Source: an uncultured Bacillota bacterium (GTDB taxonomy: Bacteria > Bacillota > Dethiobacteria > DTU022 > UBA8154). From it: 57,337 nucleotides of DNA. Made by a program: the position numbers and the translations under genes. A model generated the notes under the pieces. It searched no databases, had not been told where the DNA came from, and was given only the letters and a program-made list of their open reading frames with translations. Positions 1 through 57,337 of the stretch are shown one piece after another; within the stretch, counting starts at the first letter, position 1, and every line of letters begins with the position of its first letter. The stretch is taken from positions 1-57,337 of the forward strand of contig CALJJZ010000065.1 in the NCBI GenBank assembly GCA_937973635.1. The letters are read 5' to 3'.

Positions 1-82
1 ATTAGTTATATATCTCGTGCTATCACAAGATATCACGCAATTACGTCAAAAAGCAAAATCACCCCGCTTGGGGGTGAAAAAA

Positions 83-115
83 ACTATCCACCTCGCATAA
101 AGCTACTTGGATAGT
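83..115. repeat. Perfect 8-bp inverted repeat in leader of amphi-Trp gene
   Basis: Arms ACTATCCA (83-90) and TGGATAGT (108-115) are exact reverse complements separated by 17 bases, and lie about 50 bases before the first start codon. This could be an operator or an RNA stem. A shorter GC hairpin at 60-76 (CACCCC/GGGGTG) precedes it; its T-rich side is on the minus strand, so it could be a terminator for a leftward gene outside the window. Confidence 0.35.
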
Positions 116-166
116 GAGTTTCCGACTTTATGAAAAATCTCTTAAAATTAAAGGGGTGTAACGGGA

Positions 167-538
167 ATGGGCGAACAGCAATTTAAACATGAATCTTACC
201 AGGACCGGGGAGCTGTGGTTAATTTGCTGCGTGAGATCCTGCGCGGTTTGGAGAGGGGGACACTGCGTTTTGCCGACAACAACGGAGAAATTGTGGTTAA
301 TCCCGAAGAATTGATGCAGCTGGAGATAAAGGTAAAAAAGAAGGAAGGCAAAGCCCGTATTGCTTTTAAACTGGAATGGAAAGATGATGCTGCAGAGCAG
401 CAAGTAGAGAAGGACGCTTTTTTAAAGATCGAAGCCGTAGGGCAAGAAGAAACGACAGGGCAGGAGGAAGCGGCAGGGCAAGATGAAACTGCAGGACAGG
501 AGGAAGTCGGAGCAGACAGGGAAAGCATGCCGGAATAA
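167..538 (+). CDS. amphi-Trp domain-containing small protein
   Basis: A 123-residue acidic protein. Residues about 10-75 follow the amphi-Trp domain pattern: a helix with alternating Leu/Arg (VNLLREILRGLERGTL), a beta segment of alternating charged and hydrophobic residues, and the closing motif KLEWKDD. The family is common beside anaerobe metabolic genes and has no settled biochemical role. The C-terminal tail is a four-fold hexapeptide repeat of the form GQEE(T/A)(T/A), encoded by an 18-bp tandem DNA repeat at about 440-511. AAGGGGTG lies 9 bases before the ATG. The next gene's nominal start overlaps the tail, suggesting cotranscription. Confidence 0.7.
   Translation: MGEQQFKHESYQDRGAVVNLLREILRGLERGTLRFADNNGEIVVNPEELMQLEIKVKKKEGKARIAFKLEWKDDAAEQQVEKDAFLKIEAVGQEETTGQEEAAGQDETAGQEEVGADRESMPE
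440..511 (+). repeat. Four 18-bp tandem repeats coding GQEExx
   Basis: Four imperfect 18-bp units, each beginning GGGCA(A/G)GA or GGACAGGA, encode the acidic tail of the amphi-Trp protein. Copy-number change would keep the reading frame. The nominal start of the following gene (483) lies inside the array. Confidence 0.7.
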
Positions 539-1682
539 CCGAAAAAAAGTGGAGAAAAAAGCATATCTTGAAGCAAAGCATGAGATCACAGCCTGGGACA
601 GGGAAGTTTTTAAATCCCTGATCTCCGTCGAACTTACAGAAAACCAGATTAGTGCTGTTCTCAGCCCGGAGATCGTTTTCCCGCGCCAAAAGAATGTCCT
701 TGCCATTCACTGGCACCCGGAGACAGTACCCCTGGACTTAATCCAACAGCGCCTTGAGTTGCTCTACCCCAATAAGGAAAAGGCCCTGGTCATTCCGACA
801 CAACACAACGAACTGCTCAGTTATGGTCGTTTTAGCGGTGTGGAGATTGACTGCTATGCCAGGGAATTTAACTTAAAAATCCAGCTGCTGCTGCATTTTG
901 AAAAGAGCAGGGCAGAAAGCGCGGATACGTTAAAAGCAGTGCTCGCCCATACTTTTAAATACAGGTCTACCCAGTTATTTGATTTTATCGATCTGATTAT
1001 CGATCAGAAAAGGGAAAACCTGCTCCGGGAAGCTGTCCATGAAACAGGCTGCGGCAGCGAGGTAGTAAATTTTACCAAAATCTATGTGACCAAGCTCAAA
1101 AATTTAATCGAGATGCATTATGCAGAGATCCCGCCCATAGCGCTGAAAAATAAGCTGCTCAGGTTTTACTTCCAGCATTTAAGGGAGTATTTCGAGGACA
1201 AACTCGTAGACCGTGCCCAGGTGCTCCTCAATGCGGTAAAAAAAATAATGAAAAGGAATTTTAAACTTGATTATTTTTACGAAGTCCAGGAGATTATCGA
1301 AGAAGTAAGGGGCATCGGCGGCGGCATCATTGTTCCTCACCCCGAACAGTTCTGGCCGGTATTGCTGGCCGATTACGACGTTGACGGTTATGAAGTGTGG
1401 AACCCCCAGTCCCGGGAGTTTACCGATTTTTTAATTAATGTAGTGAGAAGGAAAAACGAAACAAGGAGCTATAGGGAGCGGCCCCTGCTTGTTACCATGG
1501 GTGACGATTGCCACCTGGGAGATATCATTGCCCCTCAACTTTACAAAAGGGAAGAAAAAAAAGTACGTGAGGTGGGCTACCAGGAAGCATGGGAGGACTT
1601 TGCTGTGAAAAAAAATTTAATTATGGGCGGCTTTACCATCGAAAAGATCATAGAAGAATACCGGCAGAGGCTGTTGGGCTAA
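483..1682 (+). CDS. PHP-like metal-dependent phosphoesterase-family protein, function unknown
   Basis: About 377-399 residues. I do not recognise a named family with certainty, but spaced motifs resemble a PHP metal-binding fold: HWHPE near residue 76, a downstream HNE, PHPEQFWP in the second half followed by a DGYEVWN strand, and GDDCHLGDI near the C-terminus (the Asp-x-His metal motif). The middle is helical and basic. The ATG at 483 overlaps the preceding gene by 56 bases; an in-frame GTG at 549 would remove the overlap but has no good ribosome-binding site, so the start is unsettled. The gene sits directly before the SbcD/SbcC-like pair, so a nucleic-acid or phosphoester role is possible but unproven. 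Confidence 0.55.
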   Translation: MKLQDRRKSEQTGKACRNNRKKVEKKAYLEAKHEITAWDREVFKSLISVELTENQISAVLSPEIVFPRQKNVLAIHWHPETVPLDLIQQRLELLYPNKEKALVIPTQHNELLSYGRFSGVEIDCYAREFNLKIQLLLHFEKSRAESADTLKAVLAHTFKYRSTQLFDFIDLIIDQKRENLLREAVHETGCGSEVVNFTKIYVTKLKNLIEMHYAEIPPIALKNKLLRFYFQHLREYFEDKLVDRAQVLLNAVKKIMKRNFKLDYFYEVQEIIEEVRGIGGGIIVPHPEQFWPVLLADYDVDGYEVWNPQSREFTDFLINVVRRKNETRSYRERPLLVTMGDDCHLGDIIAPQLYKREEKKVREVGYQEAWEDFAVKKNLIMGGFTIEKIIEEYRQRLLG

Positions 1683-1781
1683 TTTTTACGTGACTTTAAA
1701 GCCTTAAGTCCTTCTCTCCGGCATAATAAGTGTGAATATTTTGAAAGGAATGACGCAGAGAGGGTAAGACAGGAGGATAAG

Positions 1782-3062
1782 ATGGATTTTAAGTTTATCC
1801 ATGTTGCCGATATTCACCTGGACAGCCCCCTGCTTGGGCTGGAGCGCTACGAAGGGGCGCCGGTGAAATTTGTGCGGGGCGCCGTGAGAAAGGCTTTACA
1901 AAACCTGGTGGAGCTTGCTCTGCAGGAAAAGGTGCACTTTATCCTCATTGCCGGCGACCTTTACGACGGCAACTGGCGCGATTACCATACCGGGCTTTTT
2001 TTCGTCTCGCAGATGGCCAAGCTGAGGGAAGGGGGCATCAAAGTTTACCTTATCCGCGGGAACCACGACGCTGCCAGCCAGCTTACCCGCAGGCTCCGCC
2101 TGCCGGATAATGTAAAAGATTTTGCCACGGACAAGCCCGAAACCGTACTGCTGGACGAGCTGGGGGTGGCTGTCCATGGGCAGGGTTTCCCCACGCCTGC
2201 CGTTAGCGAGGATCTAGCCAGGCGCTATCCCGGTCCGCTGCCGGGTTATTTCAATATCGGCCTTTTACATACCTGCGCCACGGGGAGGGAAGGGCACGAG
2301 AACTATGCTCCCTGTGATATAGCCTACCTGGCAAATAAGGGGTACGCTTACTGGGCCCTGGGCCACGTCCATCAAAGGGAAGTCCTTGGGGAGGACCCCT
2401 GGATTGTCTTTCCGGGGAATATCCAGGGCCGCCAGATTAGGGAAAGGGGAGCTAAAGGATGTACCCTGGTACAGGTCAGAGGGGGAAAAGTGGAGAAAGT
2501 GGAGCACCGATCCCTGGATCTGCTGCGCTGGAGCCTCTGCCGTATAGACGCTGGGGGCGCCGGGACTTATGACCAGGTTTTAGAGAGGGCAAAAGCGGCC
2601 CTTGACCGGGAGCTTGGTCAAAGCGAGGGGCGCCTTTTGGCCCTGCGCCTGGAGATTTACGGCTCCTGTGAAGCGCACAGCCAACTGGTCGGCGACCGGC
2701 TGCGTCTGAACAACGAGCTGCGGGCCATGGCCTTGGAGCGGGGGCTGGACAGCGTCTGGGTGGAAAAAGTAAAAATTGGGACAGCTCCCCCGGGCAGGGC
2801 AGAGAAGCTGTTTGCCGACAGCCCCGTGGCTGCTCTCTTGCAGTATATACGGGAGTTTGGAAATAATGAGGAGCTTCTCCGGGAGTTGGCCCGGGAGCTG
2901 GAGCGGGACCACAATGCCCTGCCAGCGGAGCTCTTTGCCGACGGGGAGCCGGCTCCCGGGAACCTGGAGTACCTGCGAGGGCTTCTGCCGGAGGTAGAGG
3001 AGCTGCTCCTCTCCCGCCTGTGGCAAAAGGAGGTGCTTAAGGGTGAAAATCAAGCGCCTTAA
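1782..3062 (+). CDS. yhaO: SbcD/YhaO-type DNA repair exonuclease (metallophosphoesterase)
   Basis: A 426-residue calcineurin-like phosphoesterase. The metal motifs appear in order: HVADIHLDSPL (residues 6-16), AGDLYDG (about 60-66), RGNHDAAS (about 90-97), GLLHT, and GHVHQREVL with a later FPGNIQGR. This is the SbcD/Mre11 arrangement, and the length fits YhaO of Firmicutes. Family members use Mn ions to cut DNA ends or hairpins as the nuclease of an SMC-like ATPase complex. The partner gene starts inside this one (20-bp overlap), indicating translational coupling. AGGAGG lies 6 bases before the ATG. Confidence 0.88.
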   Translation: MDFKFIHVADIHLDSPLLGLERYEGAPVKFVRGAVRKALQNLVELALQEKVHFILIAGDLYDGNWRDYHTGLFFVSQMAKLREGGIKVYLIRGNHDAASQLTRRLRLPDNVKDFATDKPETVLLDELGVAVHGQGFPTPAVSEDLARRYPGPLPGYFNIGLLHTCATGREGHENYAPCDIAYLANKGYAYWALGHVHQREVLGEDPWIVFPGNIQGRQIRERGAKGCTLVQVRGGKVEKVEHRSLDLLRWSLCRIDAGGAGTYDQVLERAKAALDRELGQSEGRLLALRLEIYGSCEAHSQLVGDRLRLNNELRAMALERGLDSVWVEKVKIGTAPPGRAEKLFADSPVAALLQYIREFGNNEELLRELARELERDHNALPAELFADGEPAPGNLEYLRGLLPEVEELLLSRLWQKEVLKGENQAP

Positions 3063-6000
3063 TTTAGCAGCCTTCGGCCCTTTCAGCGACTATGAACTGG
3101 ACTTTGAGCAAAACGGCGCCTTCAGCCTGGTCTACGGGCTCAATGAAGCCGGCAAGACCACGGTGCTCAGGGCGATCAGGGATTTTTTTTACGGCATACC
3201 CCAGAGGAGCCCCGACGCCTATCTGCACCCCCCGGCCAGGCTGCGTATTGAAGCTGTCCTGGAGGATAGAAACGGCAGGGAGTTTCAGCTTGTCCGCCGT
3301 AAGGGGGCGAAAAATACCCTCCTGGACGGGGTCGGCAACGTGCTGGACGAAGCTTTCCTCCAGCAATTTTTGGGCTCCATCAGCCGGGAGGCTTTTACTC
3401 TGATGTTTGGCCTGGATCACCGCGGCCTGCGCCGGGGAGGGGAGGAGCTCCTTAAAGGGCGGGGTGCCCTGGGGGAGGCCCTCTTTGAGGCTGCTGCGGG
3501 GATAGGGAGTTTGCGTGAGCTCTTCTTGGAGCTGGAAAAAGAAGCGGCAGAGCTCTTTAAGCCCAGCGGTTCAAGACCTCCCCTTAACGCAGGCATTGAA
3601 CGCTACCTGGGGATTAGAAGAAAAATCACCGAGCTCTCTCTGGAACCGGGGAAATGGGAAGAGCTAGAGAGGAAGTATTTTCAGCAAGAGCAGCAGCTGC
3701 AAGCATTAACAGAAAGGGAGAGGGAGCTTGTCAAAAAGAAGGCTCACTTGGAAAGGTTAAAAAATACCCTCCCCCTGCTGGCGCGGCGCCGCAGGTACCT
3801 GGAAGAGCGCGAAGCCTTGGGGGAGATACCCCCCCTCCCTTCCTCTTTTAAAGAGGAGCGCCTTGAACTGGCAAATAAGCGCCGGGCTGCTGCCTCCCTT
3901 AAAAAGCGGTTGGAGGCGGAAATGGGGGAGCTTAAAGAAGAAAAGGCAAGGATCAGGGTGCCGCAAGAGCTCCTGGAACACGGGGAGGTGATCTCCGCCC
4001 TGCAGGAGCGCCTTGATACCTACCGCAATTATGTCAAAGAGATCTTCACCCTGCAGGGGGAGATGCAAGAGCTGCAGGAGGGGGCCCTCTCTTTGCTGCA
4101 CCGTATCAACCCGTCTCTTTCCAGGCTGGAGGAGGCAGCGTCCTTAAGCATACCTTCTGTCCTGGTGCAGGAGATCAAACAGTTGAGCCTCAGCTATCCC
4201 CAGCTGCGGAGCAATTACAGTTCCGCAAAGAAGCAGGTAAGGGAGCTGACGCATGCCCTGGAAAGGCAGAAAAAAGAAAAAGAAAAAAGCGGTCTGCCCA
4301 GAGATGGGACAGAGCTTCTCCGGGCGCTGCAGCGGGCCGGGAAAAAAGGAGAGCCGGAGCAGCAGCTGAAAGAAATTCGCTCTTTGGCCCATACCCTGGA
4401 AAGGGAGCTGGAAAGGAGGAAAAGTTCCCTCCCGCTCTGGTCCGGTTCCCTGGAGGAGCTGCCGGGATTACCCCTGCCCCTTGCTGCAACGGTGCGCTCC
4501 TATGAGCAGAGATTCAGGGAGCTGGAAGGCCTCCTGGGCAAGGTGGAGGAAAAACTTGCAGAAGAAAGGCAAAAACTGGCTGCCGACGAGGAACAACTGG
4601 CAGGGGCAGGACTGGAAGGCGAGCTGCCTACCCCGGAGCTGCTGGAGGCGGCCAGAGAGCGTCGCCAGCATGGCTGGCACCTGGTGCGCCGGGCCTGGCT
4701 GGAAGGGCGGAGGGACGAGGAAGAAGAGCGGGAATTTTCCGCCGGCCAGCCCCTGGAAGTGGCCTATGAGCTGAGCGTAGTCAGGGCTGATGAAATAGCC
4801 GACAGGCTCCGCTACGAAGCAAAGCAGGTAGAGCGCATGGCCCTGTTGTTGTCGGAAATGGAGAAAAGGCGGCAAAAAATCGAGGAGCTGGAGCAGCAGA
4901 AAGAAAGACGGGCGCAAGAAAAAGGGGAAATGGAAAAGAGCTGGAGTGAAATCTGGAAAGGAACCGGTATTACCCCCCTTTCGCCCTCCGAGATGCTGGC
5001 CTGGCTGGAGCAGTGCCGGGAAATCATGGACGGCATTAACAGACTGGAGGCATATCGCCGGCAGGAGCAGGAGCTGGAGCAGCTTATTACAGAGCACCGG
5101 GAGGAGATTGCCTTGCAGCTTGTGCGGCTGGGTGAACCCGGCCCGGGGGAGGGGGAGTCCCTGGAAATGCTCCTGGAAAGGGCCCAGGATGTTTACAAGG
5201 ACTGCCAGGCTGCGGCCGGCAAATGGGAAAGCATGGAAGCCGTCTGCCGGCAGACAGAGGAAAACCTGACCGCTTCTCGGAGAGAGGAAGAGGAGGCAAA
5301 AAGGTCCCTGGAGGCCTGGGAGAAAAGGTGGTTTGAGGTGTTGAAGAAGGCCGGCCTTGAGGCCGGGCTTTCCCCGGAAACCGTGCGTTCCTATCTGGAG
5401 ATGCTGGAAAGCCTGCTGCAAAAGAAAGAAGAAATTTTTAAAAGACAGGCTACCCTGGATAAAATGGAGAAATACACGGTGGACTTTACCTCCCGCCTGC
5501 GCGTGCTGCAGGAGAAGCTGGCCCCCGATCTGGCCGGGCTGCCGGCGGACTATGCCGTATCGCAGCTGCAAACCCGCTTCTCAAAGGCTGTTCAGGACCA
5601 AAACAAGCTGGAGGACTTGAACAGGCAGCTGGAAAAGGCAGAAGCTACGTACAGGGAAGCTGAAAGGGATTTTCAGGAAGCCCACTCCCGCCTTGCCGAA
5701 CTGGTCCGGCAGGCACGCTGCCAGAGTGAGGAGGAGCTGCCGGCAAGGGAAGAAAAGGCTGCCCGGCTGGCGGAACTGCAGAAAAGCTTAACCGGCCTGG
5801 AAGAAGACCTTTTGTCTTTAAGCGGCGGCCTTTCCCTGGAAGCAATTATCGCCGAAGCAGCAGGGGTTGACGGCGATGCTGTTTCCGGGGAGCTGGAGGA
5901 GGTGGAGCAGGCCCTGAAGGCGGCCCGGGAGGAGCGGGATGCCCTGCAGCAGATCTTTGGCGTTACCAGAAAAGAATACAGGGAAAAAGTGGAAGGGACT

Positions 6001-6546
6001 TCCCTGGAGGCGGCAGAAGCAGCAGAAGAAGCCCAGGGTGTGCTGGCCGGGCTAAAGGTGCAGGCGGAGGAGTACCTGCGTTTGCGCCTGGCCTCCTTGG
6101 TCCTGCGCCGGGGCATCGAGCGTTACCGGGAGGAAAACCAAAGCCCGGTAATCAGGCAGGCGGGGCGGCTTTTTGCCCGGCTGACCAGGGGTTCCTTTGC
6201 CGGTCTAAAAATTGATTTCGATGAAAAAGACAACCCCGTGCTCCTGGGCCTGCGTCCCTCCGGGGAAGGGGTTGCCGTTGACGGTATGAGCGACGGGACC
6301 CTGGACCAGCTTTACCTCTCCCTGCGCCTGGCCAGCCTGGAAAGGTACCTGGAACATAGCGAGCCCCTGCCTTTTATCCTGGACGACCTGCTGGTAAATT
6401 TTGACCGTCTCAGGGCCGCAGAAACACTGAAGGTGCTGGGCGAGTTTGCCAGCAAAACACAGGTACTTTTCTTCACCCACCATGAAAGCTTTGTGGAGCT
6501 GGCGCGCGAAACGCTGCCCTTAAAGGGCATAATTACCCTGGCTTAA
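3043..6546 (+). CDS. yhaN: SbcC/YhaN-type SMC-like ATPase
   Basis: A 1167-residue ATPase partner of the upstream nuclease. The N-terminus carries a Walker A-like GLNEAGKTT after a short beta region typical of Rad50/SbcC/RecF. The middle (about residues 190-1000) is almost entirely Glu/Lys/Leu/Arg-rich heptads, i.e. two long coiled-coil arms. The C-terminal lobe has a signature-like SDGTLDQLYLSLRLA and Walker B LPFILDDLLVNFD followed by FFTHHE. The GTG start at 3043 has AAAGGAGG upstream. There is no obvious CxxC zinc hook in the coil, as in YhaN-like rather than true SbcC proteins. Expected to act in DNA end processing. Confidence 0.87.
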   Translation: MKIKRLNLAAFGPFSDYELDFEQNGAFSLVYGLNEAGKTTVLRAIRDFFYGIPQRSPDAYLHPPARLRIEAVLEDRNGREFQLVRRKGAKNTLLDGVGNVLDEAFLQQFLGSISREAFTLMFGLDHRGLRRGGEELLKGRGALGEALFEAAAGIGSLRELFLELEKEAAELFKPSGSRPPLNAGIERYLGIRRKITELSLEPGKWEELERKYFQQEQQLQALTERERELVKKKAHLERLKNTLPLLARRRRYLEEREALGEIPPLPSSFKEERLELANKRRAAASLKKRLEAEMGELKEEKARIRVPQELLEHGEVISALQERLDTYRNYVKEIFTLQGEMQELQEGALSLLHRINPSLSRLEEAASLSIPSVLVQEIKQLSLSYPQLRSNYSSAKKQVRELTHALERQKKEKEKSGLPRDGTELLRALQRAGKKGEPEQQLKEIRSLAHTLERELERRKSSLPLWSGSLEELPGLPLPLAATVRSYEQRFRELEGLLGKVEEKLAEERQKLAADEEQLAGAGLEGELPTPELLEAARERRQHGWHLVRRAWLEGRRDEEEEREFSAGQPLEVAYELSVVRADEIADRLRYEAKQVERMALLLSEMEKRRQKIEELEQQKERRAQEKGEMEKSWSEIWKGTGITPLSPSEMLAWLEQCREIMDGINRLEAYRRQEQELEQLITEHREEIALQLVRLGEPGPGEGESLEMLLERAQDVYKDCQAAAGKWESMEAVCRQTEENLTASRREEEEAKRSLEAWEKRWFEVLKKAGLEAGLSPETVRSYLEMLESLLQKKEEIFKRQATLDKMEKYTVDFTSRLRVLQEKLAPDLAGLPADYAVSQLQTRFSKAVQDQNKLEDLNRQLEKAEATYREAERDFQEAHSRLAELVRQARCQSEEELPAREEKAARLAELQKSLTGLEEDLLSLSGGLSLEAIIAEAAGVDGDAVSGELEEVEQALKAAREERDALQQIFGVTRKEYREKVEGTSLEAAEAAEEAQGVLAGLKVQAEEYLRLRLASLVLRRGIERYREENQSPVIRQAGRLFARLTRGSFAGLKIDFDEKDNPVLLGLRPSGEGVAVDGMSDGTLDQLYLSLRLASLERYLEHSEPLPFILDDLLVNFDRLRAAETLKVLGEFASKTQVLFFTHHESFVELARETLPLKGIITLA

Positions 6547-6593
6547 ACGGGCGGCAAAGCAGGTGCTTTCTCTCTGCGGCGGCGCCGCAAGGG

Positions 6594-7454
6594 TTACTCC
6601 CGGAAACGCCCCTTCCTTTCCTGGTCGTGGTGGCGGTACACGGGCCCCGGGTTGTATTCCACGCTGGGGCGGCCGGTGCGGGGCTGGGGATACATATCCA
6701 TAAGCGCATATATCTCAGCGGGCATCTCCGTGGAGACGTTGAGGCCCATACCGCGGGCTTCTTCCACGTCGATGGGGTAGTCATGGGTCCAGGTGCCGGC
6801 GGTAAGAGTTGTGGCTATGGCTGTGGCTTTCTCTTCGGGCAGGTGTTTGAGCAGCAGTTTTTTAACCGCCGCCTGGATCTGACGCATGGCCTTTTGCGCC
6901 ATATCTGCCAGCATTACCGTCTGATCATCCATGTCTTTGGGTTCTTTCAGCTCCATTACTTTTAAGACAGAGGCTGCCGGGCACTGGCCCAGCTGCGGGT
7001 CAAGGGGGCCGAGGACGGCGTTCTCGTCCATGACGATCTCGTCGGCGGCCAGGGCGATCAGGGTGCCGCCGGACATGGCGTAATGGGGAATAAAGACAGT
7101 CACTTTGGCGGGGTGGCGCATCAGCGCTTCGCTGATCTGTTCTGCCGCCAACACCAGCCCGCCGGGGGTATGTAGCACCAGGTCCAGGGGGACATTTTTA
7201 TCCGTGAGGCGGATAGCCCTGAGCACCTGTTCCGAGTCTTCAATATTGATAAAGCGGGTTAGAGGTATGCCCAGAAGGCTGAAGGCCTCCTGGCGGTGGA
7301 TCATGGTAATCACCCTGCTGCCCCGCTGCCGTTCAAGCTCGGCGATTTTCCGCGCCCTGGCCGTGGCCAGGAGCTGCTGCTGCAGGTACGGGGTGAGGGC
7401 GGAGATGATGATAAAAAGCCAGAACAGAGGAAAGATGGATTCCACGGCGTTCAT
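6594..7454 (-). CDS. SDH_sah-family membrane serine protease-like protein (ClpP/SppA fold)
   Basis: A 286-residue protein with one N-terminal membrane helix (residues about 5-24) and a ClpP/crotonase-like domain. Visible motifs are LVLHTPGGLVLAAEQI, the oxyanion region, and HYAMSGGTLIALAADEI with the likely nucleophile Ser, as in signal-peptide-peptidase-like and serine dehydrogenase proteinase proteins. The active site would face the cytoplasm if the single anchor is N-out. It is convergent with yhaN and reads leftward downstream of the rhomboid gene (34-bp gap), so two membrane-linked serine proteases sit together. The natural substrate is unknown. Confidence 0.78.
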   Translation of the reverse strand: MNAVESIFPLFWLFIIISALTPYLQQQLLATARARKIAELERQRGSRVITMIHRQEAFSLLGIPLTRFINIEDSEQVLRAIRLTDKNVPLDLVLHTPGGLVLAAEQISEALMRHPAKVTVFIPHYAMSGGTLIALAADEIVMDENAVLGPLDPQLGQCPAASVLKVMELKEPKDMDDQTVMLADMAQKAMRQIQAAVKKLLLKHLPEEKATAIATTLTAGTWTHDYPIDVEEARGMGLNVSTEMPAEIYALMDMYPQPRTGRPSVEYNPGPVYRHHDQERKGRFRE

Positions 7455-7488
7455 TCCCTTCTCCTTTATTTTTATTTGCAGCTAACGG

Positions 7489-8166
7489 TTAACAGTAACC
7501 CCGCCAGCACTCCCAGAAAGGATCGGCCCGGTAGCTGCGCCGCGGGCGGACAAAGGGGGTAAGGAAGACCCCCAGCAGAAAACCGCCCAGGTGGGCCCAC
7601 CAGGCCACTCCCGGGATACCCAGCAGTCCGTAGAGAAGCTGCAGGAAAGCCCAGTAGCCCAGGTAGAAGAAGGCAGGGATCCAGAAAGAGAAGAAAATAA
7701 AAGGCAGGACGATGGTCAGGATGAAAGCCCGGGGGAAGATGATCAGATAAGCCCCCAGCACGCCGGAAATTGCCCCCGATGCCCCTACCATGGGGAGGGT
7801 GCTGGCAGGCATAAAGGAGGCCTGCAGCAGCGCTGCGCCGGCGCCGGCCATAAAATACAGGAGCAAAAACCGCTTTGCTCCCAGCTTTCCTTCCACGGCA
7901 GGGGCAAAGACCCATAAAAACCAGAGGTTGCCGAAGATATGCCCCGGGGAGCCGTGCATAAACATGCTGGTAAAAATACGCCAGAACTCGCCGCCGGGAT
8001 TGGCCCAGAAAGAAACGGGAATAAAACCCCAGGCAGAGATGCCCTCGCCAAAGGCTGCGGGCCCCCGGGATAACTGGAAAAAAAACACAATGATACAGGT
8101 GTAAAGGATCATTTTTGTGCCCAGAGCAGGGCCATGGTAGAGGATGGAGTCGCGTAGGGGCAGCAT
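7489..8166 (-). CDS. Rhomboid family intramembrane serine protease
   Basis: 225 residues from the chosen ATG (8166), which follows GGGAGG with a 6-base spacer and begins MLPLRDS, the usual rhomboid start. An upstream in-frame extension to 8277 is poor protein and is left out. Six or more hydrophobic segments are visible. The family motifs are present: HGSPGHIFGNLWFLWVF (HxxxxHxxxN in TM2), GASGAISG with the catalytic Ser, and AHLGGFLLG with the catalytic His. Rhomboids cut transmembrane substrates within the bilayer. It is divergent from the DUF697 gene, with about 130 bp between starts. Confidence 0.88.
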   Translation of the reverse strand: MLPLRDSILYHGPALGTKMILYTCIIVFFFQLSRGPAAFGEGISAWGFIPVSFWANPGGEFWRIFTSMFMHGSPGHIFGNLWFLWVFAPAVEGKLGAKRFLLLYFMAGAGAALLQASFMPASTLPMVGASGAISGVLGAYLIIFPRAFILTIVLPFIFFSFWIPAFFYLGYWAFLQLLYGLLGIPGVAWWAHLGGFLLGVFLTPFVRPRRSYRADPFWECWRGYC

Positions 8167-8299
8167 AGCCGGCCTCCCGCTGGTTGACATTGTCTTTTTA
8201 AAATGCTTAATTCGTCCACACACGGGAAATTTCCTGCCAGAGGCCTGTAAAAGGCGGCAGAACAGAGAAAAAAACAAAAACTAAACCGGGGTGAAAACC

Positions 8300-9373
8300 A
8301 TGCTGCGTTACCTTAAACAGCTTACAGGGATCATTGTCCTGATCCTCACTTTTTTCTTCCTCCTTTTTGTGATCAACCAGACTGTCCAGCTTGTCTCTTA
8401 TGCCGGTAATGTCAGCCCCGTCTTGGGGCGGGTTGTTTTGTATGCCCTGCTGCTCATCTACGCCGGCATTATCATCATCCCCCTGCTCTGGATCGGAAGG
8501 ATGCCCCGGGCCCTCTTCCCGCCGGAGCAGACGGATGGTGCAGCCTATCATGACTATCTCTGCAAACTGAGCAGGCGGCTCTCCCAGAACCCCCACCTTA
8601 AAGGACTTACCGTCGATGCCGGCGATATTTCCAGTTTGGAAAGGGCCCTGAAGGTATTAGACGAAAAGGCGGACGAGAAAATAAAAGCCGGTGCTGCCAA
8701 CGTCTTTATTATGACCGCCATCTCCCAGTACGGCGCTCTGGATGCTTTAATTGTCCTTTTGGCCCAGTTCCGCATGATCTGGCAGGTAACGACCCTGTAC
8801 CACCAGCGCCCCACTTTAAAGGAGCTGACCTACCTTTACAGCAACGTGCTGGCCACGGCCTTTCTTGCCAGTAAAATAGAAAACCTGGAAATACTGGAAG
8901 AACAGCTGGAACCGGTCATCGCTTCCGTCATGGGCAGCTCCCTCTCTGCGCTGACACCGGCTTTTACCGCTGCGGCCAACATCGTAACCAATGCCGTCAT
9001 CCAGGGTTCTGCCAATGCTTTTTTAACCTTGAGGGTGGGGGTCATAACCAAAATGTACTGCGCCTCTTTGACCAGGCCGGAAAAAGGCGCCATACGCAGG
9101 AGCGCCGCCTTTCAAGCCGCCTCCCTGCTGGGGAAAGTCCTTTCCGCATCGGCATACACTGTGAGCAAAATTGTCTTTAAAGCGGCCACAAAGGCAGGGA
9201 CAAGGCCTCTGCGCCACGGGCAGGAGTTTATTGTCAGCGCTTCCCAAAACGCCTGGGACGCCTCCAAAAAAGCCGGGAAGAAAGGCGCAGAGCTCGCTGC
9301 CGGCCTGAGCGATATGCTCAAACAAAAAAAAGCCAATTTGCTGCGCCAAAAAGAAGAAGAGGGGGAGAAGTAG
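8300..9373 (+). CDS. DUF697-like membrane protein
   Basis: About 357 residues. Two strong membrane helices are near residues 10-28 and 42-62, then a cytoplasmic region with an Ala-rich amphipathic helical block (NVFIMTAISQYGALDAL...) typical of DUF697/YcjF-like proteins, and a Lys-rich C-terminus. The ATG at 8300 is preferred over the GTG at 8291 because GGGGTG is correctly spaced from it. The function is unknown; relatives are often found near small GTPases, but none is adjacent here. Confidence 0.65.
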   Translation: MLRYLKQLTGIIVLILTFFFLLFVINQTVQLVSYAGNVSPVLGRVVLYALLLIYAGIIIIPLLWIGRMPRALFPPEQTDGAAYHDYLCKLSRRLSQNPHLKGLTVDAGDISSLERALKVLDEKADEKIKAGAANVFIMTAISQYGALDALIVLLAQFRMIWQVTTLYHQRPTLKELTYLYSNVLATAFLASKIENLEILEEQLEPVIASVMGSSLSALTPAFTAAANIVTNAVIQGSANAFLTLRVGVITKMYCASLTRPEKGAIRRSAAFQAASLLGKVLSASAYTVSKIVFKAATKAGTRPLRHGQEFIVSASQNAWDASKKAGKKGAELAAGLSDMLKQKKANLLRQKEEEGEK

Positions 9374-9749
9374 CTTCGCGTTTGTGTAGTAGACTGCCCT
9401 GAATTCTTCAAAATTATCCGCTAAAACATGGCAGCAATCCAATATTTCAACTTCTTTTTTATTCCAAATACGGGGGCGTGGGTTAAAACCAATGGTTAGC
9501 TCACGACCTTAATAAGTGAGACTTGTCATCCCCCCGCACAGGGGTAGTATAAAGCTTTAACTAAGCAGGAGAATTTAGCAGTTAGAAAGAGAAAAGAGAC
9601 CTCCAAACAACGCGTATCGTAGCTCCCCAAAAGGAGCGGAGGTCTCAATAGTTAAAATTCAAATGAGTAATGTATTTATATAATAATTTTTATTCGGCCT
9701 GACCAAAAAGCGGAGATGTTTTTGGTTTATGCCTTATAAAGAAGCAGAA
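9374..9749. other. Intergenic region between convergent genes, 376 bp
   Basis: No convincing gene is visible. It is AT-rich and contains a two-level hairpin (listed separately at 9596-9646). A run resembling a sigma-A -10 is present, but no well-spaced -35 was found. Confidence 0.6.
9596..9646. repeat. Nested hairpin: 9-bp outer and 5-bp inner inverted repeats
   Basis: Outer arms GAGACCTCC (9596-9604) and GGAGGTCTC (9638-9646) are exact complements. Inside, GCTCC (9622-9626) and GGAGC (9633-9637) form a second hairpin that stacks directly on the right outer arm, with a 17-base bulge on the left. No T-run follows, so it is not a standard terminator. Confidence 0.55.
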
Positions 9750-10703
9750 TTATGAAGCTACTTCAATAGTAACTGTTATTTTGCTCCAGAAAAGCCAGAT
9801 GCGGACTTTGATTTTTTCCACATTCAGCGTTTCCCAGCCGGGAGCAGTATAGGTGACTTTGAGGCTTTCCAATTCGGCCAGGCCGACATCCCGATCCAGG
9901 GCTTTAAAGGTTCCCTCAATTCTGGCCAAAGTTTTTCCTTCCGCGGTGGTCAGGCGCGTGCTAAACAGATCCCCGTCTGCCGCCTCTTTTGTCCGGCCGC
10001 TCTCCCGCTTGACGTAGCGCAGAACAATGCCGTCTCCGGTAACATAAATGCCCGTCAGAATTTCTTTGCCCTGCTCCAGGGTCCAGAGTGATTCCCGGCC
10101 GCCGTCATGCTCCGAGATCTGCCGCGGCAGGTAAACCGCCGGCCCTACGGGCAGTTCTGCGCGGCTGGCCAGATGGTAATTAAGCAGAACCGGGGCAAAA
10201 CCCGCTTCGCGCGTTGCGGCATCAATGGCGGCGGTATTTGGTTCTTTGGGTGAGAGTTCCCGCAGGCGTGCCAGGACTTCCTTTGTTGGCTCCGGCGGGA
10301 TGGCAATGGAGGTTACAGGGCCGGAAGGAGTGCCTGCCGGCGAGGAGATCTCTACCGTATAGTTTTTTTCGTTCCATTTCACATCAAGGCCGAGGGCTTC
10401 AGAAACAAAACGGATGGGGACAAAGACACGCCCCTGTAAGATAAAAGGCGGAACATCGCTTTGGACCTCCCTGCCGTCCAAGGTGAGGGAGAGGTCCGGC
10501 CGTGTCCAAATAGTGACCTGTCTCTGCAATAGGCCGTTTGAAGCCGCCGCAGAGACAGCCAGCACCAGAACGATAAAACAGGCGACGGCAAAACTCCAAC
10601 GGCGCAAGGCTCTTTTGGGGGAGGTACCTTGTGTACCTTTGACCTCCTGGTGCTCTGCAGGTTGCGGTTTATGTAATAAATTTTGCCTGGTCTTTGTTGA
10701 CAT
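9750..10703 (-). CDS. Exported copper-amine-oxidase N-terminal-domain (stalk-like) protein
   Basis: 317 residues from the ATG at 10703 (AAGGGAG 8 bases upstream; an in-frame TTG further out lacks a site). After a basic N-terminus there is one hydrophobic segment (FAVACFIVLVLAVSAAAS), then a copper amine oxidase N-domain with the hallmark VPPFILQGRVFVPIRFVSEALG and VKWNEKNYTVEI. In clostridia this domain is a cell-surface module and does not bind copper by itself. The remaining roughly 190 residues are beta-rich and not recognised. Likely located at the cell surface. Confidence 0.7.
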   Translation of the reverse strand: MSTKTRQNLLHKPQPAEHQEVKGTQGTSPKRALRRWSFAVACFIVLVLAVSAAASNGLLQRQVTIWTRPDLSLTLDGREVQSDVPPFILQGRVFVPIRFVSEALGLDVKWNEKNYTVEISSPAGTPSGPVTSIAIPPEPTKEVLARLRELSPKEPNTAAIDAATREAGFAPVLLNYHLASRAELPVGPAVYLPRQISEHDGGRESLWTLEQGKEILTGIYVTGDGIVLRYVKRESGRTKEAADGDLFSTRLTTAEGKTLARIEGTFKALDRDVGLAELESLKVTYTAPGWETLNVEKIKVRIWLFWSKITVTIEVAS

Positions 10704-10759
10704 AACAACACTCCCTTTATTTTTTTTAAACAAATTTGTTAATCAACCCTACAGAACCT

Positions 10760-11371
10760 CTAGCGGCTTAATTTCCAGGCGATTGTGGCGATATGCTTGC
10801 CCTGGAAGCGTGCGGCAGCTAGTTCGTTGGCGCTGGGCATACGCTCTCCTTTGCCTCCGGCGATGGTTGATGCTCCGTAAGGGGAACCTCCGGTGATCTC
10901 ATCCATGCGCATCTGTCCCTCAAAGGTATAGGGCAGGCCGACCAGGATCATCCCATGGTGGAGCAGCGTTACGTGAAAGGTCAAAATGGTAGATTCCTGC
11001 CCTCCGTGCTGGGTGGCTGAGCTGGTAAAGACGCCTCCGACCTTGCCGACCAGGGCGCCTTTTGCCCATAGCTGTCCCGTTGCGTCCAAAAACTGCCGCA
11101 TTTGGCCGCACATATTGCCGAAGCGCGTCGGCGTGCCGAAAATAATGGCATCGGCGGAGGCCAGCTCCTCTACCTGGCATACGGGAATATGGGCAAAGGC
11201 TTTTTGCGGCTCAAGGGCGCCCATCTTTTTAAGGATCTCCTCGGAAAGGGTTTCCGGGACGCGGCGTAAAAGCGCTTCTACTCCGGGAACCTCTTTGACC
11301 CCTTCGGCCATGGCTTCTGCCAGGCGGTAGACATGCCCATACAGGGAATAAAAGACGATTAGAACTTTCAT
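10760..11371 (-). CDS. wrbA: WrbA-like NAD(P)H:quinone oxidoreductase (flavodoxin fold)
   Basis: A 203-residue flavodoxin-fold protein. The FMN phosphate loop is [14 protein letters not shown] near the N-terminus, with further FMN-binding segments [19 protein letters not shown] and [10 protein letters not shown]. Length and motifs match WrbA, an FMN enzyme that reduces quinones by two electrons and protects against redox cycling. The ATG is preceded by AAGGAG. A well-formed promoter lies upstream (11411-11439), so it is probably transcribed alone. Confidence 0.88.
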
Positions 11372-11410
11372 AGTCTTTTATCTCCTTTTGTTTATTTTTT
11401 AATAGAAAGT

Positions 11411-11439
11411 ACAATACAATATCTTTTATAATATGTCAA
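11411..11439 (-). promoter_or_regulatory. Sigma-A-type promoter for wrbA
   Basis: On the minus strand TTGACA (11439-11434) and TATTGT (11416-11411) are separated by exactly 17 bases, about 40 bases before the wrbA start. Two tandem 15-bp repeats abut the -35 upstream. Confidence 0.65.
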
Positions 11440-11443
11440 TATA

Positions 11444-11473
11444 TTGAAAATATATATTTTGAAAATATATATT
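11444..11473. repeat. Two tandem 15-bp direct repeats upstream of wrbA promoter
   Basis: TTGAAAATATATATT occurs twice head-to-tail (11444-11458 and 11459-11473), directly upstream of the -35 element on the minus strand. It may be a paired regulator site or an UP-like AT element. It is also the downstream flank of the fbpC stop codon. Confidence 0.7.
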
Positions 11474-11481
11474 GATAAATT

Positions 11482-12531
11482 TTATCTTTTAATTACGGCT
11501 ACAAAGTCAGGGAGTACCTTAAAGGAGGCTTTTTCCCCGACTTTAATTTTCTCTTCCGGGTGGAGGTGGACAAGGAGACGGCAGGGGCGAAATTGGTTGT
11601 CGCGGAGCTCCAGCACTGCTTCTACCGTATCTCCGCCATAGACGGTTTCTGCAATTACTCCTTTTATCTCGCCCTCTTTCGCCAGTTCTAGGCTGTCGGG
11701 ACGGACTGAAATTTTGACCGGGCTTCCCGGCGGCAGCCCGTGGGTATGGCGGCACGGGAAAAGGCCGATGGCTGTAACGACATGGCCGTTGCCGTCCAGG
11801 AAGCCGTCCAGAATATTGGCTTGACCGACAAAGGTGGCGACGAAGGAGGTTTCGGGAAACTGGTAGATTTCCCGGGGTGTGCCGACCTGCTCCACAACTC
11901 CGCCGTTGATGACTACAATCCTGTCCGAGATGGCCAGGGCGTCTTTCTGGTCATGGGTTACCAGGACGGCTGTGGCGCCGGCGGCTTTAATAATACGGGA
12001 GACTTCGCGCCTCATCAGGCCCCGTAAATCGGCGTCCAGGTTGGAGAAGGGCTCATCCAGCAGCACCACCACGGGCCTGCGGGCCAGCGCCCGGGCCAGG
12101 GCCACTCTCTGCTGCTGGCCGCCGGAGAGTTCCCCGGGGTAACGTTTTTCATAGCCTTGGAGGTTTACCAGCGCGATTACTTCCCTTACCCTCTCTTTTA
12201 GATCCTTGCCCCTGTAGCCAAAGCCGATATTGTTAAAGACGTCGAGGTGAGGGAAAAGGGCGTAGTCCTGGAAGACCATGCCCACACCCCGTTTTTCCGG
12301 CGGGATCCAGGTGTTCTCGTCGCTTACGATCTTGCCGTCCAGGACAATAGTCCCTTTCTCGGCCCGTTCAAAGCCGGCGATGAGGCGCAGGGTGGTGGAT
12401 TTGCCGCAGCCGCTTGGCCCCAGCAGGCTGATAATGGCGCCTTTTTCCAGACATAAATTGAGGTTTTGCACCGCCGGCGCAGCGGTGCCCGCATAAGTTT
12501 TGGTCACATCAATAAGTTCGATGGCAGACAT
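11482..12531 (-). CDS. fbpC: Ferric iron ABC transporter ATP-binding protein
   Basis: A 349-residue ABC ATPase of the Fbp/Pot class. Walker A GPSGCGKST (about residues 39-47), Q-loop region VFQDYALFPH, signature LSGGQQQRVALARAL and Walker B VVVLLDEPFSNLD with H-loop VTHDQ are all intact. A C-terminal TOBE-like region follows. It is the third gene of the leftward fbpA-fbpB-fbpC unit, 25 bp after the permease. It powers uptake of Fe(III), or possibly another small ligand, bound by the lipoprotein. Confidence 0.87.
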   Translation of the reverse strand: MSAIELIDVTKTYAGTAAPAVQNLNLCLEKGAIISLLGPSGCGKSTTLRLIAGFERAEKGTIVLDGKIVSDENTWIPPEKRGVGMVFQDYALFPHLDVFNNIGFGYRGKDLKERVREVIALVNLQGYEKRYPGELSGGQQQRVALARALARRPVVVLLDEPFSNLDADLRGLMRREVSRIIKAAGATAVLVTHDQKDALAISDRIVVINGGVVEQVGTPREIYQFPETSFVATFVGQANILDGFLDGNGHVVTAIGLFPCRHTHGLPPGSPVKISVRPDSLELAKEGEIKGVIAETVYGGDTVEAVLELRDNQFRPCRLLVHLHPEEKIKVGEKASFKVLPDFVAVIKR

Positions 12532-12556
12532 CTTCTTACCGCCTAATATTTCCTTG

Positions 12557-14101
12557 CTAGTATTTGCTCAAAAGGTAGCGCAGAGGAATCAGGGAGACAA
12601 AAATGAGCAGCAGGGCTGCCGGCGCCGCCAAGTGGTAGGCTGCTTCCTGCGCTTCAAAATAAACGCGGACCGCTAGGGTATCGAAACCGGGTGGGCGCAG
12701 CATCAAAGAGACGGGGAGCTCCTTGAGAGAGCTAACAAAGACTAGGGCGCCGCCGGCCAGGGCCCCCGGCAGCATATTGGGCAGAATGACCTTAAACATC
12801 ACCTGCCAGGGGGGACAGCCCAGGCTGCGCGCCGCCTCGTCGATGCGGGGGGAGATGAGGCTTAGGGACGCTTCGCCGGCCTGCATGGCCTGGGGCAAAA
12901 AGCGCACCACAAAGGCCAGGGCGATCATGTAAAAGGTGCGGTAGAGGACCGGCAGGTGGTTGTTAAAGACAAAGATAAAACCCAGGGCGACGATAACTCC
13001 GGGAAGGGCGTAGCCGGCGTAGGCCAGGCGGTCGATCATACTTGAAATGGCCGAAGGATAACGGGATTTCAGATAGATCACCGGCATGGCGGAGAGCATG
13101 CAGAGCAGTGCCGCAAAAGACGAAACCTTTAAGCTGTTAAAGGCAAAGGCGAAAAAGCGCTGGTCGAGGGCCCCCATGCGTACGCCCAAACTGCCCCAGT
13201 AGGCCAGGATACCGAGGGGCAAAAGGACGGAGAAGAAAAAGACGCAGCCCACAAAGAAAAGGGCCGGCAGCTTCCAGCGGCCCAGGTTTACCGTAGCTGG
13301 TTCCCTGTAGGTGCCGGCTGTTTGGTAGTATTTGCTTTTTTTGCCCGTGAGGGACTCTATGCCGAGGACCGCCAGGGTTAAAAGCATCAGGACCAGGCTC
13401 AGCACCGAGGCGGAGGCGGTATCAAAGCCGGCCCTCTGGAAATAGATGGCGGCGGTGAAGGTTACATACCTGAGCATGGTCACGGCGCCGAAATCGGAAA
13501 GGACGTAAAGGGAAACCAAGACGGCCCCGGCGCCCATGGCCGGACGTAAAAAGGGCAGGGTTACCTTCCAGAATATCTGCCAGGCGTTCAAGCCCAGGGA
13601 GCGGGCCGCTTCTTCATAATTGCGGTTCATTTTCCGCAAAGAGGCCCCGGCCACCAAGTAGACGTAAGGGAAGGTAAAGAGGCTCAGGACAAAAAACACG
13701 CCCCAGAAAGAGATAAGATTAAGGGGGTAATCGCCGAAAAGGTTGACCAGCAGCGCAGATCCCTGCCAGAGCTCCCGGACCGGGCCGCTTCTTCCCAGGG
13801 CGCTAATATAGGTGGCCGCCCCTATATAGGGAGGAATGACTAGGGGCAGGGCGAGGAGCCATTGCCAGGCTTTTCTCCCCGGTATATCGGTGCGGCTTAC
13901 GATCCAGGCCAGGGCCACGCCGACGACCACGGTAAAGACCGTGACGGCTGCGGTCAGGGAGAGGGTATTCCACAGCAGTTCAGGTATGCGCTGGTCAAGG
14001 AGACGCAGCCAACGCTCCGCCCCGGCAAAAAGGGAACGCAAGATTACATAAATAATGGGGATGGACATGACCAGGGCCACCAGTAAACCAAAAAGGAACA
14101 A
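12557..14101 (-). CDS. fbpB: Ferric iron ABC transporter permease (fused double permease)
   Basis: 514 residues with about 12 membrane helices and two copies of the permease coupling motif: EEAARSLGLNAWQIFWKVTLP in the first half and EAARSLGCPPWQVMFKVILP in the second. This is the usual fused FbpB/SfuB layout. The best in-frame start is the TTG at 14101, but no clear ribosome-binding site precedes it. The open frame continues about 45 bases further with a basic permease-like stretch and no standard start codon, so the true N-terminus is uncertain. Confidence 0.83.
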   Translation of the reverse strand: MFLFGLLVALVMSIPIIYVILRSLFAGAERWLRLLDQRIPELLWNTLSLTAAVTVFTVVVGVALAWIVSRTDIPGRKAWQWLLALPLVIPPYIGAATYISALGRSGPVRELWQGSALLVNLFGDYPLNLISFWGVFFVLSLFTFPYVYLVAGASLRKMNRNYEEAARSLGLNAWQIFWKVTLPFLRPAMGAGAVLVSLYVLSDFGAVTMLRYVTFTAAIYFQRAGFDTASASVLSLVLMLLTLAVLGIESLTGKKSKYYQTAGTYREPATVNLGRWKLPALFFVGCVFFFSVLLPLGILAYWGSLGVRMGALDQRFFAFAFNSLKVSSFAALLCMLSAMPVIYLKSRYPSAISSMIDRLAYAGYALPGVIVALGFIFVFNNHLPVLYRTFYMIALAFVVRFLPQAMQAGEASLSLISPRIDEAARSLGCPPWQVMFKVILPNMLPGALAGGALVFVSSLKELPVSLMLRPPGFDTLAVRVYFEAQEAAYHLAAPAALLLIFVSLIPLRYLLSKY

Positions 14102-14171
14102 AAAGGGCCCCGGCGGATTGCCCTGCCAGATCTACAGCCAGATCCTTTGCAGGATCAACAAAGGGCGGCAG

Positions 14172-14194
14172 GTTGGGGAACTGTCTTCCCCAAC
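14172..14194 (-). promoter_or_regulatory. Intercistronic hairpin between fbpA and fbpB
   Basis: GTTGGGGAA (14172-14180) and TTCCCCAAC (14186-14194) form a 9-bp stem with a 5-base loop, in the 198-bp gap downstream of the binding-protein gene. No T-tail is seen. Such stems often protect the 3' end of the binding-protein message so that it exceeds the permease. Confidence 0.5.
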
Positions 14195-14299
14195 TCTGCT
14201 GATTGCCCTGTGCTGCCGCTGTGGCCTATTGCTATGGGGTTTCTCCGTTAAATTGCTTTTATTAATCATCTGACTCTTCCAAACCAGAGAAATTATTTT

Positions 14300-15418
14300 T
14301 TATTTTAAAGTGAGGGCCAGGCCCGAAGCCTCGATTAGCGCTTTTGTGTCCTCGAAATAGTTGCCCAGCTCCTTAAGGGACATCTCCTGGATCTTCAGGT
14401 CTTTAAAATCCACCACATGGGGAGCAACGGCCGGCGGGTAAGCTGCCCCGTATTGCGAGTTGATCAAAAGCTCCAGCGATTCGCCCACAAACATAACCTG
14501 GTTTTCCGGCAAAAGCAGCCACTCCAGGAAGACAAGGGCGCTCCCGGGGTTGGGGCCGCCTCTCACCAGCCCTACGCCGGCTGCATTGGCGATGGCGCCC
14601 ATCTGGCCTTCTCCCTGATCCAGGTAGATGAAGCCCACGTTGTTGTGCTTCGGCTCCATGAGCTGCTGGTGGAAATAATAGTTGTTTACCAGGCCGAAGG
14701 CATGCTCGCCGCGGCCCACGGCTTTGCGGATATCGCCATGCCCTTCGTAAATACCCGCCGCGTTGGTGCTGATGGCGGCGATCCACGCGGCGGTCTTTTC
14801 ATCGCCCCACTGGTAACGCAGGGCGGAAACATGCCCGATCATTCCGGCGTTGCCGCCGCGGGTAATGGCGTAGCCGCCCGGAACCTCCGCCCACCTGGCC
14901 TCAAAGAGATCTTCATTGCTTTTAGGCATCGCTGCGTAGCTGATTAAATCTTTGTTATAGATTAAACCGCGGGCCCTTAAAGAAAGGGCAAAGTAAGCAT
15001 TGTCGTCGGCCCGGAAAAGGGGCGGGATACTTTCTATACCCCGGGGGTTTGCTCCCTGCAGCAGCCCCTGCCGGTCCAGGTAGCCGAGGGCGCCGAAATC
15101 GTTGGAGATTAAAATGTCCGCCCGCACATTCTGCGCTTCTTCCACAAGCTGCATGGGGTTGGCGCCGTGCAGCGCTTCCACGGCGATGCCTGTATCGGCT
15201 TCAAACTTGTCCAGGAGCGACTGCACAAATTTTTCGTTGCGGCTGGAATAGACCACGAGCCTGCCCGTTTCGGGCAGAGCAGCTGTATCCCCTGGCGCGG
15301 CTGCGTCGCCCGCAGGGAGAGCTTGCCGGGTCTGGTTTCCCCCGCAGCCGCCGAAGAACAGGGCGGCGGCCAGCAGGATGGTTAGAGCAAGGGTAAAAAC
15401 GTTTCCTTTTCTTTTCAT
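14300..15418 (-). CDS. fbpA: Ferric iron ABC transporter substrate-binding lipoprotein
   Basis: About 372 residues. The N-terminus is a lipoprotein signal (KRK, hydrophobic core, lipobox FFGGC), followed by a type II periplasmic-binding fold starting GRLVVYSSRNEKFVQSLLDKFE, the characteristic FbpA/AfuA opening. Substrate is inferred from family and the Fur-like box upstream. The ATG at 15418 is annotated; a TTG at 15424 (two codons earlier) is 8 bases from AAGGAGG and may be the real start. It is first gene of the iron operon. Confidence 0.84.
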   Translation of the reverse strand: MKRKGNVFTLALTILLAAALFFGGCGGNQTRQALPAGDAAAPGDTAALPETGRLVVYSSRNEKFVQSLLDKFEADTGIAVEALHGANPMQLVEEAQNVRADILISNDFGALGYLDRQGLLQGANPRGIESIPPLFRADDNAYFALSLRARGLIYNKDLISYAAMPKSNEDLFEARWAEVPGGYAITRGGNAGMIGHVSALRYQWGDEKTAAWIAAISTNAAGIYEGHGDIRKAVGRGEHAFGLVNNYYFHQQLMEPKHNNVGFIYLDQGEGQMGAIANAAGVGLVRGGPNPGSALVFLEWLLLPENQVMFVGESLELLINSQYGAAYPPAVAPHVVDFKDLKIQEMSLKELGNYFEDTKALIEASGLALTLK

Positions 15419-15462
15419 TAACAACGTAAAGGCCTCCTTAATTAATTGCAATAACATGATAC

Positions 15463-15477
15463 TGATATTTATTATCA
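15463..15477 (-). promoter_or_regulatory. Fur-like box upstream of fbpA
   Basis: TGATATTTATTATCA is a 7-1-7 inverted repeat with one mismatched pair and closely matches the Fur/PerR consensus. It lies about 45 bases upstream of fbpA. Iron-dependent repression of the operon is inferred from this. Confidence 0.65.
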
Positions 15478-15744
15478 TTATATCTCAATTTTTTATAAAC
15501 TGCAAAGGACAAAAATTATGTGCTTAAAGCCATTACAGCCCGCGATTAATTTTAACCAAGCTATTAACGGCTTCTTGCTTTGTTTTTTGCAGAAAGTCCT
15601 TTTTTCTCTCCGAAGGCTGGGCTGTTCCTGGTTAAATTTAAGCAAAAAAGTAAAACCAAGCAGGCGATGATACGTCTTATGAATAAAGGGTGCGGCCCTT
15701 TTTCTGTTTATATTTTATTTTTATTGAATTAAGGGAGGTTGCCT
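15478..15744. other. Divergent intergenic region fbpA / GH18 gene
   Basis: About 265 bp without a gene. Near the right end a short stem AAAGGG-tgcgg-CCCTTT followed by a T-rich run (about 15686-15720) could be an attenuator before the GH18-like gene. No riboswitch class was recognised. Confidence 0.45.
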
Positions 15745-17001
15745 ATGCGCTTTTTTCCTGCGGCTTTATTTATACTGGCGTTGTTTGTATGCAGCATTTG
15801 CCCCTTACCTGCCTTTGCCGGGGAACAGGAGCGGGAGATCCTGGTCTTGATCGACGATCTCCCCGTAATTTTTGATGTTCGGCCCGTCCTCCGGGACGGC
15901 AGGACGCTCGTCCCTTTCCGGGCTGTAGCAGAGGCCTTAGATGTAAGGGTGTACTGGGACGGCGCGGCCCGGACGGTGGAAGCAACGGACGGGGAAACCC
16001 GGGTTGTCTTGCAGCTTGGCAGCAGGAAGGCTTTTATTGACGGGAGGGCCTTTTCCCTGGATGTTCCCCCGCTAATTCTGGACGGCAGGACGCTGATCCC
16101 GCTGCGCTTTTTCAGCGAAGCCTTTAACTGCCATGTGTCCTGGGATCCGATCACGTCCAGAGTGGAGATTACCTCCGGCCCCAGAAAGATGACTGTGGTC
16201 GGCTTTTATGCCCTGGGCGACAGCAGGACGAGCAGCTGGACAAACCTTTTCCGGAGGGCTTATCCCGAAACAGATACGGGAAATACAGATGTGGTTGATG
16301 AGCTGGCCCTGGGGTGGTACAGCTTTGATGAGCAGGGGGCCCTGCTTACCCGGAGCTGGACAGGCTGGCAGCGCCCCTCCGGCTGGGAGAATGTGCTCCT
16401 GGCTGCGCAGAAGTATAATCTAAAAACGGAGATGACCATCTATATCATGGACAGGTACGGCACCCTTTCTTCTCTCCTTGCGGATCAAGGCGCTTCCGCC
16501 CGCTTGATTGGGGAGATTGTGGAGGAAGCAGCCCTTTATGGAGGGGTCAACCTCAACTTTGAAGAGTACGGCCTGGCAAGGGCCGGGGAGGATTTACATG
16601 TTTCCCGGCAGCGCTTGACCGATTTTGTCCGTGCACTGGCGGCTCAACTGAAAGCGGCCCATAAAAGCCTGACCCTTACCATCCACCCTCCCAACAGTGC
16701 CTACCGGGGCTATGACTACGGGGCCCTGGGGGAGATTGCCGACCGCATTATCATCATGGCCTATGACTACGGCCTCAGGCCGGAGCCGGTGAGCCTCGTG
16801 CTGCAGGCCGTGGAGATGGCCGCGGAGGTTGTCCCGCCTCAAAAACTGCTACTCGGCATCTGCGTCCCTTACGAGACGGCGGAAAGCATAAAGGCCAAGC
16901 TGGGCATAGCCAAGCGATACGGCCTTAACGGCATCGCCCTCTGGCGTTTGGGCCTGGTTACGCCGGAGATGTGGCAGGCCCTGCGCAGCCATGTGCGCTG
17001 A
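15745..17001 (+). CDS. Secreted copper-amine-oxidase-N / GH18-like glycosidase
   Basis: 418 residues from the ATG at 15745 (AAGGGAGG 6 bases upstream). A signal peptide ending ...PAFAG is followed by two beta repeats of the copper amine oxidase N-domain (DGRTLVPFRAVAEAL and DGRTLIPLRFFSEAF), then a GH18-type barrel from about residue 150. The catalytic strand reads YGGVNLNFEEYG: the acid Glu is present, but the preceding Asp residues of the classic DxxDxDxE are Asn, as in some spore and cortex-associated GH18 proteins. A later strand IIIMAYDYG is also typical. It probably acts on cell wall or spore peptidoglycan. Confidence 0.78.
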   Translation: MRFFPAALFILALFVCSICPLPAFAGEQEREILVLIDDLPVIFDVRPVLRDGRTLVPFRAVAEALDVRVYWDGAARTVEATDGETRVVLQLGSRKAFIDGRAFSLDVPPLILDGRTLIPLRFFSEAFNCHVSWDPITSRVEITSGPRKMTVVGFYALGDSRTSSWTNLFRRAYPETDTGNTDVVDELALGWYSFDEQGALLTRSWTGWQRPSGWENVLLAAQKYNLKTEMTIYIMDRYGTLSSLLADQGASARLIGEIVEEAALYGGVNLNFEEYGLARAGEDLHVSRQRLTDFVRALAAQLKAAHKSLTLTIHPPNSAYRGYDYGALGEIADRIIIMAYDYGLRPEPVSLVLQAVEMAAEVVPPQKLLLGICVPYETAESIKAKLGIAKRYGLNGIALWRLGLVTPEMWQALRSHVR

Positions 17002-17061
17002 GCCTAGATATGGCGGGAAGGGTAAGCATGCGTTAAAATATATATCAGGGACCAGCCTGGC

Positions 17062-17104
17062 AACCTTTTTGAAAAGGTTACAGTCTTTGGCGTGCGGCGC
17101 CAAA
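17062..17104 (+). promoter_or_regulatory. Two consecutive hairpins in the leader of the radical SAM gene
   Basis: AACCTTTT-TG-AAAAGGTT (17062-17079) and TTTGGCG-tgcgg-CGCCAAA (17086-17104) are perfect stems placed just before the SD (GGAGGTG). I could not match them to a riboswitch class; they may affect translation or processing. Confidence 0.45.
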
Positions 17105-17123
17105 ATGACCTGGAGGTGAAAAG

Positions 17124-18308
17124 ATGGAGAGGAGGCATTTCTGTCGCCTGGTCTGCCTTGCCCTGCTGGCCTTTGCTTCCGGCTGCGGTGTGGAAAGGAT
17201 CTTCCCCGGGGCCTTTCCCGCGGAAAGAGATAATAATAACCGCTTCGGAGCGCCTGCTCCTGATAGAGATGCCGGATTATCGGCGCCGGGACGGCGGCAA
17301 AAAACGGCCTTTTATGAAAGACTGGAAGACAATGCCGTGCGTTGCAGCGTTTGCTTCAGGGGTTGTGTTGTCCCGGAAGGGGGCGTGGGGTTCTGCCTGA
17401 ACCGCGAAAACGTCGGCGGGGAGCTATACAATATCGTCTATGGGCGCCCTTCTGCCGTGCAGTTTGACCCGGTGGAAAAAGAGCCGTTGCACCATTTTCT
17501 CCCCGGCACGGAGATTCTTTGCATCGGCACGGCAGGCTGCAACTTCCGCTGCAAATTCTGCCACAACTGGCCCCTTTCCCAGCAGAGCATCCATGAAATA
17601 GGCCGTTACTATGAACTTTTGCCGGAGGAGGTGGTGCAAAAAGCCTTGGACAGGTGGAGACCCCCTTCCCTATCCTTTACTTACAACGAACCTACGGTTT
17701 TTTATGAGTACGTTTACGCCATTGCCGCTGTGGCCGCGGAAAAGGGTGTGCGGGTTGTCTTCCATTCCAATGGCACCATGACCCCGGAGGCTTTACGCCC
17801 CCTTTTGCAGTACGTGGATGCCGTTACTATTGACCTGAAGGCGTTTAGCGATGATTTTTACCGGACGGTCTCGCAGGGGGAGCTGAAAGCCGTGCTGAAA
17901 ACCCTGGAGATAATCAAAGAAGAAGGGGTCTGGCTGGAGGTCGTTAATCTGGTTATCCCTACCCTCAACGATGACTTGGGTGAGATTAGGGCCATGTGCC
18001 GCTGGATCTGCGGGACCTTGGGAGCGGAGACGCCCCTGCATTTCAGCCGGTTTTTCCCGGCATACCGCTTGACGGATCTTCCCCCCACTCCCGTGGAGAC
18101 CCTGGAGGCTGCTCATGCCCTCGCCAGGGAGGAAGGGCTGATGTTTGTCTCCATCGGCAATGTGCCGGGGCACAAGTTTAACTCTACTTACTGTCCTGGC
18201 TGTGGTGAAGTGCTGATCGGGAGAGTCCACTTTACTGTCCACGAGATCAATCTGGAGGAGGGCAGGTGCAAATTTTGCGGCCAGGAGGTGCCCGGGGTCT
18301 GGGCTTAA
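17124..18308 (+). CDS. amrS: AmrS-type (AmmeMemoRadiSam) radical SAM protein with Tat-lipoprotein-like N-terminus
   Basis: A 394-residue radical SAM enzyme. The cluster motif is C139-NFR-C143-KF-C146, preceded by a Cys group at residues 74, 77, 81 and 91 (CSVCFRGC...GFC) typical of AmrS, and followed by LSFTYNEPT and FHSNGTM. Two CxxC pairs lie near the C-terminus (CPGCG, CKFCG). Unusually, residues 1-21 read as an export signal: ERRHF (twin Arg), a hydrophobic stretch and a lipobox-like ASGC. The ATG has GGAGGTG upstream, so this N-terminus is probably translated. It overlaps the next gene by 43 bases. Its substrate is unknown. Confidence 0.82.
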   Translation: MERRHFCRLVCLALLAFASGCGVERIFPGAFPAERDNNNRFGAPAPDRDAGLSAPGRRQKTAFYERLEDNAVRCSVCFRGCVVPEGGVGFCLNRENVGGELYNIVYGRPSAVQFDPVEKEPLHHFLPGTEILCIGTAGCNFRCKFCHNWPLSQQSIHEIGRYYELLPEEVVQKALDRWRPPSLSFTYNEPTVFYEYVYAIAAVAAEKGVRVVFHSNGTMTPEALRPLLQYVDAVTIDLKAFSDDFYRTVSQGELKAVLKTLEIIKEEGVWLEVVNLVIPTLNDDLGEIRAMCRWICGTLGAETPLHFSRFFPAYRLTDLPPTPVETLEAAHALAREEGLMFVSIGNVPGHKFNSTYCPGCGEVLIGRVHFTVHEINLEEGRCKFCGQEVPGVWA

Positions 18309-20642
18309 ACCTGTTTCCTGCATTGCCGCGCCGCGGCTTCTCCGCCTCTGGAGCAAAGGGATTCTTCGCTATTGTGGCCGTAGTTGGGCTGGGAGGCATG
18401 GTGGGCCAGCTGCTTCTTATACGGGAACTGCTGATAGCGTTCTACGGCAACGAGCTTACCATGGGGGTTGTCCTGGCCAACTGGCTCCTTCTGGAGGCTT
18501 TAGGCGCGCTGGTTGCCGGCAGGAGGAGCATCAGGGCCTTAGGCCGCCCCTCTTTTTTTTTACGGCTCCCTGCTTTCTTTATATGCCCTTGTTCTCCCTG
18601 CGGCTCTTTTTTTCAGCAGGGAGGGGAGGACTATTTTTTTTGACTTACTTCCCGGCGAAACGGCAGGCCTGGCCCCTCTTTTTCTCTCCTCCCTCCTCAT
18701 TGTCGGGCCGCCGGCCTTTGTCCACGGAGCCCTTTTCCCCGTCGGCGCCCGGCTCCTGGCCGCATACGCTGTGGAGAAGTCCCCCATTGGGAGAGTTTAC
18801 CTTTATGAGACTGTGGGCACGCTGGCAGGAGGCGTGCTCTTTACCCTTTTTTTGGCGGGTCGCTATCATACTATGGAGCTCGCCGTTTTCCTTGCGGTGC
18901 TTCATCTGCTGGGCGCCCTCTATCTTTTTTTGCTCCCTCCTCGGGCCAACGGCAAAAGAGGCACGGCTTGGCCGGCGGTGGCGGCTGTTTGCTTTGTCTT
19001 ATTTCTGGCAGCTGTTCCTAATATAAGTACGCTGCTGCACGAGCTTTCCCTGCAGCGGCAGTGGAGGGGGCAGGAGGTCGTCCACTACGAGAACTCGCCC
19101 TACGGCAACATTGTAGTTGTGCAGAGCCAAAACGAATATACGTTTTTTTATGACGGCAGGCCCCTGATCACTGTCCCTTTTCCTGATACGGCCATGATCG
19201 CCGATTATATCCATATAACCGCCGCCGCGCACCCGGCCCCGGAAGAGGTGCTGTTGCTGGGGAGCGGCCCGGGAGGAGCTCTTTACGAAATGCTGAAGCA
19301 CCCGGTTCGGCGCGTTACCTATGTAGAGCTAGACCCCTATCTGCCGGAGGTTGTAGCTGCCTTTCCCACTCCTCTAACGGAGAAAGAATTAGGGGATCCA
19401 CAGGTCTCCGTGGAGCGGATGGATGGGAGACTTTACCTTTCCCGGGAGAAAAAGAAATTTGATCTGATCGTCCTTGGTTTTATCACCCCGGAGACGTTGC
19501 AGTCCAACCGCCTTTTTACAGCGGAGTTCTTTTCCCTGGCAGCCGAAAGGCTGAGGGAAGGAGGAATACTGGCTTTTACCGCTCCGGGATCTGACGTATA
19601 CCTGAGCCCGGAGCTCCTTTTTTTAAATGGAAGCCTCTACTGGACCTTGAGGGAGTATTTCCGGCATGTGGAAGTAGTCTCCGGGGAGCAGCATATTTTC
19701 CTGGCTTCTAACTTTCCCCTTCTCCTCTGCCCTTCCGCTCTGGAGGGGCGGCTGCAGGAGCGTGGTCTCTGCGGCAGCTTTATTACAGAAGCATACTTGC
19801 AGTATCGCTTTGACCCCTACAGGGGGCAGCGGCTGCAAGGGGCTCTCCTGGAAAGCAGAGCCCATCTCCGCCTCAACTATGACCTGAATCCAGCGGGGTT
19901 ATACTATGCCCTTCTTTACTGGGGCAGCGCTTTCTCCCCCGGGGCCTTGCGGTTTCTGGCGGCACTGGAAAAAGTGGCGTTCTGGCAGTATCTGTTCCTG
20001 GTCCTGGCTGTTAGTGCTTTACTGTTTATCTTTATGGCATGGTACCGCCGCCCCGGGCTTATGCTGGCCTGGGCCATATGTACCAGCGGTTCGGCGGGGA
20101 TGGCCTTTGATCTGCTGCTGCTTTTTGTTTTGCAGTGCCTTTACGGTTTTGTCTATCAGATGATGGGGCTGCTGGTAGCTTTTTTTATGTTGGGTACATT
20201 TTTAGGAGGAGCCTGGAGCCTGGGGCGCAGCGGAGGCCCCGGAGAAACAACTTTTTTCCTCCGCCTTGAAGGTGGTGTGATTGCCCTCCTCGGCGCTTTT
20301 TATCCCTTTGCCCTTCTCCTGCAATCCCTGGCAGGACGTCTCCCCGGAGGGATGCTCTTTACGCCCTTGGCCCTTTACGGCCTCGTTTCGGGCCTGGTTG
20401 TGGGAGCCCAGTTCCCCTCTGCCGCAGAGCTGCTTTCTCCCGGCAAAGTAAAGACAGGGGAGGTGGCTGGTCTGCTTTATACCGCTGATCTCCTGGGGGG
20501 ATGGGGCGCCGGTCTGCTTATCTCCCTGGTTCTCTTTCCCCTCCTGGGCCTCTGGCAGACGCTCCTCCTTCTAGCGGCAGCCAAGCTGGGAAGCTTGGCC
20601 ATTCTGGCCTGCAACACGGGAGCTTTAAAAAAACGGGGATAA
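18266..20642 (+). pseudogene. Membrane spermidine-synthase-like protein, frame broken at a T9 run
   Basis: The protein reads in one frame from GTG 18266 (GGAGGAG upstream) to about 18553, giving membrane helices (GMVGQLLLIRELLIAFYGNE). It continues in another frame from the nine-T run at 18553-18561 (LLSLYALVLPAALFF) to 20642. Removing one T joins them into about 791 residues: N-terminal membrane helices, a methyltransferase-fold spermidine-synthase domain (YGNIVVV, LLLGSGPGGALYEML, VTYVELDPYLPEVV, FDLIVLG), then about seven more helices. A TM-SpeE-TM layout is known in fused MFS/spermidine synthase proteins. The later part could also start internally at GTG 18771. Sequencing error, mutation and transcript slippage are all possible. 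Confidence 0.75.
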
Positions 20643-20647
20643 AATTT

Positions 20648-21133
20648 TTATACTCTTAAAAGCGGCTCCAACCCGAAAATATGCAGGGCCTGGTTGACTT
20701 TATCCCTGCTGTGGATCCCCCTGCCCAGGCAGAACTGGATGACCAGGTCAAAGGTATCGCTGTTGGAAAAAGCATAACCGGCCGCACCGAGCAGCCTGTC
20801 CGTCTCTATTTTATTTAACCCAAGGGCTATGGCCAGGGCGAGGGCCGTTTTTTTGTCCGGTTTATAAAGGGGGTCTTCTGCTCTGGAAAAATCTTTCGGG
20901 TCAATGCCCGCCTCGTGAAAAATATCTGCATCCACAACTCCTTTTTTGCGGATGTAAGAATATAAAACTTCCCGAAATGTGGGCCGGCTGCCTTTGCCGT
21001 AAGTATCAAACTCGCCGCCTGCCGCATACCTGTCCACAATATCCCCCAGCTCATAACAATTAAAAAGCGTAGGCCTCTCCAAGCGTCCGTACACATATTC
21101 CTGTAGTTCCAGTAACGTCTTCTCATCAAGCAT
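20648..21133 (-). CDS. Small XRE-like/helical protein, function unknown
   Basis: 161 residues from the ATG at 21133 (AAGGGGAT upstream; a longer reading to 21268 gives low-complexity sequence). The C-terminal half (KPDKKTALALAIALGLNKIE, then RLLGAAGYAFS, FDLVIQFCL and VNQALHIFGLEPLL) matches a helix-turn-helix-like module that recurs at the ends of clostridial phage-like and macrodomain-type proteins. The N-terminal half is helical and unrecognised. It may bind DNA or serve as a partner module; the role is unknown. Confidence 0.55.
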   Translation of the reverse strand: MLDEKTLLELQEYVYGRLERPTLFNCYELGDIVDRYAAGGEFDTYGKGSRPTFREVLYSYIRKKGVVDADIFHEAGIDPKDFSRAEDPLYKPDKKTALALAIALGLNKIETDRLLGAAGYAFSNSDTFDLVIQFCLGRGIHSRDKVNQALHIFGLEPLLRV

Positions 21134-21447
21134 AGATCCATCCCCTTTGCCTTTTGGGGCACAATACCCCCCTGCCGGGTGAGCCGGACAACGTAACGGG
21201 ACGATGCTAGCTCTTCCTGGCGTGCCTAGATTATAGAAGGAGACCCCTGCGCGGTCAATAATTTTCATTGCCCTGCAAAAGGGCTTCTGAGAACGGAATT
21301 ATTTTGATAAAATTTATATCATGATAAATTTTATTAAAAGTGGGGAGGGAGGAAGATTTAAAAAAATCGTGTCTCTGTCGTATGTTGTTGCTTTAAGGGG
21401 GAGTATGACCATTTTAAATCTTTTAAAAGAGTAAAAGAGGGGGAAAA
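21134..21447. other. Divergent intergenic region with long palindrome
   Basis: 314 bp with no gene. It contains the palindrome listed at 21302-21339 and, further right, the ribosome-binding site GAGGGGG of the FMN-binding lipoprotein. Confidence 0.6.
21302..21339. promoter_or_regulatory. 38-bp AT-rich palindrome (probable operator)
   Basis: Central arms TAAAATTTAT (21308-21317) and ATAAATTTTA (21324-21333) are perfect. The symmetry extends outward to 21302 and 21339 with one mismatch, over a 6-base centre. It includes GATAA-type half sites similar to Fur-family operators, and lies about 110 bases before the FMN lipoprotein gene. Confidence 0.6.
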
Positions 21448-21882
21448 ATGAAGAGAATACTTATCTTTGCGGTTTTGTTAGTATTTACGGCCGGTTTGAT
21501 GGCCGGCTGTGGAAATGGTGTTGATAGAGGTGCCGCCGGCGATGCCGCAGCGGGACAGAGATACAAAGACGGCAGTTTTACTGCTGTCTCGGCCAATGCC
21601 AATATGCGGAGCTATGTTGAAGTGACCCTTACTCTGGCCAGCGATAAAATTACCGATGTAGCCATCGTTGAATATGACGGCTGGGGAGGTTTTAAAGACT
21701 ATGAAGGCTACGGCGTGGAAGGCGTATTTGACGGGTCCAAACTTAAGGCAGCCCACGAAGCCCTGGCGGCGGCAATAGTGGAGCAAAATAGCCCGGAAGT
21801 TGATGTTGTCTCCGGTGCTACCAGCACCTCCCAAAAAACCATGGATGCCGTTAAGAACGCCCTGGCGGCAGCAAAACGCTAA
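21448..21882 (+). CDS. FMN-binding domain lipoprotein (ApbE-type flavinylated)
   Basis: A 144-residue lipoprotein: KR, hydrophobic core and lipobox LMAGC at residues about 18-22. The mature part is one FMN-binding domain with DGSFTAVSAN at its start and the flavinylation motif DVVSGATSTS near the C-terminus, where the Thr is the expected covalent FMN site added by ApbE. No apbE is in this window. Related proteins carry electrons outside the membrane, as in RnfG or PplA-type extracellular electron transfer. It appears monocistronic, with a terminator after it. Confidence 0.84.
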   Translation: MKRILIFAVLLVFTAGLMAGCGNGVDRGAAGDAAAGQRYKDGSFTAVSANANMRSYVEVTLTLASDKITDVAIVEYDGWGGFKDYEGYGVEGVFDGSKLKAAHEALAAAIVEQNSPEVDVVSGATSTSQKTMDAVKNALAAAKR

Positions 21883-21910
21883 TACACCTCCTGGGTACCG
21901 TTTAAATTGA

Positions 21911-21965
21911 GCAGGCAGAAAGGGGCAACTTTTGAAGCGCCCTGTTTCTGCCTGCTTTGTGTCTT
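21911..21965 (+). terminator. Rho-independent terminator of FMN lipoprotein gene
   Basis: GCAGGCAGAAA (21911-21921) pairs perfectly with TTTCTGCCTGC (21945-21955), followed by TTTGTGTCTT. Confidence 0.75.
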
Positions 21966-22040
21966 AATTACCGCTGTATGTTTAAAGGTGGAGCCCCCAA
22001 AGCTCCGGCAGCCCGGCATAATCCGCGGTTTTCCAGGTTA

Positions 22041-22069
22041 TTGACAATTACAGGCGCTTATGCTAAGAT
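22041..22069 (+). promoter_or_regulatory. Sigma-A promoter of rplU operon
   Basis: TTGACA (22041-22046) and TAAGAT (22064-22069) are separated by 17 bases, predicting a start near 22077 and a leader of about 100 bases before rplU. Confidence 0.75.
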
Positions 22070-22076
22070 AATTGAG

Positions 22077-22179
22077 TATCTTTAGCCGCACGGACAGGGT
22101 CTTGGTTTAAAAATTGCGCCGCTAGAGGCTGCAGTTTACCCTGAACGGCGAGAATGATGTAAAGAGGGATGAGCATACT
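22077..22179 (+). ncRNA. Candidate ribosomal protein L21 leader
   Basis: This is the roughly 100-base untranslated leader between the promoter and rplU. It is GC-rich with complementary segments (CAGGGTC...CCCTG and GCGCCGC...GGCG). Firmicute rplU operons often carry an autoregulatory L21 leader at this place. I assign it by position and folding potential; no sequence-level match was made. Confidence 0.4.
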
Positions 22180-22506
22180 ATGTACGCTATTCTGGAGAGC
22201 GGGGGCAAACAGTACCGCGTGGCCGCAGGCGAAACCTGCCGCGTGGAGAGGCTGCCCCTAGAAGTGGGCGAAGAGGTTATCCTTGACCGGGTTCTGGCCG
22301 TGGGCGAAGGGGAGAAGCTGCAGGTGGGCACCCCCACCGTGCCCGGCGCAGCGGTAAAGGCCCGGGTGAAGTCCCACGGCAAGGGAAGGAAAATCATCGT
22401 CTATAAGTACAAGGCCAAAAAAAATTACCGCCGCAAGCAGGGACACCGTCAACCCTACACGGAGCTGTATATTGAGAAAATCGAGACGGGCAGCCAGGAC
22501 GCTTAG
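22180..22506 (+). CDS. rplU: 50S ribosomal protein L21
   Basis: 108 residues beginning [18 protein letters not shown], the invariant L21 start, and containing KFKAKK-like [19 protein letters not shown] near the C-terminus. It binds 23S rRNA. It is first gene of rplU-prp-rpmA and is followed immediately by prp (TAG then ATG). Confidence 0.97.
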
Positions 22507-22878
22507 ATGATCCGGGTGTCGGTGCGCAGGGATAGGCAGAGTCGCCCCGTTTCCGTCAGGATCGAAGGACATGCCCTTTTTGCCGACCCCGGCCGGGACA
22601 TCGTCTGTGCCGCCGTATCCATGCTTGTGCAGACAGTGGTTTTCGCCCTGGAGGACCTGGTGGGCCTCAAACCCCCGCTGCAGCTGGAAAAAGGCCGCCT
22701 GCTCTTGACTATGCCGGCAGAGCTGGGGCAGGATCCAGAAAAAGGGGAAAAATTTTACCTGCTGGTGGAGACCATGCTGCTGGGGCTGCGGGAGACAGCC
22801 CGCGCTTACCCTGAAAACGTAAGCTATATGGAAAAGCCTGGGCGGGCGGCCATAAAGAAAAACTTCAGCCGTCCGTAG
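22507..22878 (+). CDS. prp: Ribosomal-processing cysteine protease Prp
   Basis: 123 residues. Prp removes the N-terminal extension of L27 in Firmicutes. The catalytic His is in IEGHALFADPGRDIVCAAVS, where GHA and the Cys of VCAA form the dyad. The gene sits between rplU and rpmA, as in Staphylococcus and Clostridia. The matching cleavage motif is seen in the L27 encoded next. Confidence 0.94.
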   Translation: MIRVSVRRDRQSRPVSVRIEGHALFADPGRDIVCAAVSMLVQTVVFALEDLVGLKPPLQLEKGRLLLTMPAELGQDPEKGEKFYLLVETMLLGLRETARAYPENVSYMEKPGRAAIKKNFSRP

Positions 22879-22903
22879 CACGGCAGCTTTAGTCAAAATA
22901 TTT

Positions 22904-22939
22904 GCAAGGAGGTGAAAACCTGTTTTGCTTTCACCTTAA
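22904..22939 (+). promoter_or_regulatory. Hairpin over an SD-like AAGGAGG upstream of rpmA
   Basis: AGGTGAAA and TTTCACCT are complementary 8-bp arms around an 11-base loop. The left arm contains the end of a strong SD (AAGGAGGTG) that is 60 bases before the L27 start and has no matching in-frame L27 start of its own. It may be a translational control stem or a short leader cistron. Confidence 0.4.
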
Positions 22940-22970
22940 AGCACAGGAGAGCGCAAAGCAGGGCAGGAAT

Positions 22971-23252
22971 ATGCGCCACATTAATCTGCAGTTATTTGCT
23001 CATAAAAAAGGTGTGGGCAGCTCCCGTAACGGGCGTGACAGCAATGCCAAGCGGCTTGGCATCAAGCGTTACGGCGGTCAGGTTGTTACGGCGGGCAGCA
23101 TTATCGCCCGGCAGCGGGGCACGCGCATCCACCCCGGCGTTAATGTGGGGAGGGGCAGGGACGATACCCTCTATGCCATGGCGGACGGCCAGGTAACCTT
23201 TGAACGACTGGGCAAGACGCGTAAACAAGTAAGTGTTTATCCTTTAAGCTGA
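22971..23252 (+). CDS. rpmA: 50S ribosomal protein L27 with Prp-cleaved N-terminus
   Basis: 93 residues from the ATG at 22971, giving the standard N-terminus [17 protein letters not shown]. The LQLFA/HKKG junction is the Prp processing site. The rest ([30 protein letters not shown]) is typical L27, which lies near the peptidyl transferase centre. An in-frame upstream TTG at 22902 would add an atypical extension and is rejected. Confidence 0.95.
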
Positions 23253-23260
23253 TAAACTCA

Positions 23261-23287
23261 AGCCCGGGAACCCCGGGTTTTTTTCTT
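23261..23287 (+). terminator. Terminator after rpmA
   Basis: GCCCGGG-aac-CCCGGGT followed by a run of seven T and then CTT, starting 9 bases after the rpmA stop. Confidence 0.75.
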
Positions 23288-23352
23288 ACAAGCGGGGACG
23301 GGCAGGGTGTTGCCTCAGGCCGCCCCTGGACCCGTCTCCTGAACGGTGGTGT

Positions 23353-24651
23353 ATGGAGCTGTTTGTTGACAGGGTTAAAGTATATGTTAAAGGCGGCGAC
23401 GGCGGCAACGGCGTTGTTTCTTTCCGCCGGGAAAAGTACGTCCCCCATGGAGGGCCCGACGGCGGCAACGGTGGTGCCGGCGGGGACGTCATTTTGGTGG
23501 CAGACAAACACCGCAGCACGCTGGTGGATTTCAGCTACCGCCCGCACCTGCGTGCCCCTGCGGGCAAGCACGGGGAAGGGAAAAACAAGCACGGCAGAAA
23601 CGCCCCACCTTTAATCCTGGAGGTGCCTGCGGGGACGGAGATAAAAGATGAAGCAGGCAACCTGCTGGCGGACCTTACCAGACATGGCCAGAGGGCTGTG
23701 GTCGCCCGGGGCGGCAGGGGGGGGCGGGGCAATACGGCCTTTGCCACGGCGCGGCGCCGTGCCCCGAGCTTTGCGGAGAAGGGCGAAGCAGGGGAAGAAA
23801 GGACCCTTATCCTTGAATTGAAGCTGCTGGCCGATGTGGGCATGGTGGGCTTCCCCAATGCCGGCAAGTCCACGCTCCTTTCCCGCATTTCCGCGGCCCG
23901 GCCCAAGATCGGCGATTATCCCTTTACCACGCTTATTCCCCAGCTGGGGGTGGTTACCCTGGACAGGGAGCGTTCCTTTGTTGTGGCCGACCTGCCGGGG
24001 ATTGTGGAAGGGGCGCACTGCGGCGTGGGCCTGGGCTATCAGTTTTTAAGGCATATTGAGCGGACGAGGGTGCTGATCTATGTCCTCGATCTGGCCGGTA
24101 CAGAGGGGAGGGATCCTTTTCAGGACTACCTGGCCCTGCGGGAAGAGCTGCGCCGTTATCTGCCCTCCCTGCTGGAGAGGCCGGCAGTTATCGCCGCCAA
24201 CAAGATGGACCTCCCTGCAGCGGCGTCCAACCTTGAGGTTTTTGCCGGGAAAATACAGGGTGAAGGGGAGCTGTATCCTATTTCTGCCGTTACAGGGGAA
24301 GGAGTTAAGCCCTTATTGGAAGCTGTTTATCGGCTCTGGCAGGAACAGCTTCGTTCCCTGCCGGTGGAGGAGGAAGAAGAAGGGAAGGCGGAAACCATCT
24401 ACCTTCCGCCCCTGCCCCGGCGGGAAATGGCTGTCAGGCTGGAAAAGGGCGTATACTTAGTCAGCGGGGACGAAGTGGAAAGGTTGGTGCGCCGTGCCGA
24501 TCTGAGCAGCGCGGCGGGAAGGAAATATTTCCAGAAGATGCTTGAAGAGCTGGGTGTGGAACGGGCACTGCTTGAGGCGGGCATCAAAGAAGGGGATACG
24601 GTAAGGATCGGAGACCATGAGTTTATCTTTTATCTAGCGGAAGTGACTTAA
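23353..24651 (+). CDS. obgE: GTPase Obg/CgtA
   Basis: 432 residues. The glycine-rich Obg domain (VKGGDGGNGVVSFRREKYVP) spans about 1-158, then a G domain with G1 GFPNAGKST, G3 DLPGI and G4 NKMD. The C-terminal region matches the OCT domain of Gram-positive Obg proteins. It is an essential GTPase linking ribosome assembly and, in spore formers, initiation of sporulation. It is followed closely by nadD. Confidence 0.95.
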   Translation: MELFVDRVKVYVKGGDGGNGVVSFRREKYVPHGGPDGGNGGAGGDVILVADKHRSTLVDFSYRPHLRAPAGKHGEGKNKHGRNAPPLILEVPAGTEIKDEAGNLLADLTRHGQRAVVARGGRGGRGNTAFATARRRAPSFAEKGEAGEERTLILELKLLADVGMVGFPNAGKSTLLSRISAARPKIGDYPFTTLIPQLGVVTLDRERSFVVADLPGIVEGAHCGVGLGYQFLRHIERTRVLIYVLDLAGTEGRDPFQDYLALREELRRYLPSLLERPAVIAANKMDLPAAASNLEVFAGKIQGEGELYPISAVTGEGVKPLLEAVYRLWQEQLRSLPVEEEEEGKAETIYLPPLPRREMAVRLEKGVYLVSGDEVERLVRRADLSSAAGRKYFQKMLEELGVERALLEAGIKEGDTVRIGDHEFIFYLAEVT

Positions 24652-24652
24652 A

Positions 24653-25309
24653 ATGAGCTTTTTACTGCCCAAAAAAAACGTTGGAGAAAAGCTGCGGCTG
24701 GGGATTATGGGGGGGACCTTTGACCCCATCCACATGGGGCACCTCGTTACGGCGGAGGAGGCGTGCCAGCAATTTAACCTTGACCATGTGGTTTTTATGC
24801 CCTCGGGCGAGCCGCCCCATAAAGACAAGCGCAATGTAACCGATGCCGAACACCGCTACCTTATGACCATGCTTGCCGTTGTGGCCAACCCTAAATTTAC
24901 CATCTCCCGCTTGGAGATTGAAAGCAAGCACCCTTCTTATACCGTGGATACGGTCCGCCGTTTTCACGAAATATACGGCGAAAGCCTGACCCTCTATTTT
25001 ATTACCGGCGCCGATGCCATCATCGACATCATGACGTGGAAAGATTATAGAGAACTTTTAGAACTTTGTTCTTTCATCGCCACCTCGCGCCCCGGTTATT
25101 CCCTGCATAAACTGCGTGAAGTTTTTGGAGATTCCTTCGAAGTAATTATGCGCCATGTCCACCTGCTGGAGGTCCCGGCCATGGCCATCTCTTCTACGGA
25201 GATCCGCCGCCGTGTCGCTGCGGGCAAGACGATCCGCTACCTTACGCCCGATCCTGTGGAGCAATATATTCATAAAAACAGGCTGTATATCCCCCGTTCC
25301 CTTGACTAA
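24653..25309 (+). CDS. nadD: Nicotinate-nucleotide adenylyltransferase
   Basis: 218 residues. The nucleotidyltransferase motif GGTFDPIHMGHL is at residues about 20-31 and ISSTEIR near the C-terminus. It transfers AMP to nicotinate mononucleotide in NAD synthesis. It starts one base after obgE ends; the ribosome-binding site is weak, so translational coupling is likely. About ten residues precede the usual start of the family. Confidence 0.94.
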   Translation: MSFLLPKKNVGEKLRLGIMGGTFDPIHMGHLVTAEEACQQFNLDHVVFMPSGEPPHKDKRNVTDAEHRYLMTMLAVVANPKFTISRLEIESKHPSYTVDTVRRFHEIYGESLTLYFITGADAIIDIMTWKDYRELLELCSFIATSRPGYSLHKLREVFGDSFEVIMRHVHLLEVPAMAISSTEIRRRVAAGKTIRYLTPDPVEQYIHKNRLYIPRSLD

Positions 25310-25558
25310 GCTGGCCTATGATGATAAGATGTTGAAAAATAGGTTCTTTCCAGTGCTTTTGCTGTACGAACGGGGACAGCAAAAAAAATGAGCCGTTGCG
25401 GTACAGGGTTTGTTTTTTGGGTCCTTCACAGGTTCCCGTTTTTCTTCTCCATGTTACCGGCCGGCATTATTCCCGGGAGGTGAGGTTTCGTATAAACCAG
25501 TTTTTTGTGTTGCATAATATACGGGGATAGTTCCGTAATGCCGGGAAGCGAGGTGACA
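25310..25558. other. Intergenic region nadD / RNA-binding protein gene
   Basis: About 250 bp with several T-rich tracts and no gene I can support. A weak -10-like TAATAT near 25515 could belong to the promoter of the next gene. Confidence 0.4.
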
Positions 25559-25561
25559 ATG

Positions 25562-25807
25562 ATGAAAACCCTGTATGTGGGGAACATTTCCTGGGGAACT
25601 ACAGAAGAAGAGCTCCGTAATTCTTTCGCCAACCATGCAGAAGTGCTGGGCTGCCGCATTATTACGGAAAGGGCTACCGGTCGTTCCCGGGGGTATGGTT
25701 TTGTGGAGGTCAGAGACGAAGACGTAGAAAAAGTAGTTGAGGCCATGAACGGGGCCGAAATAGATGGGCGCAAACTGGTGGTAAATGAAGCCAAGCCGCG
25801 CGAATAA
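25562..25807 (+). CDS. RRM-type RNA-binding protein
   Basis: 81-82 residues. A single RNA recognition motif with RNP2 LYVGNI near the start and RNP1-like RGYGFVEV in the middle. Two adjacent ATGs (25559, 25562) follow GAGGTGACA; either may be used. Such small proteins are common in cyanobacteria and various anaerobes, often induced by cold or stress. A terminator follows directly, so the gene is its own unit. Confidence 0.9.
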   Translation: MKTLYVGNISWGTTEEELRNSFANHAEVLGCRIITERATGRSRGYGFVEVRDEDVEKVVEAMNGAEIDGRKLVVNEAKPRE

Positions 25808-25811
25808 AAAA

Positions 25812-25837
25812 AAGGGCAACTGCAAAGTTGCCTTTTT
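25812..25837 (+). terminator. Terminator of RRM gene
   Basis: GGCAACT-gcaa-AGTTGCC with A-rich left flank and TTTTT after. The symmetric A/T flanks allow bidirectional use. Confidence 0.8.
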
Positions 25838-25971
25838 CATTTAGTTACAGTTTTTTATTTTTTAGTAAATTCCAGCAGGAATGTCTTTGCCCCTGTCAAA
25901 TAGATATATGACGATACATGGCAGCAGACGCACCTTAATGCGGACGGTTATGCGAAGAAGCCGGTGATGAT

Positions 25972-26580
25972 ATGGAGAGGGAGACAGCCCGTAAATTCTT
26001 ACAGGCAAAAAGCAGCTTGAGATTTTACCGCCACGGCCGGAGCGTGGAAAGGACGGCCTATGTGCTGGCCAGGAAATATGGCGTTGATGCAGAAAAAGCG
26101 GCCCTGGCCGGATTAATACACGACTACGGCAAGCTCTACAGCCGGGAAGAGCTCTTGCGCCTGGCGCGGGAACACGGCCTGCTCCTGCACCCTTTAATGG
26201 AACAGGAACCGGCTTTGCTTCACGCCCCTGTGGGAGCATGGCTGCTGGAGCGTGACCTGGGCTTGCATGACGAGGAGGTCCTGGAAGCAGTCAGGCAGCA
26301 TACGACGGGCGGCGCGCAGATGAGCATGCTCTCCAGGATTGTTTACCTGGCTGATTTTATTGAACCCGGACGGCGTTTTAAAGGTGTAGAGGAAGTCCGG
26401 GAGGTGGCCTTTCACTGCAAAGAGCTGGAGAAGGCCCTGCTGGCCGCTGTGGAGATGACTATCTTCCATGTTATCCAAAGAGGCAGGCTCTTGCATGAGG
26501 CCTCCGTTGAGTTTCGTAACAGCTTGATTATGTCTCTACGGGAAGATAGCCTGGAGGAAAACCATGGAGAGGCGATCTAG
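25972..26580 (+). CDS. yqeK: YqeK-type HD domain Ap4A hydrolase
   Basis: 202 residues with an HD domain: H in RFYRHGRSVERTAYVLA, GLIHDYGKLYS (the HD pair), later H in HAPVGAW and D in VYLADFIEPGRR. These match YqeK, a symmetrical bis(5'-nucleosyl)-tetraphosphatase that uses iron. Its place after nadD is conserved in Firmicutes. It overlaps the LCP gene by 17 bases. Confidence 0.9.
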   Translation: MERETARKFLQAKSSLRFYRHGRSVERTAYVLARKYGVDAEKAALAGLIHDYGKLYSREELLRLAREHGLLLHPLMEQEPALLHAPVGAWLLERDLGLHDEEVLEAVRQHTTGGAQMSMLSRIVYLADFIEPGRRFKGVEEVREVAFHCKELEKALLAAVEMTIFHVIQRGRLLHEASVEFRNSLIMSLREDSLEENHGEAI

Positions 26581-27763
26581 AAGGATGAGAAAAAGGGACG
26601 GGATGCCGCTGAGCCGCATCTACTTCTATCTGGCCCTGGTTCTCTTTATAGCTCTTTTATTAATCGGCTTTCGTTTCGGCGGCGCACACCGGGATCTGCA
26701 GAACAATGCCGCATGGGCCTTGGCCCTGCGTAAAGCTCCCCTGGAGGAGAAGGGCGCCAATTACCTTATCTATGGAGTCTATACAAAGGAAGGGGAATAT
26801 TTCCTGGAAGATATTTTCCTGCTCAATTATCCCCCGGGCAGTACCTCTCCCCATATTATTTTTATCCCGGGGGAGATGTTGTTAAACCGTATGGATAACA
26901 GCAGTGCAACGGCAGGCCAGGAAACGACGGAACATCTGGAGAGGGAGACATTTTATTTCCCTGTTCATTTTTATGAAGAAGGGGGCGCAAAGCTCCTGCT
27001 GCAGCAGCTTTCCTATTTCCTCGGCGTGCCCATACATTACTTTCTGGAGATAGATTACGGCGGCATCCCGGAGCTGGTAGACTACCGAGGCGGCATCAAT
27101 TACCGGGGTTATAATTTAAAGGGGAGCGAATATTATGACTATTTTTTGCATGGCGAAGCCGAGGACCAACCTCTGGCCAGGGCCATGTACCGTATGCAGG
27201 CCCTGAGCAACCTGGTGGAATTGATAGGAGAAAAACGCGGTATTTTCAGCAAGTCAAGGTCCCTGCGAAAGGCTCTCCCCTATCTTGATACCAATTTGAC
27301 CTGGAAAGAGCTGCAGGGACTCTACCCCGGTCTCAAAGAGGCCTTTTCTCTTAGAGAGCACGAGGTCATCAATATCCCCGGTGTCTGGCGCCGCCAGATC
27401 GACGGCGAGTATTATTTTGAGCCAGAACGGGGCCTTATCTCTTACTTGATGGCCAACTTGGGCAGGGATTTTATCCTGCCGCGGGAGCTGATTACCGTGG
27501 AGGTGTTAAACGGCAGCGGTGTGACGGGTATTGCGGCGAAAGTGGCGGAGCTGCTGCGGGAGGAAGGGTTCCAGGTAGTTAACGTGGCTAATGCCGATTC
27601 TTTTGATTACCCCATGAGCCGGGTTATCGCCCGCCAGTCAGAGATAGAGCCGGCCAAAGAGGTGGCCGCTTATATTCCCGGTGCTGAGCTGTTAAAAGAA
27701 GAGCTTAAGGATTTCCCTGCCATGGTCACGGTAATTATCGGCAAGAATTTTAAATTAGATTAA
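26564..27763 (+). CDS. LytR-CpsA-Psr family protein with LytR_C domain
   Basis: 399 residues. A short basic cytoplasmic tail and one membrane helix (residues about 18-40) precede an LCP domain with a divergent core (IFIPGEMLLN, ...YFLEIDYGGIPELVDYRGGI) and a C-terminal LytR_C domain (ITVEVLNGSGVTGIAAKVAELL). LCP proteins attach glycopolymers to peptidoglycan outside the membrane. The expected Arg/Asp set around the lipid pyrophosphate is not clearly conserved, so activity is uncertain. The ATG follows GGAGG within the yqeK end. Confidence 0.8.
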   Translation: MERRSRRMRKRDGMPLSRIYFYLALVLFIALLLIGFRFGGAHRDLQNNAAWALALRKAPLEEKGANYLIYGVYTKEGEYFLEDIFLLNYPPGSTSPHIIFIPGEMLLNRMDNSSATAGQETTEHLERETFYFPVHFYEEGGAKLLLQQLSYFLGVPIHYFLEIDYGGIPELVDYRGGINYRGYNLKGSEYYDYFLHGEAEDQPLARAMYRMQALSNLVELIGEKRGIFSKSRSLRKALPYLDTNLTWKELQGLYPGLKEAFSLREHEVINIPGVWRRQIDGEYYFEPERGLISYLMANLGRDFILPRELITVEVLNGSGVTGIAAKVAELLREEGFQVVNVANADSFDYPMSRVIARQSEIEPAKEVAAYIPGAELLKEELKDFPAMVTVIIGKNFKLD

Positions 27764-27787
27764 AATTAAACTAAGGGGGAGGATATA

Positions 27788-28159
27788 TTGCCTTTGGACG
27801 CAAGGGAATTTGCCCTGCAGGCGGCCCGTTTATTGCAGGATAAAAAAGCCCAGGCCTTAACCCTGCTGGAAATTGGTAAATTATCCCTGATCGCCGATTA
27901 TTTCCTTATCTGTAGCGGGACAAACAAAATCCAGGCACGTACGCTCTGCGACCATCTGCGGGAAAACCTGAAAGATGAGCGCTACCCTTTGCTGCGCGTG
28001 GAGGGCTATGAAGCGGCAGACTGGATTTTGCTTGATTTTGGTGCTGTGGTCGTCCATATCTTCCAGCAGGAGGTCCGGGCTTTTTACAACCTGGAACGGC
28101 TCTGGGGGAAAACGGGAGGGATCGAGCAGGAATGTCTTACCATTTTAAAACAGAACTAG
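27788..28159 (+). CDS. rsfS: Ribosome silencing factor RsfS
   Basis: 123 residues matching RsfS/Iojap: KKAQALTLLEIGKLSLIADYFLICSGTN near the start and DWILLDFGAVVVHIF...YNLERLWG. It binds L14 and blocks subunit joining in starvation. The start is TTG at 27788, 9 bases after AGGGGGAGG. It ends the conserved obg-nadD-yqeK-LCP-rsfS run and overlaps the sirtuin gene. Confidence 0.93.
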   Translation: MPLDAREFALQAARLLQDKKAQALTLLEIGKLSLIADYFLICSGTNKIQARTLCDHLRENLKDERYPLLRVEGYEAADWILLDFGAVVVHIFQQEVRAFYNLERLWGKTGGIEQECLTILKQN

Positions 28160-28905
28160 GCAAGGCCGCAGACGGCCTGCTGAAGTTTAAAAAAACAGCG
28201 GTGCTGACCGGAGCAGGTATTTCTGTGGCCAGCGGCATCCGTCCCTTTCGGGGCAAGGGTGGGCTCTGGGAAAAATATGATCCCGAAGTCGTAGTAAATA
28301 TTAACAATTTCCGCCGTGATCCGGCAGCGTCGTGGGTTATGCTCAGGGAAATTGCCGGGGTGATTATGACTGCCAAACCCAATCCGGCCCATTATGCTAT
28401 CACGGAGCTGCAGGAACTGGGGCTGGTACAGGGTGTAATTACGCAGAATGTGGACGGCCTGCACCAGAAGGCGGGAAGCCGCGAGGTGATCGAGTTCCAC
28501 GGCAGCACCAGCCGGGTAGTTTGCCTGGACTGCCGGGCTGTTTACCCCTTGGAGGAGATAAATATGGAGGTCCTGCCGCCTCCCTGTTTTGATTGCGGCG
28601 GCCTGCTCAAGCCCGACGCTGTTTTCTTTGGCGAAGCAATCCCGCCGGCGGCCTTGATGCGCGCCCGGGTGGAGAGCCAGCAGTGTAAGGCAATGCTGGT
28701 CATAGGCACCTCCGGCATGGTGGAACCGGCAGCCAGCCTACCTGGTCTGGCCAAAAGCCACGGCGCCCTGATTATCGAGGTAAACCCTGAACCCTCCTGG
28801 CTTACGGCCACAACGGTGGATATATTCCTGCAGGGGAAAGCGGAAGAGGTCATGCCCCGGCTTGTAGCTGAAATTCGGGACAGATCCCCAGAGCGCCCCC
28901 AATAG
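28132..28905 (+). CDS. cobB: NAD-dependent protein deacylase (sirtuin)
   Basis: 257 residues. Sirtuin motifs are intact: GAGISVASGIRPFRG, TQNVDGLHQKAG, the catalytic His in EFHGS, two zinc CxxC pairs (CLDC and CFDC) and a C-terminal GTSG/NPEPS. It removes acyl groups from lysines using NAD. The ATG lies 28 bases before the rsfS stop, with a modest AGGA site. Its pairing with nadD-linked genes may simply reflect adjacency. Confidence 0.92.
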   Translation: MSYHFKTELGKAADGLLKFKKTAVLTGAGISVASGIRPFRGKGGLWEKYDPEVVVNINNFRRDPAASWVMLREIAGVIMTAKPNPAHYAITELQELGLVQGVITQNVDGLHQKAGSREVIEFHGSTSRVVCLDCRAVYPLEEINMEVLPPPCFDCGGLLKPDAVFFGEAIPPAALMRARVESQQCKAMLVIGTSGMVEPAASLPGLAKSHGALIIEVNPEPSWLTATTVDIFLQGKAEEVMPRLVAEIRDRSPERPQ

Positions 28906-28940
28906 GGACGGCGCTAGATCCGGGATGAAGGTGATTTGCC

Positions 28941-29183
28941 ATGATTACGGTCAATGTGGCCCTCTTTGCCACACTGCGTCAATACAATCCCTATGGGAAT
29001 ACTTCTGAGCCTTTTCCTGTGCAGTTGCCTGAGGGCAGCAATATTGCTTCTTTGCTGGAGATCTTACAGATCCCGCCCCAGGAAAGCAAACAGGTGTTTG
29101 TGGACAGCGTGCGTCAGGAGCCGGATTATATCCTTCAAGACGGCGTCCGCGTGGCCATTTTCCCGCCCATTGCCGGCGGTTGA
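28941..29183 (+). CDS. MoaD/ThiS-family sulfur carrier protein
   Basis: 80 residues with a beta-grasp pattern and a C-terminal IAGG, the diglycine that is adenylated and thiocarboxylated by an E1-like enzyme. The E1-like gene follows after 71 bp. The carrier may serve molybdopterin, tungstopterin, thiamin or another sulfur-transfer route. No other cofactor gene is in the window to decide. Confidence 0.82.
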   Translation: MITVNVALFATLRQYNPYGNTSEPFPVQLPEGSNIASLLEILQIPPQESKQVFVDSVRQEPDYILQDGVRVAIFPPIAGG

Positions 29184-29254
29184 GGGTCCAGGGACAGGGC
29201 AAACGCTTAAGGGGAAACTGATGATCTGAAATAGAGAAGGAAAAACGGAGCGCC

Positions 29255-30109
29255 ATGGAACTGACAGCACTGATTAGGGCGCAGGCCCGGGAGGCGGTGA
29301 TGCCCGGGGGGGAGAGCTACCTTTCCCTTTCCCTGGCTTCTGTACGGGAGATTGCCAGAATTTGCGCCTGTTCTGTTAAAGAGGTGGAGATCGCTGCCCT
29401 AGAAAAAGGGGTTATTCCCGAACGTTACCAGCGCAACCTGGGGACTGTTGGCGGCCCTACCGGGCAGGTACGGCTGCTCCGAGCCCGGGCTGCCGTTATC
29501 GGTCTGGGAGGGCTGGGAGGCCTTGCCGCCGAGCTGCTGGCCCGTATGGGCGTGGGTACCCTCGTGCTGGTAGACGGAGATTCTTTCAGCGAAAGCAACT
29601 TGAACCGGCAGCTTGTCTCTACAGAGAAAAACCTCGGCCAAAATAAAGCGGCGGCCGCTGCCGTGCGGCTCCAAGAGGTCAACAGCGCCCTTGAACTGAT
29701 AACCTTCCCCTGCTTTATCACGCCGGAGAATACGGGGACGATCCTTGAGGGCTGCCAGGTTGTCCTGGACTGCCTGGACAGCCTGGGGGCCCGTTTTCTG
29801 CTGCAGCGTTTTTGCCGGGAACTGCGCCTCCCCCTGGTGCATGGTGCCATTGCCCAGTTTTACGGGCAGCTTGCAGTAATCTTCCCCGGTGATCCCGGTT
29901 TGGAGAGGATCTATGGTCCCTCTCCCCCGGACCGCGGCATCGAGAAGGAGCTGGGAAATCCCGCGGCCACCCCGGCGCTGGTGGCCTCCCTGCAGGTGCA
30001 GGAAGCGATGAAGATCCTCCTGGGAAGGGAAGATTTAATGCGCGGGCGGCTCCTTTTTGTCGATACCCTGCAGGGGGTCTTTGAGACGGTCGATCTGGGG
30101 AAGGATTAG
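29255..30109 (+). CDS. ThiF/MoeB-family E1-like adenylyltransferase
   Basis: 284 residues. A nucleotide-binding GLGGLGGLAAELLARMGVG, the family ESNLNRQ motif and QNKAAAAAVRLQEVN are typical of MoeB/ThiF. A roughly 75-residue N-terminal helical extension precedes the fold. The CxxC zinc pairs of MoeB are absent. It should activate the C-terminus of the MoaD-like protein made by the preceding gene. Confidence 0.85.
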   Translation: MELTALIRAQAREAVMPGGESYLSLSLASVREIARICACSVKEVEIAALEKGVIPERYQRNLGTVGGPTGQVRLLRARAAVIGLGGLGGLAAELLARMGVGTLVLVDGDSFSESNLNRQLVSTEKNLGQNKAAAAAVRLQEVNSALELITFPCFITPENTGTILEGCQVVLDCLDSLGARFLLQRFCRELRLPLVHGAIAQFYGQLAVIFPGDPGLERIYGPSPPDRGIEKELGNPAATPALVASLQVQEAMKILLGREDLMRGRLLFVDTLQGVFETVDLGKD

Positions 30110-30203
30110 CATTACAGGTTAAGTAAAGCCGACCGGCCAACCCGCAAAGGTATAGGAGTGCGCCCCCTGAGTTAGAATAAGCAAAAAAGGGGGCAGGTGT
30201 AAA

Positions 30204-30398
30204 TTGACAGCAAAATCAGGTAAAACAAGGAAAAGCACTCCGCGGGAGCTCCTGAAAGAGAAGCTCAAAGAAGAAGTCGCCCGGGAGCTAGGCCTGCTGG
30301 AGGAGGTAAAAGCAAAAGGGTGGGGCGGTCTTACTTCTCGCCAGACCGGACGTATCGGCGGCATTATCTCCCGTAAAAAAAGGAAACAGGGGGGTTAA
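30204..30398 (+). CDS. Alpha/beta-type small acid-soluble spore protein
   Basis: 64 residues. The core EEVARELGLLEEVKAKGWGG and LTSRQTGRIGGIISRK follows the clostridial alpha/beta SASP pattern (ELGL, GWGGLT, GR(I/L)GG). SASPs coat DNA in the dormant spore. The basic N-terminus is longer than usual. The start is TTG at 30204 after CAGGTG. This indicates a spore-forming host; expression from the forespore sigma factor is expected but no promoter was resolved. Confidence 0.8.
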   Translation: MTAKSGKTRKSTPRELLKEKLKEEVARELGLLEEVKAKGWGGLTSRQTGRIGGIISRKKRKQGG

Positions 30399-30961
30399 AA
30401 TAACCATAAATTTTAAAAAAAGCAAAAAAGCCCACTATGACCTTGGCTTCCGGCTAGGACAGATCCATTTTTCAGCCTGTTACAGTCCTTTGACTGTAAC
30501 AGACCGATTATGAACCTGGCATAACCTTGGCTCGACCAGTATAAGTTCCCGGGGAAACCGCCGGCGATCTTCCGACCGCCAGCGATCTCCTTTATTCTCA
30601 ATTGTGTTCACACAGGTTTGAAAATATTAACTTTTTAACGGGGACTCATACTGATCTGCGCTCGACCATGTTACATCCTTTTTGACCCCGGGATGATCTT
30701 CCCTGACCATCCCGGAGCCCTGGCCGGACGTAACATGATCTGCCCGCTGGCTGATCACAAGCCGGCATTTGACCTGTGATCAACTTTTGGTCGACTGTGA
30801 TCAAGCCATTTTTTTGACCTGACCACAATCTTAACCCGGCCATGGTGGACCTTTTTGCCTTGCCTTTGTAGTTTAACCCCAAATGTCAAAAATATTACGC
30901 CTCCCGGCAGGAAAAATTAATTATGTTAAGAAAAAATAACCTATTTTTTTCTGCTGTCCCC
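30399..30961. other. Gene-free hairpin and repeat-rich region between convergent genes
   Basis: No protein gene is supported. It holds a perfect 11-bp hairpin CTGTTACAGTC/GACTGTAACAG (30477-30502); nested inverted repeats CATGTTAC/GTAACATG (30667-30674, 30730-30737) enclosing CCGGGATG/CATCCCGG (30688-30695, 30708-30715); TGATCACA (30752) with two copies of TGTGATCA (30775, 30796); and ten (T/C)GACC pentamers, one inverted, between 30438 and 30824. None has a T-tail. Confidence 0.65.
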
Positions 30962-30990
30962 TTGCCAGAAGGCTAATTATTTTGTATAAT
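30962..30990 (+). promoter_or_regulatory. Sigma-A promoter of candidate small RNA
   Basis: TTGCCA (30962-30967), a 17-base spacer and a consensus TATAAT (30985-30990). No coding region follows on this strand. Confidence 0.65.
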
Positions 30991-30996
30991 ACAAAT

Positions 30997-31091
30997 AGTG
31001 AAAATATTTTGGCTCAACCTTAACCTTGCTAAAACCTAACCTCCTACAAAATATCTTAAACAGGGGCAGGCCCAGTCCCTGTTTTTTTTTG
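30997..31091 (+). ncRNA. Candidate small RNA with anti-SD-like CCUCC segment
   Basis: About 95 nt from the predicted start to a strong terminator. The unpaired 5' half repeats AACCUU and contains AACCUCCU, complementary to the Shine-Dalgarno core. The 3' end is the terminator hairpin listed separately. The nearest plus-strand gene ends 560 bp upstream, so the terminator needs this or another unannotated transcript. I did not recognise a known family. Confidence 0.5.
31061..31091 (+). terminator. Strong terminator with T9 tail
   Basis: ACAGGG and CCCTGT arms around a short GC loop (about 31061-31081), followed by nine T. The minus-strand reading has only TTT, so the orientation is plus. Confidence 0.75.
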
Positions 31092-31120
31092 CTTTTAACG
31101 GGGAGCCGGGCCTGCTTTGT

Positions 31121-32890
31121 CTAGCGTTTATGGGGCAGCAGCTCAAAGCGGGAAAATTTGGAGAAATACTGGCGCCAGGTGAGGAAAGGAGGGCGCTCGC
31201 CGGCGCTGTAGATAAGCTGCAGGCGGCGGGCCCGTTTCTGCAGGCGATCAAGGAGGCGGGAAAAGGAACGGGAAGCTCGGCTGGAGGAAAAGTTAAGCTC
31301 CTGCGTATCTACTACCAGCTGGAAAAAACGGGTTGGCAGGTGGCCCTGCAGGGAGCGTTTTATTTCTTTTAAAGTAAAACGGTTAAGGAAGCCGCGCAGC
31401 TTCACGTAAAAGACGCCGCTGTTTTCCGCAATAAAAATTTTTAGGTAACAGGAGTCGGCCATCTGCCTGCCGTTATCCTTTATGGCCTGAACCCGCCGGT
31501 AGAGTACGGGTACGCGCCGGCCGGCTACGGTTTGCAGCTGCTGAAGGAAGGAGCGGTACCAGTGGTTTTCTTTGATGAAGCGCCGGACCAGCAGCCAGCC
31601 CAGTCCCCGGTACAAAGCGGAGGGCCAGCCGGTAAAGAAAAAGTTTTGCAGGATATGCCGGTGGGAATAAAAACGCTGGAAAGCGCGCACCGTCTCTTCC
31701 TGCAGCTCTGCCGCGCTCATGCGCGCCGGCTGAAAGACGGCATGGTGCCCGTCGTAAAGCTCCCAGTCGCGGGTGAGCAGGCGCCCTTCCTGTTCCAGCT
31801 TTGCAAAAAGGGGCGTGCCTGGCAAGGGGGTAAGCATTAAGAACTGCACTGTATCAATACGCAGCTGCAGGGCGAAATCTACCGTCTCCCTAATTGTTTC
31901 TACCGTGTCCATATCGCTCCCCAGGACGAACATGCCGTGCACCCTGATGCCGTAGGCATGAAAACGCCCGATGGCTGTGGCTATATCCTCCACGCTTTGC
32001 CTTTTATTATAGACCTTGAGGGTCTCCTCGTTAATAGATTCCAGGCCCAGGTAAACAATATGGCACCCTGTGCGGCGCAGCAGGGCCATAAGCTCGTCGT
32101 CTCTGGCCACTTCCACCCGGACCTGGGCTCCAAAACCGCGCAGGTTAATTTTACGGTCGATCATTCCCTGCAGCAGCTCAAGGCTGCGGCGGCGGTCGGC
32201 CGTAAAATTGTCGTCGCAGAAAAATACGTGCCGGCCCCTGTAAAGGGCCAGCTCCTGCAGCACGCTTTCCGTGGAGCGGTAGCGGTAACCCCTGCCAAAC
32301 ATGGGTGTAACGCTGCAGAAAGTGCAGTTAAAAGGGCAGCCGCGGGAAGTCATGACAGGAACGGAGCGCCGGATGCCGCCCCGGGCAAAGAGGGAAAGAT
32401 CAGGTATGGGCAGCTCCTCCACATTTACCCATGTCTGTGCGCAGGGGTTATGGATGATTTCCCCTCCGGCATGGTAGGAAACGCCGGGCAGATGCAGCGG
32501 CTTTTCCCCTGCGCGCAGGCACTCTACGAGGGCGGGGAAGGTGAAGTCGGCTTCGCCCCTCACCACGTAGTCCGCATACTGTATGGCTTCGTCGGGCAAG
32601 AAGGTGGCGTGGATGCCGCCGATGACTACGGGAATATGGGCATGACGCAGGTAAGCGGCAATGCGGTAGGCCTCCCGGCTCGTGGGCGTAATGGCTGAGA
32701 TGCCCACTAGGTCGGCCCTAAGGATCTCCCGCCAGGGCAGGGCAAAGGCAGGCCCCACATAGATGGCCACATCGAAACCGGCCTCCTTTAATTTTGTCCC
32801 CAAGATGGGCAGACCCAGCCGCGGCATCTGGGATTTGCTGAAAACATGTCCCCTTGAAGTCTGAGGTTCGATCAGGGCAATTTTCTTCAA
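31121..32890 (-). CDS. B12-binding radical SAM protein with STAS-like C-terminal tail
   Basis: 589 residues starting at TTG 32890 (AGGAGGG upstream). The N-terminal cobalamin-type domain (GLPILGTKLKEAGFDVAIYV, VIGGIHATFLPDEA) is followed by a radical SAM core with SRGCPFNCTFCS (CxxxCxxC). The last about 105 residues (FIAENSGVFYVKLRGFLNRF, LVVDTQELNFSSS) have the alternating strand/helix pattern of a STAS domain, unusual for this class. The gene is divergent from a free STAS protein. The substrate is unknown; such enzymes methylate or rearrange lipids and small molecules. Confidence 0.8.
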   Translation of the reverse strand: MKKIALIEPQTSRGHVFSKSQMPRLGLPILGTKLKEAGFDVAIYVGPAFALPWREILRADLVGISAITPTSREAYRIAAYLRHAHIPVVIGGIHATFLPDEAIQYADYVVRGEADFTFPALVECLRAGEKPLHLPGVSYHAGGEIIHNPCAQTWVNVEELPIPDLSLFARGGIRRSVPVMTSRGCPFNCTFCSVTPMFGRGYRYRSTESVLQELALYRGRHVFFCDDNFTADRRRSLELLQGMIDRKINLRGFGAQVRVEVARDDELMALLRRTGCHIVYLGLESINEETLKVYNKRQSVEDIATAIGRFHAYGIRVHGMFVLGSDMDTVETIRETVDFALQLRIDTVQFLMLTPLPGTPLFAKLEQEGRLLTRDWELYDGHHAVFQPARMSAAELQEETVRAFQRFYSHRHILQNFFFTGWPSALYRGLGWLLVRRFIKENHWYRSFLQQLQTVAGRRVPVLYRRVQAIKDNGRQMADSCYLKIFIAENSGVFYVKLRGFLNRFTLKEIKRSLQGHLPTRFFQLVVDTQELNFSSSRASRSFSRLLDRLQKRARRLQLIYSAGERPPFLTWRQYFSKFSRFELLPHKR

Positions 32891-33144
32891 TGAAAGCCCT
32901 CCTTATGTTAGAAAACGTAAATTTGTTGTTTTCCCCTATTGCTGTTAGCCTGCACTTATGGCCTGCTTATAGTATAGCAGAGTTTTCCGCAAAAAAGAAG
33001 GAAAGGGGTAGGGGAAATAAAATTAATTTACTGTTATTTATTTCCAGGGATTCTCCCATTAACAAGGCTGGAGAAAGGGCGATATATATAGAGGGAAAGC
33101 CGTTTGTTTCAGGCGGTATCGTTAACGGGAGGTTTAAACGGGTT
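32891..33144. other. Divergent intergenic region
   Basis: 254 bp between the TTG start of the B12-radical SAM gene and the STAS gene. A TATAGTATAGC stretch near 32970 may be a -10 region. No further feature recognised. Confidence 0.4.
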
Positions 33145-33444
33145 ATGGTGGTGACGGAAACAGCAGCGTCTGCCGTGGTTACTCTTTACGATAAAATAGA
33201 TATAACGAACTCAGAGGAGCTGGGCCGGAGGTTGGCGGAACTTTGTGCGGCGGGCGTCAAAGAGATCACCCTTGATTTTAGCCATGTCTGCCACATCGAT
33301 TGTTCCGGCCTGGGGAAAATATTGTTTACCCAAAGAAAACTGCGGGAAGCCCAGGGCGGATTGAGGATTATCAATGTACACAGCGCGTTTTTAAAAAGGC
33401 TTTTTGCTTTGATCCAGCTGGAAAAAGTCCTCCCCTTGGAATAG
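33145..33444 (+). CDS. STAS-domain protein (anti-anti-sigma factor-like)
   Basis: 99 residues from the ATG at 33145 (GGGAGG upstream; longer readings to 32854 are not protein-like). It has the STAS pattern: VVTLYDKIDITNSEELGRRL, then ITLDFSHVCHIDCSGLGKIL, where the residue in the DCSG position is the phosphorylatable Ser in SpoIIAA-type proteins. It may regulate a partner-switching sigma or anti-sigma pair. No kinase is adjacent; the neighbouring radical SAM protein has a similar domain. Confidence 0.78.
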   Translation: MVVTETAASAVVTLYDKIDITNSEELGRRLAELCAAGVKEITLDFSHVCHIDCSGLGKILFTQRKLREAQGGLRIINVHSAFLKRLFALIQLEKVLPLE

Positions 33445-33479
33445 TCCCTGGAGGCTTAAGGAGGAGCTTTGAGGCTTAA

Positions 33480-33509
33480 AGACCCCCGGCCCTTTGCCGC
33501 CAGGGGTCT
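33480..33509. terminator. Hairpin between convergent STAS and SIMPL genes
   Basis: AGACCCC (33480-33486) pairs with GGGGTCT (33503-33509), with an inner GGC-rich stem. T-tails are weak on both strands, so its role as a bidirectional terminator is tentative. Confidence 0.4.
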
Positions 33510-33523
33510 GTCCCTTCTTAGAA

Positions 33524-34288
33524 TTAGAAGTAGTATTCCACTACAACCCGGGCCTGCACGTTGATGTCCCCGGGGATAATGGGCGTATGCACCTCTTGTA
33601 TAACGGCATCTTGCATTAGCTTGGTCCGGAAGGGGGTATAGGAGGAGAACTCCTCCTGGAGGCTTTTGATCCCCTTAATTTTTATCCCGGCGCTGTCGGC
33701 AATAGCCCTGCCTTTGGCCTCTGCCTGGGCTGTGGCTGCTTTTAAACCCTGCAGCTTCAGCCCTTCTGCGTTCTTGCGTTCAAAGCGGACAGACTGCACC
33801 TGGTTGGCCCCGGCTTTTACTGCCGTATCAATGGTCGCGCCTGTAGCGTCAAGATTTTCCAGGGTAACGCTCAGCTCGTTATAGGCGCGGTAAAGGTCCC
33901 TGTATTCCGGCTCGACCTGGGGCTGGAGCGGGTCCAGGGGACGCACCGGCTCCCAGTATTCCCGGTAACTGTAAAGGTGGTAATTTCCTGTTTTTAACTG
34001 CTCTTTCTTCAGCCCTGTCCCCAGAAGGGCCTGCAGCACCTGTTCCATCAGCCGTGCGTTTTCTTCCACGGCGGCCTGAGCTGTTTTGCCTTTTGTCTCT
34101 ACCCCCAGCACAATGACGACCTGGTCGGGGGGCGCGCTTAACTCGGCTTCACCGTATACCCGGATAATCCTCTCCGGGGGTTCCGGGTTTGTCGTAGCTG
34201 CGCCGGGGCTGCCTCCTGTCCAGAGCAGGGCTGCAAGTATAAGCAAAATTACGCCGGTAACAAGGAAAGTTTTTTTGCTGCTTGTCAT
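33524..34288 (-). CDS. SIMPL (DUF541) domain exported protein
   Basis: 254 residues. An N-terminal hydrophobic segment (TFLVTGVILLILAALLWTGG) precedes the SIMPL domain starting RIIRVYGEAELSAPPDQVVIVLGV, with the ...YRAYNELSVTLENL and AKAIADSAGIKIKGI-like strands expected. The family is extracytoplasmic with varied and poorly defined roles, including oxidative stress protection. The ATG is preceded by GGGAGGTAA. Confidence 0.82.
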   Translation of the reverse strand: MTSSKKTFLVTGVILLILAALLWTGGSPGAATTNPEPPERIIRVYGEAELSAPPDQVVIVLGVETKGKTAQAAVEENARLMEQVLQALLGTGLKKEQLKTGNYHLYSYREYWEPVRPLDPLQPQVEPEYRDLYRAYNELSVTLENLDATGATIDTAVKAGANQVQSVRFERKNAEGLKLQGLKAATAQAEAKGRAIADSAGIKIKGIKSLQEEFSSYTPFRTKLMQDAVIQEVHTPIIPGDINVQARVVVEYYF

Positions 34289-34442
34289 AAGTTTACCTCC
34301 CTTTGCTTGATTCTTGATCCTTTGACGGGCAAAAGGGGGAAAAGTTCCCGTGAAAAATAGTTGACCGTACGGGCGCAGGATGTGTAAGATAAAAAAAAGA
34401 TGCCGGAGCCCTTCCCTGGCCCAAAGAGGAGTGAGCTGGAAG

Positions 34443-35267
34443 ATGAGCCGCAGCAGGAGCGGGTGGAAATATCTTTTTGGCCCCGTTTTTTCGCGCAGAC
34501 TGGGCGTTTCTCTGGGTATCGACCTGATCCCTTTTAAAACATGCTCCCTTAATTGTGTTTACTGCGAATGCGGCGAGACCACCGACCTTACGGTCGGCTG
34601 CAGGGAATATGTGCCCGTCTCCGCTGTCCTGGCGGAATTGGAGCAATTCCTGTCGCGGCAGCCCTGCCTGGATTATCTGACCTTTGCCGGTTCGGGGGAA
34701 CCCCTGTTGCACAGCGGGATTGGCCGGATAATCGACGCCTTAAAGCGGCGTTATCCCCGCTACAGGGTGGCCGTGCTGACTAACGGCACCCTGCTCATGC
34801 GGCCGGAGGTGCAAGAGCAGCTTGCCTCTGCGGATCTGGTCGTGCCTTCCCTTGATGCGGCTACAGAGGAGGTCTTTCAGAAGGTCAACCGCCCGCACAG
34901 GAGCCTGCATTGCGCGGCGCTTATCTCCGGGCTGGCCGGCTTCCGCCGCAGCTACAAAGGCAGACTGGCCTTGGAGGTTTTCATTGTACCGGGGTTGAAC
35001 GATACGCCGCAGGAGCTGACTGCGCTCCAGGAAGCTGCCCGCCTTATCGGGCCGGACAGCCTGCAGCTGAACACGCTGGATCGGGCAGGCACAGAAGACT
35101 GGGTCACCCCGGCCGATCCAGCCCGTTTGGAAGAATGTGCCCGTATCCTGGGAGGCGCAGAGGTCTTTGCCGGTGGCCGGCCGCGCCGCCGCGTCCTTTT
35201 TTCCGGGCAGGGGGAGCAGGATCTATCCTGCCCGGCAGGGGCGGGAGAGAAGAAAAGAGGTAGTTAA
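34443..35267 (+). CDS. Radical SAM protein
   Basis: 274 residues from ATG 34443 (an upstream extension is not conserved-looking). It begins with the family signature YLFGPVFSRRLGVSLGIDLIPFKTCSL and has the cluster motif CSLNCVYCEC (CxxxCxxC) and TFAGSGEPLLH. This subgroup is a widespread radical SAM family of unknown substrate, distantly like TYW1/MoaA. The inositol-phosphatase-like gene starts one base after its stop, suggesting one transcript. Confidence 0.82.
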   Translation: MSRSRSGWKYLFGPVFSRRLGVSLGIDLIPFKTCSLNCVYCECGETTDLTVGCREYVPVSAVLAELEQFLSRQPCLDYLTFAGSGEPLLHSGIGRIIDALKRRYPRYRVAVLTNGTLLMRPEVQEQLASADLVVPSLDAATEEVFQKVNRPHRSLHCAALISGLAGFRRSYKGRLALEVFIVPGLNDTPQELTALQEAARLIGPDSLQLNTLDRAGTEDWVTPADPARLEECARILGGAEVFAGGRPRRRVLFSGQGEQDLSCPAGAGEKKRGS

Positions 35268-35268
35268 A

Positions 35269-36063
35269 ATGCTTGACCTTGAACAGGTAATGGAAAAACT
35301 GCTGGTGTATATCCGGGAAACGGGCAGGATGCAAAAGGAACGCCTGGGGGAGGCCGGCCTGAGGATGCAGCGCAAGCATTCAGGGGCCGAACTGGTCACG
35401 GAGGTGGATGAGCTTTCGGAGAAGCTGCTCCTTCAGGGTATCAATACCATCTGCCCGGACCATGATATCCTTTCGGAGGAATACGGAGCCATCAACCGTC
35501 AGTCGGAGTACCTGTGGATTATTGATCCCCTTGACGGCACCAACAATTATTACCAGGGCATCCCCATTTTTGCCATCTCCGTGGCCTTGCAGCAGCGGGG
35601 TGAAACCGTGCTGGGCGTTGTTTACCAGCCGGTTCTGGAGGAGATGTTTACGGTGCTAAAGGGGAAGGGGGCCTGGCTGAACGGCAAGAAGTTAAGGGTT
35701 TCGCAGAAGACCGAGCTTTCGGAATGTGTGCTGGCCACGGGATTCCCCTATGATAAAGGGACGCACCGGGAAAACAACGCAGATTATTTTTCGTACTTTG
35801 TGCCCCGGGTAAGGGGGCTGCGCCGCCTTGGGGCCGCTGCCTACGACCTCGCCTGCGTGGCGGCCGGCCGTTTTGACGGTTTCTGGGAGCTGAACCTTTC
35901 TCCCTGGGATGTGGCTGCCGGCACCCTGCTGGTGCAGGAGGCGGGGGGCAGGATCATCTACCTGGAAAAACGGGGGGTCTCCCTGATAGCAGGCAACGAG
36001 GTGATCAGCGGCTTAATCAGGGAAGCCATCGCCCGCGTTGACGCCGCGCGAAACGGCGGCTGA
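35269..36063 (+). CDS. Inositol monophosphatase-family phosphatase
   Basis: 264 residues from ATG 35269 (AGAGG upstream). Metal motifs LVTEVD, SEEYG, IDPLDGTNNYYQG and later SPWDVAAG are those of the IMPase/FBPase/CysQ superfamily, Mg-dependent phosphatases. The exact substrate (inositol phosphate, PAP or fructose-1,6-bisphosphate) cannot be told from these motifs. Confidence 0.88.
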   Translation: MLDLEQVMEKLLVYIRETGRMQKERLGEAGLRMQRKHSGAELVTEVDELSEKLLLQGINTICPDHDILSEEYGAINRQSEYLWIIDPLDGTNNYYQGIPIFAISVALQQRGETVLGVVYQPVLEEMFTVLKGKGAWLNGKKLRVSQKTELSECVLATGFPYDKGTHRENNADYFSYFVPRVRGLRRLGAAAYDLACVAAGRFDGFWELNLSPWDVAAGTLLVQEAGGRIIYLEKRGVSLIAGNEVISGLIREAIARVDAARNGG

Positions 36064-36118
36064 AAAGCAGGGAGGGCCCGGGACGGACAAATTTGGGATC
36101 GCGCTCCTGGGAATGGGT

Positions 36119-36514
36119 TCAAAGACGGGCATATTCCTCTTCGCCCGGCGTTGTTGTCCCGGACGGCACGGGGGTTGTTTTGCTGTCTAAAAAACCTTCC
36201 GCCATCTCCACGATCTTCTCCAGCGGTGACTTTGCTGTGGCGGTCAGCGGCACAACGGTAAGCTCCCCTTCTTTGAAGATCAGTATGGCCGCAGGCGTGA
36301 TTTTACAGCCCAGACCTGCCCCGTAATTGCCCGCCGCTAACACTCCCTCTTCTTTTTGGCCTCCCTCTCCCCCGCCCAGGAAAAAACTTACTGTCAAAAC
36401 GGGCAGCAGGGTCACGGCCCCGAGTGCCAGCGGTTCTCCTAGGACGGTTTCCGTACGCAGCAGGCCCTGCAGTTTTTCCAGGAGGGCGTTAAAGAGGTTG
36501 TTCCCAGGTTCCAC
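36119..36514 (-). CDS. gerW: GerW/YtfJ family spore protein
   Basis: 131 residues: NLFNALLEKLQGLLRTETVLGEP at the N-terminus, a hydrophobic middle (VTLLPVLTVSFFLGGGEGG) and GAGLGCKITPAAILIF, the hallmark of YtfJ. GerW is needed for spore germination in Bacillus. GTG start at 36514 after GGAGG. It is downstream of purL but a terminator-like hairpin separates them, so it may have its own promoter. Confidence 0.85.
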   Translation of the reverse strand: MEPGNNLFNALLEKLQGLLRTETVLGEPLALGAVTLLPVLTVSFFLGGGEGGQKEEGVLAAGNYGAGLGCKITPAAILIFKEGELTVVPLTATAKSPLEKIVEMAEGFLDSKTTPVPSGTTTPGEEEYARL

Positions 36515-36573
36515 AGCATCTACCTCCAGTACCTATTAATTTAGCCTGATTTTCCATCATTAATACATACTGG

Positions 36574-36600
36574 AAAAACGCTGGCAACCCGGTTGTTGCC
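36574..36600 (-). terminator. Terminator of purL
   Basis: On the minus strand GGCAAC and GTTGCC form a stem (36600-36583) followed by a T5 run (36578-36574), about 10 bases past the purL stop. Confidence 0.6.
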
Positions 36601-36602
36601 GG

Positions 36603-39600
36603 TTATTGAAAATATTTTACCCCTGCGGCAAAAATCCTTTGCTCTTTATCTCCGGGCACATTGAGGGCGAGCCCGGGGTCCAGCCGTTCCGGGTGGCCCA
36701 TGCGGCCGAGCACCCTGCCGTCGGGGCTGGTGATCCCCTCTATGGCTTCCACGGAACCGTTGGGGTTGTACGGCATCTCGGCGGCCGGGTTTCCCTCCAG
36801 GTCTACATAGCGGGTAGCCACCTGGCCGTTTTGTATCAGCTGTTCCAGTACCGCCGGGCCGGCGATAAACCTCCCTTCGCCGTGGGAGACGGCGATGGTT
36901 TCAATATGGCCCGCCTCCACGTTGCTGAACCAGGGGGAGAGGGTGGAAACAACGCGCGTCCGCACGATGGTGGAGACATGACGTCCGATCTGGTTAAAAG
37001 TAAGGGTGGGGCTGTTTTCGTCCAGAGCCACAATTTCCCCGTAGGGTACAAGGCCCAGCTTAATCAGCGCTTGAAAACCGTTGCAGATGCCCAGCATCAG
37101 CCCGTCCCGGTTTTGCAGGAGTTCCCTTACCGCTTCGCTGATACGGTTGTTCCTGAAAAAAGCGGCAATGAACTTGCCTGACCCCTCCGGCTCGTCGCCG
37201 GCGCTAAAACCGCCGGGCAGCATCACAATCTGGGCCTTGCCGATGCGCCTGGCCATCTCCCTGATAGAAAATTCCACATCGGCGGGGGAAAGGTTGCGCA
37301 TCACCATGGTATCTACAAGGGCGCCAGCCTTCTTGAAGGCCCTGGCTGAGTCGTATTCGCAATTTGTCCCCGGGAAAACGGGAATGAAAACCCTGGGACG
37401 GGCCAGGGATAGCGCCGGTCTCCTGGTATTTCTCCTGGTGTCATGGATCTCCCGGAGCTGCTTCTTCTCTACCCCGGTACGGGTGGGAAACACCTTTTCC
37501 AGGGTTTCCGTCCATGCGGCGTAGATCTCTGCCAGGGGAAGGCGCGTGCCGTTGACCAGGATGGCGGCTTCTTCCGTAACAACGCCCAGCTCCACGTAAG
37601 GCGTCTCTCCAAAGAGCTCTGCCAGGGGGGCCTTTTCCTTTATCTCCAGGATGAGCGCGCCATAGCCGGGGGCAAAAAGGGTCTCCTCGGGCAGTACCGT
37701 TTTAAAAGCCATACCCAGGCCGTTGCCGAAACACATCCTGCTTACGGCGGCGGCGATGCCGCCGTTTCTGACGGCATGGGCGGCCAGCACCAGCCCCTTT
37801 TTCATCAGGTTGTTTATGCGGGTAAAATTGCTTTTCAGCTGCTCAAAATCGGGCAGTTCAAAGGCATCCCGCGGAGCGGGCACGAGCACCACTTTGCTGC
37901 CGGCCTGCTTGAATTCCTGGGAGATGAGCTGCTCCCTCTTTAGTGTATTCACGGCGAAGGCTACCAGGGTAGGTGGGACGTGCAGCTCCATAAAGGTGCC
38001 GGACATGCTGTCTTTGCCGCCGATGGCGGGGATGCCCAACTTTTTTTGCGCCAGGAGGGCGCCCAGCAACGCGCTGAAAGGTTTGCCCCAGCGGGTCGCC
38101 TCCCGCCCCAGCTTCTCGAAATATTCCTGCAGGGTCAGGCGTATTTTTTCGTACTTGCCCCCTAAGGCAACGCTCTTGGCTGCCGCCTCTACTACGGCGT
38201 AGAGGGCGCCGTGGAAGGGGCTCCACCTGGCAAGCTGGGGGTTGTAGCCAAAAGTAGCTAGCGTAGCGGTATTGGTTTCGCCCTCCCGTACGGGGAGGAG
38301 GGCGGCCATACCGTCGGCCGGTGTGGCCTGGTACTTGCCGCCAAAGGGCATAAGCAGAGTACCTGCCCCGATTGTACTATCAAACATCTCCACGAGGCCT
38401 TTCTGGCTGCACACGTTCAGGTCCGCCAGGTTTGCCTTCCAGGCCCGTCTGAGGTCCGGCAGGGCTGCTGCTATGGCCCCGGGGAGCTCCCGGAAATAAT
38501 TTTGCTCCGGCAGGGGGGGAAGCACCCGGACGGCGGTTTTCTGCCTGACGCCGTTGGTATTGAGGAAATCGCGGCTGAGATCGACGATAAGCTTGCCCCG
38601 CCAGGACATCCTCAGCCTGCGCTCTTTCGTCACCTTTGCCACCACGGTGCTTTCCAGGTTTTCGGCCCGGGCATAGCTGTGGAAGATCTCCGCCTCGGCG
38701 GCATCCACGACTACGGCCATCCGCTCCTGGGATTCGGAGATGGCCAGCTCGGTGCCGTCAAGGCCCTCATACTTTTTGGGGATCAGATCCAGGTTTACCT
38801 CTACGCCGTCAGTGAGCTCGCCGATGGCTACGGAAACACCGCCGGCGCCAAAGTCGTTGCATTTTTTAATCATGCGGCTGACACGGGGGTCCCGGAAAAG
38901 CCGCTGGAGCTTGCGTTCCGTAGGCGGATTCCCTTTTTGCACTTCCGCCCCGCACGAAGCGAGGGAAGCCGTCGTATGTTCCTTGGAGGAGCCGGTGGCT
39001 CCGCCGCAGCCGTCCCGCCCTGTCCTGCCGCCCACCAGGATAATGACGTCACCGGGGGCCGGAGTTTTACGCACCACGTTTTCTGCGGGCGCTGCCCCGA
39101 GGACAAAACCTATTTCCATGCGTTTGGCCAGAAAACCTTCGTCGTACAGCTCTGCAACCTGCCCCGTGGCCAGCCCGATCTGGTTGCCGTAAGAACTGTA
39201 ACCGGCCGCTGCCTCTGTAGTGATCTTACGCTGGGGCAGTTTTCCCGGCAGGGTGTCGGCAACGCGGGTCCGAGGATCGGCGCTGCCGGTGACACGCATG
39301 GCCTGGTAGACATAGGACCTCCCCGCTAGGGGGTCGCGGATGGCGCCGCCCAGGCAGGTGGCCGCCCCGCCGAAAGGTTCTATCTCCGTAGGATGATTAT
39401 GCGTTTCGTTCTTGAACATAACCAGCCACGTTTCTTCCCGGCCGTCCACGTCCACCTGGACTTTAATGCTGCAGGCATTGATCTCCTCCGATTCGTCCAG
39501 GTCCGGGAGCAGTCCCCGCTGCCTGAGCTCTTTCATGCCTAGCAGGGCCATGTCCATAAGGCAGATCTCTTTTTGCTCTGCCCCGTAGACATACGCCCTG

Positions 39601-40382
39601 GACTGCAGGTATTCCCGGTACGCCTCTTTAAAGGGGGCGGTGAAATACCCTTCCTCGAAGGAAATATTTTCCATAACAGTTAAGAAAGTGGTATGGCGGC
39701 AGTGGTCGGACCAGTAAGTATCGATGACCCTGAGCTCTGTTAAGGTAGGCTCCCTTTTCTCCGTATCCCGGAAATACGCCTGACAGAAAAGGAGGTCCTC
39801 CAGGCCCATGGCCAGCCCCAGGCACTGCTGCAGCTCCAGGAGAAAAGCGTCCGTCCCCGTGATAAAGCCGTGCAGCACAGCCACGTCTCCGGGCTGTGCA
39901 TAAGCCGGTTCCAGCTGCTGCGGTTTGGAGAGTGCCGCTTCCATGGAATCTACGGGGTTGATGCAGTAGTCTTTGATACGCTCAAAATCAGCATCAGAAA
40001 TACGGCCGCGCAGCACAATTACCTTTGCCGAAAGGATGGGCGGCTGCTCCTTCTGGGTGAGCAGCTGCACGCACTGGGCCGCCGAGTCGGCCCTCTGGTC
40101 GAATTGCCCGGGCAGGTAGGCCACGGCAAAGGCCCGTTCATTTTCAGCCAACGGCAGCTCTTCCTCGTAGATCAGGTCTACGGGCGGTTCGGCAAAGATG
40201 ATGCTGCGGGCGGCAGCGTATGCTTCCTCCGTAAGGCCGGCCAGGTCATAACGGTTAACGACCCTTACGCCCTCAAGCCCTGCTATTTCCAGGTTTTCTT
40301 TAAGATCGGCATAAAGCTTTTGCCCTTCAATATCAAAACCCTTGCGTTTTTCTACGTAGATCCTGCGCACATTGTTTGCCAA
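36603..40382 (-). CDS. purL: Phosphoribosylformylglycinamidine synthase, large fused form
   Basis: 1259 residues. A PurS-like N-domain, the AIRS-type ATP-binding core (GYSSYGNQIGLATG, GGTGRDGCGGATGSS-like region, DFGAGGVSVAIGEL, GGKDSMSGTF) and a C-terminal glutamine amidotransferase with catalytic Cys in LGICNGFQALIKLGL and His in GHIETIAVSHGEGRF. It makes FGAM in purine synthesis. Many Firmicutes use separate PurS/PurL/PurQ, but the long single chain is common in some clostridia. The start is TTG after AAGGGGG with a TATAAT 25 bases upstream. No other purine gene is near. Confidence 0.93.
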   Translation of the reverse strand: MANNVRRIYVEKRKGFDIEGQKLYADLKENLEIAGLEGVRVVNRYDLAGLTEEAYAAARSIIFAEPPVDLIYEEELPLAENERAFAVAYLPGQFDQRADSAAQCVQLLTQKEQPPILSAKVIVLRGRISDADFERIKDYCINPVDSMEAALSKPQQLEPAYAQPGDVAVLHGFITGTDAFLLELQQCLGLAMGLEDLLFCQAYFRDTEKREPTLTELRVIDTYWSDHCRHTTFLTVMENISFEEGYFTAPFKEAYREYLQSRAYVYGAEQKEICLMDMALLGMKELRQRGLLPDLDESEEINACSIKVQVDVDGREETWLVMFKNETHNHPTEIEPFGGAATCLGGAIRDPLAGRSYVYQAMRVTGSADPRTRVADTLPGKLPQRKITTEAAAGYSSYGNQIGLATGQVAELYDEGFLAKRMEIGFVLGAAPAENVVRKTPAPGDVIILVGGRTGRDGCGGATGSSKEHTTASLASCGAEVQKGNPPTERKLQRLFRDPRVSRMIKKCNDFGAGGVSVAIGELTDGVEVNLDLIPKKYEGLDGTELAISESQERMAVVVDAAEAEIFHSYARAENLESTVVAKVTKERRLRMSWRGKLIVDLSRDFLNTNGVRQKTAVRVLPPLPEQNYFRELPGAIAAALPDLRRAWKANLADLNVCSQKGLVEMFDSTIGAGTLLMPFGGKYQATPADGMAALLPVREGETNTATLATFGYNPQLARWSPFHGALYAVVEAAAKSVALGGKYEKIRLTLQEYFEKLGREATRWGKPFSALLGALLAQKKLGIPAIGGKDSMSGTFMELHVPPTLVAFAVNTLKREQLISQEFKQAGSKVVLVPAPRDAFELPDFEQLKSNFTRINNLMKKGLVLAAHAVRNGGIAAAVSRMCFGNGLGMAFKTVLPEETLFAPGYGALILEIKEKAPLAELFGETPYVELGVVTEEAAILVNGTRLPLAEIYAAWTETLEKVFPTRTGVEKKQLREIHDTRRNTRRPALSLARPRVFIPVFPGTNCEYDSARAFKKAGALVDTMVMRNLSPADVEFSIREMARRIGKAQIVMLPGGFSAGDEPEGSGKFIAAFFRNNRISEAVRELLQNRDGLMLGICNGFQALIKLGLVPYGEIVALDENSPTLTFNQIGRHVSTIVRTRVVSTLSPWFSNVEAGHIETIAVSHGEGRFIAGPAVLEQLIQNGQVATRYVDLEGNPAAEMPYNPNGSVEAIEGITSPDGRVLGRMGHPERLDPGLALNVPGDKEQRIFAAGVKYFQ

Positions 40383-40433
40383 AGTAACGCCCCCTTCCCG
40401 CCCTATTATAACACTTTTGGCCGAAGAAAACAG

Positions 40434-40475
40434 ACCCCGAGGCTGCAGTTTATGATGGTCCTGCAGCCCCGGGGT
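40434..40475 (-). terminator. Terminator of SatP-like gene
   Basis: ACCCCG/CGGGGT plus GGCTGCAG/CTGCAGCC give a long stem just downstream of the minus-strand gene that ends at 40517. The minus-strand tail reads TCTGTTTTCTT. Confidence 0.65.
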
Positions 40476-40516
40476 TTGAAAGGGTCTCCAAACAGGAAAG
40501 GGGTAAAATAAGGTTG

Positions 40517-41122
40517 TTAGCCGGAGACGCTAGCCGACGGCGGCTTGAACAGCGGTGCGCCTAGGGGCAGCACCACACGGCCAAAGACCTCGTTGAGGTA
40601 GATGGCGCAGGCCACGTAGACCATGCCCAGGGCAAAAATCAGCAGTAAGTACCAGCCGATTGTGGCTACGCCCGCGCCCACTGCGCCGAGCATAGCCAGC
40701 CCTACGATCCAGAGGCCGACATCAAGCAAAACAACAAGATAAAAAACAGTCGAACTGACAAGTCCTGTGGCATATAAAAGGGCGAGAACATAAGCGGCTA
40801 CCACTAAAAAGCCGATACCGTTAAGGTAAGGTGGTGCGGGGCTTTTGGTCCAGATCTTGATAATTTCTCCGAAAGCAGGAGTAATACAGAGCATAAAGCC
40901 AAAAAGGACCAGAGGTGTAGCCAGTAACAAACCACCCCGGCGGTAATCAATGATCCCGCAAATTACCTGCACCAGGCCGCCGAAAAGGAGCCAGGGAATA
41001 ATAATAGGTGCCCCTTCGGGGGGTATCCACCCGAGGTTCAAGGCACTGAGGGGAATGACCACGGTACACAGCCCCAGGATCCCGCAAGCCTGCGTGTTGC
41101 CCCAAAAAACATCCTTCTCCAT
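40517..41122 (-). CDS. GPR1/FUN34/YaaH (SatP-like) transporter
   Basis: 201 residues with six membrane helices. NTQACGILGLCTVVIPLSAL and LLFGGLVQVICGIIDYRRGG match the family, whose hallmark NPAPLGL appears here in a degenerate form. Members move acetate or related short acids. It sits at the downstream edge of the aromatic gene cluster but behind its own promoter. A product acid is a plausible but unshown substrate. AGGAGGAG precedes the ATG. Confidence 0.75.
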   Translation of the reverse strand: MEKDVFWGNTQACGILGLCTVVIPLSALNLGWIPPEGAPIIIPWLLFGGLVQVICGIIDYRRGGLLLATPLVLFGFMLCITPAFGEIIKIWTKSPAPPYLNGIGFLVVAAYVLALLYATGLVSSTVFYLVVLLDVGLWIVGLAMLGAVGAGVATIGWYLLLIFALGMVYVACAIYLNEVFGRVVLPLGAPLFKPPSASVSG

Positions 41123-41211
41123 CCAAACTCCTCCTTATTATTTTTTAAAGAGATCTTGTTGCAGCGGCTGGCATGGAGGTGCTGTGGCCCTTTCTTTTAT
41201 TCTCTCCTCTT

Positions 41212-41259
41212 ATTATATATAATTTACGCAAATTTTTGTCAAGTTATATTATATATAAT
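41212..41259. promoter_or_regulatory. Paired 12-bp palindromes and promoter of SatP-like gene
   Basis: The perfect palindrome ATTATATATAAT occurs at 41212-41223 and 41248-41259, 36 bp apart. Between them on the minus strand lies TTGACA (41242-41237) with a 17-base spacer to TATATA. The left palindrome covers the -10. This looks like an operator pair. Confidence 0.55.
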
Positions 41260-41361
41260 GCTAAAAATATTTGAAAAACTTAAACTAGAGCAGACCCCGC
41301 TCCCTGGCATGGGTACCCGAGTCGGCGGGGTCACATTTGGGCTAACTGCAAAGACTAAAGA

Positions 41362-41553
41362 TTAAAAATGGGGAGCCGTGGAGCCTGTTATTTTTTCCAC
41401 TGCCGCTTTAAAAATATTTATTGTTTCCGGGCTGTCCGGTTCTGTAGCGGCCAAAACTGGAGAAATTTTTGTTGCCTGGGCAAGCTGCAGCTTTCCCGTA
41501 TGCCCTTTTTGGTCAGCAACATACTTATAATATTTTAATAATTTTTCCCCCAT
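41362..41553 (-). CDS. 63-residue protein, unknown
   Basis: A small protein with a basic first third and no membrane segment: MGEKLLKYYKYVADQKGHTG at the start, a helical middle and TGSTAPHF at the end. It begins 2 bases after the stop of the sensor-domain gene, so it is almost certainly translated with it. I see no known motif. The short gap suggests a functional link to sensing or chemotaxis, but this is only context. Confidence 0.55.
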   Translation of the reverse strand: MGEKLLKYYKYVADQKGHTGKLQLAQATKISPVLAATEPDSPETINIFKAAVEKITGSTAPHF

Positions 41554-41555
41554 AA

Positions 41556-42167
41556 TTAATCATCTCCTATCCTGAACTCTTGCAGGGCCTCAATATAAGG
41601 CTTAGCCACATCACCCCAGGCAGCAGGCGGCTGGATCAGCCATCCGCAGTTCTCGTCCCCTTTGCCTACGCATACGGGTTCTATGGCAATGAGTTTTGCG
41701 CCAAAAAAGCCTGAACACCACCCTGAAGCGTATCCCATTAAAGACCAGCAGACAGGTTCCTTAGCTGTTTCAAAGTACGACAGGTGTTGTTCGGCTTCAT
41801 AAGAATTGGACCAGATACCTGTAAAATAAAACTCACCTTTATTTCTGTCAAAACGGATTTCGGTAGGAGTGGCCTTGACTACCCCTTCCCAGGTATGGAT
41901 GACGGGCCCGGAAGCTAGAAGATCCATTTCACTGTCAAAAGTGTAATTGACCTTCATCTGCATGAAATCGGCAAAGCCGTTCTGAAAGCCAAATTTAAGA
42001 AAAAACTCCCTGGCTTTGGACCAGCCGATTTCGTCAATGAGCTTATTGCGCAGGTACCCTATGGCGTTGGTATCGAAGATGACCAGCCTGCTGTCTTTAA
42101 ACATCGTCAAACCTGTTTCAAGATTAAATTTTAAGTCTTTGGAGAAATCGAAATCAGTGGCTTTCAT
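41556..42167 (-). CDS. Stand-alone XylR_N/V4R aromatic-sensor protein
   Basis: 203 residues. The N-terminal half matches the XylR_N activator domain (RLVIFDTNAIGYLRNKLI, ...FLKFGFQNGFADF) and the C-terminal half a V4R domain (YASGWCSGFFGAKLIAIEPVCVGKGDENC), with the E-x2-C-x7-C metal-site spacing seen in DmpR-type phenol sensors. DmpR and XylR have a sigma-54 AAA domain and HTH after this module; here the chain stops, so it cannot activate transcription alone. It lies between a chemoreceptor gene and a small orphan in the UbiD operon. It probably binds phenol or a related aromatic. Confidence 0.78.
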   Translation of the reverse strand: MKATDFDFSKDLKFNLETGLTMFKDSRLVIFDTNAIGYLRNKLIDEIGWSKAREFFLKFGFQNGFADFMQMKVNYTFDSEMDLLASGPVIHTWEGVVKATPTEIRFDRNKGEFYFTGIWSNSYEAEQHLSYFETAKEPVCWSLMGYASGWCSGFFGAKLIAIEPVCVGKGDENCGWLIQPPAAWGDVAKPYIEALQEFRIGDD

Positions 42168-42311
42168 TTTCTTACCCCCATCATCTTATTCTTATGCTGC
42201 CTTGGGCCTAGCCAAAAAATGCTTTTCACCTCCCTTTCCTTGCAGTTCCCTGGCCACCTCCTTTAGCTGATTTTTTTTGTGTTTGTGGCCGCTTCGCCTT
42301 TGCTAAAGCAG

Positions 42312-43535
42312 TTACTTTGTTTTTGAGGCGGCGTTAAAACGGTCCAGCACAGCCAATAACTTTTCGTTGGTAAGGGGCAGCTCCTGGGCCAAGGCGGTAA
42401 TCTCTTCCATGGTGGCCGATTGTTCTTCGATCGCGGCGGATACTTCCTCGCTTCCTGCGCTTACCCCCTCGGAAGCTGTGGCGATGATATCAATTTTTTC
42501 TACAATTTTCTCTACGCCTTGAATAATATTCTTTAAACTTTCGCCTGTCTGGAGGATAACATTTGAGCTTTCCTGGACTTTTTGAGCGGCGTAGGCCATT
42601 TTGTCTACAACATTTTTACTCTCTTTCTGGGTATCGCTGATCAGCAGGGCAATTTCGGAAGCGGCCTTTCCTGACTGCTCTGCCAGCTTGCGCACCTCGT
42701 CCGCTACTACGGCAAAACCCCTGCCCTGCTCCCCGGCCCTGGCAGCTTCAATGGCGGCATTTAAGGCCAGAAGGTTTGTTTGGGCGGCGACGTTCTTGAT
42801 CATGTTCACAATAACGCCTATTTTTTCCGCGTGGCTGTTTAAATTATTGACGGCACCGGTTAGCTCTTTAATTATTTCATTCGTCTGCTGGATGGTCTTT
42901 ACCGCAGCCTCGATGGCCTCTTTGCCGCCTTCAGCTTGCAAAGCGATGTCTATGCTGACTTCAGACATCTGCTGGGTACTTTCATGCATCTTGCGCGCAT
43001 TTTCTGCAAATTCATTTGCCGAGGCAGCTACCTCCTGCAGTGAAGCGCTCATCTCCTGGGAAGATGCGGCCAAGGATTCTCCTGCGGAGAACATGGTGTC
43101 TATTTCCCTTTTTATCTCCAGGACCATGGCCCTGAGAGAATTATTTAATGTTCCCAAGGCCTTTGTCAGGGTTCCAAACTCTTCCGGCAGCTGCGAGAGC
43201 TCAGCAGAAGGGCCTGCAGAGAGGGTGCCGTTTTGCATTTTCTCCACGGCCAGGGCAAGACTAGTTAATCGCCCCAAAAGGGATCTTATTAGCAAGGAGA
43301 AATATATGTAAACTAGCAAGGCGACAAAAAAGGCGGCCGGGATTAAGCTTTTGCCATAAGCGCCGGTCACTGCATCTACAGCGGAGAACTCCGCCCCTGC
43401 CTTTAAGGCGGTTGTCTTGATTAGTGGCATGAACCAAAATAAATTTATTAGTAGGAACAGGATTGTTACTGCTAATACACCGGACAGCAACAACCTTTGT
43501 TTCAGGCCAATTGACAAGCCGCTTTTCTTCAGCAT
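42312..43535 (-). CDS. Methyl-accepting chemotaxis protein without extracellular ligand domain
   Basis: 407 residues. Two membrane helices (about 14-36 and 65-87) leave only about 28 residues outside, too few for a ligand-binding domain. A HAMP-like linker is followed by the signalling domain with [22 protein letters not shown], the CheA/CheW contact tip. It sits 45 bp after ubiX and 144 bp before the stand-alone V4R sensor gene, inside the aromatic operon. The signal must be cytoplasmic or come from a partner. The ATG follows GGGAGG. Confidence 0.85.
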
Positions 43536-43580
43536 ACTGTCTGCCTCCCGTGAGATGTTTGTAAAGATATGGTAGCCCTT

Positions 43581-44138
43581 TTAAATGCCCTGCCAGCGGT
43601 TAAAGAGGTTATGTTCGATATGGAACTGGTCCAAGACCTTGCCCACCGTCTGGTTGATGATGTCGTCTAGGGTCCGGGGAAGGTGGTAAAAGGCGGGCAT
43701 GGGCGGCAGCAAAATGGCCCCTGCTTCTGCCACCATGGTCATGAGGCGCAGGTGTCCCAGGTGCAGCGGCGTCTCCCGCACGACCATGACCAGCTTCCTT
43801 TTCTCCTTGATCTGCACGTCGGCCGCTCTGATCAACAGGTTAGTATTGAAGGAATTGGCAATGGCGGAGAGGCTTTTAATGGAACAGGGGGCGATAATCA
43901 TGCCCTCTGTGCGGAAAGAACCGCTGGAGATGGAGGCCGCCAGGTTGCAGATGCTATGCACCTCTGCGGCCATCTCCTCTACCTGTCTGACCGTGTATCC
44001 CGTTTCTAGTTCAATGGTTTTTTTCCCCACGTCACTAATTACCAGGTGTGTTTCCACACCGGCGCGGTGCAGTTCCTCCACGATACGCACGCCGTAGATT
44101 GCGCCTGTTGCCCCAGAGATACCGACGATAATTTTCAA
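43581..44138 (-). CDS. ubiX: Flavin prenyltransferase UbiX
   Basis: 185 residues, the usual UbiX length. The N-terminus KIIVGISGATGAIYGVRIVEEL is the FMN-binding start, with APCSIKSLSAIANSF and RKLVMVVRETPLHLGHLRLM. UbiX makes prenylated FMN, the cofactor of UbiD enzymes. Its start overlaps the stop of the preceding ubiD-like gene by 4 bases, so the pair is coupled. Confidence 0.95.
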   Translation of the reverse strand: MKIIVGISGATGAIYGVRIVEELHRAGVETHLVISDVGKKTIELETGYTVRQVEEMAAEVHSICNLAASISSGSFRTEGMIIAPCSIKSLSAIANSFNTNLLIRAADVQIKEKRKLVMVVRETPLHLGHLRLMTMVAEAGAILLPPMPAFYHLPRTLDDIINQTVGKVLDQFHIEHNLFNRWQGI

Positions 44139-45508
44139 GGTTGAGGCCTCCTTTGCAAGATTTCTTTAGCCCTCGCCGCAGCGGCCCGGGGCAGGGTAAG
44201 GCGCCGGTAACGCTCTGCTGCCGGCCCCCCCGGGCGGGCGGTGGCATCGAAACCCAGCTTGGTTGTTTCTCCGTTTTCCACGGAAGGATCGATGACGTAA
44301 CCTTCCAGGCCGGAGAGGACGATGAGGTCCCTGTCGCCCTGGAAACGGGTAGCCAGAGCCCAGAGCACCTCCCGGAAACTGTAAATATCCACGTCTTCAT
44401 CCACCACGATGACATGCTTCAGGCGCCGATCCAGGTTAAGGGCCAGGTGGATAATGCGGCGTATCTCCTGGCGTGTCAGGGAGGGGGCCACCTGGATTAC
44501 ACCCTGGAAGGTCAGGGATCCGGGCAGGTAGGCCACGTTCAGTACCCCTGGCGCCTGTCTGTTTAGCTCCTGCCATAATTCTGCCCCGGTGAAGGCGGAG
44601 AGGATAATATCTGTTTCGATGCCCCAGGGAGGGATGACGGCAAGGACGGGGTTGCGGCGGCAAGTCACGGCCCGTACTTCCATGATGGGGCTTACATTTT
44701 CAAAATAATAGCCCGTGCTTTCGCCGAAGGGACCCTCCTTTTCCCTAATGCCAGGCATGATCTCCCCCTCCAGGATGATCTCTGCCAGCGCCGGCACAGG
44801 CAGGTCCACGCTTTTGGCCGGGACCAGGGGCACAGGCCGGCCGGCCAGGGCTCCCGCCAGTTCCAGCTTGCTGTTCAAGCCGTGTTTGAGGGTAACGGCA
44901 GCCGCCAGGATTTCAGCCGGGTGCAGCCCCAGGGCCACTGCGGCGGGCAGGGGTTTGCCCTGTTCTTCCATGCTTTTAAAATAGTCAGCAAGGGGGGGGT
45001 TGGCCAGGAAAACGCCCAGCCGGTTCTTCCCTTTAAGCTGCAGCCGGTGGATGCCCGAATTCAGTCTATGCGAAAAGGGATCTTTGGCCATGAGCACCCC
45101 CGCTGTAATGTAAGGCCCGGCATCGCCTTCGTGGAAGAGGGGAACGGGTAGGAGAGCTGGTAAGTCCAGCTCTCCTGTGATTACTTCCTCCTGGCAGGGT
45201 GCCGGGCCCTGGTAAAGTTCCGGCACCAGCCCGGCTGCCCGTTTTTGCAGATAAACTTCCCGCAGCTCCGCCTCGGCGCAGTCCAGAGCCAGGGCCAGCT
45301 TGCGGCGGCTTGCCAGCAGGTTGCCCGCCACTTTTTTCCCCCCGTAGCCGCTCACGTTTTCTAGAAGTACCGCCGGGCCTCCCTGCTCTCCTAGGACTTC
45401 CTTGAGCACAGCGGTAACTTCAAAGTGGTGCCTGACTTCTTCTTTGATGCGCAGCAGCTCCCCTGCTGCTTCAAGCTGGCGCAAAAAGCTGCGTAAGTCT
45501 ACCTCCAT
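44135..45508 (-). CDS. UbiD-family decarboxylase (third copy, coupled to ubiX)
   Basis: 457 residues. The UbiD catalytic set is visible: Arg in SGIHRLQLKG and the E-x4-E of EGPFGESTGYY after LEGEIMPG. It is more divergent from the other two UbiD proteins of this operon than they are from the carboxylase pattern, and is coupled to ubiX. It may decarboxylate or carboxylate a related aromatic (for example 4-hydroxybenzoate) or be an auxiliary form. GGAGGTAG precedes the ATG. Confidence 0.85.
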   Translation of the reverse strand: MEVDLRSFLRQLEAAGELLRIKEEVRHHFEVTAVLKEVLGEQGGPAVLLENVSGYGGKKVAGNLLASRRKLALALDCAEAELREVYLQKRAAGLVPELYQGPAPCQEEVITGELDLPALLPVPLFHEGDAGPYITAGVLMAKDPFSHRLNSGIHRLQLKGKNRLGVFLANPPLADYFKSMEEQGKPLPAAVALGLHPAEILAAAVTLKHGLNSKLELAGALAGRPVPLVPAKSVDLPVPALAEIILEGEIMPGIREKEGPFGESTGYYFENVSPIMEVRAVTCRRNPVLAVIPPWGIETDIILSAFTGAELWQELNRQAPGVLNVAYLPGSLTFQGVIQVAPSLTRQEIRRIIHLALNLDRRLKHVIVVDEDVDIYSFREVLWALATRFQGDRDLIVLSGLEGYVIDPSVENGETTKLGFDATARPGGPAAERYRRLTLPRAAAARAKEILQRRPQP

Positions 45509-45536
45509 TTTAATCTACCTCCAATTTGCTTTTGCT

Positions 45537-45794
45537 CTACCTCCAGCGTTCCGGGATCCTCTCCACCTGTTCTAGGACTTTGATGGAATAGGGGGCGGGG
45601 TGGATCTGGCCGCGGCCAAAACGCACCTGCAGCCCCTGCTCATATTTCTTGGGGTCCGGGGAAACCAGGGCCTTAACATTTTTATAACAGTATTTATACT
45701 TGCCTGGGGTCAGGTCCCTTAAGGCCAGCTGCAACTCCTTGTCTTCGGGCAGGTCTGCCAGGCTGTTCACAAAAACGTCGTAATGCAGCATCAT
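45537..45794 (-). CDS. ppcC: Phenylphosphate carboxylase gamma-subunit-like protein
   Basis: 85 residues, about 10 kDa, with no similarity to common domains. The N-terminus LHYDVFVNSLADLPEDKELQ and the basic middle (KYKYCYKNVKALVSPDPKK) are compatible with the small PpcC subunit. The identification rests mainly on size and position between two ubiD-like genes beside a HAD gene. It is 12 bp after the alpha/beta-type gene. AAAGGAGG precedes two consecutive ATGs. Confidence 0.65.
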   Translation of the reverse strand: MMLHYDVFVNSLADLPEDKELQLALRDLTPGKYKYCYKNVKALVSPDPKKYEQGLQVRFGRGQIHPAPYSIKVLEQVERIPERWR

Positions 45795-45806
45795 TATAAC
45801 CTCCTT

Positions 45807-47246
45807 TTACCTGGCTTTAAAGCCGTATTTTTCCCAGTTGGCCAAGACCTTGTCCTGGATTTCCTTGGGGTAAACTGTCTTGAAGGAGACAAGGCGGGGC
45901 ACTTCACTCAGGGGATCCCAGTCGATGGGGAAGGTGCAGTCAAAGACCACTTTGGGCCCTGCCATCTTCAGGCGCTCCTCGTAACTGAGGAAGGGGTAGA
46001 GGGGGGTACCGGCGCCTTCGTAGATATGGATCCCTTTTTGGGGATGGCACTTGGTGGTCAGGGCGTGGATAACTTCGTTGTAATTGTAAATATCTGTCTG
46101 GTCGTCCACCACCACGACCATGTGGAACCATGGCCCCAGTTTGCTGCCGAAAACAAGCTGGGCGATCTGGGCGGCAATGTTGGAGTAGATGGGCTTTACG
46201 CCGATAACGACCAGGTGGTGGGTCGATTCGGGCCACATAAACGCCCCCGTGATGGGGATACCCTGGCTGCGCAAAAGGGCATCCATCTCCAGGCAGAGGG
46301 AGAAGGAGCGGAGCAGCTGTCCTTCGTCGGTGGGCACACCCATATTGGAGATGGTGGTGATGGGGTCGTTGCGGAAAGTGATGGCTTTAACCCGGTAGCA
46401 TGTGCGCAAGTCCCGGGGGGAAGTGCGGTAACCCGTGTATTCGCCGAAAGGCGCTTCTTCCAAGGAGACGTCGGGCAAGATCTCCCCCTCGATGACTATT
46501 TCTGCATGGGCGGGCACTTCCAGGTCCACGGTCTCGCACTTGACCAGTTCCACCGGTTTGCCCATGAGCATCCCTGTGTAATCCGACTCGGGGATGGGGG
46601 AGGGGGCGCAGGCGGCGATGGCGGAGAGGGGGTCAGGCCCGATGACGGTGGCAAAGGGCATGGGCAGGCCCCGGGGCTTATATTTGCCGTGGAAAACCTT
46701 GCCGCCGTCGGAGAAGGGCAAAAGGGGACCCGTCATGGTATAGCTGTCGTAACACATTTGGCGGTACATGCCCCAGTTGACGTCGCCGTTGTCCGGGTCT
46801 TTGGTGACAACAAAGTGCCAGGTGGCCAGGTAGCGCCCCCCGTCGCCGTCGTGCACCATGGGTGCCGGCAGCATGAAGAGGTCGGCGTCTTTGCCCAGGA
46901 GGATATTTTCCTTGCAGGGGGCCTGTTTTTTGTCCACAAGGACAGGCTTTACCGGCGGCCGGTTGGTGCGCTTCAGGTACTCGGTGGCAATCTGAGGGAT
47001 GCTACTATTAGGATCCAGCCCCAGGCAGATGGCCAGTTTTTTGTATGTGGATATGGGGGCGCCTAGGTAGCGGTGGCCGGGATAATCTTTGATCCTGTTC
47101 ATCAAGGGAGAAGGGCCTTGCTCTTCACATACCTTGCGCACGATGGCCCCCGCTTCCAGGTCCCAATCTACCTCCTGGTTGATCGTGACCAGCTCTCCCG
47201 CTGCGTCCAAGGCCTTAATATATTCGCGGTTGTCTTTAAATGCCAA
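45807..47246 (-). CDS. UbiD-family phenylphosphate carboxylase subunit
   Basis: 479 residues. UbiD catalytic Arg is in NWGMYRQM and E-x4-E in EAPFGEYTGYR; VVVVDDQTDIYNYNEV and the C-terminal FPIDWDPLSEVPR are typical of PpcA/PpcB-type members. Together with the other large UbiD gene, the 10-kDa gene and the HAD gene it gives the four-part composition of phenylphosphate carboxylase. I cannot decide between alpha and beta. Start is TTG (GGAGGTGG upstream). Confidence 0.78.
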   Translation of the reverse strand: MAFKDNREYIKALDAAGELVTINQEVDWDLEAGAIVRKVCEEQGPSPLMNRIKDYPGHRYLGAPISTYKKLAICLGLDPNSSIPQIATEYLKRTNRPPVKPVLVDKKQAPCKENILLGKDADLFMLPAPMVHDGDGGRYLATWHFVVTKDPDNGDVNWGMYRQMCYDSYTMTGPLLPFSDGGKVFHGKYKPRGLPMPFATVIGPDPLSAIAACAPSPIPESDYTGMLMGKPVELVKCETVDLEVPAHAEIVIEGEILPDVSLEEAPFGEYTGYRTSPRDLRTCYRVKAITFRNDPITTISNMGVPTDEGQLLRSFSLCLEMDALLRSQGIPITGAFMWPESTHHLVVIGVKPIYSNIAAQIAQLVFGSKLGPWFHMVVVVDDQTDIYNYNEVIHALTTKCHPQKGIHIYEGAGTPLYPFLSYEERLKMAGPKVVFDCTFPIDWDPLSEVPRLVSFKTVYPKEIQDKVLANWEKYGFKAR

Positions 47247-47363
47247 GATTTTTCCACCTCCGTGTTTGGGATAAGCAAAAAGTTAATAATTAGATTAATA
47301 ATTAGATTCATGACAATCAACTAGCTGCATAACTGGCCCTGCAAGCCTGCTTTTTGTTTTTTA

Positions 47364-47909
47364 TCACCACCCCTTGCTCGTTACTTTTTCACAGAACGCG
47401 TCCCATTTACCCTGGGCGATCAGGATCATCTCTGCCAGTTCCCGGGCTACGCCTTTGCCCCCTGCCTTTTCCGTGACCCAGTGGGCTGCCTCCAAGGCTT
47501 GCCGCTTGGCGTCGGAGGGGGCCACAGCGAAACCTACCCTGCGCATTACCCCCAGGTCGATCACTTCGTCACCCACGTAGCAAACCTCTTCGTCGGTAAT
47601 ATTCAATTCTTCCAGCAGTTTTTCATACTGGGCCACTTTTTCTTTGGTTTCGTAGTAACGCTTGACGCCAATGTCTGCCATACGCGCTGCCACGGTCTTG
47701 GATTTGCGCGTGATAATGGCAATCTCGATGCCGCAGAGCATCAGGGCATTGCTGCCGAAACCGTCCTCGTGGCAGAAGGCGCGCAGGCGGTTGCCGTTGT
47801 CGTCGTAGATGACCGTATTGTCCGTAAGCACCCCGTGCACATCAAAGATCACCAGCTTGACTTTTTTAGCCCGTTCCACGGCGTCTTCCCAATTTTTTCC
47901 AAAAGACAT
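47364..47909 (-). CDS. ppcD: HAD (KdsC/YrbI-like) protein, phenylphosphate carboxylase delta-subunit-like
   Basis: 181 residues from ATG 47909. The cap-less HAD fold of KdsC is recognised by VIFDVHGVLTDN at residues about 20, IAIITRKSK (motif II) and VCYVGDEVIDLGVM (motif IV). The second Asp of the usual DVDG is His here, so ordinary HAD phosphatase chemistry may be impaired. In Thauera the delta subunit of phenylphosphate carboxylase is such a HAD protein. The gap on its 5' side contains a perfect 28-bp palindrome. Confidence 0.78.
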   Translation of the reverse strand: MSFGKNWEDAVERAKKVKLVIFDVHGVLTDNTVIYDDNGNRLRAFCHEDGFGSNALMLCGIEIAIITRKSKTVAARMADIGVKRYYETKEKVAQYEKLLEELNITDEEVCYVGDEVIDLGVMRRVGFAVAPSDAKRQALEAAHWVTEKAGGKGVARELAEMILIAQGKWDAFCEKVTSKGW

Positions 47910-47942
47910 CTTTTCTTTTCCCCTTTCTATATTTCCTTTATT

Positions 47943-47970
47943 TGTGCCCCGCACCATGGTGCGGGGCACA
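47943..47970. repeat. Perfect 28-bp palindrome between ubiD-like and HAD genes
   Basis: TGTGCCCCGCACCA and TGGTGCGGGGCACA abut with no loop. The region is transcribed leftward between the first carboxylase gene and the HAD gene. No T-tail follows, so it is more likely an mRNA-processing or stabilising stem, or a regulator site, than a terminator. Confidence 0.7.
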
Positions 47971-47999
47971 GGCTCATGGCTCCTTTATGCCGGCTGAAT

Positions 48000-49409
48000 T
48001 TAGAACCCGTATTCTTTCCAGCGGGACTGGACCTTGGCCAGCATCTCTTTGTCCAGGGCAATCTCCACGGGCTTATTTTCCCACTCGTACGGGGTTGTGG
48101 CGTCAATTAAAATGCGGGAGGTAATGAGCTTGCTGGAGTTGGGATCGAGGGCAGGATCCAGGGGCGTGGAGCGTCCCCGCTTGATGATCTCGGTGTCACG
48201 CAGAGGGTCGTAGCGCACGGACATGGCCCAGAGCACCCTGCCGATGTCGTCGGCTTTGATGTCGTCGTCAACTACAATAACCCCCTTGACACCGTAGCTG
48301 CCAGTGGTGCTGGCGATAATAGCATTGGCTACCTGGGCGGAGTGGCCGGGATAGCTCTGCTTTACGGAAGCGATGACCCAGAAACGGCCGGCGGACTCAG
48401 GGGGAATATAGACAGATTGGATGCCGGGGATGCGCATCTGCTCTAGGTCGGTCCAGAGGGAGGCATTGCGGGTGAAAGCCAGGAGCATGTGGATGTCTGT
48501 TACGGGCCTGCCTACAGAGGTTGCCCAGAGGATGGGGTTGTTGCGGTGCAGGACGCGCTTCACTTCCAGGCACGGTTTTTTGATCTCTTTGTCGATCTCA
48601 TCGGTATAATAACCTGTGTACTCGCCGAAAGGGCCCTCCGGCTGCAGGTTGTTGGGGTCGATCTCGCCCTCCAGCACGATCTCCGCCGTGGCCGGGATGG
48701 GTAGGCCGGTATAGTCGCTGATAATATACTCTGTGGGTTCCCCTCTAATCGTGCCTACCACGTCGTACTGGCTGACCCCTTCCTGCTGCAGCGCCCCCGC
48801 CATAAAGAGCAGAGGATCGCAACCGATTACGGCGGCTGCGGGCATTTTTTGCCCCATCTTTTTATATTTCTTCATGATGCGCTCGCCCCGCTTGCCGGGC
48901 AGGATCTGCACGCCGCAACGGCGGCTGTCCAGCATTTGCATACGGTAGGTCCCCAGGTTCTCCTTGCCGCTGTCGGGGTCTTTAACAATGAGGAAAACTG
49001 CGGTGCCGATATAGCGGCCTCCGTCCAAGGGGTAAAACTTGGGCACGGGGAATTTCTCCAGATTTACGTCCTCGGCGCTATCCACGTTTTCCAGGACGGG
49101 GCCTGTGGCCACCTCCAGAGCGGGGATGACTTTACCCAGGGAAAACTTCATCCACTCTTTGGAGAGGTCGCACATGGAGTAGGTATCTTTCATCCCCATG
49201 GCGATGGAAAGGCGCCGGGGCGTGCCAAAAGCCCCCGTCAATACCGGCGAGCTGTAGCCCTTTACGTTCTCAAAAAGCAGGGCCGGTCCGCCCCTTTCTT
49301 CGTTGAGTTTGGAGATGTGGGAGATCTCCAGGTTCCAGTCCACTTCAGCCGTAATGCGCTTTAGTTCCCCGATTTCCTCACAACGGTGGATAAAACCTCT
49401 TAAATCCAT
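48000..49409 (-). CDS. UbiD-family phenylphosphate carboxylase subunit (first gene of operon)
   Basis: 469 residues. Catalytic Arg in NLGTYRMQ and E-x4-E in EGPFGEYTGYY; VIVVDDDIKADDIG and DATTPYEWENKP match PpcA/PpcB-type UbiD proteins. It is the most upstream leftward gene; GGGAGG precedes the ATG. The next two gaps are about 90 and 117 bp, long for tight coupling, which allows differential expression of subunits. Confidence 0.8.
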   Translation of the reverse strand: MDLRGFIHRCEEIGELKRITAEVDWNLEISHISKLNEERGGPALLFENVKGYSSPVLTGAFGTPRRLSIAMGMKDTYSMCDLSKEWMKFSLGKVIPALEVATGPVLENVDSAEDVNLEKFPVPKFYPLDGGRYIGTAVFLIVKDPDSGKENLGTYRMQMLDSRRCGVQILPGKRGERIMKKYKKMGQKMPAAAVIGCDPLLFMAGALQQEGVSQYDVVGTIRGEPTEYIISDYTGLPIPATAEIVLEGEIDPNNLQPEGPFGEYTGYYTDEIDKEIKKPCLEVKRVLHRNNPILWATSVGRPVTDIHMLLAFTRNASLWTDLEQMRIPGIQSVYIPPESAGRFWVIASVKQSYPGHSAQVANAIIASTTGSYGVKGVIVVDDDIKADDIGRVLWAMSVRYDPLRDTEIIKRGRSTPLDPALDPNSSKLITSRILIDATTPYEWENKPVEIALDKEMLAKVQSRWKEYGF

Positions 49410-49950
49410 TACTAAAGCCTCCCTTGTTTGATCATACTGCCAAACCGGCCAATACCTGGCCGGGGAAATCCCCTTGAAGCCTGATTTATTTGTTCAATTA
49501 AGCAGTTTTATGGGGAGATGGGGCTAAAGGAGCACTGAACCAAATAATAACTGAACTAAACTAAACAATATTAGTGAAGTTTATATAATCAGGACAGTAG
49601 AAAATATTCGCACTTTTCTACAATAAAATATCTTAGCCCATCTAGCGTGTCAATGGCTAAATTGGTGCAAAATTTAGAGGCAGAATATGACCACTTTGGA
49701 CAAATAAAGATTTTTCTTTTAAAGACCTCTCGGTGTAAGGGGTACAGGGAAGGGGGTGTTTTTTGGGCAAAACATATCCAAAGTAGTTAAACTAGTAGGG
49801 TAAAAATTCCCCTAAATTAGCCATTGACACCGCCAAAAAGTTAGGGTAACTTATTTTTAAAGTATAAAAAATTTGAAAAGTTGCCATAAGAAACGCTTGT
49901 TAGGCAAGGCAATAAAGAGGCAATATTCCTTGCAGGAAAGGGTTAAGCTG
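49410..49950. promoter_or_regulatory. Divergent control region between carboxylase operon and regulator
   Basis: 541 bp with no supported gene. A 14-bp inverted repeat, GTGTCAATGGCTAA (49647-49660) and TTAGCCATTGACAC (49817-49830), brackets about 156 bp. A further TTAGCCCAT at 49633 makes the left copy itself a TTAGCC...GGCTAA dyad. AT-rich stretches follow. No sigma-54 -24/-12 consensus was found. Confidence 0.6.
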
Positions 49951-51909
49951 ATGAAACAAAACAGCAATATCGTAAGTTTTCCGGGAGCTGCCAAAGCAAC
50001 TCCAGCCCCAGATGCTGAAAAAATTGCTCCCGCGGGCGCGGCGGCGGAGGGCGGCGCCGCTGCTTCCCTTACCGAGGAAGTGGAGCTGCTGCGCCAGGAG
50101 CTGCTCAAAGAGCGGAAACGGGTCCTCCAGTGGCGCACCCTGAGTGAAGCTTCCGTGATCTTGAACTCCAAGCTGCACTCCGAAAGCCTGCCCCTCAAAA
50201 TTATCAAATACGCTAAAAAGTTGGTGGCGGCGGAAGCAGGGCTCCTCGCCCTGGAAGAAGTAAAAGAAAACGGCTTGAGGATCGTAAAGCACTACACTTT
50301 CTCCGACGAGGCCAAAGAAGAGCTGTTTGAAGAAATAGTGCAAAAACCCCAGGGAGCAATCGAAATAATCCTGCAAAAGGGCGAAGTGATCAACCGCAGC
50401 TCAACTTACTATAACGCCGACGACTTGCTGGGTTTCTACACAGTAAAAAGGAATCTCCTCGGCATACCCCTCTACGCAGGCCGGAAAATTATCGGTGCCC
50501 TGCTCATGGCCAATAAAAGCGAGGAGGCTTCTTTTACCCAGGACGACCAGGATCTGCTGATGATTTTAGGTTCCCAGCTGGGGATCGCTTTAGAAAATTC
50601 GCGCCTTTACGAGAAAATCGACAAGGAACTGCAGGCAAAGCTCGACGAGCTGGAACGGGTCAACGAAATACTGAGGAAGCAGCATATTATCTTGGAAAAG
50701 TCCCTGGAGCTGCATAACCAGTTGACCGGGCTGGTGCTGGGGGGCAGAGGGATCGAAGCGATCTGCGAGACCCTTGCTGCTTTTATCAATGCCCCCGTCC
50801 AGGTAGAAGACCATAATCTCAACGTCAGGGCCACAACGATCAACAGTGAAGTGCAGGCCTTTGTCAGCGGAAAACAGCTGGTTGCAGACGATGCCTACAG
50901 CTACCAGGTCCATATTCTTTTTCAGGAAAGAAAGCCGGTGGAGCTATACCCGGATTTAAACACGACCCAGTACCTGGTCCCCATTGTGGCTGGGCAGCAG
51001 AACATGGGGTTAATTACCGCCGTTATTGCGCACCGGGCCCTTAAGCCCCTGGATAAAGTGGCCATGGAGCAGGGCGCTACCATCATTGCCCTGGAGATGC
51101 TCAAGCAGCGGGCCGCTTTTGAACAGACCAAGCGCTTAAAAGAGACTTTTATCGAGCACGTCCTCGATGAAAACTTTGAATCTGTCGAATGGATGCGCCA
51201 CCGCGCCCTGCAGCTGGGCTTTAACTTAAGAAAAGCATTCCAGGTTATAGCCGTGGAGGTCTCGCCGGGGCGGGATGACCGGAGCCGGCCGGAGCTGTAC
51301 CAGGCCCTGCGGGAGTATTGCCTTGACACTTTCCCCCACGGCGTTGTGCTCACGAAAAACAACCATATCTTAATTGTGGTTTCCTTCCAGAACAAAGAAA
51401 GGAGAGACGACCTGAAGTTGCTCCTCGAAGCGTTGAAGGAACAGCTCTCTGGCATGGTGCGGGAAGGGGACTGGTGGATGGGTCTGGGCACGCCTTGCGA
51501 TAAGCTGGAAGATTGTGTTGTCTCTTACCGCCATGCTGTTACTTCCTTAAGCGTAATGAAAGCATTGAACCTAAAAAACAGGGCCGTTTCCTATGATGAC
51601 CTGGGGGTATTTTCCCTAATTGAGATCAACCCCACCCACTTTGCCGAGTTTGTCAAGCGGACCATCGGCCCGCTCATCAGTTACGACCAGAAACACAAGA
51701 CGCAGCTCATGAGCACTTTAAGCCTCTTTTACAAGTATAACTGCAATGTATTGAAAGCGGCACGCCAAGGCTATCTCAACCCCAGCACCATGAAGTATAG
51801 GCTGCGCAGGATTCAAGAAATTACAGGCCTGGACCTAAAAGAACCAGAGACCAGCCTGCAGCTGCAGCTGGCCATGCGCTTGATAAACTGTGATTTTTCG
51901 GAAACGTAA
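49951..51909 (+). CDS. GAF/PucR-type transcriptional regulator
   Basis: 652 residues from ATG 49951 (AGGAAAGG upstream; a TTG at 49873 would add an atypical 26 residues). A short acidic coil (about 20-60) is followed by a GAF domain (LGIPLYAGRKIIGALLMANK ... LGSQLGIALENSRLYEKI), a second coil, a ligand/CdaR-like middle and a C-terminal HTH_30 helix-turn-helix (LFYKYNCNVLKAARQGYLNP, MKYRLRRIQEITG). Such proteins activate catabolic genes in response to substrates. It lies exactly between the two divergent halves of the aromatic cluster, its probable targets. Confidence 0.83.
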   Translation: MKQNSNIVSFPGAAKATPAPDAEKIAPAGAAAEGGAAASLTEEVELLRQELLKERKRVLQWRTLSEASVILNSKLHSESLPLKIIKYAKKLVAAEAGLLALEEVKENGLRIVKHYTFSDEAKEELFEEIVQKPQGAIEIILQKGEVINRSSTYYNADDLLGFYTVKRNLLGIPLYAGRKIIGALLMANKSEEASFTQDDQDLLMILGSQLGIALENSRLYEKIDKELQAKLDELERVNEILRKQHIILEKSLELHNQLTGLVLGGRGIEAICETLAAFINAPVQVEDHNLNVRATTINSEVQAFVSGKQLVADDAYSYQVHILFQERKPVELYPDLNTTQYLVPIVAGQQNMGLITAVIAHRALKPLDKVAMEQGATIIALEMLKQRAAFEQTKRLKETFIEHVLDENFESVEWMRHRALQLGFNLRKAFQVIAVEVSPGRDDRSRPELYQALREYCLDTFPHGVVLTKNNHILIVVSFQNKERRDDLKLLLEALKEQLSGMVREGDWWMGLGTPCDKLEDCVVSYRHAVTSLSVMKALNLKNRAVSYDDLGVFSLIEINPTHFAEFVKRTIGPLISYDQKHKTQLMSTLSLFYKYNCNVLKAARQGYLNPSTMKYRLRRIQEITGLDLKEPETSLQLQLAMRLINCDFSET

Positions 51910-52319
51910 CTGCCGGAGGGTAAGATAACAGACAGGGCATGTCAGGCCGGCTAAAATCCACCAGTCTTAGCCACTTCATCATCTACACGTTGCTCCAACC
52001 ATCACACCTGCAGCGGCGACAGCCGACTTTGCCATCCAGTATGGAAATTCCTGCTTAATGTCTGATGAAAGAAGCCAAAAATATTTGCCCCTGCTCAGCT
52101 TTGGCCGTGGTGGTGTAGGGTTGCCTGCGCCACAGGGGAACACATACCTGAGCAGTTATATCTAGCTAACTAATAATTAAGGGGGGGAAAAGGGCCCTTT
52201 TGCCTGTAAGCAAGGCATCACAAGCCGGCCGTTGTTTCCTGTGGCGCGTCTCCAGCTGGGACGCAGTTGTTGGTAAGGATTCAGCCAGTGGCCATTAAAA
52301 AATGAAAGGGGAAAAGAGG
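51910..52319. promoter_or_regulatory. Upstream region of phenylphosphate synthase genes
   Basis: 410 bp with no supported gene. GGCTAA (51949-51954) and TTAGCC (51967-51972) repeat the half-sites found at 49633-49830. A perfect AAAAGGGCCCTTTT (52188-52201) is also present. A promoter was not resolved. Confidence 0.5.
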
Positions 52320-54158
52320 ATGACAGAAAAGCGTGGTTTTTTAAGTCCGCATGAGGTGCCCCCTGTCCCGGGCACTGAAGGTTGGGAGCGTATGTATCCC
52401 TATTACTACATCTTTACGACAGAAGACAAGGAAATGCAAGAGTATGAAAATAAGTCATTCTGGTATTATGACGGGCTGCATTATCCTGAGCCCATGTATC
52501 CCTTCGACCTGATCTGGGACGAAGCCTGGTATATGGCCCTTTCTCAAAATAACAGCCGTATCTTTTCCATCCCTGCCTCCATGGGGATCGACCACCGTAT
52601 CCTTAACGGCTATCTCTATATCTCGCCCGTGGGCATAGAGGATCCGGAGGTAATCGAGAAGCGGGTGGCCGATTTCATGAAGCGGGCCGGCTACTATTAC
52701 CAGAACTGGGACGAGCTTTACGGTAAGTGGAAAGATAAGGTCACCTCGCTCATTAAGACAGTGGAAAATATGGAGTTCAACGCCCTTCCTCAGCTTGAGG
52801 ACGAGTCTGTGGTCTTTGAAGGCAAAGGCATGAGCAGTGGCTTTGAACTGGTGCGCAAGTACAACGAACTGATCAATTATGGCCTAGAGGCATGGCAGTA
52901 CCACTTTGAGTTCCTGAACCTGGGCTATGCCGCCTACGTGATTCTGGCCGATTTCTGCAAGAAAGTTTTCCCTGGCATGGACGACCGTACCCTCTCTAAA
53001 ATGGTGGGCGGTGTTGATGTGATCCTCTTCAAGCCTGATGAAAACCTGAGGGAGCTGGCCAAGCTGGCGGTCCAGCTGGGGGTCCAGGATAAGATTAGGC
53101 AGAGCGCCAAGCTGGATGATGCCCTTAAAGCCCTTGGCGAGAGTGAAAAGGGTAGGGAGTGGGTCAAGGCCTTTGAAGGTGCCCAGTACCCCTGGTTCTA
53201 CATGTCCACGGGCACGGGCTGGTACCACAACCACTGGACTTGGTTCGACAGGGTGGAGATCCCCTTTGGCAACATCAAGAATTATATTGAAATGCTGGAA
53301 AAAGGGGAAAGCATCGACCGTCCCATTGAGCAGGTAAGGGAGACAAAGGAGAAGCTGGTCAAGGAGTACACCGAGCTGCTCAGCAACGAAGACGACAAGG
53401 CGACCTTCCAGCAGCTGCTGGGCGTAGCCCAAACCTGCTTCCCCTACGTGGAGGACCACAACTTCTATATTGAGCACTGGTTCCACGGTGTCTTCTGGCA
53501 GAAGATGCGCCAGCTGGCAAAGATCTTTGTGGACCATGGCTTCTTTAAAGATGTGGAAGAGATCTGGTATCTCAACCGCTATGAGCTGGAGCAGGCCCTC
53601 TACGACCTGGTAACCTCCTGGGCCACCGGGGTCAGGCCGCGGGGACCTTCGTACTGGCGGGCGGAGATTGACTGGCGCAAAGACGTCATCGAGAAATTCC
53701 GCCAGTTCACACCGCCGCCGGCGGTGGGCGTTACGCCGGAAGTGGTCAACGAGCCCTTCACTATCATGCTCTGGGGTATCACCACCGGCTCCATTGAGTC
53801 CTGGCTTGATGCCAGCGGTGTCTCGCCGGAAGATGTGACGGAAATCAAAGGCTTTCCCGCCTCCTCTGGCGCGGTGGAGGGGATTGCCCGCGTGATCCGG
53901 AGCCCCGAGCAGCTCAACGAGCTGCAGGACGGGGAGATCCTTGTCGCCTCCACCACTTCGCCGAGCTGGACGCCCGTTTTCAACAAGATCGGCGCTGCGA
54001 TCACAGACGTGGGCGGAATCATGTCCCATGCGGCCATTGTCTGCCGTGAATATGGTCTGCCTGCGGTGGTGGGCACGGGCCTTGCTTCCTCGGTGATCAA
54101 GACCGGCCAGAAGCTGCGTGTGGACGGGGACAAAGGCACGGTTACTTTAATAAAATAA
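52320..54158 (+). CDS. ppsA: Phenylphosphate synthase subunit A-like (PEP-synthase phospho-His/central domain)
   Basis: 612 residues from ATG 52320 (AAAGGGGAAAAGAGG upstream; the ATG at 52302 lacks a site). The C-terminus has the swivelling phospho-His domain: KGFPASSGAVEGIARVI, DVGGIMSHAAIVCREYG with the phosphorylatable His at about residue 570, and LPAVVGTG. The ATP-grasp domain is absent and supplied by the next gene. This split matches PpsA/PpsB of Thauera-type phenylphosphate synthase, where PpsA transfers phosphate to phenol. The length (about 70 kDa) fits. Residues 1-450 are the phenol-facing part, Trp/Tyr-rich. Confidence 0.8.
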   Translation: MTEKRGFLSPHEVPPVPGTEGWERMYPYYYIFTTEDKEMQEYENKSFWYYDGLHYPEPMYPFDLIWDEAWYMALSQNNSRIFSIPASMGIDHRILNGYLYISPVGIEDPEVIEKRVADFMKRAGYYYQNWDELYGKWKDKVTSLIKTVENMEFNALPQLEDESVVFEGKGMSSGFELVRKYNELINYGLEAWQYHFEFLNLGYAAYVILADFCKKVFPGMDDRTLSKMVGGVDVILFKPDENLRELAKLAVQLGVQDKIRQSAKLDDALKALGESEKGREWVKAFEGAQYPWFYMSTGTGWYHNHWTWFDRVEIPFGNIKNYIEMLEKGESIDRPIEQVRETKEKLVKEYTELLSNEDDKATFQQLLGVAQTCFPYVEDHNFYIEHWFHGVFWQKMRQLAKIFVDHGFFKDVEEIWYLNRYELEQALYDLVTSWATGVRPRGPSYWRAEIDWRKDVIEKFRQFTPPPAVGVTPEVVNEPFTIMLWGITTGSIESWLDASGVSPEDVTEIKGFPASSGAVEGIARVIRSPEQLNELQDGEILVASTTSPSWTPVFNKIGAAITDVGGIMSHAAIVCREYGLPAVVGTGLASSVIKTGQKLRVDGDKGTVTLIK

Positions 54159-54186
54159 ATATAACTAAAATAGTAACTGAAAACGC

Positions 54187-54233
54187 CTGGCCGGAGGGTC
54201 GTTCTACGCTAGACGTTCCTCCGGCTAGGCCAG
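54187..54233 (+). repeat. Stable hairpin between ppsA and ppsB
   Basis: CTGGCCGGAGG and CCTCCGGctaGGCCAG form a long stem with a 3-base bulge and a 19-base loop, in the 176-bp gap. The tail is ACAAAAG, not T-rich, so it is more likely an mRNA stability or processing element than a terminator. Confidence 0.6.
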
Positions 54234-54334
54234 ACAAAAGCCTTTAAACGTAGTCACAACATCAAACAGGGTTTGTATAGTGTAAAAATTAAAAAGGTGA
54301 AAATTTTGGCTTTACCTCACAGGGGGGTTAAAAA

Positions 54335-55405
54335 ATGAGCAAAGAAACCAGCAACGTCTTATGGCTACATGAACTGAGCAAAGATGACCCTATGATCGCA
54401 GGCCGAAAGTGCTGTCATCTGGGGGAGATGCTGCAGGCGAAAATGCCGGTGCCTCCAGGGTTCGCCTTAACCCTCAAGGCTTATGAAACATTTTTGCAGG
54501 GCAGTGGTGCTAAAGAGGTAATTTTAAAGGTTCTGGAAAAGCATAAGCAGGAACTATTGAGCGACGTGAGCAAATTTGAAGAGATAAGCTCCTATATTAT
54601 CAACGATGTAATCCTGCACAAGGAGATGCCCGGGGAACTTAAAGAGGAAATATGCCGCTATTATGAAGAGCTTGGCCATGTCTGCAGCGATAGCGAGACG
54701 GCGGTGGCTGTCAGGTCCAGCGGGCCTATAAGTATGCCCGGTCAGTTTGACACCTTCCTCAACGTTTGCGGTTATGAGAGCTTGCTGGACCACGTGATTA
54801 AAGTCTGGGCCAGCTCCTTCAATGCCAGGGCCATGGCTTACCGCCTGCAGCGCGGCCTCGCCCTGGAGACATCTCCCATTGGTGTGGCCGTGTTAAAAAT
54901 GGTTAATGCCAGGTGCTCCGGCGTAATGTTTACCCTTGACCCGGTAAACGGCGACCCTTCCCGCATCTTTATCGAGGGGAGCTGGGGCCTAGGCGAAAGC
55001 CTGGTAAGCGGCCAGGTTACCCCGGACAAATTTATTCTGGATAAGGTAACCCTGGAAATTACGCAGAAAACCATCTGCGATAAGGCAGTAGAGCTGGTGC
55101 GCGGCCCGCAGGGAGACGTCATCCCCCGGGATGTCCCGCCGGAAAGGCGTAACATTGCCTGTCTCAGCGACGCCGAAGTCCTGGAGCTGGCTCGGATTGG
55201 CAAGCGTATTGAGAAACATTACGGCGTGGCCCAGGATATTGAGTGGGCCATTGACGACGACCTGGTCTTTCCTCGTAACATCATTATCCTGCAGACGCGC
55301 CAGGAATCTATCTGGACCAAAAAGCCAAAGGCGCCTGTGGCACCCAGAGGGAGTGCTACGGAACTGATCGCCCGCGGCCTGATGCAGGGCATCCGTCTCC
55401 ACTGA
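54335..55405 (+). CDS. ppsB: Phenylphosphate synthase subunit B-like (PEP-synthase N-terminal ATP-grasp)
   Basis: 356 residues, about 40 kDa, containing only the N-terminal nucleotide-binding part of PEP synthase/PPDK: AGRKCCHLGEM, VPPGFALTLKAYETFL, VAVRSSGPISMPGQFDTFLN, WASSFNARAMAYR, GVMFTLDPVNGDPSRIFIEG and QDIEWAIDDDLVF...ILQTR. It would bind ATP and phosphorylate the His of the preceding protein. GGGGGG precedes the ATG. A PpsC-like CBS-domain gene, the third Thauera subunit, is not seen in this window. Confidence 0.83.
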   Translation: MSKETSNVLWLHELSKDDPMIAGRKCCHLGEMLQAKMPVPPGFALTLKAYETFLQGSGAKEVILKVLEKHKQELLSDVSKFEEISSYIINDVILHKEMPGELKEEICRYYEELGHVCSDSETAVAVRSSGPISMPGQFDTFLNVCGYESLLDHVIKVWASSFNARAMAYRLQRGLALETSPIGVAVLKMVNARCSGVMFTLDPVNGDPSRIFIEGSWGLGESLVSGQVTPDKFILDKVTLEITQKTICDKAVELVRGPQGDVIPRDVPPERRNIACLSDAEVLELARIGKRIEKHYGVAQDIEWAIDDDLVFPRNIIILQTRQESIWTKKPKAPVAPRGSATELIARGLMQGIRLH

Positions 55406-55481
55406 GAAGGGCAGACCACGGGGACGAACCCAAAACACAAGCGGAAAAACGTCCCCGTGGCCTGAGGTAATATTTCCGAGG

Positions 55482-56042
55482 TTAATATTCCCCGCGCAGC
55501 AGTTTGTCTACTTTTTCCCGGATAAAAGGGATCAGCTGTCCGTTGACGATGGGGGTCTCTCCCTGCCAGTTGCGCCAATCGCCGCAGAGGGAGGCGTAGA
55601 GGTCGCCGCAGCCCCGTTCAAAGAAAAGGGCACAGCCAGGGTTGATACGGGGGGCCAGTTTCTGGAGATGGGCGAGGAGCGCATCGCGCTCCTTTTCGCT
55701 CAGCATCTGGAAGATCGTCACCACCTTGGGGTTCTTTTTATCGCTGGTGCCCATGCGCCCCCGGATGCAGATCTCCCCTGCAGGCGGTTCTTCCTCCAGC
55801 AGGCATAATAGCTCTACGCATTCTTCCAGTCTGTCCAGGACGACCACTATCTTCCAGCAGTTAAGGGGGTTTTCCAGCTTCAGGCTGCGGGGCGCCTCTT
55901 TCAGCTGGGCGGACAGGTTTTCCAGGCAGGGGAGGCAGCGGACGTAAATATGTTTTTTCGTCTCCTCCAGGCGCGGATGGTTCTCAAAGCTCATCCAGTA
56001 GCCTTTGTTGATCTCTCTCCTTCTTCCCACAAAAATCTCCAC
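55482..56042 (-). CDS. Hypothetical protein, 186 residues
   Basis: I do not recognise the family. The start is GTG after GGGGGAGG. There are nine Cys, a likely CxxC in RCLPCLENL and a stretch VVVLDRLEECVELLCLLEEE. No signal or membrane segment is seen. It converges with ppsB and continues leftward from two HAD genes, so it probably belongs with them rather than with the phenol cluster. Confidence 0.6.
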   Translation of the reverse strand: MEIFVGRRREINKGYWMSFENHPRLEETKKHIYVRCLPCLENLSAQLKEAPRSLKLENPLNCWKIVVVLDRLEECVELLCLLEEEPPAGEICIRGRMGTSDKKNPKVVTIFQMLSEKERDALLAHLQKLAPRINPGCALFFERGCGDLYASLCGDWRNWQGETPIVNGQLIPFIREKVDKLLRGEY

Positions 56043-56073
56043 AGTCTATCCTCCCCCAAATTGCTTTCCTGGT

Positions 56074-56732
56074 CTAGCCCCTTTGCGCCAGGGCTGCGGG
56101 AAGGTGGCTCAGCTTTTCCAGGACCAGGTCGGGGTTTTCCTGTAAAAGCGCCTCCCTTGTATTCTGGCCGCCCAGCACGATACCGATTTTAACCCCTGCG
56201 TTGCGGGCGGCAAAAAGGTCTGAAAGGCTGTCCCCGATATGGATGGTTTCCTGCGGCAAAGCTCCGGCCCAGGCCATGGCTTTCTGCAGCCCCTGGGGGT
56301 GGGGCTTCAGGTAGGAGAGATCGTCCCTTGTCAGGATAAGGCCGAAGCTGCCGGCAAGGGCTGCATTGTTCAGAAGGAGCTTTTCCAGGGCCCTGCGCCC
56401 GATATTGGTGACCAGGGCCAGCTTATAACTTTTAAGCTCTTGCAGCGTCTGGGCAAGATCTTCACAGGTGGTCCAGCGCGCTGCGGCATCGAGATCATAG
56501 CGGTCATAAACGGCGTCGATCAGAGCGAGGAGAGAACCGTCAGCATAACCCCAGGCTGGACCCTTTTCCTGGACGGTATTGTAGATGGCGGCATAATCCA
56601 TACCGGAAAAGGATTCGCCTATCCCTTTTGCTTTCAGCAGGGCCGTTGTTTCCGCCACCGCCCCGGCCAGGTCCCATTGGAAATCAACCAGTGTCCCCTC
56701 CCAGTCCAACGTAATCAGCTTTACCCCATCAT
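56074..56732 (-). pseudogene. HAD-superfamily hydrolase, probable +1 indel just after the start
   Basis: The HAD body is intact: LITLDWEGTLVDF, VTNIGRRALEKLLL, LKPHPQGLQKAM and HIGDSLSDLFAARNAG. No ATG, GTG or TTG lies in frame between the preceding gene and this motif. However, ATGATG at 56732 follows AAAGGGGG with good spacing but hits TAA four codons on; inserting one G in GGGG (56724-56727) would join it to the HAD frame as MMGVKLITLDWEG. I therefore mark a likely sequencing error or frameshift. An alternative is a CTG start at Leu48 of the long reading. Confidence 0.6.
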
Positions 56733-56786
56733 TTTTTCCCCCTTTGCTTTTTTGGGGCGATGCGGGGCAACCGTCCCCTGTCGCCT

Positions 56787-57337
56787 TTAGTCCGTGAGTT
56801 CCAGGAGCTCTGTCAGGTCGGCGATCTGGCCGATGATGGCCCCGGCCCCTTCTTTGCACAGGGATTGCACTGTCCCTGTTCCGGTAAGCACTCCCAGGGT
56901 AAAGAGGCCTGCTTCTCTGCCGGCGGCGATGTCACAGGGAGAGTCCCCCACGCAGAGGGTCTGCTGTGCCGGCACAGCCAGTTGCTGCAGGCAGCGGAAA
57001 AAGGGCTCGGGATGGGGCTTTTTCCTGGCGGCATCGTGGCGTGTGATCACCGCGGCAAAAAGCTCTTCCGGAACCAGGCCCGCTCTGCGGAAAAGGTCCA
57101 TTTTTTTAATATAAAAGGAAGATGTTACTACGCCAATTTTAACTCCCTTTTCTTTTAGCTGCAGCAGCAGCTCCCGTACCCCTGGAAAGAGGCGCACCTC
57201 CTCTTCATAGCGGCGCTGCCAGATCTCCTCGAAGGTCTCCATAATCTGCTGTTTGAGGCTTTCCCGGCAGCCCTCCGGCGCCGCCATACCTGTAATTGTC
57301 TCCCATCCCTCCCAGAAGCCGCGCCCTTCCCCCATAA
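56787..57337 (-). CDS. HAD-IA family hydrolase (phosphoglycolate phosphatase-like), 5' end outside window
   Basis: At least 182 residues. The cap and core motifs are present: FPGVRELLLQLKEKGVKIGVVTSS (motif II), RKKPHPEPFFRCLQQL (motif III Lys) and CVGDSPCDIAAGREAG (motif IV). The N-terminal nucleophile DxDGT is not in the window, so the gene continues beyond position 57337. The ATG at 57335 is therefore not the true start. It precedes the other HAD gene by about 55 bases. Confidence 0.8.
   Translation of the reverse strand, partial: MGEGRGFWEGWETITGMAAPEGCRESLKQQIMETFEEIWQRRYEEEVRLFPGVRELLLQLKEKGVKIGVVTSSFYIKKMDLFRRAGLVPEELFAAVITRHDAARKKPHPEPFFRCLQQLAVPAQQTLCVGDSPCDIAAGREAGLFTLGVLTGTGTVQSLCKEGAGAIIGQIADLTELLELTD

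Follow-up and report, generated by a model that had tools for sequence, protein, structure and literature searches.

What does an aromatic-sensor domain do when it is encoded as a protein of its own, and with which of its neighbours does it work? The question is raised by three tandem genes on the minus strand of the window (the whole stretch of DNA analysed, 57,337 nucleotides), which follow phenylphosphate-carboxylase-type genes in the order chemoreceptor (MCP), XylR_N-V4R protein (here called V4R) and small protein (Table 1). Aromatic sensing by XylR_N/V4R is known within transcription factors and histidine kinases. The initial annotation took the locus for the sensor of a transcription factor reused in trans for chemotaxis, with the small protein as a possible linker. 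The explanation that we consider best overall, at a probability of about 0.6, is that V4R and the 63-aa protein would form a two-protein sensing module, the MCP being a local neighbour.

Table 1. Features of the locus and of the surrounding aromatic gene cluster (positions in the window)
Feature	Position	Strand	Product or character	Basis or remark
Stem-loop (GACCCCGC/GCGGGGTC)	41293..41333	-	30-70 bp 3′ of the small gene	fold
Small-protein gene	41362-41553	-	63 aa	
Standalone XylR_N-V4R gene	41556-42167	-	203 aa	
MCP gene	42312-43535	-	407 aa	
UbiX-like flavin prenyltransferase	43581..44138	-	operon end	NCBIfam UbiX 1.1e-77
Phenylphosphate carboxylase-type genes	44135..49409	-	three UbiD-family proteins, gamma-like and delta-like proteins	Pfam/NCBIfam
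Gamma-like subunit	45537-45794	-	85 aa	NCBIfam match below equivalog cut-off
Middle UbiD	45807-47246	-		assigned by similarity to neighbouring genes, without own family scan
Delta-like HAD protein	47364-47969	-		NCBIfam match below equivalog cut-off
GAF-GGDEF_2-HTH_30 (PucR/CdaR-type) regulator	49873..51909	+	without XylR_N-V4R	Pfam
Phenylphosphate synthase-type proteins	52302..55405	+	PEP-utilising mobile domain; PPDK_N; divergent arm of the cluster	Pfam

The three open reading frames lie precisely where the initial annotation had placed them, all on the minus strand, and the coordinates agree with its 2-bp gap between the V4R gene and the small gene. The MCP gene starts 45 bp behind the ubiX-like gene and is separated from the V4R gene by 144 bp, in which no terminator-like site was found on that strand. 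The stem-loop behind the small gene folds with -23.7 kcal/mol (z -1.07), no better than shuffled sequence, and is a possible candidate for the transcript end. Also 3′ of the small gene, a membrane protein is encoded on the minus strand (40517-41122), with weak similarity to acetate uptake transporters that falls below the NCBIfam cut-off. The third-position GC of the V4R (0.51) and small (0.36) genes is the lowest of the 35 window genes checked, and that of the MCP gene (0.56) is among the lowest, compared with 0.66–0.76 in the carboxylase operon; this fits a later arrival of the three genes at the operon end and gives a hint of it, short genes varying more in GC.

The V4R protein matched XylR_N (residues 7-107; 3.1e-24, 85.1 bits against a cut-off of 23) and V4R (residues 119-175; 4.9e-9, 36.6 bits against a cut-off of 31) in Pfam and no further domain, the chain ending at residue 203. 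Neither the AAA nor the HTH that DmpR/XylR-type sigma-54 regulators carry in the same chain was detected by Pfam, which bears out the description of a free XylR_N/V4R protein. It is the sole protein with a XylR_N domain in the host assembly (96% complete), and aligns nearly end to end with the PDB chains of PoxR, CapR/DmpR and MopR (E 2e-33 to 1e-30); the E-x2-C-x7-C spacing noted earlier is present as E163-x2-C166-x7-C174 and aligns with these chains. The predicted zinc set C140/E163/C166/C174 and the residues H91/W119 are invariant in all 19 standalone V4R proteins as well as in fused and solved relatives. The zinc ligands of DmpR are C151/E172/C177/C185, and H91/W119 align with H106/W134 of MopR, which, like H100/W128 of DmpR, anchor the phenol hydroxyl (PMC10715001, PMC7264223). 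By its two domains above the curated cut-offs, its zinc ligands and its His/Trp pair, the protein belongs to the XylR_N/V4R aromatic sensor family, and it is predicted to be a zinc-binding, ligand-binding sensor.

The hydrophobic pocket wall of phenol sensors is not retained, as five wall positions differ from MopR (F132 to G117, Y165 to W150, S166 to C151, Y176 to A161 and I191 to W176), a mismatch that concerns the label of phenol sensor and not membership of the domain family. W150 and A161 occur in 19/19 standalone V4R proteins and C151 in 18/19 (alanine in L083), and all three are absent from the tabulated fused and solved relatives; G117 and W176 are also found in some fused relatives. 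The altered wall makes a different ligand possible, and the natural ligand may not be phenol because the other V4R/small loci have no homologues of the phenol operon. The ligand is probably hydroxyaromatic, phenol itself not being implied by the differently shaped pocket.

A scan of GTDB species genomes with V4R alone recovered 13 loci, each encoding a free protein of 198–210 aa with 62–74% identity and an intact reading frame (13/13). All 13 hosts are MAGs, labelled Bacillota, Bacteroidetes/Ignavibacteria/Melioribacteraceae, Zixibacteria and Deltaproteobacteria, with one unplaced. In 12 of these 13 independent relatives the small gene lies directly downstream of V4R (at -8 to +21 nt), and the initial view of a phenol-sensor-type domain kept as a separate protein with a 63-aa partner therefore stands; in the remaining genome (L025) V4R is present and the small gene was not found. 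A search from the small-protein side gave five further V4R/small pairs (L073, L074, L075, L077, L083), which, having been reached by way of the small gene, are left out of the 12/13 count and bring the genomes with standalone V4R to 19 (13, these five and the window). The small gene of L075 (1498-1686), in a Zixibacteria-phylum genome, has an internal stop next to an intact V4R gene, owing to sequencing error or decay. Given L025 and L075, the pair is not strictly obligatory. It is also rare: among 398 same-phylum genomes one other standalone V4R was found, and a search of four genus mates recovered no small protein. Among plasmid sequences, the two best V4R matches examined were fused proteins and no match reached 60% identity, while the small protein had no match.

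Both the V4R and the small genes are under purifying selection. In a phylogenetic tree a branch with support 1.0 separates the 19 standalone V4R proteins from the fused sensors, so that, as far as this tree goes, standalone V4R is a clade of its own and not the product of recent local fission. Of the proposed reuse of a transcription-factor sensor, the free sensor-type domain is thus upheld but a recent local origin is not. A Bacillota MAG (G125/G418; L009/L029, L011/L030, L014) carries the V4R/small pair together with two fused XylR_N-V4R-GAF-type proteins, which indicates that the pair is separate from the fused regulators; one of the fused proteins lies opposite hydrogenase-like genes. The adjacency of the genes could instead reflect joint transfer.

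The small-protein family had no match in Pfam, NCBIfam or PDB profiles, and its gene can be taken as real because pN/pS between relatives is 0.09–0.54. An AF2 model from 13 sequences has four helices (pLDDT 86, pTM 0.68), and Foldseek returned nothing significant for it: the likeness to xre/Cro-like HTH folds (ClgR, E 0.71, TM 0.49) and to the N-terminal helices of H-NOX (TM 0.53–0.65, E about 3–9) is in both cases not significant and without a Pfam match, although the reported relatedness of HNOB and V4R domains (PMC5847659) lends some interest to the H-NOX likeness. The small protein is basic (pI about 9) and the V4R protein acidic (pI about 5), an opposition that recurs in most pairs; the small protein of L026 is not basic (pI 6.4).

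Homologues of the small protein also occur apart from V4R. Nine loci (L066-L069, L085-L089), whose genomes belong to the same phyla as the deltaproteobacterial MAGs G424 and G425, encode the small domain as the N-terminal part of a fusion with a GAF-type region and no output domain; GAF was matched in L068 (2.8e-14) and assigned in the other eight by alike sequence. In a second operon type (L031, L034, L078, L079, L080, L092, L093), a homologue is followed by two unassigned proteins of about 172–201 and 194–212 aa, and a protein of roughly 100 aa and an aminotransferase class V-like gene are often present as well; none of the scanned proteins without assignment there has a family match, and the two were rejected as V4R-like after profile comparison gave no significant similarity. 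Further homologues lie 11 bp behind a dCache-HAMP sensor without an output domain (L033, 3463-5171), 24 bp behind a membrane protein with a weak HAMP and without a signalling domain (L106, 7850-8932), and two genes from an MCP whose outer part is short (L031). Within the family to which the window belongs, one homologue is located between two tandem proteins of about 170 aa, and the gene opposite encodes a 1625-aa protein with resemblance to a cation-transporting ATPase (L028, 715-8169, G400 contig 24). Partnership with sensors that lack an output domain is the recurring theme of the family, but a metabolic role is conceivable for the second operon type. More tentatively, the small protein may be a new signalling domain, a plug for outputless sensors in trans (V4R and HAMP-ended proteins) or in cis (GAF), with V4R/small as a widespread sensing system wired here to the MCP or the sensor-less regulator.

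The V4R/small module is, in our estimate, very probably real, and physical contact between the two putative partners is likely. In the proposed mechanism, a V4R dimer would bind a hydroxyaromatic compound, and binding would shift the C-terminal helix, at which the protein here terminates and which in DmpR runs on into the linker joining the AAA domain. The basic small protein would then dock on the acidic V4R protein and relay the signal to an output whose gene lies elsewhere. A fused AF2 model, obtained by reading L018 through its natural in-frame stop, reached pTM 0.73 and pLDDT 70, with parts of V4R at low confidence. Where the phenylphosphate-carboxylase operon ends, two candidate outputs are at hand, the regulator without a V4R input and the sensorless MCP. 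Something other than these two has not quite an even chance of being the output of the pair; the regulator is possible but less likely, and the MCP is a rather doubtful choice.

The alternative that survives best is a split one-component regulator, in which V4R (with the small protein) would supply the GAF-GGDEF_2-HTH_30 regulator with its phenol input in trans and replace the fused XylR_N-V4R of relatives. The window regulator is homologous to the regions behind V4R in L009, L005/L117 and L006/L119. The regulators of L117 (1361-3781) and L119 (6105-8477) have the architecture XylR_N-V4R-GAF-GGDEF_2-HTH_30 and stand beside related phenol-type clusters, with UbiX-like and UbiD- or synthase-like homologues adjoining them (66–74% identity for UbiX/UbiD3); the window regulator, which has no XylR_N, matches that of L117 with 35% identity over 602 aa, from just behind V4R to its end. 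Because the window cluster lacks a fused V4R but has a free one, which is also the sole XylR_N of the host genome, the regulator is a candidate target of the pair at least as good as the MCP. However, the standalone clade is not derived from the fused domains on the tree, homologues of the window regulator and of the phenol genes are missing from all other V4R/small loci, a GAF domain is already present in the regulator, and the two genes are 7.7 kb apart on opposite strands; we therefore regard the split as possible but unlikely.

The reading of the initial annotation, in which the sensorless MCP would receive the aromatic signal in trans from V4R and its small partner and so confer phenol chemotaxis, is one that we do not favour and hold to be improbable. 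The MCP is a genuine family member (MCPsignal 1.5e-44, 152.3 bits against a cut-off of 34.6) with a weak HAMP (0.027, below cut-off), and no sensor domain was found in it; hydropathy predicts two membrane helices (about residues 14-37 and 62-84) with about 25–28 residues outside, in line with the roughly 28 extracellular residues first described. The lack of a sensor, the common strand and likely common transcript, and the low third-position GC of all three genes, as if they had arrived together, would suit such signalling, as would the small-protein homologues near the short-outer-part MCP (L031) and directly behind the outputless HAMP proteins (L033, L106). Against it, the neighbourhoods of the 13 relatives (L014-L026, 7–20 kb) contain an MCP in L023 alone, where it is convergent and differs in type (PAS and HAMP), and none stands beside the five pairs found from the small-protein side; with the window counted, an MCP is thus near the pair in just 2 of 19 loci and is convergent in one of them. 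In addition, a similar short-loop MCP in the same genus (43% identity over residues 9-400) has unrelated neighbours, with no V4R or small gene within 12 kb, and hence an MCP of this shape needs no V4R. All 19 genomes with standalone V4R encode MCPs (2–25 each), which is compatible with taxis but confounded by kinship and habitat; taxis is accordingly not refuted by MCP-less hosts, of which there are none (0/19). The neighbourhood comparison rules out the MCP as a conserved third member. Judged by these neighbourhoods, the conserved unit is V4R plus the 63-aa protein, and the MCP, a local neighbour, stands outside it. Hence, the co-occurrence predicted for the three genes applies to V4R and the small protein but not to the MCP, and from the initial annotation as a whole the free sensor with its small partner is retained, whereas the tie of V4R to a sensorless chemoreceptor finds no counterpart in the relatives.

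A metabolic or binding role, with V4R/small as an enzyme or carrier related to the ATC-hydrolase branch of the fold, appears quite improbable. It could draw on the reported relatedness of HNOB, V4R and ATC hydrolase domains (PMC5847659), on the operons in which a small-protein homologue, two unassigned proteins and an aminotransferase class V-like gene are combined (L031, L079, L080, L093), and on a homologue near an ATC_hydrolase-like protein that scored below cut-off (L032); yet sensor-type ligand and zinc residues are conserved in the V4R protein, the small domain is fused to GAF, and the two unassigned proteins resemble V4R to no significant degree. A fused regulator in decay, of which the V4R gene would be what is left (the protein is equivalent to the sensor half of such regulators), is a reading that we reject, since 62–74% identity across phyla, frames intact in 13/13 relatives, purifying selection and a separate clade contradict decay.

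The two-protein sensing module differs from each known system with which it was compared. With the sensor domains of DmpR/CapR, MopR and PoxR, the window V4R shares XylR_N-V4R over the whole length, the zinc ligands and the His/Trp pair, but it lacks the B-linker, AAA and HTH, has a different pocket wall and is accompanied by a small partner encoded in a gene of its own. PheR of Aromatoleum aromaticum EbN1, a single-chain sigma-54 one-component activator, adjoins the pps-ppc cluster (PMC10715001) and thus likewise links a XylR_N/V4R phenol-type sensor to a phenylphosphate synthase/carboxylase cluster, whereas the window V4R is free and the window regulator is of PucR/CdaR type without V4R. The Bacillota regulators of L117/L119 resemble the window in the kind of cluster and in regulator homology beyond V4R, but V4R is fused there, and the separate V4R of the window comes from another V4R clade. 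H-NOX (HNOB) proteins are reported to feed MCPs or kinases (PMC9814294), which would make them a related fold with such outputs; the weak fold likeness of the small protein (TM 0.65, E about 4) is not significant, and unlike H-NOX it has no haem site or HNOB match. In Pseudomonas putida, taxis to (methyl)phenols is metabolism-dependent and of Aer2 type (PMC6600141); Aer-like receptors sense FAD/redox via PAS, whereas the window locus has no PAS and has a free V4R.

No description of a free V4R coupled with an MCP was found in the literature. The V4R/small pair, spread over several distant bacterial groups, looks like an undescribed sensing unit. A free V4R that retains one and the same tiny partner in different phyla would, if true, be a different way of reading an aromatic signal, and the pairing would suggest a function for a small-protein family that is absent from Pfam, NCBIfam and PDB profiles.
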